From Terriglobia bacterium (GTDB lineage Bacteria; Acidobacteriota; Terriglobia; UBA7540): DNA of 45,404 bases. The position numbers and the translations under genes are program-made. Location: assembly GCA_020073545.1 (NCBI GenBank), contig JAIQEZ010000026.1, positions 1 to 45,404 of the forward strand, in the 5' to 3' direction. The notes beneath the pieces were generated by a model. It did no database searches and had not been told where the DNA came from. It was given only the letters and a program-made list of their open reading frames with translations. Below are positions 1-45,404 of this stretch, piece after piece. Each line of letters begins with the position of its first letter. Position 1 is the first letter of the stretch.

Positions 1-259
1 TGTTGACGAGCCCCGCCAGCCCCTCGCCGCGGAGTGCCTCCGTCACATTGCAGGCGGCCTGCTCAACTTCCGTTTCGTCGCTGATGTCCAGGCGGACGGG
101 AATAAGCCGCGCGGAGGCGCGATGTCGCAGGGCTTCACCGTCGGCGGCTTTCCGAATACCCGCGAAAACGCGGAATCCCAGCTTGTCGAGGTGCAAGGCG
201 CATGCCTCGCCGATCCCTGTGGATGCCCCCGTTATGACCACTGCGCCTTTGTCTGCCAT
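1..259 (-). CDS. Short-chain dehydrogenase/reductase, N-terminal part (runs off the left edge)
   Basis: The first 86 codons are present. They start at an ATG whose Shine-Dalgarno sequence AGGAG lies six bases upstream. The product begins with a beta strand followed by GASTGIG, the TGxxxGIG dinucleotide-binding turn of classical SDR enzymes, and later has VRLDIS, the D-h-T/S-type adenine-pocket motif. These fix a Rossmann-fold NAD(P)-dependent oxidoreductase. The catalytic YxxxK lies outside the window, so substrate and activity cannot be judged. The gene diverges from the Mth938-like gene, with 46 bases between the two start codons and a palindromic -10 box between them. Confidence 0.85.
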   Translation of the reverse strand, partial: MADKGAVVITGASTGIGEACALHLDKLGFRVFAGIRKAADGEALRHRASARLIPVRLDISDETEVEQAACNVTEALRGEGLAGLVN

Positions 260-280
260 CGGCTCTCCTTTTTGCGCAGC

Positions 281-291
281 GGTATAATACC
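281..291. promoter_or_regulatory. Palindromic -10 element shared by two divergent genes
   Basis: The 11-base sequence GGTATAATACC is its own reverse complement apart from the central base. On the plus strand it contains TATAAT (283-288), a consensus -10 hexamer 18 bases before the ATG at 306. On the minus strand it contains TATTAT, a good -10 box, 22 bases before the ATG at 259. A symmetric -10 of this kind can fire in both directions. Neither strand has a clear -35 box. This is a sequence inference; transcription starts are not known. Confidence 0.45.
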
Positions 292-305
292 AGCGGAGGC
301 GTGTC

Positions 306-656
306 ATGCGCTTCGAAGAATTCTCCTTTGGCTCCCTCAAGATTGACGGCACCGCCTTTGACTACGATTTGGTCATTGATCGCGGTGTCATCCGCAAACG
401 GAAAAAGAAACCCTCCAAGAAGTACCGCGCCGACTTTGGCCACACGCCGCTGTCGGTGGAGGAAGACCTACCCTGGAAGTGTCGCCGACTGGTCGTGGGA
501 ACCGGCGTGAACGGCGCTTTGCCGGTGATGAACGAGGTCATGCGGGAAGCCGAGCGCCGCAAGGTTGCGCTGCTGATCTTGCCCACGGCGAAGGCCATCG
601 AGCTCCTCAGGGACGGCCCCGAAGAGACCAACGCCGTTCTCCATGTGACTTGTTGA
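306..656 (+). CDS. Mth938-like domain protein (DUF498/AAMDC/NDUFAF3 family)
   Basis: A 116-residue protein with the order seen in Mth938-like proteins. An N-terminal strand pair (FGSLKIDG, YDLVI) is followed by the turn LVVGTGVNGALPV, which in this fold precedes a conserved helix, and then by LLILPTAKAIELL near the C-terminus. Family members are small single-domain alpha/beta proteins; eukaryotic relatives include NDUFAF3 (complex I assembly) and AAMDC. The bacterial role is unknown. Start: GGAGG at 295-299 lies six bases before the ATG. A strong TATAAT at 283-288 would give a very short leader. A paralogous enzymatic role is not supported by visible catalytic residues. Confidence 0.85.
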   Translation: MRFEEFSFGSLKIDGTAFDYDLVIDRGVIRKRKKKPSKKYRADFGHTPLSVEEDLPWKCRRLVVGTGVNGALPVMNEVMREAERRKVALLILPTAKAIELLRDGPEETNAVLHVTC

Positions 657-719
657 ATTTCTTCTCGAGGCCCGGGAAAATCTGCGCGCGGTCGCGCGGG
701 GCGGCGAACCCCAGGCGAC

Positions 720-1295
720 TCACTCCAAGGCCGAAACCAGCAGGGAAGCCTTGCGCGTCAGGTTGAGGGCGCGCTGCAGATCGCCGCTCTCGAGCGCGTG
801 CGTGGACTGCGCAAAGAAGGTGCGCGCGTCCTCGAGCGTTTTGCGCTCGCTGGGAGAAAGCCGGGCTTCGTTCAGGCGGGCCAGGCGCTGGCGAACATCT
901 TCCTGCGACCGCTGAATCTGTTGCCGCAGGGCGGCTTCCTGGGCGGTGCTTTCGCGCGGTCCGAGGGCGGGGACCGCCTCGGGCGGCGGCTCGGGAGTTT
1001 CCGGAGCGGTGGTGTCCGCCGGCGCGGTGGGAGTGTCAGTGCGCGCAGGGCGCCGTCGCCGGTGCGGAGGCTTGGGCTCCTCAGGGGTCTGCGGCGGCGG
1101 AGCCTCCTCGGGCTCGGGCGGTGCCGCAGGCTCCTCGATTACCAGAACCTGCGGAGGGGTGACGGGCGGCGTCGCAGCGACTTGCGGAGCCGGAGCCGGG
1201 ACGTAAACGATCCGCGAGGGGCCCTGCCGCTTGGGACAGCCGCCGATCCATAGCGTCAGAGCACAGAGCGAAGAGAGAGTTCCACGGCGCAGCAT
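720..1295 (-). CDS. Proline-rich lipoprotein with a C-terminal coiled coil, function unknown
   Basis: 191 residues. The N-terminus is a short type II signal: two arginines, a hydrophobic stretch and the lipobox IGGC with the lipidated cysteine near residue 20. Residues about 35-115 are a low-complexity Pro/Glu/Ala segment containing an RRRR patch, probably an extended periplasmic tether. The last 75 residues are charged and helical (QQIQRSQEDVRQRLARL, then a hydrophobic/charged repeat) and look like a short coiled coil, as in acidobacterial lipoproteins with a tetratricopeptide-like tail. No enzymatic motif is visible. It is transcribed away from the TonB receptor; a TACAAT lies just before its ATG. 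Confidence 0.7.
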   Translation of the reverse strand: MLRRGTLSSLCALTLWIGGCPKRQGPSRIVYVPAPAPQVAATPPVTPPQVLVIEEPAAPPEPEEAPPPQTPEEPKPPHRRRRPARTDTPTAPADTTAPETPEPPPEAVPALGPRESTAQEAALRQQIQRSQEDVRQRLARLNEARLSPSERKTLEDARTFFAQSTHALESGDLQRALNLTRKASLLVSALE

Positions 1296-1435
1296 GCTTT
1301 GAATTGTACCATTGCTCGGCGATCAAGACAGAACCGTTATGCGCCTGCACGTGATGGACCCACCTTCTACGGTTACTTGGAAACTTCCCGGCCGTGCTAA
1401 TTGAAAAAACCGCGCTTCCCCCTCCATTTACAGTA

Positions 1436-1465
1436 TTGACGGTATTGGGCGTAGTCCGGGATAAT
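1436..1465 (+). promoter_or_regulatory. Candidate sigma-70 promoter for the TonB-dependent receptor
   Basis: TTGACG (1436-1441) and GATAAT (1460-1465) are separated by 18 bases and point toward the receptor start at 1586, leaving a leader of about 115 bases. The 290-base gap between the lipoprotein and the receptor holds no other recognisable gene. Confidence 0.4.
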
Positions 1466-1585
1466 CCGCTCGTTCGGGGCATCAGGTTAGGAACCAAAAG
1501 CTACATCTGATTTTGTCGTCCCTCGCGTCGGGTCTAGGGTCTGTTCAATCTCGCGGGCGTCTGCCAACGAGGAGGACCCTGACCT

Positions 1586-4500
1586 ATGAGCAACGGGTGG
1601 AAGTGTGTCTGCGCCAGCGCGCTGGTGATACTGCTGTTACCTGTAGCGCTTTGTGCGCAGGAGACAACGGCGAGCATTCGGGGCACCGTGTTAGACCCCA
1701 GCGGCGCGCGTGTGCCGTCAGCCACGGTCCGCGCGACCCAGGTAGAAACCGGATTTACGCGCAGTGTCGCGAGCGGTGCAGAGGGCAATTACCTGCTGGT
1801 GCTGCTGCCGGTCGGGCACTATCGGCTGGAGGTTGCGGCGCCGGGATTTCGCAAGTACGTACAGGAAGGCATCAGCCTGAGCGTTAATCAGGTGGCGGTG
1901 GTGCCTGTGCACCTCCAAGTCGGCTTGCCGGAGCAGACCGTGCAGGTCAAAGCGGATGCCGCTCTCCTGGTCACCACGAACGACTTGGGCGAGACGATAC
2001 ACGGCCGGGAGATTGTCGATCTCCCGCTTAACGGCCGCAACTTCTCGCAGCTCGGTCTTTTGCTGCCCGGGGCTGCGCCTCTCACCCAGGGTTTGCAGAG
2101 GGCTGGTGGCTCGCTGCGCGGCGGCCAGTCCTATGCTGTGAACGGCATGCGGCCGGAGTCCAACCAATTCCTTGTGGACGGCGCCGAGAACTACAACTCC
2201 ATAAATGCCGGCTTCGTTCTGAAGCCGCCGCCCGACGCTATCGCGGAATTCCGGATCCTGACGAACACGGCATCCGCCGAGTTCGGTCACAACGCCGGTT
2301 CCAACACCAACATCGTTACCCGCTCAGGATCGAACCAGGTCCACGGGGACGTTTACGAATTCCTGCGCAACGACGTGCTGGACGCTCGCAATTTCTTCTC
2401 GTCCAGCGTAGAGCCCCTGAAGCAAAACCAGTTCGGCGGCACGCTGGGCGGCCCGCTCCGGCACGACAAGACTTTTATCTTTGGTTACTACGAGGGCTTT
2501 CGCAACCGACAGGGGGAAACGCAATTGACGACCGTTCCCACCGCGGTCGAGCGGCAGGGTGACTTCTCCGCCTTGTGCTCCAGCTACAGTCCGGAGGGCT
2601 TTTGTACCGATCCGAATGGTACCCAGTTGGTCAACGTGTTCGCTCCGGTCCCGCAGCCTTACCCGTTCAACCAGATCCCCTCGGACCAGATCAGTGCGAT
2701 CTCGCAAAACCTCCTGGCGTACTACCCGCTGCCCAATGCGCCCGCCTACAGCCCGAACGCTTTCGTCACCACGCAGGAGTTGCGGAACAGTTCGGACCAG
2801 TTCGGCGTCCGCCTCGATCACTACCTCTCCTCCCGCGACACACTTTCCTCCCACTATCTTTTTACCAACGGTTCGCAGTTGGACCCGCTTTCCATCGCGG
2901 GAGCGAACGTGCCCGGCTTCCCGGTAGGAGAGGATTTTCACGCCCAGAACGCCACCCTGGAGGAAACGCACTCGTTCTCACCGGCAGTCGTGAACGTCAT
3001 CCGTTTTTCCTTCCTGCGAAACAAGTTTCTCTTTGGCGAAGCGGCAAACCATACGCCTATTTCCTCGCTGGGATTCCAGTACTCACCCACGCTGGCGACC
3101 CAGGCTGGTCCTCCCTTTGTTGAAGTCGGCGGCTATGCTTCGATCGGCAATCCCATTACCGGGCCGGCAGACGACTATCAAAACACGTATTCCTTGACGG
3201 ACTCGCTGGCCTGGGTTCGCGGCAAACATGAACTCAAGTTTGGCGGCGAGTTCCAGCGCGACCAACTGAATACGCTGCTGGGCATCGCCTCGAATGGTTT
3301 CTTCGTCTTTGCCCCGGTTCCCATCGTTGGCAACGCCTTCGCTGACTTTTTGATTGGGAAGCCGGTGGTCTTTTTGCAGGGCGGGGGTCAGCTCCCTCGG
3401 GGTTTGCGCGCCAGCAATTACCACCTCTACGTTCAGGACAGCTACAAGCCCACTTCGGGCCTGACGCTGAATATCGGGTTACGTTACGAACTGCCGCAAC
3501 CCTACAGCGAAATCCATAACCAGGCGGCGTTGTTCGTGCCGAACGCGCAATCGCGCGTCATTGCGAGCGCGCCGTCGGGCCTGCTTTATCCCGGCGACCC
3601 GGGCGTGGGGCCTGGCCTGATTCCGAGGGAATACCGCGCCTTTGCTCCACGGGTGGGCTTCGCTTGGGATCCGACCGGAAGCGGCCGGTGGGCGGTGCGG
3701 AGCGCTTACGGCATTTTCTATGACCCTTACTACAACGGTGAGGGTGGTCCACTCCAGGCGCCGGAAAGCGCGCCGCCTTGGTTCAAGACGATTCAAGAGG
3801 TGTTTCCCTCCAATTTTGCCAATCCGCTGCCCGCGGGAATCGATCCGTTTGCACCTACCTTTGCCGGCGCACAGACGCTGACCCTGCTCACGCTCGATCC
3901 GCGCCTGCGTTTGCCCTACGCGCAGGACTGGAACTTTACGGTGGAGCACGCTTTTGGCCAGACTTGGTTGCTGGACGTCGGCTACGTCGGCACCAAAGGC
4001 ACGAAGCTGCCGCGCTTCATCGAAAGCAACCCGGCCACGCTCTGCTCCACCTTGCCGGTGAGCGAACAGGCTTCCTGTATTAGCGGCGAACAGCAGAACG
4101 TCAACCTCTTCCGTCCCCATTCGGGTTGTACCCCGGCGGACCCCGGCAATTGCCTCTACGGGTCGATCGGCCTGATCTCCGGCACCGCCGACTCCAATTA
4201 CCATGCGCTCGAAGCCAGCCTGCGGAAGCGCTTCGGGCATGGTTTGGCGTTCTTGACATCCTATACGTTTTCGAAAACGCTCGACGACGTCTCGAGCTTT
4301 AACCTGAGCGGCTCTTCCCCCCAACTTGTCGCCGGCGAAAACGACCTCGCGCAAAATCCTCGGGATTTGGCAGCGGAGTACGGTCGCTCACTTTTCGATG
4401 CCCGGCATCGGTTGGTCTTCAGCTATCAGTGGCAGCTTCCGTTCTGGAAGGACTCCCAATACTGGTATCAACGCGCTTTCGGCAACTGGCAGTTGAACGG

Positions 4501-4940
4501 CATCTTTTCGACTGCAACGGGCACGCCCTTCACGGTTTATGATTCCAGCAACCCTTCTCTTCAGGGCCAGGCGCCGGAGATCGCGGGGGTTTGTCGGGGA
4601 CCGCCCGAACCTGGTGGGGAATCCCAACAACGGACCCAGGACCGCGAGCGCATGGTTCAACACCCAGGCGTTCCAGCGTGTCACGCAACTGGGCACCTTC
4701 GGCAACGCCGGCCGGAATATCGTGCAGGCTGCCGGCCTCGCCCAATGGGACTCTGCCGTGTCAAAGAATTTCCGCCTGACGGAATCCAAGACCCTGCAGT
4801 TCCGGGGGGAATTTTTCAATGTCCTGAACCGGGTGAACTTCGGCTTGCCAAACGACGACATCAGCTCGCCCACCTTCGGCCAGATTCAGACGGGGCTGCC
4901 CCCACGTCAGATTCAATTCGCGCTGAAGTTCCTGTTCTGA
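1586..4940 (+). CDS. Oar-like TonB-dependent receptor with carboxypeptidase-regulatory-like domain, frameshifted near the 3' end
   Basis: An outer-membrane transporter of the large acidobacterial TonB/Oar class, about 1,117 residues when repaired. Start: GAGGAGGA at 1569-1576 precedes the ATG, followed by a signal peptide ending near ALCAQ. Residues about 25-115 form a CarboxypepD_reg-like beta sandwich (IRGTVLDPSGARVPSATV). The plug follows (LPLNGRNFSQL, then VDGAENYNS), and then a long beta barrel rich in alternating aromatic residues. The frame is good to about 4585. A run of five G (4585-4589) then shifts it: removing one G restores GFVGDRPNLVGNP and continues to a typical barrel end, QFALKFLF, with stop at 4938-4940. 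Unrepaired, translation runs out of frame to 4960. Either an assembly error or a real inactivating mutation is possible. Substrate is unknown; this class is often linked to glycan or peptide uptake. Confidence 0.9.
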
Positions 4941-4984
4941 GGAGCCCCGGGTCTTCCTAACTGGACGTCCAAGGAGGCAAGGCG

Positions 4985-5362
4985 ATGAATCGTCGAAGAA
5001 TCTTGGTCTTGAGAGTCACGCTGGCCGTGCTCATGGCGGCTGGCACGCACGGGGCCTGGGCTGAGAGCCAGCCGGCGACCATCAAAGGTTACGTCCTGGA
5101 CTCCGCATGCGCGTTTACCAAGAACCTGAAGAAACCGGTGAGTGCGGAGTGCGCGGTGACCTGCGCGAAGGCAGGATCGCCGCTGGTGATCCTGGCGGAC
5201 AACGGCGTGATTTACTGGCCGATCTCCGACACCACCCCCGCTCGCGGTCAGAACGAGCGGCTGATGGAGTTTGCGGGCAAGAGGGTGTCGGTCACGGGCA
5301 AAGTCTACCAGCGAGGCGGCTCTTATGCGGTCGTCATCGCCACCATCGAAGCCTTGCAGTGA
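4985..5362 (+). CDS. Small secreted protein, OB-like, of unknown function
   Basis: 125 residues with a strong Shine-Dalgarno sequence (AAGGAGG at 4971-4977). An Arg-rich N-terminus and hydrophobic core ending at GAWA form a Sec signal peptide. The mature part begins with IKGYVLDSACAF, then a cysteine pair in ECAVTCAKAGSP, then LVILADNGVIYWPI and FAGKRVSVTGKVY. This pattern (a GxVxDS strand, CxxxC, and a KxVxVTGxV strand) recurs in small secreted proteins of Acidobacteriota and suggests a compact beta barrel with a possible disulphide or metal site. It lies 44 bases after the receptor and 54 bases before the AhpD-like gene, so the three may be co-transcribed. No function is assigned. Confidence 0.8.
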   Translation: MNRRRILVLRVTLAVLMAAGTHGAWAESQPATIKGYVLDSACAFTKNLKKPVSAECAVTCAKAGSPLVILADNGVIYWPISDTTPARGQNERLMEFAGKRVSVTGKVYQRGGSYAVVIATIEALQ

Positions 5363-5416
5363 GATGGGCGGGCCTCGGGGCTGGGACGCACCGAACTCGC
5401 GAAGGAGAAGCGCGAA

Positions 5417-6052
5417 ATGGATCCCATCTTCCTGAAGGACGTTGAGGCGGCAGGCAAGGCCGGGCCGGCAGGCGCGCAATTCGCGGCCATGGAGCAGGCC
5501 GGAATTCCCGTGCCGCAGATTCTTTATCTCTTCGCGTTCAAACCACGCATGACCGATCACCTTTCGCGCCTCACGCAGGAATTGATGCGCGGCCCGTCGC
5601 CTCTGTCGCCCGGCCAGCGCGAACTGATCGCGGCGTTCACCTCGAGCCGCAATCAGTGCCCGTTTTGAATTGGTTCGCACGCTGCGGTCGCGGCGGAATT
5701 GCTGGGCGATGCGGAGAAGGTTGCGGCGGTCCTGAAGGATTACCGCACGGCGCCGATCTCGGAAGCGGAGAAGGCGCTCTTCAAGTTCATCGAGAGAGTG
5801 AATCGCCAGTCCAATACCATCGGCCCGGCGGATATCGCGGAGGTGAAAGCCGCGAGCTGGCCGGAAGAAGCGATCTACGACGCCATCAGCGTCTGCGCGC
5901 TGTTCAATTTCTACAATCGCTGGATCGACGCGACCGGCGTGCAGGACATGCCGGCGCCCGGCTACCAGATGTCAGGACACCGGCTGGCGACGGAGGGGTA
6001 CGCGCAACCGGAAGAAAAAAGCGTGGCGGCGCGCGGCGGAAGAAGAGGCTAA
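5417..6052 (+). CDS. Carboxymuconolactone decarboxylase/AhpD-family peroxidase-like selenoprotein (TGA at codon 84)
   Basis: The frame from the ATG at 5417 (AAGGAG upstream) is open to the stop at 6050-6052 except for one TGA at 5666-5668. The sequence on both sides belongs to one CMD/AhpD protein: PLSPGQRELIAAFTSSRNQC before it, and IGSHAAVAAELLGD after it. In E. coli-numbered AhpD the active site is E118-x11-C130-x2-C133-x3-H137. Here E69, C81, codon 84 (TGA) and H88 have exactly those spacings, so TGA sits where the peroxidatic cysteine belongs. A hairpin 17 bases after the TGA has a GGUC loop like the fdhF SECIS. The simplest reading is a 211-residue CxxU thiol-peroxidase-like selenoprotein. 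AhpD-like selenoproteins are known from metagenomes. The alternative is a nonsense mutation of a TGC/TGT codon. No sel genes are in the window. Confidence 0.75.
5672..5700 (+). promoter_or_regulatory. Candidate bacterial SECIS element
   Basis: Starting four bases after the in-frame TGA, 5672-5676 (GGTTC) can pair with 5696-5700 (GAATT, with two G-U pairs). After a three-base bulge (GCA), 5680-5685 (CGCTGC) pairs with 5690-5695 (GCGGCG, with one G-U pair), closing a four-base loop GGTC at 5686-5689. The loop begins 17 bases after the TGA; in the E. coli fdhF SECIS the same GGUC loop begins 18 bases after UGA. Bacterial SelB reads such a loop directly downstream of the codon. Function is inferred from position and loop identity. 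Confidence 0.6.
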
Positions 6053-6056
6053 GAAT

Positions 6057-7148
6057 CTACCGCCGCCTGCCCGAGGCGGAAGAAGCTCGGCAGAGAGCTT
6101 CGAGTGACGGGGCGCGCGAGGCAATGAAACGCACTCCGCAGTTCTGCACATAGACCTGGCCGGGCATTCCCACGACGCTCAGCAGAATGAAGAGCAAACC
6201 GGTGAGGAGGAGCAAGGCGACGACGCCCAGAAGGATCGTCACAGGATTCCAGGCCCAGGCGAATCCCACCGCGCGCAGCGCCAGGATGACGAGCGCGACG
6301 GCGATGATGGCTCCCGACGACAGACCCATCAGGACCGGAAAGAGAAAGAACAGTACGGCGACGCTGATGCCTATTGACACCACAAACCGCAAGGCGACGT
6401 AGAAGACAAACGTGCCCATGTCGCGGCGCGCCAGTTTCCAGACTTTTCCCCACGCAGCGGGGAACGAGATTCGCTCCGCGTAAATCAGCGGTACCACCAG
6501 GTCGTCCGTCAGGGTGATGATTACCGCGACCAGCAAGCCAACCAGGACCACCACCGCTAAAGCCGTCACGAGCAGCAGTGAGGCAAGCCATGAGGGGCGG
6601 CTTTCCGCGCAGCCAGAACTGAGGTGGGGAAACGACAGCACCGCGACTGCAGAAGCCATCAGCAGCAATGTGCTCAACACTCCCAGCACCCAGAAAAAGT
6701 AGGCGCGACCGAGGGGTTGGAGATTCCTCCAGGCGGGGCCGAGCGCTGCGTCCTGCTTGATGACGGCATCCACCAGCGCAAAGCGCAGCACGCAGCGCAC
6801 GTAAAGCAGGGTGAGCACCAGTCCCAGACTGAGGGTGGCGGCCAGAACGATCAAGCTGAGGTGCTCAGCGATGATGACGCGCGCGCGGAGAAGCATCTGC
6901 GCAGGGTCAACGTCAACCGGCAGGGTGCTGAAGCCCCACCGGAATGCCGCCGTGGAGGTGCCGCCACCCAGAAACATGCATACCACACTCAGCATGATCC
7001 AGCGCCGGCCGCTGAAGGGGCGAAAAAGGAGGCGCAGCGTCTCCCCCCAGGCAGCGGAGAGCGCTTCGATGGGGGAAAGCGCACCTGAGCTGGGCCGGCG
7101 AGCAGGCGCGTAACGGAGGGGTGGAGGGAATTGACCGGCAGCGTTCAA
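6057..7148 (-). CDS. Multi-pass integral membrane protein of unknown function
   Basis: 363 residues. After a soluble, proline-rich N-terminus of about 45 residues (with SPIEALSAAWGETLRLLFRP), six to seven hydrophobic segments follow, roughly at residues 50-75, 93-115, 150-172, 187-215, 245-275, 280-298 and 305-330. Segments LTDDLVVPLIYAE and AWGKVWKLARRD between membrane spans resemble the loops of the acidobacterial/actinobacterial family related to DUF4013 and the glycerophosphodiester-phosphodiesterase membrane domain. No catalytic residues are visible. It is convergent with the AhpD-like gene, with only four bases between the two stop codons, so there is no room for a separate terminator. 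Confidence 0.85.
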   Translation of the reverse strand: MNAAGQFPPPLRYAPARRPSSGALSPIEALSAAWGETLRLLFRPFSGRRWIMLSVVCMFLGGGTSTAAFRWGFSTLPVDVDPAQMLLRARVIIAEHLSLIVLAATLSLGLVLTLLYVRCVLRFALVDAVIKQDAALGPAWRNLQPLGRAYFFWVLGVLSTLLLMASAVAVLSFPHLSSGCAESRPSWLASLLLVTALAVVVLVGLLVAVIITLTDDLVVPLIYAERISFPAAWGKVWKLARRDMGTFVFYVALRFVVSIGISVAVLFFLFPVLMGLSSGAIIAVALVILALRAVGFAWAWNPVTILLGVVALLLLTGLLFILLSVVGMPGQVYVQNCGVRFIASRAPSLEALCRASSASGRRR

Positions 7149-7329
7149 TCTCTCATCTCTCCGCCAGATATCGTTCCGGCGTCGAATGATCCGAGAAGTT
7201 GTACAGCCTCGCAGAACCGTTGCGCAGCGCTACGACGACCGGCCTGCGGCCGCGTTCCCACGAGCCGTTCAGGCGATGGAGACTCTTCCCCGGCTTCGCG
7301 AAGCCGCCGGATTGATCCAGCGCGCCGCG

Positions 7330-7671
7330 CTACGCCGCCTTGACTTGCTCCTGAAAGGCTTGCCGCCATTCCTCGCGCTTGGCGAGGACGTACGCCTTGG
7401 CTTCCTGGGCGGATTTGAAGATCCTTTTGCCCTTGATGACATTGCAAGGCTGGCAGGCGGTCACCAGGTTGTCCAGGGTCCGCGCGCCACCTTTGGCGTG
7501 CGGATGAATGTGATCGATGGTCAGGATCAGCCAGTTCTCGAATCTGTGCAGCCCGTCCAGACCACAGTAATGGCATTTGAAATGATCCCGCTTGAAAATC
7601 TTCATCGCGTCTTCGCGACTCAGGTGCGGAGTGGGACCGGCGAAGAATTTCTTCAGTCGCTTGAAGGCCAT
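7330..7671 (-). CDS. HNH endonuclease domain protein
   Basis: 113 residues from the ATG at 7671, which has AAGGAGGAG just upstream; an in-frame start at 7698 lacks this. The HNH core is complete: CHYC (C33, C36) and CQPC (C73, C76) form a zinc site around the catalytic DHIHPHAKGG (D53, H54), with N68 as the third metal-site residue. The C-terminal 35 residues are helical and charged. Stand-alone HNH proteins of this size nick or cleave DNA; many sit outside any known system. No restriction partner or phage gene is adjacent, so its biological role is unclear. Confidence 0.9.
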   Translation of the reverse strand: MAFKRLKKFFAGPTPHLSREDAMKIFKRDHFKCHYCGLDGLHRFENWLILTIDHIHPHAKGGARTLDNLVTACQPCNVIKGKRIFKSAQEAKAYVLAKREEWRQAFQEQVKAA

Positions 7672-7694
7672 GGCTCCTCCTTCAGAGGCAGGCG

Positions 7695-8417
7695 TCAAGC
7701 TCCGAGACAGCCTCGCAGGGTGTCGTTGCCAGGACGGGAAGAACCACCGTCAAGCCACCACCGCACGCGGTGGCAGCGGGCGACAAGCGGGTCCGCCCCC
7801 CGGGGCCTTCCCAAGTGCCCGCAGCGTGCGCCTATCTTAGCGCGCTTTAGGGAGAATTGGTAGCAAGCCCCGCCATTTTGGATTCTCGATTTTGGATTGG
7901 TGCGGTAGGCGGAGAGCGCCGGACGACGGCGATTTTGATTTTGGGATTGCCCGCTCCAATTCTGATTCTGGCTTGCTCTTTTGCGGCCATGTGTCCTGCT
8001 CCAATCCAAAATCCAAAATCTAAAACCAAATCGCCAACGGCGGGCGAGATCATCCGCGCGGCGGGGCTCCGCGTTGCTTGTTAAGGCGGGCGGAAGGTTT
8101 TCGTGGGCAAGGACCTTGAGCAAATGGCCTTCGGTCAGGTGAGCGTTGTCGAGGGCGGCGCGAATCAGCTCCGGGTCGGTGCTGATCAGGAGGCCGGCGG
8201 CGAGGGGTCCGGTGCCGCGTCGGGCCTCCTGGCGGTTGGCGAGCTCGCGGACGACCTCGTGCGGCAGATCTCTGCGTTCGAGCAGGCGGAGCAGGTCGCG
8301 CTCCTGAAGATGGGGATTGCGCGCCAGGGCGAACAGAACTTCCTTCGCGGGCTCTTTGAAGAAGCCCTCAATCTCGGCGCGCTGCTCGAGACGTTGGCAA
8401 GGGGAGAGGTCCGCCAT
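7695..8417 (-). CDS. Helical-repeat (leucine-rich-variant-like) protein, probably truncated at the C-terminus
   Basis: Residues 1-115 look like genuine protein: short paired helices with NPHLQERDLLRLLERRDLP, VVRELANRQEARRG and IRAALDNAHLTEGHLLKVLAHENLPP, resembling the HEAT/LRV-like repeats of a family seen in Acidobacteriota. After about residue 118 the composition changes abruptly to a Trp/Asn/Gln/Arg-rich stretch. This stretch is encoded by an AT-rich inverted repeat (7875-8026) and then by sequence without protein character. I infer that the original 3' end was lost when the repeat arrived and that the frame simply reads through to the stop at 7695. The upstream HNH gene follows in the same orientation. 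Confidence 0.5.
   Translation of the reverse strand: MADLSPCQRLEQRAEIEGFFKEPAKEVLFALARNPHLQERDLLRLLERRDLPHEVVRELANRQEARRGTGPLAAGLLISTDPELIRAALDNAHLTEGHLLKVLAHENLPPALTSNAEPRRADDLARRWRFGFRFWILDWSRTHGRKRASQNQNWSGQSQNQNRRRPALSAYRTNPKSRIQNGGACYQFSLKRAKIGARCGHLGRPRGADPLVARCHRVRWWLDGGSSRPGNDTLRGCLGA
7875..8026. repeat. Imperfect inverted repeat inside the 3' part of the helical-repeat gene
   Basis: ATTTTGGATTGG at 7890-7901 recurs in inverse orientation as CCAATCCAAAAT at 8001-8012, and the similarity extends outward as degenerate ATTTTGG units. Between the arms are further AT-rich pieces (GATTTTGATTTTGGGATTG, CCAATTCTGATTCTGG) in a GC-rich background. The composition differs sharply from flanking coding sequence. 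Repeats built from GATTTTGGATT units are common between genes in this kind of genome; here the element lies in an open frame. Confidence 0.5.
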
Positions 8418-8429
8418 TTCGGGGCGATT

Positions 8430-8820
8430 CTAGAAGGGTCGGGCGCCGGTGCGCAAGGGAGAGCGCCAGTTGCGCGCCCCGCCGCAGGGGTGACTCGTGC
8501 CTGATTTCGATGCGCCGAAGTCGCCAGGGCAGATACGGGACTCGCCCCCCCACGCTGGCTTGGCCAGGCAATCAAAGCTCAGCCATGGGTAGGGGCTTTC
8601 GCATCTAAGCGAGGGGGGACGAGAGGAAAAGGGGGAGACTGGCTGGCACAGTGAGATTTTGCTTGAAAAGTCCCTCAAGACTTGATATTTGGAATGCGTC
8701 ATCCGAAGGATTGGAAGTCATTCAACTAGCGGTTTCTGCGCGGGGGCCCCAATTGGGTCCCTGGTAACATCGACGATAGGTGCGCCCAGGCCACCTACGA
8801 ATCACAATTCCAGAATCGAG
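8430..8820. other. Gene-free stretch between the helical-repeat gene and the TPR gene
   Basis: No open frame here has a ribosome-binding site and protein-like composition. The stretch carries the divergent 5' regions of the genes on either side. I see no convincing hairpin, repeat or consensus promoter; TTGAAA near 8664 and TGATAT near 8683 are only 14 bases apart. Confidence 0.4.
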
Positions 8821-8831
8821 GTAGCTGTGCG

Positions 8832-10196
8832 ATGACGAAAACGACTGCGCTTTGGACTCTCACCTTGCTGGTCAGTCTTTCGGCCGGCGCTGCTGCAGCC
8901 GAGGTCGCGAGCCGCTCCACCCGGTCCGTGGGGCTGACCCCCGTGAGCCATATGCAAGCGCCTCCCCAGGCGGCCAAGCAACCGCAATGGAAAAGCCGGG
9001 AAGAGTATGACGCCTTCAACGCCATGATGACGGAGAAGGATCCGAATAAGAAGATTTCCCTTGCGGAGGCGTTCCTCCAAAAGTACTCAAACTCCGATTT
9101 CAAGTCGGGTGCCCACCTAACTGAGATGCAGGCCTATTTCCAGCTTGGCAAGAGCGACCAGGCCATCGAGGCCGGAAAGAAGGTGCTGGAAGCCGATCCC
9201 GACAACCTGGACGCGCTGGCTTTCTTGAGCTACGTCTTCCCGTTCGTTTTCAAGGCGGACGATCCTGATGCTACCTCCAAGCTCTCCCGTGCTGACAGCG
9301 ATGCCCATCACGGGTTGGACGTGCTTCAGAAGCTTCAGAAGCCTGCCAACGTCACCGACGAGCAGTTCAGCCAGTACGTGAAGCCGAAACGTGCGGTGTT
9401 CAACGGCGCTGTCGGCTTCGTGGCCCTGCAGCGGAAGGATTACCCGAACGCGATCACCGCCCTCAGGGCAGCGGTTGACGATAATCCCGCCGACGTCTAC
9501 ACGTTCTATCGGTTGGGGTTGGCGTATATGTATTCAACCCCGCCGGATTACGACCATGCGGTCTGGTATATTTCGCGCGCCGTGGCCTTGGCCCAGGCTG
9601 CCAAAAATCCCGCCGGCGATGACATCGATAAGTTCCTGAAGCGCGCCTACATCAACTACCACGGCAACGATCAGGGACTCGCCGACATCGTCACGCAGGC
9701 GGCCGGTGCGGTGAATCCTCCTGAGGGGTTCAAGGTAGCGCCCATGGAAGTCCCCAAGCCGACCGGAAACGCCAACGTCGATGGCTTCAACACGATGACC
9801 TTCCCGCTGAAGCTGGGTGGCGAGAAGGCCCAGAAGCAATGGGACACACTGAAGGGGCAACAGATCGGGCTGGGTGGGTTCGTGGACAGCGTGGAGAAAG
9901 GTCCCGACGCCAATACCTACTTGGTGCGCATTGACATCCTCGAGCAGTCGAAAGCTCAGGCCGGCACGTACGATGTTGAGCTGAAAGATACCACTCAGCC
10001 GAACGTGAAAAACCTGAGCCCGGGCGACCCGGTCCGCTTCAAGGGTACAATCACCGCTTACACGGCGACTCCGAGCTTGGTGCTGACGATTGAGGGGACG
10101 ATTGACCCCGACGCGATTCCCGACCAGCCAAAGGTCAAACCCAAGCCGAAGCCACCGGTGCACCGCCCGACGCATAAACCGGCGACGACTAACTGA
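8832..10196 (+). CDS. Secreted tetratricopeptide-repeat protein
   Basis: 454 residues. A Sec signal peptide ends near GAAAAE. Residues about 55-290 hold TPR-like helix pairs (HLTEMQAYFQLGKSDQAIEAGKKVLEADPDNLDALAFL; the clearest unit is KDYPNAITALRAAVDDNPADVYTFYRLGLAYM) with a longer loop in the first half. Residues about 345-420 form a beta-rich domain (IGLGGFVDSVEKG, YLVRIDILEQSK, GDPVRFKGTITAY) that looks like an OB-type barrel. The tail is Pro/Lys-rich. Such proteins are periplasmic scaffolds or glycan-associated proteins; the partner is unknown. The ATG is chosen because the signal peptide starts there, though the ribosome-binding site is weak. Confidence 0.85.
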   Translation: MTKTTALWTLTLLVSLSAGAAAAEVASRSTRSVGLTPVSHMQAPPQAAKQPQWKSREEYDAFNAMMTEKDPNKKISLAEAFLQKYSNSDFKSGAHLTEMQAYFQLGKSDQAIEAGKKVLEADPDNLDALAFLSYVFPFVFKADDPDATSKLSRADSDAHHGLDVLQKLQKPANVTDEQFSQYVKPKRAVFNGAVGFVALQRKDYPNAITALRAAVDDNPADVYTFYRLGLAYMYSTPPDYDHAVWYISRAVALAQAAKNPAGDDIDKFLKRAYINYHGNDQGLADIVTQAAGAVNPPEGFKVAPMEVPKPTGNANVDGFNTMTFPLKLGGEKAQKQWDTLKGQQIGLGGFVDSVEKGPDANTYLVRIDILEQSKAQAGTYDVELKDTTQPNVKNLSPGDPVRFKGTITAYTATPSLVLTIEGTIDPDAIPDQPKVKPKPKPPVHRPTHKPATTN

Positions 10197-10250
10197 CCGG
10201 CAGGTAACGGCTCGAAGCACCAAAGCGCTCTTGTCACCAAGCAGGGCGCC

Positions 10251-10269
10251 GGGTCACGCCCGGTGACCC
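10251..10269 (+). terminator. Hairpin after the TPR gene
   Basis: GGGTCAC (10251-10257) and GTGACCC (10263-10269) form a perfect seven-base-pair stem with a five-base loop, 54 bases after the stop codon. There is no T tract, so this may act as a Rho-dependent or RNA-stabilising hairpin rather than an intrinsic terminator. Confidence 0.35.
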
Positions 10270-10521
10270 TGCCTGGACTATCCCGCCAGCATCCCGCCAA
10301 AGAGGTTGCCTATAACTTGCCATATTTAATTGTATGTTAATTAGCAGATATATAAGCAAAGAGGTCAAGGAGAAACCCTCGGAACCCGGTGCGTGCAATT
10401 CTGCGGGAAAACGGCCAGGCCTGATCGGAACACGTCAGCGTGAAGCCCGGCGACGCGAAAAGGGTTCTCTTTGCGGGGTTTTGGGGCAATCCCGATCTTC
10501 TCTGCAGGACGAGACCTGCAA

Positions 10522-10755
10522 TCAGCGGGAGGTGCGCCGACGACGCTTCGGCCGGCGGTCAAGCTCGAGGTCTCCCACCTTCCGGCTTAGCGTATTGCGA
10601 TGAATGCCCAGAGCCTTGGCCGTCTTGGAATGATTGCCGTTGTTCTTTTCAAGCATTCGCTTGATGAACCGCTTCTCAAACTCCGAGACCGCCTCGGTGA
10701 AGAGAATGCCGTGGTCAATCATCTGGTTAACCAGGGATTCAAGTTGATCTTTCAC
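10522..10755 (-). CDS. Fis-family DNA-binding protein
   Basis: 77 residues, GTG start. The N-terminal half is a helical dimerisation-like region (EFEKRFIKRMLEKNNGNHSK) and the C-terminal half a Fis-type helix-turn-helix (KTAKALGIHRNTLSRKVGDL), followed by an Arg/Lys-rich tail. This is the HTH_8 domain that ends bEBP regulators and nucleoid protein Fis, here stand-alone. It is the third gene of a minus-strand unit purC-cvpA-fis, 40 bases after cvpA. The basic tail suggests extra nonspecific DNA contact. Whether it acts as a global nucleoid protein or a local regulator cannot be told. Confidence 0.85.
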   Translation of the reverse strand: MKDQLESLVNQMIDHGILFTEAVSEFEKRFIKRMLEKNNGNHSKTAKALGIHRNTLSRKVGDLELDRRPKRRRRTSR

Positions 10756-10795
10756 GGCAGCGCTCCGGTTCGGCAGAATTCGTTTCGCCCGTGGC

Positions 10796-11347
10796 TCAGT
10801 TTTTTGTCGCTCGCTTCTCGTGCTGATTGAGCGCTTCGTGGAATTTCTGGAAGCCCAGCCGGAACTGCGCTTTCAGATTCCCCGGCATGACGAACGCAAT
10901 GACCCGCGTCCCGGTGGTCACATAAGGCGCCAGGGCTGATTGACGCACAGCGTCCGGCTTGAGGGTGAAAGCCACCATGACCAAGAGCAGTATGGCGTCC
11001 ACGAGCACGCCCCGCACCAAGCCGAAGATTCCTCCCAGAAAGCGATCGAACCACTGGATTCCGGCGGTCTCGATAAGCTTGCGCGCCAGCACGCCGATGA
11101 TCGCGCCCACGAGCAGCGTTCCGAGGAACAGAACCAGGAATCCCAGGCCGAGGGCGATTTCATGCGACTTGGTCAAATCCTCGAACCAGAGCGAGGCGCG
11201 GGGATACCCGATCGCCGCCACGATGAGTCCGACGACTACGGACGCCAGCGATATCAGCTCCTGGACAAATCCCTTCCTCATGGCGGTCACAACCGAAACC
11301 ACGATAATCGCAGCGAGAATCCAATCCAGCCAATTCCACGTGGCCAT
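10796..11347 (-). CDS. cvpA: CvpA family membrane protein
   Basis: 183 residues with four hydrophobic spans (about residues 5-22, 28-48, 63-90 and 105-128) and the family pattern NWLDWILAAIIVVSV, then GFVQELISL, then the conserved RFLGGIFGLVRGVLV before the last span. The final 50 residues are cytoplasmic and charged. CvpA was named for colicin V production and is also linked to purine synthesis operons in enterobacteria and to envelope stress; the molecular activity is unsettled. Here it follows purC by 30 bases, in keeping with that purine link. Confidence 0.9.
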   Translation of the reverse strand: MATWNWLDWILAAIIVVSVVTAMRKGFVQELISLASVVVGLIVAAIGYPRASLWFEDLTKSHEIALGLGFLVLFLGTLLVGAIIGVLARKLIETAGIQWFDRFLGGIFGLVRGVLVDAILLLVMVAFTLKPDAVRQSALAPYVTTGTRVIAFVMPGNLKAQFRLGFQKFHEALNQHEKRATKN

Positions 11348-11377
11348 AATGCGCTCGCAAACTGCGGCAGACTTACC

Positions 11378-12280
11378 TCAGTTGAGGGAATGTCCCGTTA
11401 GTAACTCATAGGCTTCGCGGTACTTCTCACTGGTTTTCTCCACCACCGCGGGAGGAAGAGGAGGCGGCGGAGCTTGCTTATTCCAGTGGAGCGACTCCAG
11501 GTAATCGCGGACGAATTGTTTGTCGAACGAAGGCTGGGGTTTGCCGGGTGCGTATTCCTGCTGCGGCCAAAATCGCGACGAGTCAGGGGTGAGCACCTCA
11601 TCGATCAAGATGACTCGGCCGCCCTCGAGGCCCCACTCAAACTTGGTGTCGGCAATCAGAATACCCCGGCCCTCGGCGTATTCCCGCCCTTTGCTGTAAA
11701 GCCCCAAACTCAACTCGCGCAGTTTTTCGGCGGCTTTTCTCCCGATTCGCGAGACCATTTCCTCCCAGGTGATGTTCTCGTCGTGGCCGGTCTGCGCCTT
11801 CGTGGCAGGTGTAAAAACGGGGCTTTCCAGTCGCGAAGCCTCGCGCAGGCCCCCGGGAAGCTTGACGCCGCACACACTTCCGGTGGCCTGATATTCTTTC
11901 AACCCTGACCCCGCCAGGTATCCGCGCACCACACACTCGATCGGGAAGGGCTGCGCCTTCTCAACGAGCATTGAGCGGCCTTCGAGCTGGTCCATGAAGG
12001 CGTGCAGTTCGCGAGGATAGTCGGTCACCCGGGCCGTGATGAAATGGTGGGGAATCCAATCTTTGACGAAATCGAACCAGAAACAGGAAAGCTGCGTCAG
12101 CACGTGACCCTTGTCCGGAATGCCCTCGCGCATCACGACGTCGAAGGCAGAGAGGCGGTCCGTGGCGACTACCAGCAGCTTGTCACCGAGCTCGTAGAGG
12201 TCCCGGACTTTGCCCCTCGAGAAGAGCTTGATTCCCGGCAGATGCGTTTCCAAAAGAACTGAGTGTTCCGTGGATTGCAT
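11378..12280 (-). CDS. purC: Phosphoribosylaminoimidazole-succinocarboxamide synthase (SAICAR synthase)
   Basis: 300 residues, the longer type of PurC. It joins CAIR and aspartate with ATP in purine biosynthesis, in the cytoplasm. Diagnostic segments are in order: [20 protein letters not shown] (P-loop-like ATP site), [34 protein letters not shown], the catalytic-site DTKFEWGL and [13 protein letters not shown]. It is the first gene of the unit purC-cvpA-fis and has a near-consensus promoter just upstream. There is no sign of damage. Confidence 0.97.
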
Positions 12281-12304
12281 GGGTGTTGGATCAGAGCAAC
12301 CGAC

Positions 12305-12332
12305 ATTCTAGAACAACCGGAAAGGTTGTCAA
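12305..12332 (-). promoter_or_regulatory. Sigma-70 promoter of the purC-cvpA-fis unit
   Basis: On the minus strand a perfect TTGACA (12327-12332) is followed after 16 bases by TAGAAT (12305-12310), giving a leader of about 20 bases before the purC ATG at 12280. The spacer contains AACC-TTTCC-GGTT, a small inverted repeat that could be an operator; PurR-like binding is not shown. Confidence 0.65.
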
Positions 12333-12490
12333 CGGAAAAAGCGTCCGCCGAATTCACGCACTGAAAACTGACGGCAGGGTGAGAGCAAGCTGGCTGCACA
12401 ACATTTGGAACCGCGTGGACCTACATGAAATGGGGATAGAACAGGGTGCTGCAAAATAGTGCAGAGCAGCCCGCGCCATCCGCCGGCGAT

Positions 12491-15400
12491 TCAGGCGGGT
12501 ACCGCGGCGGGCTCGCGGGCGAACGCGTCAAACCGTACGGAGACGAGCTTGGAAACGCCGGGCTCTTCCATGGTGACACCGTACATCACTTGTGCGATTT
12601 CCATGGTGCGTTTGTTGTGGGTGATGAGGATGAACTGCGTGTGGCGGCTCATCTGCTGGATCATGTGGGTGAAACGATCGATGTTCGACTCGTCGAGCGG
12701 AGCATCAACTTCGTCGAGGATGCAGAAGGGGCTGGGTGTGTAACGGAAGATGGCGATGAGCAAGGCGAGGGCGACCAGCGCCTTCTCGCCGCCCGAAAGG
12801 AGCAGCACGTTCTGCAGACGCTTTCCGGGCGGCTGCGCAACGATGTCGATACCGCTGTCGGCGTCGCTCTCGTCGGCCAGCCGCATCTCGCCGATGCCAC
12901 CACCGAACAGGGTCCGGAAGGATTCCGCGAAGTTGGCGTTGATGGCTTTGAACGCCTCCAGGAACTGCTGCCGAGAGACCTGATCGATTTCCCGGATGGC
13001 CTGCGTAGTGTCCTCGATGGAAGCGAGCAGATCCTGGCGCTGCGTGTCGAGGAAGGTCAGCCGCTCTTCGGCTTCCTGCAGTTCTTCCAGCGCCATCATG
13101 TTGACGGGCCCCAGATTCTCGATGCGCGTCTTAAGCTGCCGCAATTCTTCTTCCGCAATTTGCAGCGCCTCGCCCGCCAGAACGGATTCGGTCGTCAATT
13201 CCGCGAGGAGTGTGGCGGGATCGGCGTTCAATTCATCGCGACACTGCTGCGCATGATGCGCGTAGTCGGATTCCGCGTGCGCCAGCGCCACCTCGGTTTC
13301 GGAGCGCTTTTCGCGCCGGGCGTCGAGCTCCGCACGCGCCGCGTCCACCTGGGGGCCGAGGGTATCGCGCTGAACCTTGAGTGTCCGGGATTCCTCCTCG
13401 AGGCCGCGCAGCTCGGATCGCGCAGCCTCCAGCTCAACCTGGAGTTGTTCCAGGCGGAGTTGGTGGGTTTCGCACTCCTGCGCCAGGCGCTCGCGTTCCT
13501 GCCGCCAGGTTTCCGTCTGCTGGGCCAAGCGTGCGATACGGGTGCGCAAATCATCCGCGGCGGCCTGGAGCCGCGCGGCTTCCGATTCCGCCGCGCGCGT
13601 TCTCTCCTCCAAGGCCCGAGCCGCGGATTGCGCGTCGGCGATTTCCTGCGCCAGCCGGTCCAATTCCGTGCGCAGCTCACGCGCCCGCTGCGTGGCCAGC
13701 GTGATCGCCTCTTCGCGCTGAGCTTTCGCCTGCCCGGCAGCTTCCAGTTCCGCGTGCAAGTTCGCCTGCCGTTCCTCCACACTGGCGCGTTCACGCTGCA
13801 GCCCTGCGGCTTCGGAGCGGAGCGTCTCGACCTGCTGGCGGGTGCGGTCGTAGGCCTCGTGCGTCTGGCGAAGCTTCTCATCGGCGACGACGGCTTTCTT
13901 CTCCGCCTCAAGCCTGCTGCTTGCCAGGCTCTTCAGTTGCGTGTCCAGGCGCTTCGCCCGCTCTTCGGCTTCCGCCAGAGCGGCCTCGCTGGCTTTGATC
14001 TGGGCTTCCAGTTCGGACGTTCGCCGCTCCAGTTCACGGAAGTCCCGCCGCAAGGCCAACGGCCCGGCGCTCGACCCCTTACCCCCGGAAACCAGCCGAT
14101 GGTGATAGTGCGCGCCGGTCGCGGTCAGGAAGTGGCAGCCGGGATAGGCGCTCGCCAGGCGTTCGGCGGCGGCATCATCTTCAACCAGGTAGGCATTCGC
14201 CAGGGCCGGCAACGCGACAGCGCCGTTCAAGCCCAACTTGGCCTCGAAGTGCACCAGCTCTCGGACGGCAGCCACGATGCCCCGCTCGTTCCGCAACGGC
14301 GAGTCGCCGCTGCCGCTCGCGTGCCCACTTGAGGGCAAATGCGTCACGAAGAAGGTCGATCGCCCCGTGCCTTGGCTCTGGAGCAAAGCGATTCCGCAGC
14401 GCGCCTGCGCGTGTTGCTCGACGACCACGCACTCGAGTTCCTGCTTGAGGAATTCCTCCACCACTTCTTCGTAACCCGGCGAAACTTCCACAAAATCCGC
14501 CAGCAGTCCCAGAGGTCGGAACTGATGCCCGTTCGTCGGGATCTCGCCGGAGAGCAGGCGGCGTACGCTCTCCGTGCTGTAAGCGTGACGCGCCAGGGAT
14601 TCCTCCAGCGCTTCCTTGCGCGCCTTGCTGCCAGAATACTCCTGCCGCAGGGCTTCGACTTGCGAGCGCCGGGAGATTTCCTGGCTTCGAGCCTGCTCGA
14701 GTTCCTGGGTGGTTTGCGAAACGGATTGCGCCAGCTCAACGAGCGCGGTGGCATCGCGCTGATGCTCGGAGATGTAAGCCTCGAGTTCCGCGGCGAGCCG
14801 AAGATGCTCGGCCTCGACGCGGGACTTCTCCGTATCAGTGCGAGCCGCCTGGCGCTCGATCGCCAGTCCCGCCTCTTCCGCTTGCACGAGCTGATTGCGA
14901 AGCTCTGCCGAATGGCTGACGGCTACAAGCACTGACTGGCGGCAGGATTCGACATCCTGCTCGGCGACGCCGAGCTGGAAGTTCAGATCCTCCTGGCGCA
15001 GCAAGATCTGTGCCAGGGTGTCTTTCGCTGCGGCCCACTCCTGTTGCAGTTGCTCGACCTGTTGGGTGTGCTCCGTGGCTTGCTGCTCGACAGAGGCGAG
15101 CTGAGCCTGAAGGGCTGAACTCTCGTTCCCCGCTTCCTCCGTGCGTGCTTCCAGGTTTGCGGCCTGCTGTTTTACTTGCTCGAGGCGCGAGAGCAAACGT
15201 TCGCGCTCCAGGTCGCCCTGCGACAACCGCTCGCGCCACTGGGTGAGCTGGTTCTCGAGTTCCTCATAGCGCTCGGTGGCGGTTTTCTGCTCATGTTCCA
15301 GCGCTTCGAGCTCGTGAGCCGCAGCTTGGCAGGCTTCCTGCACTTGGGCGAGTTCTGCGTGCAGCCGCTGGAACTCAGCCTCCAGCGCCTTCAGGCGGGA

Positions 15401-16231
15401 AGTCAGGACGATCTTCAACCGGCCGCGCAGCTCCTCATGAAGTTCCCGGTAGCGGCGCGCCTTCGAAGCCTGGCGCTTCAGCGAGTTTACCTGCTTGGTG
15501 ACTTCTTCCAGGATGTCGGCGATGCGCGCAAGGTTCTGTCGGGACGATTCGAGCTTCGCCTCGGCCAGCCGCTTGCGCGTTTTGAATTTCGACACCCCAG
15601 CGGCTTCCTCCAGGATCAGACGGCGGTCCGAGGGTTTCGAGCTGAGGATTTGGCCGATACGTCCTTGCTCGATGATGGCGTAGGACTCGGGACCCAGTCC
15701 GGTCCCCATGAACAAATCTTGAATATCGCGCAAGCGGCAGAGCTCGCCGTTGATCAGGTATTCACTCTCACCCGACCGGAAAAGCCGCCGCGTGACGGTG
15801 ATTTCACCGGCGCGGTGGCGAAACTTCCTCGCCAGCGCGCCCGTGCCGTTGCCGTTCCCATTTCCGTCGCCCGAGGCGTCAGGCTCGAAGCCGGCGGGTT
15901 CCGCAGGGGAGGACTCACTCTCGTCGGCAGCTTCCTCTTCTTCCGGCAGGCCGGCTTCGTTATATTCCGGATCGACGAGCGTCATGCTCACTTCCGCCAT
16001 GCCGGTGGAAGGGCGCGTGCCGGTGCCATTAAAGATCACGTCGGCCATGCGCTCGCCGCGCAGCAGGCGCGCGCTCTGTTCGCCGAGCACCCAGGTGATG
16101 GCGTCCGAGAGATTGGACTTCCCGCAACCGTTCGGCCCCACGATCGTCGCGATGCCGTCGGCGAATGCCAGGCGCGTTCGGTCCGCGAAGGACTTGAAGC
16201 CAAGCAGTTCGAGTTTCTTCAGCTTATACAA
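12491..16231 (-). CDS. smc: Chromosome partition/condensin protein SMC
   Basis: About 1,246 residues. The N-terminal head has Walker A GPNGCGKSN and RRLILEEAAGVSKFK (the Q/D-loop region). Long coiled-coil arms follow, rich in Glu, Gln and Leu, with a hinge domain around residues 520-680 (EVVEEFLKQELECVVVEQ). The C-terminal head has the signature LLSGGEKALVALALLIAIF and Walker B ILDEVDAPLDE. SMC dimers with ScpAB organise and segregate the chromosome. I chose the TTG at 16231 because MYKLKKLELLGFKSFADRT matches normal SMC starts and AAGAAGGG lies upstream; the open frame extends to a TTG at 16267. An unusual acidic and GNGNGNG-containing insert lies at about residues 90-135 of the head domain. 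scpA and scpB are not adjacent. Confidence 0.96.
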   Translation of the reverse strand: MYKLKKLELLGFKSFADRTRLAFADGIATIVGPNGCGKSNLSDAITWVLGEQSARLLRGERMADVIFNGTGTRPSTGMAEVSMTLVDPEYNEAGLPEEEEAADESESSPAEPAGFEPDASGDGNGNGNGTGALARKFRHRAGEITVTRRLFRSGESEYLINGELCRLRDIQDLFMGTGLGPESYAIIEQGRIGQILSSKPSDRRLILEEAAGVSKFKTRKRLAEAKLESSRQNLARIADILEEVTKQVNSLKRQASKARRYRELHEELRGRLKIVLTSRLKALEAEFQRLHAELAQVQEACQAAAHELEALEHEQKTATERYEELENQLTQWRERLSQGDLERERLLSRLEQVKQQAANLEARTEEAGNESSALQAQLASVEQQATEHTQQVEQLQQEWAAAKDTLAQILLRQEDLNFQLGVAEQDVESCRQSVLVAVSHSAELRNQLVQAEEAGLAIERQAARTDTEKSRVEAEHLRLAAELEAYISEHQRDATALVELAQSVSQTTQELEQARSQEISRRSQVEALRQEYSGSKARKEALEESLARHAYSTESVRRLLSGEIPTNGHQFRPLGLLADFVEVSPGYEEVVEEFLKQELECVVVEQHAQARCGIALLQSQGTGRSTFFVTHLPSSGHASGSGDSPLRNERGIVAAVRELVHFEAKLGLNGAVALPALANAYLVEDDAAAERLASAYPGCHFLTATGAHYHHRLVSGGKGSSAGPLALRRDFRELERRTSELEAQIKASEAALAEAEERAKRLDTQLKSLASSRLEAEKKAVVADEKLRQTHEAYDRTRQQVETLRSEAAGLQRERASVEERQANLHAELEAAGQAKAQREEAITLATQRARELRTELDRLAQEIADAQSAARALEERTRAAESEAARLQAAADDLRTRIARLAQQTETWRQERERLAQECETHQLRLEQLQVELEAARSELRGLEEESRTLKVQRDTLGPQVDAARAELDARREKRSETEVALAHAESDYAHHAQQCRDELNADPATLLAELTTESVLAGEALQIAEEELRQLKTRIENLGPVNMMALEELQEAEERLTFLDTQRQDLLASIEDTTQAIREIDQVSRQQFLEAFKAINANFAESFRTLFGGGIGEMRLADESDADSGIDIVAQPPGKRLQNVLLLSGGEKALVALALLIAIFRYTPSPFCILDEVDAPLDESNIDRFTHMIQQMSRHTQFILITHNKRTMEIAQVMYGVTMEEPGVSKLVSVRFDAFAREPAAVPA

Positions 16232-16503
16232 ATTGCACCCTTCTTGCCCAAGCCGTCCAAGGCCCAATCATGCGCTCTGGCGCATGCAATAAGTTTGATG
16301 CGAGGACCCCCCACAAGTTCGATGAATAATTAACATACCGCGTCGGCCTTGTAAAGGGAAAACCACAAGATCGCGGGGTATTAGAGGCTTTTAACCCCTA
16401 CATCTGGTGGGGGCTAACGGGCCTTGGTGTTCACGAGCGCTCCGGCCCCCGTGGTACAATGCGCGTAACTTGCCAGAGCGGCCTCTGCCTTCGGGAGGTG
16501 CAA

Positions 16504-16755
16504 ATGAGATTCCCGCCGCTTGTGATTCTCTTGTTGATCCCGCTGGCTTTAACTCTTGCTCCCGCCAACCGGGCGCAGCAGAAGCCCTTGACCCAGGACC
16601 AAGTGCAAGGCTTGGTGCGGGACGGGCTAGGGGATGAGACCGGCGCAACGGCCATCGAGCAGCGCGGGATTGATTTCGCGCCGGCGAGCCAAAGGACAGA
16701 ACCGACGAAAAAATATTCCGAGCTGGTAGCCGCAGTCAATCCGTACTTTGATTGA
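16504..16755 (+). CDS. Short secreted protein, fragment-like paralogue of the PEGA protein N-terminus
   Basis: 83 residues from the ATG at 16504, with GGGAGG at 16493-16498; a longer frame from 16459 lacks a site. A signal peptide (LVILLLIPLALTLAPANRA) precedes QQKPLTQDQVQGLVRDGLGDE, then IEQRGIDFAPASQ. This matches the repeat at the N-terminus of the PEGA protein at 34708-35937 (LTKEQVLQLVAGGVPSE, then VKQHGIDF). The rest of that protein is absent. After the repeat the protein stops within 30 residues, so it may be a remnant. It could also be a functional mini-version. Confidence 0.6.
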   Translation: MRFPPLVILLLIPLALTLAPANRAQQKPLTQDQVQGLVRDGLGDETGATAIEQRGIDFAPASQRTEPTKKYSELVAAVNPYFD

Positions 16756-16976
16756 CTGTCGGTTTGTGGTCGAAGAAAGAGCACGCGCTCAGGAAGGCGC
16801 TGACCGCGTACAGCCTTGGTTGCCTCCCAGGTCAGAGGCGGCTTGGTGAATCCAACTTGGTCGCGGTTTCCTGGGTAGTAGTCTCGCGGTCCAACAACGG
16901 ACTGGACCCCATGGCGCGTCGAAATCGCGGTGCGCCGTGGGTCAGTCCGAGGCGCTAGGCGGGGGGAGCTGCAGAC

Positions 16977-17717
16977 TTGCCGGATAGGATTCGTGAGCGA
17001 TTCTACCTTGACGCACTTCGCAGAGCGCTCGTCGACGTTCCTTCGGGAGAACCGTTCGAGTCTGAATCTCCGGACTTCCTTTTCGTAACCAGCGGGCATC
17101 GTCTCGGCATTGAGATGACCACTTTCCACTTGCCTCCCGCGGCCCGAGAGAGGCCACGCAAAGAGCAGAGGAGTCTCAGCGATCAAATCGTCCAAATTGC
17201 CGAGCGCCTACACCATGAGGCAGGCGGCCCGGCGCTATATGTTTCGGTGGTCTTTCATGAGCATCCTGCGCTCTCGAAAAAGGATACTCAACCGCTCGCT
17301 CGCGCCCTTGCGGACGCCGTTCTGAAGTACCGTGTGCCAAGGGCCTTTAATGAGCCTCCTGTTGAGATACCCTGGGAAAACCTACCGGAACGCATAGCAA
17401 GTATTCACGTTCGCGCGAGCATTGATGGCGTAGATAAGTTGTGGCACGCTGTCGCTTTCGGCTGGGTTGCTCAGATCAACTACCACCACGTGGCGGAGGT
17501 GGTGCGAAAAAAGGCGTTGAAAGAACCGGCTGCCCGGAGCAGGTGCGACGAGCTATGGCTCGTAATCGCGAGTGACAATTTTTCGGGTGCGGCCCCAGCC
17601 GAAATCTCAAATGAAGCCCTCGGAGCCTCGTATGAGGCACCCTTCGACAGAGTCATATGGTTACTACCGCACGCTCCCCGCGCGATTGACCTTCGGCTCC
17701 GACCGCCAGCCGCCTAA
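16977..17717 (+). CDS. Unrecognised protein with a possible PD-(D/E)XK-like N-terminal motif
   Basis: 246 residues, TTG start with GGGGGAG ten bases upstream. I do not recognise the family. Residues about 25-55 read ESPDFLFVTSGHRLGIEMTTFH: a hydrophobic strand carrying PDF, a turn, and a second strand carrying an IE-x-T motif, the general shape of the nuclease-fold core. A helix with RKEQRSLSDQIVQIAERL follows. The C-terminal half has alternating strands and helices (RCDELWLVIASDN; FDRVIWLLPH). It sits alone in an accessory stretch next to a toxin-antitoxin pair, without a methylase, helicase or ATPase. Nuclease activity is a guess from motif shape only. Confidence 0.65.
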   Translation: MPDRIRERFYLDALRRALVDVPSGEPFESESPDFLFVTSGHRLGIEMTTFHLPPAARERPRKEQRSLSDQIVQIAERLHHEAGGPALYVSVVFHEHPALSKKDTQPLARALADAVLKYRVPRAFNEPPVEIPWENLPERIASIHVRASIDGVDKLWHAVAFGWVAQINYHHVAEVVRKKALKEPAARSRCDELWLVIASDNFSGAAPAEISNEALGASYEAPFDRVIWLLPHAPRAIDLRLRPPAA

Positions 17718-17957
17718 CGAGTTGTTACAGTCGGCGGCGCAACGGGCCTCGGGGCGCCGCGCCTGAAAAGCCAACGACTGACACAATACAGAGCGAGGTA
17801 GGCTTATCGGTATGATGGAGGCGACAGGCCTGATAGATCATAAGTGCGGACCTCCGCTGTGAGAGTTTCGCGGCTCTTCAGAAAAACTCCATCGCAAACG
17901 TCGGTGGCATGTGAGTGCATAATGAACGCTGCGGGAAACCGTGTGATCGACATCGTA

Positions 17958-18123
17958 GCACGGGCATCTCGCCCGTGCGCAAGTGCGCGGGGTGGCGCAG
18001 AGCGCAGCTCTGCGCTTCTAGCTTCCCACCTTGCGCAACTCGACCACCAAGTAGGGGTAGGGCTTGCCCTACCCCTACTTGGTTCTCCGGCAATGTACAC
18101 GAAGGGGACGGCAAGCCGTCCCC
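17958..18123. repeat. Cluster of four perfect palindromic hairpins (REP-like)
   Basis: Four perfect stems occur in 166 bases. GCACGGGC/GCCCGTGC is at 17958-17978 (8 bp, loop 5). GCGCAGAGC/GCTCTGCGC is at 17995-18015 (9 bp, loop 3). CCAAGTAGGGGTAGGGC with its complement is at 18047-18082 (17 bp, spacer TT). GGGGACGGC/GCCGTCCCC is at 18104-18123 (9 bp, spacer AA). The last two share the design arm-TT/AA-arm and the word GTAGGGG/CCCCTAC. They look like units of one or more dispersed palindromic families. The cluster ends inside the coding frame of an antitoxin-like gene. Confidence 0.7.
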
Positions 18124-18284
18124 CTACTGCGAACGGCCTTGCGGACATCGGGGTCCAGGAGAACAAGATTTGTACCCGCGTGGTAGCGCTTCGGGTACTT
18201 GCCGCGTACCCCTCCCTTGAGCAACTGGCCGAGATCATATTCGGGGTGCAACTCGTCGTTCATTCCATTCTTGCGTGTCTTCAT
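18075..18284 (-). pseudogene. Antitoxin-like gene with its 3' end overwritten by palindromic repeats
   Basis: The first 50 residues read ELHPEYDLGQLLKGGVRGKY, then RYHAGTNLVLLDPDVRKA, the pattern of a small bacterial family (Y-x-GVRGKYxKRYxxGTNxVxLDPDV) usually found beside or as antitoxin-like proteins, and normally followed by an FPxxxxVNEALR-type C-terminus. Here DPDVRKA is followed at once by residues encoded by the GGGGACGGC palindrome (18104-18123), and the frame then runs through the repeat cluster. I infer truncation by repeat insertion. Transcription is in the same direction as the RelBE pair, with the RelE-like gene ending 97 bases upstream. Confidence 0.45.
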
Positions 18285-18380
18285 AGGCTCTTTTTTCTCT
18301 TGCGGTCAGGGTTCGAGCACTGATGATCCGAATTCGTTCCCTGCGCGCTTTTTTTGTCGGGGTACCGGCCCGGGCTGATC

Positions 18381-18650
18381 CTAATCGTCATAAATGGTGC
18401 TTCTATGCCCCACGGCTACTACGAGCACCACCAGCCGCTTTTCCTGCAGCTCACAGATGATGCGGTAATCCCGCACCCGATACCGCCACAGTCCAAACTT
18501 GCTGGCGCGAAGAGGTTTGCCGAATTGGCGCGGGTCTTCAGCCGTCGCAACCCGCGTATCCATATAATCGAGGATTTCCCGCTGCATCGTGCGGTCGAGC
18601 TTCTTGAGATCCTTCAGGGCGCGAGGATCGTATTCAATGCTCCAGGCCAA
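18381..18650 (-). CDS. RelE/ParE-superfamily toxin
   Basis: 89 residues from a TTG at 18650. The longer open frame begins inside the antitoxin gene and its extra N-terminus has no toxin character. The product starts AWSIEYDPRALKDLKKLDR and continues with LRASKFGLWRYRVRDYRIICEL and a C-terminal HRSTIYDD, the usual order in RelE-type mRNA interferases (helical pair, then an Arg-rich beta sheet). Basic residues in WRYRVRDYR and the late HR are candidates for RNA contact. The start overlaps the antitoxin gene by 17 bases, so translation is coupled. A ParE-type gyrase poison cannot be excluded. Confidence 0.85.
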   Translation of the reverse strand: MAWSIEYDPRALKDLKKLDRTMQREILDYMDTRVATAEDPRQFGKPLRASKFGLWRYRVRDYRIICELQEKRLVVLVVAVGHRSTIYDD

Positions 18651-18846
18651 GTTCTTTCCGCACTTGCCGGCTGGTGAGTGGTGAGCGGCGCTTCTCCAGA
18701 CGCGCCTCCGCGAGGTAGCGGTCTTCGAGGTCTTCAATGTTCCCCTCGATGAGTTCGCGGGCGTAGTAGCTCTTCGTCCGCCCCGTGCGTTTCGCCAGTT
18801 CGGACAGTCGCCTCTCGATGTCAGGGTCTAGCCGGATAGAAAGCAT
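18634..18846 (-). CDS. RelB/ribbon-helix-helix antitoxin
   Basis: 70 residues starting MLSIRLDPDIERRLSELAKRT, a ribbon-helix-helix strand and helix, then GRTKSYYARELIEG, the second helix. The C-terminal half (IEDLEDRYLAEARLEKRRSP, then a basic tail) is the flexible toxin-binding arm. It should dimerise, bind its own promoter and mask the RelE-like toxin encoded downstream with a 17-base overlap. TATTATAC/GTATAC-like AT-rich sequence upstream (about 18864-18880) probably holds the promoter and operator. Confidence 0.88.
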   Translation of the reverse strand: MLSIRLDPDIERRLSELAKRTGRTKSYYARELIEGNIEDLEDRYLAEARLEKRRSPLTSRQVRKELGLEH

Positions 18847-19040
18847 GGTATCGTCCCACCGTCATACATATTATACACGTATGACTGATAGTGTGCCAGC
18901 GCGGAAACCTTTTATCGCGATCCGCGCCTCCGGCGATACCCGAGTCCCAGAGCTGCGACCGCCGCCAGGAGCACGGCCAGGGCCGAGTGAGGATGTAAGA
19001 TCGCCGCCACGCACTTTTGGGGCTGCCGCCAGCCCGGAGA

Positions 19041-19091
19041 CCCCTCACCCGCCCCGGCTTGCCGGGGCACCCTCTTCCCCTGGGAGAGGGC
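19041..19091. repeat. Dispersed palindromic repeat (CCCCTCACCC... type)
   Basis: Two adjacent hairpins: GCCCCGGC-TT-GCCGGGGC (19051-19068, perfect 8 bp) and CCCTCTTCCCC/TGGGAGAGGG (about 19070-19090). The wording CCCCTCACCC-hairpin-ACCCTCT-CCC-GGGAGAGGG is a very common intergenic repeat in many GC-rich bacteria. It lies 44 bases after the stop side of the hydrolase gene, where it may also end transcription. Confidence 0.6.
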
Positions 19092-19134
19092 TGTGGACTA
19101 GAAATTGGCTGTCCTCCCTCATGGCCGATCCGGG

Positions 19135-20184
19135 TTAAGTGGTTGTGGGCTTCACCAGGTACTTGTCCATCCGTTCCAGGATGAGTTTGCGCATTTCGGG
19201 AAGTTCCACGTGCGGGCAATCGAAGAGCTCGATGCGGCAGTCCTCGGGCTTTCCGTACTTTTGGTAAAGCGGCAACAGGTAGTCGCGTACACGCTCCACC
19301 CCAGCGGAAGGTGTTAGGTCATCCTGGCTGCCGTTCACGCTCAGCCGGGCGCGAGGCACGATCAGCTCATTGATTTGCGCCGTCTGGAAGTGCTTGAGCA
19401 GGGAGGGCACGAAATAATACACCCCGTGTCCGCTCAAGTTATGGATCTTGATGAGCTCTTGGAAATCCGTGAGGCAGCAGACGTCCATGCAGGCCCGCAC
19501 TCGCGGGTCGAGCGCCGCCAGCCACCACGCCTTGGTTGCCCCCATGGACATTCCCAGAACACCGAGATGGCTCGAATCAACCTCCGGCCGGCTCGCCAGA
19601 TAATCGAGGGCCCGGAATTCGTCGAACATCATCATTCCCCACAGAACCTGACCGTTCCAAAGCATGTACTTGAAGGTGTCCACTTCGCCCCTGCCGCCGA
19701 CTTCATCGTGTTTCCGCTCGCCGAAACACCAACTGTCGATAGCCAGGGTCACCAGGCCCTTCTCTGCGCACACCGGCGCATAGGCTGGCTGGGCATCACC
19801 CCCGACCAAGAGTTGCTCCTTTCCAAGGTCGTACATCCCTCCATGCCAGTGGATGTACAGCAAGCCCGGGGCGCGAGCCGAGCGTTTGACCGGGATCAGC
19901 AGCAGCGCAGGGACCGGTTCGACTCCATTAAGGTCGAGAACCAGGCGGTCGATCGTGTAGCCGTCGTGTTTCTCCGTTTTCAGCACTCTTGCCGGGCAGG
20001 GCTGGTGGTCCCAAGGCAAATCTCCCAGCAGGCTCCATAGTTCCTTGCGGCGCTTGGCCTGATAAGCGGCATATTCCATGCTGGATCCTTCCGGTTGTGG
20101 CTTACCTGCTATCGGCAGTGTTCCTCCCAGCGCCAGCATGGCAGCGGATTGCTTCAGAAAATCTCGACGACCAGGCGCAGGCAT
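19135..20184 (-). CDS. Tat-exported alpha/beta hydrolase (acetyl-xylan-esterase/dienelactone-hydrolase-like)
   Basis: 349 residues. The N-terminus GRRDFLKQSAAMLALGG is a twin-arginine signal, so the enzyme is exported folded. The hydrolase core contains LLYIHWHGG (oxyanion strand), the nucleophile elbow GMSMG with S213, an acid in NGSQDDLTP (D288 or D289) and the histidine in DCPHVE (H325). These complete a Ser-Asp-His triad in family order. The overall plan resembles acidobacterial and planctomycete secreted esterases that act on acylated polysaccharides. No carbohydrate-binding domain is present. The nearest gene, gcvPB, is 138 bases upstream in the same direction but functionally unrelated. 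Confidence 0.88.
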   Translation of the reverse strand: MPAPGRRDFLKQSAAMLALGGTLPIAGKPQPEGSSMEYAAYQAKRRKELWSLLGDLPWDHQPCPARVLKTEKHDGYTIDRLVLDLNGVEPVPALLLIPVKRSARAPGLLYIHWHGGMYDLGKEQLLVGGDAQPAYAPVCAEKGLVTLAIDSWCFGERKHDEVGGRGEVDTFKYMLWNGQVLWGMMMFDEFRALDYLASRPEVDSSHLGVLGMSMGATKAWWLAALDPRVRACMDVCCLTDFQELIKIHNLSGHGVYYFVPSLLKHFQTAQINELIVPRARLSVNGSQDDLTPSAGVERVRDYLLPLYQKYGKPEDCRIELFDCPHVELPEMRKLILERMDKYLVKPTTT

Positions 20185-20322
20185 CGTTGCCCTCCCAAAC
20201 GAAGCGGTAAGCGAAGTTTCGCCCCTGTTTTTCTACGGCGTGAGGCAGCGCGTGTCAAGCACGACGTGTGCGGTTGTGGACAAGTGGACCCCAGCTCGCC
20301 GCTGCTGCGAAGGCGAAGAGCC

Positions 20323-21816
20323 TCACGGTTGCGGCTTCCAGCGGAGTACCGGCTTGCGGGCGGCGGCGACTTCATCCAGGCGGGTGACGCGTGTCGTGTA
20401 GGGCGCCTTGAGAACGAATTGCGGATCTTCCTCGACCTCCTGCGCAATCGACTGGAGCGCGTCGATAAAGGCGTCCAACTCTTCCTTGCTGGCGCTTTCG
20501 GTGGGTTCGATCATGAGTGCGCCCGGCACGATCAGAGGAAACGCCGTCGTATAGGGGTGGAATCCGTAATCGATCAGGCGCTTGGCGAGATCGCCGGTGC
20601 GAACGCTTTTCGCGGCTTGGCGCCGGTCCGAGAAAACGCATTCGTGCATGCAGGGCTGGTCATACGGGAGGTCGTAGGAGCCTCGCAAACGGCTGCGCAC
20701 ATAGTTCGCGTTCAGGACGGCGTCTTCGGTGGTCTGCCGCAGTCCTTCCGGTCCCTTGGCCAGGATGTACGCGAGGGCTCGAACCGCCATCCCGAAATTC
20801 CCATAAAAGGCACGGACGCGCCCGATGCTCCGGGGGCGGTCGTAGTTCAGGCGGAATTTCCCTTCCGGCGATTCCTCCACGACGGGGGAGGGCAGATACT
20901 GTTCCAGGATTTTCTTCACGGCCACTGGACCCGAGCCCGGACCGCCACCGCCGTGCGGCGTGGAGAAGGTCTTGTGCAGGTTCAGGTGCATCACGTCGAC
21001 GCCGAAATCCCCCGGCCGCGCTACGCCCACGAGCGCATTCAGGTTGGCGCCGTCCATGTAGACCAGGCCGCCCTGGGCATGGACGATCTCCGCAATCCTG
21101 CGGATTTCCGATTCGAAAATCCCCAGCGTGTTGGGATTGGTCAGCATCAATCCCGCCACATCGGCGTCCATCGCGCGGTCGAGGTCGGCAAGGTCAACGC
21201 AACCGCGCTCATTCGACGTGAGGTTGCGGACCTCGTAGCCGGTGGTGGCCACGCTGGCCGGGTTCGTGCCATGCGCGGAGTCGGGAATCAGGATGTACTT
21301 GCGGGGATTGCCGCGCTCGGTGAGGCAGGCGCGGATCATCAGGATGCCGGTCAGCTCTCCCTGGGCGCCGGCGGCGGGCTGCAGCGAGACGGCATCCATC
21401 CCGGTGATTTCCTGGAGACAGCGAGCGGTCTCGTGCAGAACCCGCAAACAGCCTTGGGCCAAATCTTCCGGGGTGTAAGGATGGTCGGTCGCCAGGCCTT
21501 CCAGCCGCGCCACCACTTCATTGATGCGCGGATTGTATTTCATCGTGCAGGAACCTAGCGGGTAAAGCCCTGTGTCCACGCCATAGTTCCACGTGGAAAG
21601 CCGCGTGAAGTGGCGGATGACCTCGAGTTCGGAGACCTCCGGGAAGCCGTCGATTTCGGCGCGCACGAAATCCGCGCCTAGCAGGTCGGCGGGCGACACG
21701 GCGGGAACGTCCAGGGGCGCGAACTCGGCGCCGACCTTGCCGGGAGAGCTCCGTTCGAAGACCAGCGCTTCATTGCGGGTGACGTGGGGTCGAGCTTCGC
21801 GAATTCGATTTTCCAT
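20323..21816 (-). CDS. gcvPB: Glycine dehydrogenase (aminomethyl-transferring) subunit 2
   Basis: 497 residues. This is the C-terminal half of the P-protein, which decarboxylates glycine on pyridoxal phosphate and passes the aminomethyl group to the lipoyl arm of GcvH. The PLP lysine lies in NLHKTFSTPHGGGGPG, and SAHGTNPAS, DGANLNALVG and NFGMAVRALAY are all present. It needs subunit 1, encoded 36 bases upstream. It is the last gene of the minus-strand operon gcvT-gcvH-gcvPA-gcvPB. Length and ends are normal. Confidence 0.96.
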   Translation of the reverse strand: MENRIREARPHVTRNEALVFERSSPGKVGAEFAPLDVPAVSPADLLGADFVRAEIDGFPEVSELEVIRHFTRLSTWNYGVDTGLYPLGSCTMKYNPRINEVVARLEGLATDHPYTPEDLAQGCLRVLHETARCLQEITGMDAVSLQPAAGAQGELTGILMIRACLTERGNPRKYILIPDSAHGTNPASVATTGYEVRNLTSNERGCVDLADLDRAMDADVAGLMLTNPNTLGIFESEIRRIAEIVHAQGGLVYMDGANLNALVGVARPGDFGVDVMHLNLHKTFSTPHGGGGPGSGPVAVKKILEQYLPSPVVEESPEGKFRLNYDRPRSIGRVRAFYGNFGMAVRALAYILAKGPEGLRQTTEDAVLNANYVRSRLRGSYDLPYDQPCMHECVFSDRRQAAKSVRTGDLAKRLIDYGFHPYTTAFPLIVPGALMIEPTESASKEELDAFIDALQSIAQEVEEDPQFVLKAPYTTRVTRLDEVAAARKPVLRWKPQP

Positions 21817-21852
21817 GGTGATCCGGTCTTGCGGCCGGCCCGGCGAGGGCGC

Positions 21853-23274
21853 TCAGTTGGGGCCGTGGTGCTTCCGCACCGACTTGCGGCTTGCCGGCTT
21901 GGGATCTGCCTTTGATATCGGAGCGGCGAGCCGGGGATTGGTGGCAAATTGACGACACGCTTCCACCACGCGGTCAATTGCCGCCTTGCTCACCGTTTCG
22001 GTAAAGCACATCAAGAGATGGTTCTTCAGTTCCGGATAGAGGTTTTCCAAATGCAGGCCGCCGATGATCTTTTCCCGCCGCATCTCCTCCAGCAGGTGGC
22101 CGGTATCGCCCGGAACCCGGACGATGAACTCATTGAAACAGGCGCCGCTAAAGGGCACTTCAACTCCCGGGACTCCCCGGAGCTGCTGGGCGGCGTAATG
22201 AGCCTTCGCGAGGTTTTGCTCGGCGAGCAGTTTCAATCCTGCCTTGCCTAGCAGGCAGAGGTAGATGGTTGCCGCGAGCGCGCAGAGCGACTGATTCGTG
22301 CAGATATTCGATGTGGCCTTTTCTCGCCGAATGTGTTGCTCGCGTGTGGCGAGGGTCAGCACGAAGCCACGCCGGCCTTCGGTGTCAACGGTCTGGCCGA
22401 CCAGACGCCCCGGAATCTGACGAAGGAATTTTTCCTGGGTGGTCAGGAAGCCCACGTAGGGCCCGCCAAAAGACACGGGTACGCCGAAGGACTGAGCCTC
22501 GCCGCACACAATATCGGCGTCGCTGGGCGGCTTCACGATGGCTAGAGAGAGCGGTTCTGTGACGACGACGATCAGCAGTGCACGCTGGCGGTGGGCAAGG
22601 TGGGCGATCTCGGAGGCTCGTTCCAGAGTCCCGAAGAAATTTGGCGACTGGATCACCACCGCGGCCGTTTCGGAGTCCACCACGGATTCGAGTTGGGTCA
22701 TGTCGATCCGGCCGGAGGCGGTGTAGGGGACCTCCATGAGCTTTACGTCCTGGTGCCGCACGAACGTGTGAAGAACCTGGCGATATTCCGGGTGAAGCGT
22801 TCGGGCCAGCACCACGCGATGACGGCGAGTGATGCGTAGGGCCATCAGGACGGCTTCCGTGGTGGCGGTTGAGCCGTCGTAGAGTGAAGCGTTGCTGACT
22901 TCCTGGCCCGTGAGCTGCGCCATCAGCGTCTGGAACTCGAACATCGCCTGCAAGGTCCCCTGAGCGATTTCAGCCTGGTAAGGTGTGTATGCTGTGAAGA
23001 ACTCGCCGCGGGAGAGCAGGGCATCGACGACCACCGGGCGATAGTGCGCATAGGCTCCTGCGCCCAGCAGGGACACATACTCGCGGCTGCTTTCGCTTGC
23101 CGCCTGCCGGAAGAACTCCAGGATTTCGGCCTCGGAGAGCGGCCCGGGAAGATTCAGCTTTCCGCGGAACCTCAGCTCAGCGGGGATCTGGGCGAAAAGT
23201 TCATCGATAGAGGTATTCCCGGTGGCCCGGAGCATAGCTTGCCGGTCGGCAGGAGAGTTCGGCAAGTAGCGCAT
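21853..23274 (-). CDS. gcvPA: Glycine dehydrogenase (aminomethyl-transferring) subunit 1
   Basis: 473 residues from the ATG at 23274, which shares its A with the gcvH stop codon (TGATG); the TTG one codon earlier is less likely. It starts MRYLPNSPADRQAML, as GcvPA proteins do, and contains RGEFFTAYTPYQAEIAQG, NASLYDGSTATTEA, FFGTLE and TNQSLCALAATIYL. It is homologous to the N-terminal half of single-chain GcvP and forms an alpha2beta2 enzyme with GcvPB. The split P-protein is the usual form in Acidobacteriota and Gram-positive bacteria. Translational overlap with gcvH indicates coupling. The C-terminus ends in a Lys/Arg-rich tail. Confidence 0.96.
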   Translation of the reverse strand: MRYLPNSPADRQAMLRATGNTSIDELFAQIPAELRFRGKLNLPGPLSEAEILEFFRQAASESSREYVSLLGAGAYAHYRPVVVDALLSRGEFFTAYTPYQAEIAQGTLQAMFEFQTLMAQLTGQEVSNASLYDGSTATTEAVLMALRITRRHRVVLARTLHPEYRQVLHTFVRHQDVKLMEVPYTASGRIDMTQLESVVDSETAAVVIQSPNFFGTLERASEIAHLAHRQRALLIVVVTEPLSLAIVKPPSDADIVCGEAQSFGVPVSFGGPYVGFLTTQEKFLRQIPGRLVGQTVDTEGRRGFVLTLATREQHIRREKATSNICTNQSLCALAATIYLCLLGKAGLKLLAEQNLAKAHYAAQQLRGVPGVEVPFSGACFNEFIVRVPGDTGHLLEEMRREKIIGGLHLENLYPELKNHLLMCFTETVSKAAIDRVVEACRQFATNPRLAAPISKADPKPASRKSVRKHHGPN

Positions 23275-23663
23275 CAAAGGGCCTTTTTCTGCTGGATATA
23301 CGCCTCGTATTCGTCCGCAGTCATCAGCTTGTCGATCTCACCGCGATCGGCGAGCCGAACTCGGACCAACCAAGCGTCGCCGTGAGGATCGGCGTTGAGA
23401 ATTTCCGGGTTGTTCTGGAGCTTGCTGTTGACGGCAGTCACCTCGCCACTTACTGGGGAGTAGATTTCGGAAACCGCTTTGACTGACTCGACGGTCCCGA
23501 AGGACTCCGAAGCCGTCACGTGATCGCCGGGCTTGGGGAGTTCCACGAAGACGACGTCGCCCAGTTCCTTCTGGGCGTATTCGGTGATACCGATCGTTCC
23601 CACGGACTCGTCCACCCGGATCCACTCATGCTCTTTGGTGTAAAGGAATTCTGGAGGGTACAT
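23274..23663 (-). CDS. gcvH: Glycine cleavage system H protein
   Basis: 129 residues. The lipoylated lysine sits in ESVKAVSEIYSPVSGEV, the diagnostic lipoyl-domain hairpin. KEHEWIRV near the start and NPHD-type WLVRVRLAD near the end frame the beta-barrel. It carries the aminomethyl intermediate between the P and T proteins. It is the second gene of the operon and its stop overlaps the gcvPA start. The gap to gcvT (105 bases) is longer than the others in the operon but shows no terminator. Confidence 0.97.
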   Translation of the reverse strand: MYPPEFLYTKEHEWIRVDESVGTIGITEYAQKELGDVVFVELPKPGDHVTASESFGTVESVKAVSEIYSPVSGEVTAVNSKLQNNPEILNADPHGDAWLVRVRLADRGEIDKLMTADEYEAYIQQKKAL

Positions 23664-23768
23664 GGGGAACTGTTCTCCCTTGTTTTTAGGCCGTCCCGCT
23701 GCGTGGTCCTAGGCGCCACTCCGGCGAGGGCGGCAAGCTGAAGGAAACTCTGGTCAAGCTTCCTTTTC

Positions 23769-24896
23769 CTACTTCGGACGTTTATAGAAAGGTAGTGAGA
23801 CAATCCGCGCGGGCGCGATTTTCCCGCGGATGGCAACTTGAATTTCACGGCCCACCTCGGCACCAGAAGGGGGCACGTATGCCAAACCAATATTCTTCTT
23901 GAGAAAGGGTGCGGGCGAGCCGCTGGTGACTTTCCCGACGGCCTTGCCCTCCACCCAAACGGGGTATCCATCGCGCGCGATCGCTCGGTCCATCATTTCA
24001 AACCCGATGAGTTTCTTCGGCACTCCCTGGTTGCGCTGCTTGAGTAGGACGTCCCGGCCCAGGAAATCGCCCTTCGTGAGTTTCGCGATCCAGCCGAGGT
24101 TGGCCTCGAGAAGCGTGGTTTCCTCGTCGAGCTCGTGTCCGTAGAGTGCGAATCCCGCTTCCAGCCGCAGTGTGTTGCGCGCGCCGAGGCCTGCCGGAAT
24201 CAGCCCTTCAGCCGCGCCCGCTTCCAGCAGAGCGTTCCATAGATGCGCTGAGGGATCAGGCGGGAAATAAAACTCGAAGCCGTCCTCGCCCGTGTAGCCC
24301 GTGCGCGCCAGGATTCCCTCGACGCCGCAACAACGCGCAGTGCGGAACCAGTAATACTTCAAGTCCGCCGGTTGAGGCTCTGTGACTTTCGCCAGGATCT
24401 CCACGGCGCGGGGGCCCTGCAGCGCAAGCTGAGAGTAGTGCGCGGAAACGTTGCGCACCTCGGCGCCAAAGGAATTGTGCTGAACGATCCAATCGAAGTC
24501 TTTGTCGGTATTGGCGGCGTTTACGCAGAGAAAGTAGTGGTCCGGGGCAAATCGGTGAACCACGCAATCATCGACGGCACTTCCGTTGGGAAGCATCAGC
24601 GCGCTGTATTGGGTCTGATGGTCCTGCAGGCGCGCCACGTCGTTGGAGGTGACGTACTGGAGTAGCGCCAATGCCCCCGGTCCGCGAACTTCGATTTCCC
24701 CCATGTGGCTCACGTCAAAGATCCCGGCGGCCGTGCGCACGGCGAGGTGTTCGCGGGTAATGCCGGAATACTCGACCGGCAGGTCCCAGCCGCAGAAATC
24801 CACCATCTTGGCGCCGGCTGCCCGATGGACAGCATTCAGCGCCGTGCGCTTCAGCGCCACTCCTGACGGTGCGATCAAGTTGGTTTCGCCACTCAA
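23769..24896 (-). CDS. gcvT: Glycine cleavage system T protein (aminomethyltransferase)
   Basis: 375 residues; it begins with a TTG codon, with no ATG upstream in frame. It transfers the methylene group from aminomethyl-GcvH to tetrahydrofolate and releases ammonia. Family segments are in order: GAKMVDFCGWDLPVEY, GIFDVSHMGEIEVRG, FLCVNAANTDKDFDW (folate pocket), ARTGYTGEDGFEFY, GLGARNTLRLEAGFALYGHE (with the catalytic-site acid just before) and GKVTSGSPAPFL. It is the first gene of the operon and has a promoter with a short leader, so no glycine riboswitch lies between promoter and start. Confidence 0.96.
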   Translation of the reverse strand: MSGETNLIAPSGVALKRTALNAVHRAAGAKMVDFCGWDLPVEYSGITREHLAVRTAAGIFDVSHMGEIEVRGPGALALLQYVTSNDVARLQDHQTQYSALMLPNGSAVDDCVVHRFAPDHYFLCVNAANTDKDFDWIVQHNSFGAEVRNVSAHYSQLALQGPRAVEILAKVTEPQPADLKYYWFRTARCCGVEGILARTGYTGEDGFEFYFPPDPSAHLWNALLEAGAAEGLIPAGLGARNTLRLEAGFALYGHELDEETTLLEANLGWIAKLTKGDFLGRDVLLKQRNQGVPKKLIGFEMMDRAIARDGYPVWVEGKAVGKVTSGSPAPFLKKNIGLAYVPPSGAEVGREIQVAIRGKIAPARIVSLPFYKRPK

Positions 24897-24921
24897 GATA
24901 TGCTACCCATGCAAAGCAGCC

Positions 24922-24951
24922 AACCTAGCACAGACTCTGCGAAGGGGTCAA
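24922..24951 (-). promoter_or_regulatory. Sigma-70 promoter of the gcvT-gcvH-gcvPA-gcvPB operon
   Basis: TTGACC (24946-24951, minus strand) and TAGGTT (24922-24927) are 18 bases apart and leave about 20 bases of leader before the TTG start at 24896. Confidence 0.5.
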
Positions 24952-25010
24952 GACAAGCAGGGGCCGCAATTGGTGTGGTTGCCTCGTGCAGAGCGGCTGA
25001 ATGGGTCGGA

Positions 25011-25051
25011 AAAGAAAAAGCCCACCGCGAGAGATTACGTTTGCCGTGGGC
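25011..25051 (-). terminator. Rho-independent terminator after the VapC-like gene
   Basis: Read on the minus strand, GCCCAC (25046-25051) pairs with GTGGGC (25020-25025), and the transcript continues TTTTTCTTTT. The loop is long (20 bases). It sits between the vapC stop (25103) and the gcv promoter and would insulate the two units. Confidence 0.5.
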
Positions 25052-25102
25052 CACCGGCCAAACGCCCGAGCCGAGCGGCTTCGGACGACGCCTAAGTGAT
25101 CG

Positions 25103-25525
25103 TCAGGCGACAGGCAGTCCTTCCACAGAAAGCCCGTAGGCGCGCGCTGCTGTGCACTGCCTTTCGTCGGCAGAGACGAACAAGTCTGCGGACCACTCGG
25201 CCGCGCAGGCAATATGCAGCGAGTCGGACGACCGTAACGGCCAGCGCTCCAGGAGTACCACCGCCCGCGCGATGACCTGGTCCGTAATGCTCACCACGCT
25301 GGTCTCGATGATGTCTTCAAGGAGCGCGCGCTTCGCCTTCGAGTACTGTACCTGCGACAGCTTCCTTTCCCGAAGGCGCCTGCAGAGCGCGGAAACAACC
25401 TCCGGAACGCCGATCACCGAGACCCCCAGAGACGATGCCCGGGCGAGAATCTGTTCCAGACGATCGCTCCCCGGCTCATCCACATAGCGCTTGGCAAGCG
25501 CTGAGGAGTCCAGGAAAACGTTCAA
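25103..25525 (-). CDS. vapC: VapC-type PIN-domain ribonuclease toxin
   Basis: 140 residues from a TTG at 25525 that overlaps the antitoxin stop (TTGA). The open frame extends far upstream but only as antisense to intergenic DNA. The PIN acidic residues are present: D6 in FLDSSALAKRYV, E42 in GVPEVVSAL, D101 in RSSDSLHIACA and D120 in FVSADERQ. PIN toxins cleave RNA, often tRNA or the sarcin-ricin loop, with Mg or Mn ions. Antitoxin and toxin are co-transcribed and translationally coupled. Confidence 0.9.
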   Translation of the reverse strand: MNVFLDSSALAKRYVDEPGSDRLEQILARASSLGVSVIGVPEVVSALCRRLRERKLSQVQYSKAKRALLEDIIETSVVSITDQVIARAVVLLERWPLRSSDSLHIACAAEWSADLFVSADERQCTAARAYGLSVEGLPVA

Positions 25526-25752
25526 CGTGAGGACCGCCTTTCCTCCAGAACAGCCTTGCTGAGGGCAGCCCCAGCCGCCACCAGACGCAGCCCAGGACGC
25601 TTCCACGCCGGCTGGGCCTCGGTCCGCCCTGCGGGAACGATCTTGGCAATCGGTTTGCCGTGGCGGAGGACGCGAATGCTCTCGCCCTGCTCGACCAGAT
25701 CCAGAACTCCGGACGCGTTCTTTCGAAAAACGGTGAAAGCGATCGTCTTCAT
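25522..25752 (-). CDS. Phd/YefM-type antitoxin
   Basis: 76 residues, ATG start with AGGAGGG upstream. The N-terminal domain (FRKNASGVLDLVEQGESIRVLRHGKPIAKIVPA) is the Phd/YefM fold that dimerises and binds operator DNA. The C-terminal 30 residues are the extended toxin-neutralising arm. Phd-VapC pairings are common. It is preceded by a well-spaced promoter whose spacer contains the palindrome CTGTACAG, the likely autoregulatory operator. Confidence 0.9.
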   Translation of the reverse strand: MKTIAFTVFRKNASGVLDLVEQGESIRVLRHGKPIAKIVPAGRTEAQPAWKRPGLRLVAAGAALSKAVLEERRSSR

Positions 25753-25780
25753 ATGCCAGCCCTCCTGGACTGCTAAGCAG

Positions 25781-25809
25781 ATTGTACGCTACTGTACAGA
25801 TCAGTGCAA
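25781..25809 (-). promoter_or_regulatory. Promoter and candidate operator of the Phd/VapC pair
   Basis: On the minus strand TTGCAC (25804-25809) and TACAAT (25781-25786) have the ideal 17-base spacing. The spacer carries CTGTACAG (25792-25799), a perfect eight-base palindrome. A second CTGTACAG lies at 26003-26010. Repression by Phd dimers bound between -35 and -10 is inferred from how such modules work. Confidence 0.55.
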
Positions 25810-26278
25810 TCGCGAACAGAAGCGTACAACGGCGTCCCGGCTGGAACTCCAACGGCGCCGGCCTGCGGAAATTGGCAATTGGAGCTTGTTGGCTCTTGCA
25901 GACCGAGGCGCATTCGGGTCGGGTCTGTTCGGGAGCATCCTGAGCATGATTGTGGCGCCTCCTTTGCCAGGCGGCTGGGAACCAGGAGAGAGGGAAGTAC
26001 CGCTGTACAGAGATGGCAAGGGCAAACCCGTATCGCCGGCGAGACAGGCTGGGTGGCGGGAAACAAACCCGGAAAGTTGCCGCAAGGGGCAAAACGAGCT
26101 ACGATCGCCCGCCACTCTTGTTTTGACTGGCGCGGTGTGCTACGGTCATGGTGTGTGCGAAGCGCGGGGACCCGCCAGGGGGCCTGCCTGTGCAGGCAGG
26201 CCACGGGTTTACGTCGGCTAACTGAGTAGTTATGCCGAGCTCCGGCAGCGCGCTTCGGCCTCGGCAGCATGTACAAGA
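25810..26278. other. Gene-free stretch between the Phd/VapC pair and mrdA
   Basis: About 470 bases without a credible gene. It contains a second CTGTACAG (26003-26010), the perfect palindrome at 26181-26202 and the leader of mrdA. In related genomes mreB, mreC and mreD usually precede mrdA; nothing like them is present here. Confidence 0.4.
26181..26202. repeat. Perfect 10-bp-arm palindrome upstream of mrdA
   Basis: GGCCTGCCTG-TG-CAGGCAGGCC is a perfect inverted repeat with a two-base spacer, of the same arm-spacer-arm design as the palindromes at 18.1 kb. It lies 77 bases before the mrdA start. Confidence 0.65.
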
Positions 26279-28189
26279 ATGGAAGTTCGATTTCCCAGTG
26301 ACGAACGCCCTCCCGCGTGGAAGATTGCTCTCCTTCAGTATGTCATCGCGGTAAGCTTCCTCGGCTTGCTCAGCGGGTATTGGCGACTGCAAATCGGGCA
26401 GCGCCAACAGTATATGGACCTGGCCGAGCGCAACCGCATCCGCAACCTGCCCGTCATCGCGCCGCGCGGCCGTATTCTGGACCGCGAAGGCCGCGTGCTG
26501 GCTGACAACTTCCCAGCCTTCAGCGTGCTCCTAATGCGCGAGTCGTCGGCCACTCTGGCGCCGGAGCGCGTGGCGGGCGTCGCGCGCGGTCTGCAACTCG
26601 ACCCTGTCGAACTCCAACACCTCATGGAGCGCACCGCGAAGCTGCCGCGTTTCCAGCCTGTGCTGCTGAAGCAATCCGCCACGCTTGAGGACATTGCGTT
26701 CGTCGAGTCCCACCGCCTGGAGTACCCGGAACTCGACCTGATCCAAGTCCAGCAGCGGCTCTATCCCAAGCACGACGTGGCCGCCGCCCTGCTGGGCTAC
26801 GTGGGCGAAGTTACGGAGGAGATGATCGCCAAACCCGGCTCGTCCTACAGGCCCGGCGACGTGGTGGGCAAGTTCGGCATCGAGGGCGAATACAACCAGG
26901 TTCTCTCTGGCCGCGATGGCATGCGGCGCGTGGTGGTGAACAGCCGCGGGCAGGAAATGGGCTCGCTCACGACCATCAACGCGCTTCCGGGAAACGATCT
27001 GCGCCTCACCCTCGACCTGGACCTGCAGATGGCAGCGGAGGTTTCACTCGGCGATCGCGCGGGCGCCGTGGTGGCGCTCAACCCGCGCACGGGTGAAGTC
27101 CTGGCCATGGTCAGCCACCCCTCGTTCGACCCCAACGACTTTGCCAAGCGTATCGACCCGACAGAATGGAACCGCCTCACCAACGATCCCCTGAAGCCGC
27201 TCATGAACAAGGCCATCCAGGCGCAGCTTGCGCCGGGTTCGGTGTTCAAGGTGGTCACGGCCACCGCGGCGCTGGAGACGGGTACCATCAAGCCCGATTT
27301 CACCCTGCACTGTGCGGGGGCAGTCACGATCTATGATCACCTCTACCACGACTGGGTGTGGGAGAAGCATCGCGGCCACGGCACCGTTGACCTCCACCGG
27401 GCCATTCGCGAGTCTTGTGACGTGTACTTCTACACTTTGGGGAAGATGCTGGGGATCGAGAAGCTCGACTACTTCGCCAACCGGCTCGGTCTCGGCGAGC
27501 GCACGGGAATCGACCTGCCTGCGGAGGGGTCGGGGCTGATGCCCTCTCCCGGCTGGGTGCAAAGGGCTTTCAAGCGTAAGTGGTGGGCGGGCGAGACGAT
27601 TTCCGTGGCCATTGGCCAAGGCGCTGTCTCCGTCACGCCCCTCCAGTTGGCCTATATGATTGGGGGGATCGCCTCGGGCGGGTTCTTCCCCCGGCCCCAT
27701 TTGGCGTTCAGGGACCAGTTGCGGGTCCTGGGCGTCGATCCACCGGACAAACCCGGCCGCGACCTCCCCCTCAGCGACGAGACCGTGGCGGCGCTGAAGT
27801 CGGGCATGTGGGGCGTGGTGAACGAAGGCGGCGGGACCGGCACCGCCGCGCGCTGCCCGGGAATCGAGATCGCCGGCAAGACCGGCACCGCACAGGTGGT
27901 GAGCTCGGAGCTGCAGGAGTTCGCGAAGAAGTCGGAGTTCAATACCAACGCTTGGTTCGTGGGCTATGCGCCGCCGGATAAGCCGGAGATCGTGGTCGCA
28001 GCCCTGGTGATGCAAGGCGGGCACTCGGCCGTGGCAGTGCCCATTGCGCGCGACGTCATCAAAGCCTATTTTGACAAGAAGCTTGGCCCCAAACCTCCCG
28101 CACACCAGATGGAGACCCAGGTGCGGGTGCTTAGCCAGTTACGACCGAACCCCGCACTGCAACAGCCCACCCCGGCAGCGGGGCGATAA
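26279..28189 (+). CDS. mrdA: Penicillin-binding protein 2 (elongasome transpeptidase)
   Basis: 636 residues. A short cytoplasmic tail and one membrane span (residues about 15-38) are followed by the pedestal domain (IAPRGRILDREGRVLADN) and the transpeptidase domain. Its three motifs are SVFK (about residue 321; the serine acylated by beta-lactams), SCD (about 379) and KTGTAQ (about 535). PBP2 cross-links peptidoglycan with RodA during rod elongation. rodA follows 15 bases later. The C-terminal 40 residues after the catalytic domain are basic and Pro-rich. The ribosome-binding site is weak, but MEVRFPSDERPPAWK fits a PBP2 start. Confidence 0.95.
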   Translation: MEVRFPSDERPPAWKIALLQYVIAVSFLGLLSGYWRLQIGQRQQYMDLAERNRIRNLPVIAPRGRILDREGRVLADNFPAFSVLLMRESSATLAPERVAGVARGLQLDPVELQHLMERTAKLPRFQPVLLKQSATLEDIAFVESHRLEYPELDLIQVQQRLYPKHDVAAALLGYVGEVTEEMIAKPGSSYRPGDVVGKFGIEGEYNQVLSGRDGMRRVVVNSRGQEMGSLTTINALPGNDLRLTLDLDLQMAAEVSLGDRAGAVVALNPRTGEVLAMVSHPSFDPNDFAKRIDPTEWNRLTNDPLKPLMNKAIQAQLAPGSVFKVVTATAALETGTIKPDFTLHCAGAVTIYDHLYHDWVWEKHRGHGTVDLHRAIRESCDVYFYTLGKMLGIEKLDYFANRLGLGERTGIDLPAEGSGLMPSPGWVQRAFKRKWWAGETISVAIGQGAVSVTPLQLAYMIGGIASGGFFPRPHLAFRDQLRVLGVDPPDKPGRDLPLSDETVAALKSGMWGVVNEGGGTGTAARCPGIEIAGKTGTAQVVSSELQEFAKKSEFNTNAWFVGYAPPDKPEIVVAALVMQGGHSAVAVPIARDVIKAYFDKKLGPKPPAHQMETQVRVLSQLRPNPALQQPTPAAGR

Positions 28190-28204
28190 GAAAAGGGTCG
28201 AGAA

Positions 28205-29293
28205 TTGCGCAAACTCTTCCGATTGAACGACGTTGACTGGTTCCTACTGGCACTAGCGCTGCTGATCGCCGCCATTGGTGTCGTGGAGATCTATAGCACA
28301 ACCATCCACTCCCCCCTGGCGGGACAGTACAAGAAGCAAATCTATTGGATTATTCTAAGCTGTATCTTGGCCTTAGCCGCAAGCCGGCTTAACTACCGGC
28401 TGGTTTTGGAGCAAACGCCCTGGCTTTACATTGCTTCTGTCGTGGCTCTGGCGGGGCTTTTGATTGCGGGTCACTCGATTGCCGGCACGCGCCGGTGGCT
28501 GCAACTGGGTGGCATGAGTTTCCAAGTGTCAGAAATCGCTAAGTTGATTATAATACTAGTGGTGGCTGCCTACTTCGCCGACCGGCGGACGAAGGCCGTC
28601 ACTTGGGGGGACTTGGTAAAGCTAGGAATTCTGGCCGGATTACCGGCAGCCTTAGTGGCCCTGGAGCCCGATTTGGGCACAGCATTGACATTCCTTCCGA
28701 TCGTCATCGCGGGCGTGCTCTTTGCCGGAATTCGCTGGCAGCACATCGTGGTACTGTGCCTGGCCGGAATCCTCGCCTTGCCTGTGGGCTGGCACTTCCT
28801 TAGACCCTACCAACGCGAGAGGCTGGTGACTTTCCTGCATCCTTCGCAGAACACTCAAGGCTCCAGCTACCAAGTGACCCAAACCAAGATTGCCATCGGC
28901 TCAGGTGGTTTTTGGGGAAAGGGCATGGGCAACGGAACCCAGAGTCGGCTGGGGTTTATTCCTGTATCGCACGCCGATTCCATTTTCGCCGCCTTCGCTG
29001 AGGAACAGGGATTTCTCGGCACACTGTTTGTCCTGCTGCTATATTTTGCTCTGCTCCTGCGTTTGCTCGACGGAGCGCAAATGGCGGCCGACCGTGCGGG
29101 AGCTTTCCTGCTGGTGGGTCTGGCTTCCGTTTTGTTCTTCCAGATTGTCATCAACACCGGGATGCTGATCGGGGTGTTCCCGATCACTGGCATCCCCTTG
29201 CCGCTCATGAGTCAGGGCGGCTCGTCCTTGCTCTTCACGTTCCTGGGCCTGGGGCTGGCGATGAGCGTGAGGGCGAGGCGATATGTAAACTGA
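28205..29293 (+). CDS. rodA: Rod-shape-determining protein RodA (SEDS peptidoglycan polymerase)
   Basis: 362 residues, TTG start, with about ten membrane spans. SEDS landmarks are visible: GTRRWLQLGGMSFQVSEIAKL (the conserved W and the PSE-like loop), LEPDLGTALTFLP, YQRERLVTFLHPSQN, GSGGFWGKGMGNGTQSRLGFIPVSHADSIFAAFAEEQG (large catalytic loop with the key aspartate), and GIPLPLMSQGGSSLL. It polymerises lipid II in complex with the PBP2 encoded directly upstream. Its base composition is a little lower in GC than mrdA and rng. Confidence 0.96.
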   Translation: MRKLFRLNDVDWFLLALALLIAAIGVVEIYSTTIHSPLAGQYKKQIYWIILSCILALAASRLNYRLVLEQTPWLYIASVVALAGLLIAGHSIAGTRRWLQLGGMSFQVSEIAKLIIILVVAAYFADRRTKAVTWGDLVKLGILAGLPAALVALEPDLGTALTFLPIVIAGVLFAGIRWQHIVVLCLAGILALPVGWHFLRPYQRERLVTFLHPSQNTQGSSYQVTQTKIAIGSGGFWGKGMGNGTQSRLGFIPVSHADSIFAAFAEEQGFLGTLFVLLLYFALLLRLLDGAQMAADRAGAFLLVGLASVLFFQIVINTGMLIGVFPITGIPLPLMSQGGSSLLFTFLGLGLAMSVRARRYVN

Positions 29294-29573
29294 AAGCAGC
29301 CCCTACGCTGCTGGGCGAGGAATCGCGCTTCCTTGTCGGGTAGCACAGATAGGTGAGTGATTCGTCGTCCGCGATGTGCCGCGGATCGGGGACGGGGTGG
29401 GTCCGGAGGATTTCGCGCCCGCGGGTGCGGCCTTAAAACCACCTGAGATCGATTTCATCCGGTCGAGGTCTTTGTGGTCCGTCGCTTCGCGACGCCCGGC
29501 CGGTCCAGGAACGCCGCAGGTTGATCCCCGCTTGGAGGGTTGATTCCCGGGCGTTCCGGAAGAAGGAGTTTCC

Positions 29574-32291
29574 ATGACCAAGGAGATGTACATTTCCTCG
29601 TCTCCTCACGAGACGAAGGTTGCCGTGTTGGAGGACGACCAACTGGTCGAGGTTTATTTCGAACGGGACACTGATGTCGGCTTGGTCGGCGGCATTTACA
29701 AGGGCCGCGTCAGCCGTGTGCTCCCCGGCATGCAGTCCGCGTTTGTGAACATCGGCCTCGAGCGCGACGCCTTCCTCTATGTTTCCGACTTCTTTTACGA
29801 GGACCAAGAAGAGTACGACAAGGTCTTCGAGGAAGCCGAAGCGCGTGCCTCCAAGTTCACGTCGCAGCAGGGCGAAGCCGCCCAGGCGGAGGCGGCGAGC
29901 GCCCCCGCCGTAACGGAAGCTCCACCGGCCGCCGTCGTTGAAGCTGCCCCGCCGCCCGTCGCGCCTCCGCCCGATGAGGCCCCTGCCGCAGCTACCGCAC
30001 ACCCTGCACCTCCCGCTGCCGCGGACGAATCCCGCGGGCGACGTGACTTTGATCAGCGGCGCGGCCGCCGCCGGCGCCATCGGGGGCGGCCGGGCCTCGG
30101 CGAGAATCGTCACGCCGACCGCAAGTTCACCCCGCGCCCGGAAACCCCCGAGCCGCCGCACTCCTTCGAGGTTCTGCCCGGCGAGTCCTTGGCTAAGTAC
30201 CGTCATGCTGCCCCCCCAGCGTCCGCGGGAATTGAAACCCAAGTGCCGGAGGGCGCGCCACCGGAGGAATTCGCCGCAGGAGCCGGCGAGCCCCTGGAAG
30301 GCGAGGGCTCTTTGGCCGAGGCCGTCAAATCGTACGGGGAAGCGCCAGCAGCGGCTCTGACCGAGCCCGTCCCAGGAGCCCTCGCGGAGGGCGAACCGGC
30401 TTACGCAGCCGGACCTTTGCCGGAACCGCTCTCTGCCCCAGCCACCGCGCAGGTGTTCGAGCCCACCGTAGGGTTCGCTCCCGGCGTGGTCGATTCCCTG
30501 ATTGCTCCACCGCCGGCGAGAAGCGCCCGCGTCGAGGTTCCGGACGAGACCACTTCAGCAGGGATCGCGTACCCCGAAGTGCCCCAGGAGGAGCCCGCGC
30601 CTGTGACGCAGGCCCCGCTGGAGCCCACCGTGCATTTGCTGGAGCCGCAGTATACGGGCGAATTTACTCCGCCTTACTCCCCGGTTGGAGACGCAGAGCG
30701 AGCGGGAACGGCGGAGGTGGTTTACGAGCAAGCCGCCCCCGAAGCCGAGCCGTACGCCGCGGAGATTGGTGCGGTCGAGGGCGAGGCAGGGGGGTACGAG
30801 GTTTCGGAAGGCGCCGAGGAAGTGGCGGAAGCCGGAGCCGAGGGCGAAGTGCCCACGGGGGCTGCGCCCAGCGCCGTGACCGCAGAGCAACCTGTTCCCC
30901 AGGAAGCCACGCCCGGCGCGCCCTCCACACGCGAAGCTCGTGGCGCACCGGGTGACCGCACCTACACTCTCCGCGAGCCCCACGAGCGGCCGCGTTTTGC
31001 CCCGCGCCACCGGCGCGGCCGTCGCGGCACGGGCGGCCCACGCCGCCAAGAGAGCCGCCGCGAGCCTTCGCGTCCAGGCAACCATCAGCCCGTGCAGATT
31101 TCCGAAGTGCTCAAGGAAGGCCAAGAAATCCTAGTCCAGATCGCCAAGGAGCCGCTAGGCACCAAGGGCGCCCGCATCACTTCGCACGTCGCCCTGCCGG
31201 GACGCTACCTCGTCTACATGCCCACCATCGTCCACATTGGCGTCTCGCGCAAGATCGCTTCGGAAGAGGAGCGCCTGCGACTGCGCAACATCATCTTGGA
31301 GAACCGGGGCTCGCTCACGGGCGGCTTCATCGTGCGTACCGCCGGGCAAGGCCGCTCCGAAGAAGAGTTCAAGGCTGACCTGAAGTTCCTGTCCACGCTC
31401 TGGAACGAGATCCGGACCAAGGCGGACCGCCTGAAGGCGCCGGCGCTCATCCACCGCGATCTCGACCTCGTGCAGCGCCTGCTGCGCGACCTGCTGACGC
31501 CGGATTTCAAGTGCGTGCGCGTGGACAGCGAGATCGACTACGAGCGCGTGCTCGATTTCGTGAACCGCTGCCAGCCCGTGCTGATCGGCAAAGTCAAGCT
31601 CTACACCCGCGACACACCGCTGTTCGAAGAGTTCGGTATCCAGCAAGAACTGGAGAAGGCGCTCAAGCCCAAGGTCTGGCTCAAGTCCGGCGGCTACATC
31701 GTCCTCAATCAGACCGAGGCGCTGGTGGCCGTGGACGTCAACACCGGCAAATACGTTGGGAAAACCAATCGACTGGAAGACACCATCGTCAAGACCAATA
31801 TCGACGCGGTCAACGAGATCGTGCGCCAAGTGCGTTTGCGCGACCTGGGCGGCATCATCGTCATTGACTTTATCGATATGGACGAGCGCAAGAATCGCGC
31901 CAAGGTCGTGCAGGCCCTGGAAGAGGCCCTGCGCGCCGACCGCGCGCCCACCAAAGTCATCTCGTTCCACGATTTTGGCCTGGTGGCTGTCACCCGCAAG
32001 CGCGTCAAACAATCGCTCGAACGCACGCTCTGCGAGCCCTGCGACTACTGCACCGGCTCCGGCTGGGTCAAGTCCGTCAACACCGTCTGCAACGAAATCC
32101 TGGCGGAAGCGCGCAAGATGACCAAGCAGATCGACGGCAACGTCATCACCTTACGCGTCAACCCGGAAGTCGCCAAGGCGCTGAAGTCGCGCGAGGGGGA
32201 GCTCGTCTCCGAGCTCGAATCCCTCACCAAGAAAGACGTCATCATCAAGAGCGATCCCACCGTCCACCAGGAACGGTTCGAGATTTTCTAG
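29574..32291 (+). CDS. rng: Ribonuclease G/E with a 420-residue disordered insertion in the S1 domain
   Basis: 905 residues; RNase G cores are about 490-500. The S1 domain begins normally (GIYKGRVSRVLPGMQSAFVNIGLERDAFL), breaks off after about residue 85, and resumes at about 507 with ISEVLKEGQEILVQIAKEP. The insert is rich in Pro, Ala and Glu and is framed by two Arg-rich patches (about residues 152-175 and 473-500). After it come the RNase H-like/5'-sensor and DNase I-like domains with the catalytic metal aspartates in VDVNTGKYVG (about 720) and IDFIDM (about 763), and the zinc-link CEPCDYC (about 820). It processes rRNA and mRNA. Its place after mrdA-rodA is the usual one. The insert probably plays the scaffold and RNA-binding role that the C-terminal tail plays in enterobacterial RNase E. 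Confidence 0.94.
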   Translation: MTKEMYISSSPHETKVAVLEDDQLVEVYFERDTDVGLVGGIYKGRVSRVLPGMQSAFVNIGLERDAFLYVSDFFYEDQEEYDKVFEEAEARASKFTSQQGEAAQAEAASAPAVTEAPPAAVVEAAPPPVAPPPDEAPAAATAHPAPPAAADESRGRRDFDQRRGRRRRHRGRPGLGENRHADRKFTPRPETPEPPHSFEVLPGESLAKYRHAAPPASAGIETQVPEGAPPEEFAAGAGEPLEGEGSLAEAVKSYGEAPAAALTEPVPGALAEGEPAYAAGPLPEPLSAPATAQVFEPTVGFAPGVVDSLIAPPPARSARVEVPDETTSAGIAYPEVPQEEPAPVTQAPLEPTVHLLEPQYTGEFTPPYSPVGDAERAGTAEVVYEQAAPEAEPYAAEIGAVEGEAGGYEVSEGAEEVAEAGAEGEVPTGAAPSAVTAEQPVPQEATPGAPSTREARGAPGDRTYTLREPHERPRFAPRHRRGRRGTGGPRRQESRREPSRPGNHQPVQISEVLKEGQEILVQIAKEPLGTKGARITSHVALPGRYLVYMPTIVHIGVSRKIASEEERLRLRNIILENRGSLTGGFIVRTAGQGRSEEEFKADLKFLSTLWNEIRTKADRLKAPALIHRDLDLVQRLLRDLLTPDFKCVRVDSEIDYERVLDFVNRCQPVLIGKVKLYTRDTPLFEEFGIQQELEKALKPKVWLKSGGYIVLNQTEALVAVDVNTGKYVGKTNRLEDTIVKTNIDAVNEIVRQVRLRDLGGIIVIDFIDMDERKNRAKVVQALEEALRADRAPTKVISFHDFGLVAVTRKRVKQSLERTLCEPCDYCTGSGWVKSVNTVCNEILAEARKMTKQIDGNVITLRVNPEVAKALKSREGELVSELESLTKKDVIIKSDPTVHQERFEIF

Positions 32292-32616
32292 CGGGACGCT
32301 GCCGCGCGGACGAGAGACAGCCGTAAGCAGTAGGCGCCGGGCACCATCGACGGCGTGGGGATCTGCAAGTGAAAGGATTGAATTGCGCTTGCTGGTGGCC
32401 ACCTGCACGGAAACAGCGGGGGATTCGGGAAAAAGGATTCGTTCTGACCAGTACAGATTCCCCCAGCCGGCCTCGGTCTGACAAGGTCAGTTGACCTCCC
32501 CTCTTGAACGTCGAGGCAGTCTGCAGACCTTTCTTGCGAACTCCGAAAAACCAGCCATGCCCCGGTTCAATCCCGCCCTTTTAGTAATCAGAGGTCTCTG
32601 GTAGGTTTGGTTCAGG
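32292..32616. other. Gene-free stretch after rng
   Basis: About 325 bases between two convergent genes. No open frame has protein character and a ribosome-binding site. The only structure I see is the strong hairpin at its right end (32617-32657). Confidence 0.4.
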
Positions 32617-32657
32617 GAGCTGTCCCTCCACACAATCCACCGGTGGAGGGACAGCTC
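32617..32657. terminator. Strong 15-bp hairpin between convergent genes
   Basis: GAGCTGTCCCTCCAC (32617-32631) and its exact complement (32643-32657) enclose an 11-base loop. It lies six bases after the stop codon of the minus-strand secreted protein and about 325 bases after rng, so it could end transcription from both sides. There is no T tract on either side. A dispersed palindromic repeat is the alternative. Confidence 0.5.
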
Positions 32658-32663
32658 AGTTGT

Positions 32664-33824
32664 CTAGTGAAGCAAGTTCAGAGTATTGCTTCCGTCATCG
32701 ACGAAAACCACGCCCAGGTTCGGGTCGAACGCTAGACCAAACAAAGTTCCGGCACCTGGAGGCGTACCCGTGTTGTCGATCAGTTTTGTCGCAATCTGCT
32801 TGCCGTGAGGACCTATCTCGATGATGTTCCCATCGCTACCATTGACCGTTAAGATGTGACCGACGTGGGTGACGATGAGCCCGAGCGGATCGTTCAGTGC
32901 TCCGCCCGAGGAAAACGTAAAGCCGACACCCCCGGACGTCGTGCGGGTGAGCGCGTGGGGAATCACGGCAATCCGATTGTTCAGGCTATCCGCAACATAA
33001 AGCGCTCGTGCGTCTTCCCGGCGCCAATCCTCGCAATCGTCCCCGTCCCTTCCATCGCATCCAGGGCTCAGTCCGACCCCGGTGGGTCCGATGACCAATG
33101 CGGCAGGGTCGGTGCGCTCCGGGAAACCTGCTGCGACCACGGTCATCGATTCAATCCAGGGTTTCGTCTGGGAAGGGATCCTGAGGTTCATCCGGACCAC
33201 CGTTCCATAATTCACCACGCTGCCGCCCGCTTCTACCGTTCCGTTCAGCACGTTGGTGAAGAAGATTTTGGCTCCGTAGTCGTCCTCAGTCGCCGTCATA
33301 TCCCAGGGGCCGCGGATGAGCGAACCAAAAAACGTCTCCACGGGAGTCCCTGTGCTGTCGAGCACAATCAGGCAACCGGCCCCGATCGTTGCTGAGCTCC
33401 CATCCGTGGTGGGAAGGCTGCCTACGATTACCCAGCCCGAGCGCAAGACCACCAGCGCCGTGCTCAGCCCGACCCCGCCCGGGCACGCCCCCGGCAGATT
33501 GTTTGGGTCGATCTGCGCGAACAGGCTCGTGCCGCCCTCCGGCCCGACATCGACAATGGTCGTGCCGGTGCCCTGCAAATTCGTGAAGGCGTTGAAGTTG
33601 CTGATCAGAAAGTGGCCAGCTACCAGATTGCCAACCGTGCGCTTCACTTCAGCCACCCCGTAGGGGTTTATGTCACCGTTGGCTGGCACGGTTGAGGCCA
33701 GCGTACTTACTGTACTGAGTTGGTTCAGGATTGAGGTTGCATCCTTCGCGAGTCCTCGGGTGCACGTCAGGCCGAGGACAGCGACGATGGCGGCCCCTGC
33801 CACAAAAAGCTTTCGGTTCTTCAT
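32664..33824 (-). CDS. Secreted NHL/beta-propeller-like protein, function unknown
   Basis: 386 residues. GAGGAGG precedes the ATG; a signal peptide ends near GLAKD. The mature protein is rich in Gly, Thr, Asn and Val with repeated strand-turn patterns: HFLISNFNAFTNLQGTGTTIV, IFFTNVLNGTVEAG, ALYVADSLNNRIAVIPHAL and LIVTHVGHILTVNGSDGNIIEI, then VVFVDDGSNTLNLL. The words YVADSLNNRIAVI and VDDGSNTL are typical of NHL propeller blades. CDGRDGDDCEDW is an acidic, Cys-containing loop that may bind calcium or form a disulphide. No active site is visible. It is preceded by an unusually long, structured leader. Confidence 0.82.
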   Translation of the reverse strand: MKNRKLFVAGAAIVAVLGLTCTRGLAKDATSILNQLSTVSTLASTVPANGDINPYGVAEVKRTVGNLVAGHFLISNFNAFTNLQGTGTTIVDVGPEGGTSLFAQIDPNNLPGACPGGVGLSTALVVLRSGWVIVGSLPTTDGSSATIGAGCLIVLDSTGTPVETFFGSLIRGPWDMTATEDDYGAKIFFTNVLNGTVEAGGSVVNYGTVVRMNLRIPSQTKPWIESMTVVAAGFPERTDPAALVIGPTGVGLSPGCDGRDGDDCEDWRREDARALYVADSLNNRIAVIPHALTRTTSGGVGFTFSSGGALNDPLGLIVTHVGHILTVNGSDGNIIEIGPHGKQIATKLIDNTGTPPGAGTLFGLAFDPNLGVVFVDDGSNTLNLLH

Positions 33825-34312
33825 AGTATCCTCCTCATAGAAGGTGAAGTCATTTCATGCCACCTAGGGTTGTGCCCAGCAAACACCGTTCTGCCATCGC
33901 GTTCAGGTCGTGGCAGGTTCGTCCGCGTCACGCTGCGGACCTTGCCACGAGCCGACGATGCTCGACCCTCATGCCCCGGCGGAGGGTCGAAGTTTTCGTC
34001 AATCTCCCGGTAGCTTGGCGGCCGTATAATTCGGCCGGTTGCCATCCTGGGGGAAACCAGATTTTCGCCTTGAGCCTGAGCAACCGCAGCAGGAATAGGT
34101 TTCGGGACGCCGGCAGCGGAGTTTAACTCCCATCCTCTTCGCGTGACTGAGGACGTTGCCCCCGCTAGGAGCCCCCGAGGAGACTACCACGCTCCATGCG
34201 CAGTGGTACTCCTCTCCCTTTTACCGAGGAGGCAGAACTTCAGCCCTGAGTGGAGTCTCCCCCTCTTACCGATCATATGCACTTTCGACGGTTCCGAACC
34301 CTGAACCCCGCA
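33825..34312 (-). ncRNA. Structured leader RNA candidate upstream of the secreted propeller-like gene
   Basis: About 480 bases without a gene, lying between a promoter (34313-34342) and the ATG at 33824. Several strong hairpins form. TCGACCCTC/GAGGGTCGA is at 33962-33990 (9 bp perfect). CGTGGCA/TGCCACG is the outer stem at about 33911-33949. GGCCG/CGGCC sits inside TGGC/GCCA at about 34016-34044. GGAGTTTAACTCC is at about 34118-34130. A 12-bp stem GAGGAG-TACCAC/GTGGTA-CTCCTC lies at about 34180-34218. I compared it by eye with c-di-GMP-I, TPP, cobalamin, SAM and glycine riboswitches and found no full match; a GCAACC-hairpin-CGCCAAGC order faintly recalls c-di-GMP-I. A regulatory or stand-alone RNA is inferred. 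Confidence 0.35.
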
Positions 34313-34342
34313 ATCCTAGCACGTTTTGGGAAAAAAGGACAA
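34313..34342 (-). promoter_or_regulatory. Candidate promoter for the structured leader
   Basis: On the minus strand TTGTCC (34337-34342) and TAGGAT (34313-34318) are 18 bases apart, with a T-rich spacer. Transcription would start near 34306 and cross the hairpin-rich region. Confidence 0.4.
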
Positions 34343-34455
34343 ATTATCCGGGTCGGCTTTGTGCCGGCTCGGGTGCATCGCTGAAAGCTGACGTGGCTTC
34401 GCCTCAGACCGGCCAAGGCGGTGGTTCAGCGGAAGGACGGGGCTGAAGAATCTGG

Positions 34456-34632
34456 GTGAAGAGTGGCTTTCGGGCGCTGGAAGAGGCCCTGGTCGCCGTC
34501 CTGTGCAACCTCCACCACGCCCTCTACGGCAGGTTCAAATCCCGCCAGCCCTTCGACGGCTCCAAACTCTATCGGCTGCCGGAAGAACCCTCGCTCCTGC
34601 AGCCGACTTTTTCCACAACGGAGGCCGCATGA
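34456..34632 (+). other. 58-codon open frame, possible remnant of a transposase C-terminus
   Basis: A GTG-initiated frame without a good ribosome-binding site encodes FRALEEALVAVLCNLHHALYG, then FKSRQPFDG, ending shortly after. The helix with NLHHALYG recalls the final helix of some DDE transposases, but no catalytic part, terminal repeats or target duplication is visible. It may equally be chance. Confidence 0.2.
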
Positions 34633-34707
34633 AACCTCAAAAGAGAAAAGGTTCCTGCACCTCCAAAAGAGAAATCTCTCTTGAAATTCAGGGGAGAATC
34701 TACCCGC

Positions 34708-35937
34708 TCAGGGTTCCCCCTTCGCGCGCTCGATGGCATCCCTAACGTTCTCCGGTTGGTTTCCTACGTAAAACTTATACTGCTTGCCGCTCACCCAAAG
34801 GTAAAGCAGAGGCATGCCCAACACCTTGCTCACCTTCAGGCCTGTAGCCTCCGAGAGGGGTGCATCAAACTCGTGGGCCCTGTCTTTCTCGTTTTGATAC
34901 TTGATTCGTCCATTGGCGATAAGGAGGTAACCCGCCCTGCGCTTCTCATCCATCCAGCCCTGCTCGATCATGACTGGGAAGCGAAGCCCCGTTGAAGGTT
35001 CCGATGACGCTTCCGCCCTGTGCCCAACCTCTACCGGCCTAGATTGCGGTCGTGGTGAACCGAGATCCGCCAGCAACGCCTCGACCCGGCTTTCCTGTCC
35101 TGGAACTACTGAGATGCTCCGCCGATGCTCCTGCCTCCCGCTCGCAGAAATCCGCAGTTCGTGAGAGCCCGGAGCCGCCTCCGGGATCACCAGTTGGCCG
35201 GCGCCGTCGGCGGCTCCCCGGTGTGCGCCGTCGATGAACACGTCTGCCCCCGGCGAGGTCTGGATAACGATCTTTCCCGGCAGGTCCTCCAGCCGGGCCT
35301 CGATTTGGGTTGCTTGCCGTCCAGCGAGCATGATGCTCTGCTCGAAGTCTTTCTTGCCGTTCAGTGCGACTTTCAGTGCGTGGGCGCCGAGCTTGGCTGT
35401 CATCGTCAGTTCGCCTTGTGCGTTGGCCCGGCCCTGGAGCTCTCCATCCAAAAACACTTCGGCATTGGGCGAGGTTTCTACCACCAATTGCGCCGTGGCC
35501 GCCGCGCTCGCCTCACGCACCGCGGCAATCAGCGTGTCGTCCGCGCCCGCCAGGCGCAGGGTCGCGAGATATCTCTCGTCGGCGAGGAAGTCGATGCCGT
35601 GCTGCTTCACCAGCGTCGCCGCACGCTCGCTGGGCACACCGCCCGCCACCAGTTGCAGTACCTGCTCCTTGGTCAGCGGCTTGGGCCTGGCGGCGCGCAA
35701 GGCTTGAATGACCGTGTCCTTTGCGCCCGCCTGGCGCAGGGCTTGGAGGTAATCCTCGCTCAAATCGAAGTCGATGCCATGCTCCCGGATGAGCTTGACC
35801 AACTCGGGAGTCTCCATCCCCGCCTTCACCAAGTCCATGACTTGATCCTTCCCGAGTGGCACGTTGGGTTGCTGCGGGCCAGCAGGCTGTGCGATGACGG
35901 CCAGAAACATAATCAAGATGAGGAAGCGGAATTTCAT
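34708..35937 (-). CDS. Secreted PEGA-domain protein with duplicated N-terminal helical repeats
   Basis: 409 residues with a signal peptide ending near AGPQQ. Two copies of a roughly 65-residue unit follow: LGKDQVMDLVKAGMETPELVKLIREHGIDF, then YLQALRQAGAKDTVIQAL; and LTKEQVLQLVAGGVPSERAATLVKQHGIDF, then YLATLRLAGADDTLIAAV. Two PEGA domains come next (VVETSPNAEVFLDGELQG and VIQTSPGADVFIDGAHRG), then a C-terminal beta domain (AGYLLIANGRIKYQNEKD, then KVSKVLGMPLLYLWVSGKQYKFYV) resembling a PH-like fold. PEGA proteins are surface or periplasmic; the acidobacterial ones are mostly uncharacterised. A fragment of the N-terminal unit is found again at 16504-16755. Confidence 0.88.
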   Translation of the reverse strand: MKFRFLILIMFLAVIAQPAGPQQPNVPLGKDQVMDLVKAGMETPELVKLIREHGIDFDLSEDYLQALRQAGAKDTVIQALRAARPKPLTKEQVLQLVAGGVPSERAATLVKQHGIDFLADERYLATLRLAGADDTLIAAVREASAAATAQLVVETSPNAEVFLDGELQGRANAQGELTMTAKLGAHALKVALNGKKDFEQSIMLAGRQATQIEARLEDLPGKIVIQTSPGADVFIDGAHRGAADGAGQLVIPEAAPGSHELRISASGRQEHRRSISVVPGQESRVEALLADLGSPRPQSRPVEVGHRAEASSEPSTGLRFPVMIEQGWMDEKRRAGYLLIANGRIKYQNEKDRAHEFDAPLSEATGLKVSKVLGMPLLYLWVSGKQYKFYVGNQPENVRDAIERAKGEP

Positions 35938-36224
35938 AAGGCGCCTGGGGCTGTTCGGGTGATCGGATCATCGGCTCATCAGGTGATCGGGCCATCGGGT
36001 CACCAGAGAGCGACGGGTCGAGTGAGCGTGCCGTCAGGAAGTCCTTCGACCGGATTCATTCTACTCTCGTTGGTTTTCAGCGCGGCAACGAAAACGGCCG
36101 CAAGCTCGTTGGCCTCCTCCTGCTCACTACGCTGCGCCTAGCAAATCCCTCTTTTCCTCTGCGCGCGGCTGCGCCATAATGTCTTGCACTCGACAGAGAA
36201 TTCAGCCGGGCACGGAGGTTCACA

Positions 36225-36635
36225 TTGCTACCCGCCCCTGGGTTTCTAAGGCTCGTTGACGACGCCAGGTCACGCATTCGGCAAACCAGCGCTCAGGAAG
36301 TCAAGAGGCGGCTCGACGCAAAGGAGCGGTTCACGCTGATTGACGTCCGCGAAGAGAACGAATGGGCGAAGGACCACCTACCCGGCGCCGTTCACATGTG
36401 CAAGGGCATCATCGAGCGCGACATTGAGAACGCTGTGCCGATCAAGGGCACGCCGATCGTGCTCTACTGCGGCGCCGGGTTCCGCTCTCCCTTGGCGGCA
36501 GACAATCTGCAGAAAATGGGCTACACCGAAGTTCTCTGCATGGAGGGCGGCTGGCGGGGTTGGCTGGATGCTGGCTACCCCACCGAGAAGGACGAGCCGC
36601 GGGCTGCTGCGGCGGGCGGCAACAGCGGGGTTTAG
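36225..36635 (+). CDS. Rhodanese-like domain protein
   Basis: 136 residues from a TTG with GGAGG seven bases upstream. A single rhodanese domain: VKRRLDAKERFTLIDVREENEWAKDHLPGAVHM, then the active-site loop LYCGAGFRS with C82 at the right place, then LQKMGYTEVLCMEGGWRGW. The cysteine carries a persulphide in sulphur transfer. The six-residue loop CGAGFR fits sulphurtransferases rather than the seven-residue Cdc25-type loop. The N-terminal 18 residues have no signal peptide, so it is probably cytoplasmic. The 290-base gap before it holds low-complexity GATCGG/CATCGG repeats near 35955-36005. Confidence 0.9.
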   Translation: MLPAPGFLRLVDDARSRIRQTSAQEVKRRLDAKERFTLIDVREENEWAKDHLPGAVHMCKGIIERDIENAVPIKGTPIVLYCGAGFRSPLAADNLQKMGYTEVLCMEGGWRGWLDAGYPTEKDEPRAAAAGGNSGV

Positions 36636-36638
36636 ACC

Positions 36639-36850
36639 AGATTTCTCACCACACGATGCCTTTTTCCCGGCGGTCGGAAGGGCGGGGCTTCAGCCCCGCC
36701 GGAATCGCGGGTTCCCAGCATCTGGTCGTCTCGCGCCCCGCGCAACTCCTTCCGACAAACCGCGCCGGGCGCGAGACGAAGAAACAATTACAGGCGTCGT
36801 GTAACGGCGGGGCTGAAGCCCCGCCCTCCCTCGTCCGTGGTAAGAAATTC
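36639..36850. repeat. MITE-like inverted-repeat element, about 210 bp
   Basis: The ends are AGATTTCTCACCAC (left) and, inverted, GTGGTAAGAAATTC (right): near-identical terminal inverted repeats. Inside are two mirror-image hairpins, GGCGGGGC-TTCA-GCCCCGCC (36681-36700) and GGCGGGGC-TGAA-GCCCCGCC (36806-36825). The element has no open frame of its own. Related ends occur at 37690-37706 (AATTTCTCACCACGG) and 44828-44892 (AGATTTCTCACCGCACGATGCC, followed by the GGGCGGGGC hairpin). A non-autonomous mobile element is inferred. Confidence 0.6.
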
Positions 36851-36913
36851 GGGCTGGACCCTGCGCGCTTCTCTCCTCCGGCCCGCAGGCTGCGCGCGGC
36901 GGCGCTCGCCAGG

Positions 36914-37672
36914 CTATTTGCTGAAGATTTTGTGCAGGTGTCCCATGGGCCGGTCGACATTAAAATAGAGGGTCACTTTCAGGTGAGTCTCGGGATCGAC
37001 GGCCTCCAGCCGGTCATAGTCGTGGCCGTTCTCCCCCATCAAGCTCTGTGAGCCGGGCTGCAGTCCCAGTACCTTAAGGATGACGTACTCCTCTGAGGTC
37101 GCGATGACCTCAAACGCGGTCTTCTGGCTTTTTCCGTCACCGGTGCTGAGGATCGACTTGATGAGGTTGCGCGCGATGTTCTGGTGAAACTGCGCGTGCT
37201 CCGCGTCATGCATTTCGCGGTAAGCAAGGAAGGACATGTGGTGGGCGTCGATATCGACGTAATTCTTGTCGAGGATCTTCTGCGCGTGCGCGAGGGCTTC
37301 CGCGTAGTCCTTGCGATTGAAGGCCTCGAACATCTTCGTTGACTCGTCGGAATCCTCGATGCTGGAATATTCCGGCGAATCGGCGTAAGCATGCCGCAAC
37401 TCCAGAAAATCCACCGAGGTGTCGCCCTTCTTTACCCGCTCCAGGAGGTTCTTGTACCGGTCGGCTGAGACCTCCTGCGGCGGCACAGCCGGCAGGAGCG
37501 TCGCCGCCAGCCCCGTTCCAACTTGATCCGTACGACCCGCACCAAACAGAAGCTGAATGGCTGGGGGGCGCAGCAAATGGGCTTCAGTCAGGATAAGTTG
37601 GAACGGTGCCAGCAGGAATGCCGTCACGAGGAGAATGGCAGCAATTCCGAAGCATCTCAGCAGCGTCCTCAT
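36914..37672 (-). CDS. DUF4919 family protein, membrane-anchored or secreted
   Basis: 252 residues. The N-terminus has a hydrophobic stretch (ILLVTAFLLAPFQLIL) that is a signal peptide or anchor. The conserved part starts at YKNLLERVKKGDTSVDFLELRHAYADSP, continues with a TPR-like helical section (YAEALAHAQKILDKNYVDIDAHHMSFLAY), then NLIKSILSTGDGKSQKTAFEVIATSEEYVIL and ends with LYFNVDRPMGHLHKIFSK. That order is the DUF4919 signature. The function of the family is unknown. The gene lies between two copies of the ATTTCTCACCAC repeat end. Confidence 0.88.
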   Translation of the reverse strand: MRTLLRCFGIAAILLVTAFLLAPFQLILTEAHLLRPPAIQLLFGAGRTDQVGTGLAATLLPAVPPQEVSADRYKNLLERVKKGDTSVDFLELRHAYADSPEYSSIEDSDESTKMFEAFNRKDYAEALAHAQKILDKNYVDIDAHHMSFLAYREMHDAEHAQFHQNIARNLIKSILSTGDGKSQKTAFEVIATSEEYVILKVLGLQPGSQSLMGENGHDYDRLEAVDPETHLKVTLYFNVDRPMGHLHKIFSK

Positions 37673-37810
37673 AAAAGGGCTCCTAATCTGAATTTCTCAC
37701 CACGGGTGGCGGAGGGCCTGGGATCGAAAGGTTAAGCGTCCTGTTCCCATGTCCGCGTTTCAACCTTCAACTTTCGACTTTTGACCTGTTTCCCCCTGCG
37801 CTGTCACCTG

Positions 37811-38506
37811 TCACCTATGACCTGTCCCCTGTCTTTCCGCCCGCTCCTTGATGCCGAGAAGCATCTTGCGCTCCATGATAAAGCTCACGGGCTCCATAAT
37901 GCGGCCATTCATAAGCCGGTTGAAGGCGCTGGGGTTGTAATCGCTGCGAAAGCGCTCGATCAAGCGCGTCGAATGTTCGTCAATCGGTTGGAGGTAAAAC
38001 CCCCACAGCACGTTGAGATAGTCGCCCGGCTTCATGACGGGCGGGCCTGAACCCACGCGCGTGTCGCCATGCAACACCAGCGCGCGATTCGGCTCCACAA
38101 TGACCGCCGGCATGGGCGGCATCTTTGGATGCAGCCGTATGCCGTCGCCAGGTTTCAGGGTTTGGAATTGCGGCAGAATCCGGTCGGCGTTGTGGATGTC
38201 GCACCCGAACAGGTTCTCAAGCCTGTCGTAGGAATAGAAGCCCGCTTTGCCTTGCCCCATCTGGACGAGCCACGGCCACACTTCTTCCGCGGAAGCGCGA
38301 ATGGTAATGGCGTGCGTAGCGGCAAGCTTGGGGTTCGGCACCAGGTCGTCACCTGGGAGCGTGGCGCGAACTTCCGCCGGCGTCGCGCCCCACTTCAGGT
38401 GCCAGGGCCGGATATAGTGTGGATAAATCAGCAGGGCGACCGCCCCGATTACGACCAGTCAAATCACGGTTTGCTTGATAGCAACCCTTACCCAGCGTCG
38501 TGCCAT
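37811..38506 (-). pseudogene. SRPBCC-type protein gene interrupted by a TGA at codon 16
   Basis: The intact frame from a GTG at 38341 gives an SRPBCC-like lipid-binding-fold protein (HAITIRASAEEVWPWLVQMGQGKAGFYSYDRLENLFG, then MKPGDYLNVLWGFYLQP). However, the conserved family start lies upstream: the minus-strand frame from the ATG at 38506 reads a membrane span (LVVIGAVALLIYP) and HLKWGATPAEVRATLPGDD, which runs without a break into that GTG start. The only obstacle is a TGA at 38459-38461, inside the predicted membrane span. GGGAGAAG precedes the ATG. No ATG, GTG or TTG lies between the TGA and 38341. A nonsense mutation (for example TGG to TGA) or sequencing error is most likely; selenocysteine is implausible in a membrane helix. 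Confidence 0.7.
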
Positions 38507-38624
38507 GAGTTTCTTCTCCCCTCCGCACGTGAGTAAAATTCCACGTCGCCTACGTACCGCAGCAATCCAGAAGCCTCATCTGATGGTAAACTACGTTGCC
38601 GCCGGACAATTTTCAGGAGGAATC

Positions 38625-39965
38625 ATGGACAAGCGGGAATTGTCCTCAGAGAAATTCAGCCGTCGCTCATTCCTGAACTGCAGCGCCAGGGCGCTTGGCG
38701 CGGCCAGTGTCGCCAGCGCGGCGGTTTCCTACAGCCGCATTCTCGGCGCCAATGACCGCATTTCCCTCGGACACATTGGCATCGGCAATCGCGGCAGCGA
38801 GCTCGATGATATCGTCGCGCAGCTCAAAGACAAGCACAACGTGGAGATGACGGCCGTCTGTGACCTCTGGAAGGTCAACCGCGAGAAGGCCGCGGCTCGT
38901 GCGGAGAAGACTTACGGCCGCGCCCCGCGCAGTTTCCAGTATCTCGAAGACCTGCTGGCGCTCAAGGACGTTGATGCCGTCCTGATTTCCACGCCCGAGC
39001 ACTCACACTCCCCGGTGCTGAAGCTCACCGCCGAATCCGGCAAAGACGCCTACGTCGAAAAACCCATGGGGAACGTCTTGGAAGAAGCCAAAGCCGCGCG
39101 CGACGCGGTGCTCGCGCGCAAGCTGATCGTGCAAGTGGGGACGCAGCATCGCAGCGAACTTTACCCACGCGCCGCGCACGACCTGGTGCGGAAGGGCGTG
39201 CTGGGCGAGGTCAGCAAGGTCGAAATCGAGTGGAACTTTCACGGACCGCGCTGGCGGGGCCGCCCGGAAGTGAAACTGATTCGCGAAGAGGACACCGACT
39301 GGCGCGCCTGGCTCGCGACCAAACCCTACCAGCCCTTCGATCCGCAACTCTATTTCGAGTTCCGCTTGTACAAGGATTTCTCCAGCGGCATCCCTGACCA
39401 GTGGATGAGCCACGGCATCGACCTGGTGCACTGGTTTATGGACGATCCCTTCCCGAAGTCGGCCCTCGCGCACGGGGGCATCTTCGCCTGGCACGACGGC
39501 CGCCAGAATCCTGACACCTTCGTCGCTTTGTGCGAATATCCCCAAGGCTTCCTGGTGAGCTATTCGACCAGCTTCGGCAACGACGCGCCCAGCTTCACGC
39601 GTTACATGGGCAAGCAGGCCACGCTATTTAACTTCGGCGGTGAAGGCAGCCCACGCTACCAGCTCGTGGAAGAGAAGGGCACCCACGAAGACAACCCCGC
39701 GATCGACGCGCAGCGCAAAGCGGAATACATCCAGTTGCCGGGCGATAAGGGCCTGCCGCCCATGGGCATGGGCGATGACGACCTTCACCACATGGCCAAC
39801 TGGTTCGAGTGCGTGCGCAGCCGCCAGCAGCCTCACGCTACGGTGCTCAACGGCTTCAGCCACTCCGTAGCCTGCATCATGGCCGCGCACTCGTACTGGC
39901 AGGGCAAGAAGCTTTACTGGGACGCGAAGAACGAGCAGATCCTCGACCACGCGCCGGAGGGGTAG
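38625..39965 (+). CDS. Gfo/Idh/MocA-family oxidoreductase with Tat signal
   Basis: 446 residues from the ATG at 38625, with AGGAGG five bases upstream; a longer frame from 38475 is not used. The N-terminus SRRSFLNCSARALGAAS is a twin-arginine signal. The Rossmann domain has GHIGIGNRGSE, VCDLW and STPEHSH, and the family signature is YVEKPMG. The second domain contains MSHGIDLVHWFM. Enzymes of this type oxidise or rearrange sugars using tightly bound NAD(P); Tat export of the folded holoenzyme is common in Acidobacteriota and Planctomycetes. The substrate is unknown. Confidence 0.93.
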   Translation: MDKRELSSEKFSRRSFLNCSARALGAASVASAAVSYSRILGANDRISLGHIGIGNRGSELDDIVAQLKDKHNVEMTAVCDLWKVNREKAAARAEKTYGRAPRSFQYLEDLLALKDVDAVLISTPEHSHSPVLKLTAESGKDAYVEKPMGNVLEEAKAARDAVLARKLIVQVGTQHRSELYPRAAHDLVRKGVLGEVSKVEIEWNFHGPRWRGRPEVKLIREEDTDWRAWLATKPYQPFDPQLYFEFRLYKDFSSGIPDQWMSHGIDLVHWFMDDPFPKSALAHGGIFAWHDGRQNPDTFVALCEYPQGFLVSYSTSFGNDAPSFTRYMGKQATLFNFGGEGSPRYQLVEEKGTHEDNPAIDAQRKAEYIQLPGDKGLPPMGMGDDDLHHMANWFECVRSRQQPHATVLNGFSHSVACIMAAHSYWQGKKLYWDAKNEQILDHAPEG

Positions 39966-40022
39966 GGGCAGGCGGGCAGGCCACGGAGGGCAACCCATCG
40001 TCCAAACAATTACATTGTGACA

Positions 40023-40120
40023 TAGGGTCCTGAGTCAGAAGTTCGCTGACCAAGTCTTCCCGTTGCGGGCGCCCGCTCCGCGGGCTGAGTTCATCAACGA
40101 ACTCCTGACGCAGGACCCTA
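40023..40120. repeat. 98-bp inverted-repeat element in front of the TauE/SafE gene
   Basis: TAGGGTCCTGAGTCAGAAGTTCGCTGA (split here as 40023-40049) is matched by the complement of 40094-40120 at 24 of 27 positions. The central 44 bases contain a further GCGGGCGCCCGC core. The element ends 11 bases before the GTG start of the transporter and adds an in-frame ATG that makes an artificial longer open frame. No coding capacity is likely. Confidence 0.6.
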
Positions 40121-40131
40121 GGGCTCGAACC

Positions 40132-40968
40132 GTGAACACCCTCGAACTCACTCTGTTGATCTGGCTGGGCTCGCTGCTGGCGGGCTTCCTGGGATCGCTG
40201 ACCGGACTGGGCGGCGGCATTGTCATCACGCCACTTCTCACGCTGGCGTTCGGAGTCGATATCCGTTATGCGATCGGCGCCACCCTGGTTTCCGTCATCG
40301 CCACTTCCTCCGGGGCGGCGGCCGCCTATGTCAAAGAGGGTTTCACCAACATCCGCATCGGGATGTTCCTGGAAATCGCCACCACTGTGGGGGCAGTCGT
40401 GGGAGCCTCCATTGCCGCTCGTCTGCCCGCCTCCTCGATCGCCGTCATCTTCGGGATCGTTCTGCTTTACTCCGCGTACATGGCCAGCCGACCGAGTCCC
40501 CCGAGGGTTGCGGACGACCACCGCAACCGCCTGGCAACGCTACTGAAATTCGATTCCGAGTATCCCACGACGACTGGCCTTCAGAGCTACCACGTGCGGG
40601 GGGTTCCCACGGGGTTCAGCCTGATGTTCGTAGCTGGAACTCTCTCCGGCCTCCTCGGCATTGGCTCCGGAGCGCTGAAGGTGATCGCCATGGACCAGGC
40701 GATGCGCGTCCCCTTCAAGGTTTCCACGACGACCAGCAACTTCATGATCGGCGTCACGGCCGCCGCCAGCGCAGGAGTCTATCTCCAGCGGGGTTACATC
40801 GATCCCGGCCTGGCGATGCCCGTCATGCTGGGAGTTCTGCTGGGCTCGCTGCTCGGCGCACGAGTCTTGGCCAGGACCCGGACGGCTTCGCTGCGGCTGG
40901 TTTTCGGCCTGGTCGTAGCCATCATGGCCGTGGAGATGATCTATCACGGTTTGACAGGAAAAATCTGA
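40132..40968 (+). CDS. TauE/SafE (TSUP) family sulfite/sulfonate exporter-like permease
   Basis: 278 residues from a GTG at 40132; the open frame extends to 40063, but its first 23 codons come from the inverted repeat. Eight or so membrane spans are arranged as two halves, each beginning with the TSUP word: GFLGSLTGLGGGIVITPLL and, later, GTLSGLLGIGSGALKVIAMD. The family moves sulfite, sulfoacetate, taurine-derived or similar anions across the inner membrane. A DUF1634 gene follows one base later, a known pairing. The substrate is not predictable. Confidence 0.9.
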   Translation: MNTLELTLLIWLGSLLAGFLGSLTGLGGGIVITPLLTLAFGVDIRYAIGATLVSVIATSSGAAAAYVKEGFTNIRIGMFLEIATTVGAVVGASIAARLPASSIAVIFGIVLLYSAYMASRPSPPRVADDHRNRLATLLKFDSEYPTTTGLQSYHVRGVPTGFSLMFVAGTLSGLLGIGSGALKVIAMDQAMRVPFKVSTTTSNFMIGVTAAASAGVYLQRGYIDPGLAMPVMLGVLLGSLLGARVLARTRTASLRLVFGLVVAIMAVEMIYHGLTGKI

Positions 40969-40969
40969 G

Positions 40970-41359
40970 ATGAACAAACCTGCAACTCGCTGGACGGATC
41001 AACGAGTCGAGACCATCATCGGCAACCTGCTGCGCGCCGGTGTTTTGCTGGCCGCTGCGGTGGTCGCGCTGGGAGGGGTTATCTTCCTCGTCCGCCACGG
41101 TTGCACCATGCCTCAATATGCCAGGTTCGTGGGAGAACCCTTCGAACTGCGCACCGTTTCAGGAATAGTCCGGCGCGCCGCCTCCTTTCGCGGCCGCAAC
41201 ATCATTCAACTGGGCCTGCTGCTTTTGATCGCCACACCCGTGGCCCGCGTGGCCTTTTCGGTGGTGGCCTTCGCGCTGGAGCGCGACCGCCTTTACGTCG
41301 GCGTGACACTCATCGTCCTGGCTGTCTTGCTCTTCAGCCTCGCCGGCGGGCATGTGTGA
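40970..41359 (+). CDS. DUF1634 membrane protein, partner of TauE/SafE
   Basis: 129 residues with three membrane spans (about 21-42, 78-100 and 104-122). It starts with VETIIGNLLRAGVLLAAAVVALGG and contains IIQLGLLLLIATPVARVAFSVVAFALERDRLYVGVTLIVL, the DUF1634 pattern. Its ATG lies one base after the transporter stop, so translation is coupled. DUF1634 proteins are found next to TSUP permeases and may form part of the transporter; the role has not been defined. Confidence 0.9.
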   Translation: MNKPATRWTDQRVETIIGNLLRAGVLLAAAVVALGGVIFLVRHGCTMPQYARFVGEPFELRTVSGIVRRAASFRGRNIIQLGLLLLIATPVARVAFSVVAFALERDRLYVGVTLIVLAVLLFSLAGGHV

Positions 41360-41435
41360 TCGCAGCGAGACAGCCCCCCGGCGGCATTCTTCATGCCAGC
41401 GAAATGCCGAAGCAACGGCCGTTGCCGGCAACGAC

Positions 41436-42419
41436 TCACCAGCGCTGGTGCACGAGTTTGCGAATGTGAGTGTCGTAGACTTCCCGCACCTTCGCCATCT
41501 GCGCATCGGTCAGCCGCGGAAGGTCGGCCGCGCGCACGTTCTCTTCCGCCTGCGAGGGCCGCTTGGCCCCGGGAATGGCGCAGGTCACGGCGTCAAACAT
41601 CAGAATCCAGCGCAGGGCGAGCTGCGCCAAGGTGGCGCCGGGCGGAGCGAGCGCGCGCAATTCTTCCACGGCCGCGAGCCCGGTTTCGAAATCCACACCC
41701 GAAAAAGTCTCGCCCACGTCGAACAACTCGCCGTGGCGATTAGAGTTGCGGTGGTCGTCCGCCGCGAACGTCGATTGCCGCGTCATCTTGCCGGCCAGCA
41801 GCCCGCTCGCCAGCGGCACGCGCGCCAGGATTCCCACCCGCCGCCGCTGCGCTTCCGGGAAGAACAAATCCGCGGGCCGCTGGCGGAACATGTTGAAAAT
41901 GATTTGAATGGTCTGAACGCCGGGAAACTCGATGGCCTTGAGCGCTTCTCCCACTTTCTCTACGCTCACACCGTAGTAACGGATCTTGCCTGCCTTCGCG
42001 AGGTCGTCGAGCGCGCCGAAAACCTCCGGGCGGTAATAAACCTCGACCGGCGGGCAGTGGAGTTGCACCAAGTCAAGGCAATCCGTCTCCAGGTTCCGCA
42101 GACTGTCTTCGACGAACTCGGTCAGGTTCGCCGCGTTGTAGCCGTCCGCCGTGTGCGGCGAAAGCCGCCGGCCCGCCTTCGTGGCCACGTAAATCGTCTC
42201 GCGCCGCTCTTTTTTCAGGCGCGCAATCAGCCGCTCGCTGCGGCCCATGCCGTAAACGTCGGCGGTGTCAATGAAGTTCACACCCAGATCGATGGCGCGG
42301 TGCAACGCGGCCAGCGATTCGTTGTCATCGACCTTTCCCCACATCGAGCCGATGGCCCAGGCGCCGAAACTGATTTCCGAAACCTTCCAACCCGTACGAC
42401 CCAGTTCGCGATAACGCAT
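41436..42419 (-). CDS. Aldo/keto reductase
   Basis: 327 residues from the ATG at 42419, with GGAGG eleven bases upstream; the open frame continues to 42464. The catalytic tetrad is complete: D51 and Y56 in FIDTADVYGMG, K81 in VATKAG and H121 in LVQLHCP. The barrel ends with GAKRPSQAEENVRAADLP, which contacts NADPH. The group is the bacterial AKR type that reduces sugars or aldehydes. The adjacent genes do not suggest a pathway. The 76 bases between DUF1634 and this convergent gene hold no clear terminator. Confidence 0.93.
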   Translation of the reverse strand: MRYRELGRTGWKVSEISFGAWAIGSMWGKVDDNESLAALHRAIDLGVNFIDTADVYGMGRSERLIARLKKERRETIYVATKAGRRLSPHTADGYNAANLTEFVEDSLRNLETDCLDLVQLHCPPVEVYYRPEVFGALDDLAKAGKIRYYGVSVEKVGEALKAIEFPGVQTIQIIFNMFRQRPADLFFPEAQRRRVGILARVPLASGLLAGKMTRQSTFAADDHRNSNRHGELFDVGETFSGVDFETGLAAVEELRALAPPGATLAQLALRWILMFDAVTCAIPGAKRPSQAEENVRAADLPRLTDAQMAKVREVYDTHIRKLVHQRW

Positions 42420-42485
42420 GTGACGAAACCTCCGTGGTGGGCAGGGACGCCTTCGCGGCCGCATCCGTGCGCGGGTATTCCACTG

Positions 42486-43313
42486 TCATTTCCTTTTCTT
42501 TTGTGCAGTCCATTTGCCGGATATTTCCACAAACTCATTGCCGCATTTCATTGAAAAGGGGGCTTTGTAAGTCCCTTCAACAGAGTCCTCTGACACAAAC
42601 CGACCAGTTCCCTTGCTTCCTTGACCTGCTGTGAAATCGAAGTTGTTGTCCGCCTGAATCATAACCGGCTGTGTGAGTGCGGCGCTCATTCCCCCAGTGC
42701 CCTCGGTGCATTCGGGGGTGACCTTCAGACTGCTTATTTCACGTGAGTTCTCAGGGACAGAAAGAGCTATCGTGAACCGAATTCCTTTCCAGCTACTGCT
42801 TCCTTCCCAATCGCCGGCTACATTTAGCAGGGCGCTGCTCGAAACTTTGGGAGGAGGAGAAACATCCAGGCTGACCGGCAGCTGTACAACCTTCCCATCC
42901 AGGAGAGTTACAGTTCCTTTCCCCTTTTGATAGACATAGCCATTCTCTTTCTCCACTTTGAATTGCAGGGGCTCATCCTTGCTGCTATCAATGACGGCTA
43001 TAGCTCCCTTTATATTCTCATGCCGACCTATCCAGGTATGCTTCGCCCCGTTGCACCATAAATATGGTTGTCCATTGGAAATCTCCACCATCCCCCCCAC
43101 TTGGTACCCCTTGCTGTCCGACGTGTATATTTGAGCATCGGTATGGCAGGGGTCTGGGCCTGACGCTTGCAACAGCCGCTCGTCTTTGATGGAGAATGGC
43201 TCTTGGGCTTCTGGGGACGGCGATGTTTGCTTCTCTTCTGATCGAACTTGAGAACCTGCCAACACCGCCAGGCAGAGCCAAGCCCAAACCACAAACAGGG
43301 GCTTCCTTGTCAT
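42486..43313 (-). CDS. Secreted protein of unknown function
   Basis: 275 residues from the ATG at 43313 (AGGAGG upstream); an in-frame ATG at 43370 lacks a site. A signal peptide ends near SQVRSEE. The mature part has an N-terminal region with GPDPCHTDAQIYTSDSKGYQVGGMVEIS and YLWCNGAKHTW, and a C-terminal beta-rich region containing AGDWEGSSSWKGIRFTIALSV and GTYKAPFSMKCGNEFVEISGKWTAQKK. Four cysteines may form two disulphides. The second half looks like a lipocalin-like or META-like barrel, but I do not recognise the family. Confidence 0.75.
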   Translation of the reverse strand: MTRKPLFVVWAWLCLAVLAGSQVRSEEKQTSPSPEAQEPFSIKDERLLQASGPDPCHTDAQIYTSDSKGYQVGGMVEISNGQPYLWCNGAKHTWIGRHENIKGAIAVIDSSKDEPLQFKVEKENGYVYQKGKGTVTLLDGKVVQLPVSLDVSPPPKVSSSALLNVAGDWEGSSSWKGIRFTIALSVPENSREISSLKVTPECTEGTGGMSAALTQPVMIQADNNFDFTAGQGSKGTGRFVSEDSVEGTYKAPFSMKCGNEFVEISGKWTAQKKRK

Positions 43314-43754
43314 GTTATCCTCCTGATCTGGAATTTCCATTTTGACCTTCCAGCGGCTCCGAATATACACCCATCCGTCTCCCAGCGAATCCTTTCATTT
43401 CCTGTTTCGTGCCCGGATTGTCCCAGCGGCTCCCAGCGACCCTTCCGGGGTCCTGAAAACACGCTACCACGGCTTCTGGCAGTGTTTTTTCAGTCACCGC
43501 TGCGTGCCGCCATGCCAACTGGAAACCTTGCCCAGATTCTTTCTTGCCCTGGCTATCGTACAGGCCCGGGGTTCGTCTAAGGAAATGATTACAGCCCGCG
43601 GCCGGCCCCGGCGGCGGGAGTTTGAGGGGCGGCGGAGTTTTCCACAAGGGATGGATTTGGGTTTGGCGGCGGAAAGAACGAATTCTGAAACTCGGCGGCC
43701 CCTCAAAGCGTATTCATCTTCAGAGACACTGGTTCCGGGCGAAAGGAGAGAACC
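43314..43754. other. Gene-free stretch between two divergent small genes
   Basis: About 440 bases. Open frames on both strands are Arg/Pro/Ser-rich shadows without ribosome-binding sites. I see no strong hairpin or repeat. It should hold the promoters of the two flanking genes. Confidence 0.4.
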
Positions 43755-44036
43755 ATGATCGTCAAAATGAGCGGTCCAGTTCGAATTGACAATCTCCGGC
43801 ATTATCCGGTTGAGATGGCTGAAAGACTGCGCAGCCTGCTGATGACCGGTGCGCTCGCCACCCCGGACCCACACCGCAAGGGCTTCTATGATCTCGAGGA
43901 TGGCGACCGCAGGTTCTACATCCATCTGTGCCCGTCCGGAACCGTGCTCTGGCTCGCCACTTGGCGGAAGGAGGGCGCGCCCCATGCCGCCCTCCACGAA
44001 GCGCCCCTCGCCGAGGCAGTGCCCTGCTGCGGGTAA
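43755..44036 (+). CDS. Small hypothetical protein
   Basis: 93 residues; AAGGAGAG lies directly before the ATG. Features are DNLRHYPVEMAERLRSLLMTG, DPHRKGFYDLEDGDRRFYIHLCPSG and TVLWLATWRKE. The YDLEDGDRRFYIHLxPSGxVxLLATW-like strand pattern suggests a compact alpha-beta protein conserved in Acidobacteriota, ending in CCG. No function is known and no signal peptide is present. Confidence 0.7.
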   Translation: MIVKMSGPVRIDNLRHYPVEMAERLRSLLMTGALATPDPHRKGFYDLEDGDRRFYIHLCPSGTVLWLATWRKEGAPHAALHEAPLAEAVPCCG

Positions 44037-44129
44037 GGCAAGATTTGGCCGCGCAGCGAATTCCCGCACCTCCGGCCGCCCTTCGTTTCCGGCGCTGCTC
44101 TCCCTGACTATCTGATTTGTTTTGAACTG

Positions 44130-44388
44130 CATATCCGGATTATTTCGTTAACTAGCTTCTTTTCAACGACATATCCGTATCGACCTGTCGAATGTTTTCT
44201 CCATCCTTTGTTTTCATAAACATATCCGGATCGACCTGCATTTCTAACATCTTTTCCTCCCGGCGGCCCCGGCCGCAGCCCAAGCTGGAGAACTGCTTTG
44301 ATTTCAATGACTCGATCTTCAGCGCAGGCCATGGAAGTTCCCGCTCTTGCTCGCTAACTATCTGTGTGTTCATCAACATATCCGGATT
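44130..44388. repeat. Four copies of a CATATCCGGATCGACCTG-type repeat
   Basis: CATATCCGGAT occurs at 44130-44140, 44170-44180 (with one change, CCGTAT), 44221-44231 and 44377-44387. The second and third copies share the extension CGACCTG. The core ATCCGGAT is a perfect palindrome. Copies 2, 3 and 4 are separated by multiples of three (51 and 156 bases), so a minus-strand frame (44379 to 44152) repeats the peptide word P/T-D-M-x-M/L-K/N through them. TAACTATCTG-like words also flank the block. Degenerate coding repeats or regulator sites are both possible. Confidence 0.5.
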
Positions 44389-44399
44389 CCGGAGGGTTT

Positions 44400-44827
44400 T
44401 CGCTAGTTTCGCGCTCGCGGGCTTGGCGCTTAATCTTCATCACCAAGCTGTCGTAAGCCCTTCGGGGGCCGGGGGCGGTGCAAACTACGTTCCGTCCGAG
44501 CGCCTCGGGATTCTGCGCACAGACTTTATCTTAAGCTTAATTCGAGCCTCAATGTCAACAGAGAAATGTACCTTTTGAGGACCGGTAGGAAGGAACAATG
44601 GCAAGAAGGGGTCTAATTGTCTGAGACACACCCTGTGGCTAGCGATGAAAGGCCGGAGGTCACTTTTTCCTGTCGGATGGGACGTTAATCTGGTCCGGAC
44701 GGTATGCGACGATTTCTGGCACGCCTCGCCATGCCCTGATCCTGCCCGAAACGCAGATGGTCTTGTTGCGAGAGGTACTCTCGGGCTCGGCGAACGTTGG
44801 ACCGTCGTGGCCCCGAATGACTATCCC
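44400..44827. other. Gene-free stretch before the right-hand repeats
   Basis: About 430 bases with only short frames lacking ribosome-binding sites. No tRNA, rRNA or clear hairpin was seen. It leads into the partial MITE-like copy. Confidence 0.35.
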
Positions 44828-44892
44828 AGATTTCTCACCGCACGATGCCTTTTCCCGGCGGCCCGAAGGGCGGGGCCGAAGCCTCGCCCCCC
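44828..44892. repeat. Partial copy of the 36.6-kb MITE-like element
   Basis: AGATTTCTCACCGCACGATGCC, then TTTTCCCGGCGG, then GAAGGGCGGGGC match the left part of 36639-36700 with a few changes, including the GGCGGGGC/GCCTCGCC hairpin. The matching right end was not found. It overlaps the stop side of the flippase-like gene. Confidence 0.6.
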
Positions 44893-45404
44893 AGTGCGAA
44901 CGACAACGCTCTGTTCCGCAACCACGCACCACGCTCATCCGTCGGTAGTGGTGCAGTTTGAAAAACCTCCGGTATGGTAGTGGTGCGGTTTGAAAAACCC
45001 TCGGCAAAACGGGGTTTTAGCTTTTCGACCACGAGCCAGGCGATGCCCAGGACGGCCGGGAAGAGGATGCCGAAGACAAACCAGAGCAGCGCCGCATCCA
45101 CGGCAGCGCCCGAGGGCACGGCATAAGGCGAGAGGAGAAGGGCGGCCACGCCTTCGCGCACGCCTACGCCGCTGAAGGAAAGCGGCAGGTCACCGGCCAG
45201 CACGATGTAGGGGTAAGTGGCGACGGCGGTGGTGAATCCCGTGGGGGAAAAGGCACGGAGGAGGAAGAAGAACGATGAAAGTTCCAGCCACATGGCGCCC
45301 AAGCCCATGATTGCATACCTCGGCATCTGGGCGGGCGGCAAGCCGGAGGCAACTTCGGCCAAGTGCCCGTGAAAACGCCGTGACCTCTGCGCCACCTTGG
45401 AGAG
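44835..45404 (-). CDS. Lysylphosphatidylglycerol-synthase TM-region/flippase-like protein, C-terminal part (5' end beyond the window)
   Basis: The frame is open to the right edge, so the gene starts outside the window. 189 codons are visible. Spans with LELSSFFFLLRAF and AVATYPYIVLAGDLPLSFSGVGVREGVAALLLSP are typical of the UPF0104/LPG_synthase_TM group: the SGVGVREG word is the family's best-kept loop. The last normal residues are WLVVEKLKPRF; the remaining 50 or so residues are encoded by a tandem repeat and the MITE-like copy and look foreign. Members flip or modify lipids, often in glycan or hopanoid loci. No partner genes are visible here. Confidence 0.8.
   Translation of the reverse strand, partial: LSKVAQRSRRFHGHLAEVASGLPPAQMPRYAIMGLGAMWLELSSFFFLLRAFSPTGFTTAVATYPYIVLAGDLPLSFSGVGVREGVAALLLSPYAVPSGAAVDAALLWFVFGILFPAVLGIAWLVVEKLKPRFAEGFSNRTTTIPEVFQTAPLPTDERGAWLRNRALSFALGGEASAPPFGPPGKGIVR
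44944..45005. repeat. Two tandem copies of a 32-bp repeat
   Basis: GGTAGTGGTGCAGTTTGAAAAACC at 44944 recurs at 44976 as GGTAGTGGTGCGGTTTGAAAAACC, period 32 bases, with small changes in the tail. Both lie inside the reading frame of the flippase-like gene, just after its conserved C-terminus. Confidence 0.7.

Follow-up and report, generated by a model that had tools for sequence, protein, structure and literature searches.

Results

Locus and Reading Frame

We analyzed a 45,404-nucleotide stretch of contig JAIQEZ010000026.1 (hereafter the window), from a soil acidobacterium, and found on its forward strand, at positions 5417–6052, a frame of 211 amino acids whose sole internal stop is a TGA at codon 84 and which terminates at a TAA (6050–6052). 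The features of the locus, with the support for each, are as follows:

1586–4940, forward strand: TonB-dependent receptor gene (CarboxypepD_reg, Plug, OMP_b-brl_4), frame shifted near 4590; a recurrent neighbor of the family
4985–5362, forward strand: small secreted Cys-containing protein, 125 amino acids; adjoins only one other relative, L052
5403–5408 (approximate), forward strand: Shine–Dalgarno-like AAGGAG just before the ATG; seen directly in the sequence
5417–6052, forward strand: AhpD/CMD-family selenoprotein gene, selenocysteine (Sec) very probably at residue 84, 211 amino acids; reading frame, profile matches, structure model, and structure matches
5657–5659, forward strand: C81, the likely resolving cysteine of CxxU; invariant across 110 relatives
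5666–5668, forward strand: UGA codon read as selenocysteine (U84); TGA in 92 and Cys in 18 of 110 relatives
5680–5695, forward strand: SECIS-like hairpin with stem CGCUGC (5680–5685), loop GGUC (5686–5689), and stem GCGGCG (5690–5695); pairing conserved in Sec genes only

An initial annotation, made from the sequence alone, had claimed that sequence of one CMD/AhpD protein lies on both sides of the TGA and that the active-site spacing is E-x11-C-x2-(TGA)-x3-H. The coordinates and the content were both right: the spacing in the translated protein is E69-x11-C81-P-F-U84-I-G-S-H88, and two profile matches cross the TGA, that of PF02627 (CMD) at residues 44–124 (1.9e-9) and that of TIGR01926 at residues 26–177 (6.9e-30; 104.2 bits against a cut-off of 81.8). 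The two halves thus belong to one protein. The protein scored below the cut-offs of two further profiles, the AhpD-related (seleno)protein NF041238 (47.2 against 175 bits) and the YciW-related (seleno)protein NF053654 (21.3 against 310 bits). We regard it as very probable that the frame encodes a selenocysteine-containing AhpD/CMD protein with a CPFU site. The enzyme is probably cytoplasmic, since no signal peptide is apparent.

Conservation of the In-Frame UGA

A search of the phylum and a scan of genome contigs gave 110 relatives covering the site. The query of the contig scan carried Cys at residue 84, and its peptide patterns are therefore, if anything, biased toward Cys forms at this position. 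Homologs with Cys or TGA at codon 84, expected for a genuine selenoprotein, were found in number: the codon is TGA in 92 relatives, TGC in 16, and TGT in 2, and neither any other codon at the site nor an additional in-frame stop was seen among the 110. All of them have E69, C81, and H88, residue 83 is always Phe or Tyr, and a TIGR01926-type site, CxxC or CxxU with the Glu and His relay residues, is present throughout. The closest relative, L052, comes from an independent MAG; its protein is 88% identical and carries the TGA at the same codon. The cultured Myxococcus xanthus also has a version with this TGA. Compared with L052, dN/dS is 0.06 upstream of the TGA and 0.11 downstream of it, indicating at the sequence level that purifying selection persists past this codon.

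The stop codon itself, at which a gene caller would split the frame, could be taken as the mark of a pseudogene, that is, of an ordinary Cys gene with a nonsense mutation or of a sequencing error at the TGA. We reject this reading as highly improbable: the identical TGA is conserved in 92 relatives from independent assemblies, the gene holds no other stop or frameshift, and the genome encodes the selenocysteine machinery (see below). The TGA in the independent L052, together with the low dN/dS after it, rules out a sequencing error and a decaying gene; decay and unrelated stop codons in the relatives, which would speak against a selenoprotein, were not found. Near-cognate suppression or a reassigned code with UGA as Trp or Gly would also yield an open frame but is less probable still, and reassignment is rejected, given that 46 of the 110 genes of the family end with TGA as an ordinary stop, that the aligned residue in homologs is Cys and never Trp or Gly, and that tRNA-Sec and SelB are present.

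Some taxonomic labels among the relatives are at odds with the sequences. The contigs of L115 and L122 are labeled as Chthoniobacterales and Cyanobacteria, while their proteins nest among acidobacterial ones and L122 is identical to G167; these contigs are likely mislabeled or misbinned. Contigs placed in Gemmatimonadota and Planctomycetota (L057, L067, and L071) also carry Sec forms, which suggests a wider spread or horizontal transfer. In a distant Cys branch (the L036–L050 region, e.g., L039, L041, and L046), paired matches in the phylum search revealed frequent tandem AhpD-like genes within one genome.

Selenocysteine Machinery

The source genome is a draft of 5.28 Mb in 261 contigs and 95.5% complete. 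Absence of the decoding machinery, which would have weighed against a selenoprotein, was not seen: the genome contains selA (7.4e-142), selB (4.2e-107, over the curated cut-off), selD (4.8e-116), and the tRNA-Sec gene selC (69.1 bits; anticodon UCA, TCA in DNA). Its selD gene (L018, TGA at 1531) is itself a selenoprotein gene with an in-frame TGA in the context AAG-U-AAK.

Of the genomes tested for selA, 14 carry the Sec form, and 13 of these gave a strong match; the one lacking it, G406, holds the copy L115, and its missing selA perhaps reflects incompleteness or misbinning. A selB match over the cut-off was found in all five Sec genomes tested. Searches for the same two genes found neither in three Cys genomes (G217, G359, and G370), while two others (G086 and G396), likewise with Cys at codon 84, retain both. 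The presence of the machinery thus mostly follows the identity of codon 84, and its loss is not the sole route to Cys.

A SECIS-like Hairpin Downstream of the UGA

The hairpin lies directly after the UGA, with 17 nt between the UGA and the GGUC of its loop. The SECIS of Escherichia coli fdhF is likewise placed directly after the UGA and has GGUC in its apical loop, at a distance of 18 nt as read in E. coli genomes; the sequence and length of the stem differ. Folded alone, the window hairpin was no more stable than shuffled sequences (z –0.4 to –0.6), and an Rfam search at the site returned chance-level matches only, so the case for a SECIS comes from the comparison among relatives.

That comparison was clear. 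Across the cells of the six-pair stem, 97% were paired in 77 distinct Sec sequences versus 56% in 18 Cys sequences, and of the 75 distinct sequences from close Sec relatives, 69 formed all six pairs. Permuting synonymous codons within alignment columns gave a mean of 57.4 such sequences, with none of 2,000 replicates reaching 69, and drawing codons from the gene usage gave a mean of 14.6, with none of 1,000 reaching 69; both nulls are uncorrected for relatedness. Paired stem changes are seen among relatives, e.g., CGCUGC/GCAGCG and CACAGC/GCUGUG. In the distant Sec relatives L045 and L051, inspection by eye showed a different stem pairing in another register. The hairpin is conserved in Sec genes beyond the synonymous-codon expectation but not in Cys genes, and these patterns indicate a SECIS-like element, with a G starting the loop and a putative role in decoding. 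With the machinery, the codon-84 homologs, and the hairpin in agreement, the original proposal of Sec at the second position of CxxC is supported, and none of the outcomes that it named as refuting was seen.

Fold and Active Site

We built an AlphaFold2 model of the read-through protein from 48 sequences of the window and the related loci, with U84 modeled as Cys. The model (mean pLDDT 95.2, pTM 0.90) is a single compact all-helical protein in which U84 lies near the start of the helix formed by residues 82–96, and it predicts one confident AhpD fold. The solved structures that come closest, in sequence as well as in fold, are the peroxidase-related proteins 6k40, 2prr, 3c1l, 2oyo, and 2pfx (Z 20–21); they are 21–30% identical to the window protein, and 6k40 has Cys at the aligned site in the one alignment read. 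Next come a Streptococcus AhpD and the debrominase Bmp8 at Z 16.5, followed by Mycobacterium tuberculosis AhpD (Z about 10–11). With the last of these (1gu9 and 1knc), the protein shares the AhpD fold and the E-x11-C-x2-(C/U)-x3-H spacing at 14–16% identity in the structural alignment, with Sec in place of Cys133 and, immediately before U84, Phe in place of His132. We take Cys133 to be the attacking residue of the mycobacterial enzyme, and the label "peroxidatic," given to the U84 position in the initial annotation, would carry over from that enzyme by analogy. The proton relay of M. tuberculosis AhpD consists of Glu118, Cys130, His132, Cys133, and His137 (PMC3141380). E69, C81, F83, U84, and H88 of the window protein align with these five residues; with F83 at the position of His132, its relay would lack an equivalent of that residue.

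The comparison suggests the following scheme. SelB and tRNA-Sec would insert selenocysteine at the UGA of codon 84, aided by the hairpin just downstream in the mRNA. In the protein, U84, activated by E69 and H88 in a relay like that of M. tuberculosis AhpD, may attack a hydroperoxide or an oxidized partner, C81 would resolve the product as a selenylsulfide, and a thioredoxin- or lipoyl-type donor could then reduce it. The recurrent linkage with a TonB-dependent receptor and an MFS transporter (see below) suggests that the enzyme may serve in handling a compound taken up from outside, a further and speculative step.

By analogy with the related enzymes, peroxidase or thiol-oxidoreductase chemistry is the probable function. 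The protein could instead be a selenoprotein without peroxidase activity, acting as a reductive dehalogenase like Bmp8 or as a thiol-disulfide oxidoreductase on a protein partner. Bmp8 has the same fold, and the linkage to receptor and transporter genes fits action on an imported compound; against this, the best structural matches, at Z 20–21, are to peroxidase-related or AhpD proteins, and the E/C/C/H relay of AhpD is retained in full, which makes the alternative unlikely.

Relation to Known Selenoproteins

The AhpD-like selenoprotein with a CxxU motif was originally described from Sargasso Sea data, which yielded 27 sequences (PMC1088965). The GOS set holds 299 of them, with the name "AhpD-like 1" (PMC2398784), and a review table of 2026 lists the CxxU protein under TIGR01926 (PMC13188914). 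The window protein exceeds the TIGR01926 cut-off and has Sec at the same position of the CxxU as this family (COG2128/TIGR01926), and all 48 aligned relatives match the profile at E 0.001 or better. It therefore belongs to a kind of selenoprotein known since 2005, within a clade that is mostly of the Sec form.

The source genome carries a second AhpD-like selenoprotein gene, L132 (G000:C254, gene start at 1498), with a CFYU site and a strong hairpin after its TGA. Its product reaches 171.5 bits against TIGR01926, shares 30% identity with the window protein, and has L051 as its nearest relative (70%). With this identity and the higher score of L132, the canonical TIGR01926 selenoprotein of the genome, the window protein falls in a distinct branch; its clade differs from the canonical form in coming chiefly from soil Acidobacteriota and Myxococcota and in having a subset with TonB receptor and MFS genes as neighbors. 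The initial suggestion of a new subgroup thus stands as regards a clade separate from that of L132, while the family and the CxxU motif had already been described. Our search of the literature, of partial coverage, found no description of this branch.

The close clade of the tree contains 89 Sec and 5 Cys rows, and 4 of the Cys rows group inside Sec lineages. A reduced tree requires two changes between Sec and Cys in all the bootstraps summarized. A single Sec/Cys split is thereby disfavored, although an AU test of one Cys group does not reject it (p 0.066). We favor a repeated change from Sec to Cys within the close clade, the direction of which depends on the rooting.

Gene Neighborhood

Neighbor linkage was recounted with tblastn because some clusters of recurrent neighbors probably represent shadow frames of GC-rich genes. 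Of the 110 loci, 12 have a TonB-dependent receptor gene upstream in the same orientation, no more than about 500 nt away, and five others have a divergent one; at 23 loci an MFS transporter gene follows closely in the same orientation, in most cases overlapping or at most 65 nt away; and both are present at 14. No MFS gene was found beside the window gene. At many loci, the linked receptors are about 47–52% identical to that of the window over most of their length, against 36–37% for its best long paralog within the source genome, which argues for a related receptor lineage rather than any receptor.

The initial annotation placed the gene behind a TonB receptor and a small secreted Cys protein, and both are there. 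As a feature of the family, the small protein did not hold up: it matched no Pfam or NCBIfam profile over the cut-off, and its occurrence beside only one other locus, that of L052, led us to reject it as a conserved partner. The frame change of the window's TonB receptor near 4590 sits in a G-rich stretch, with the C terminus continuing in the ORF at 4539–4940; a sequencing error or recent mutation may account for it. On the other side, a convergent DUF7544 membrane protein gene (6057–7148, reverse strand) lies 5 nt after the selenoprotein gene; among the loci, only L052 shares it.

Discussion

New here are the second AhpD-like selenoprotein within one genome and the recurrence of TonB-dependent receptor and MFS transporter genes beside members of the window protein's clade. 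More tentatively, the clade could represent a separate orthologous subfamily of soil selenoproteins, with Sec ancestral, the Cys forms arising as later losses, and the enzyme working with a particular TonB-dependent receptor and an MFS transporter in an import-linked redox cassette; we see this combined reading as possible rather than probable.

Standard gene callers split or truncate the gene, so that a redox enzyme conserved in abundant bacteria of the soil is likely to be overlooked or called a pseudogene. With Sec and Cys versions that are closely related and occur with and without the decoding machinery, the clade offers a test case for the loss of selenocysteine, and the recurrent TonB receptor and MFS transporter genes nearby may help to trace what AhpD-like selenoproteins act on.
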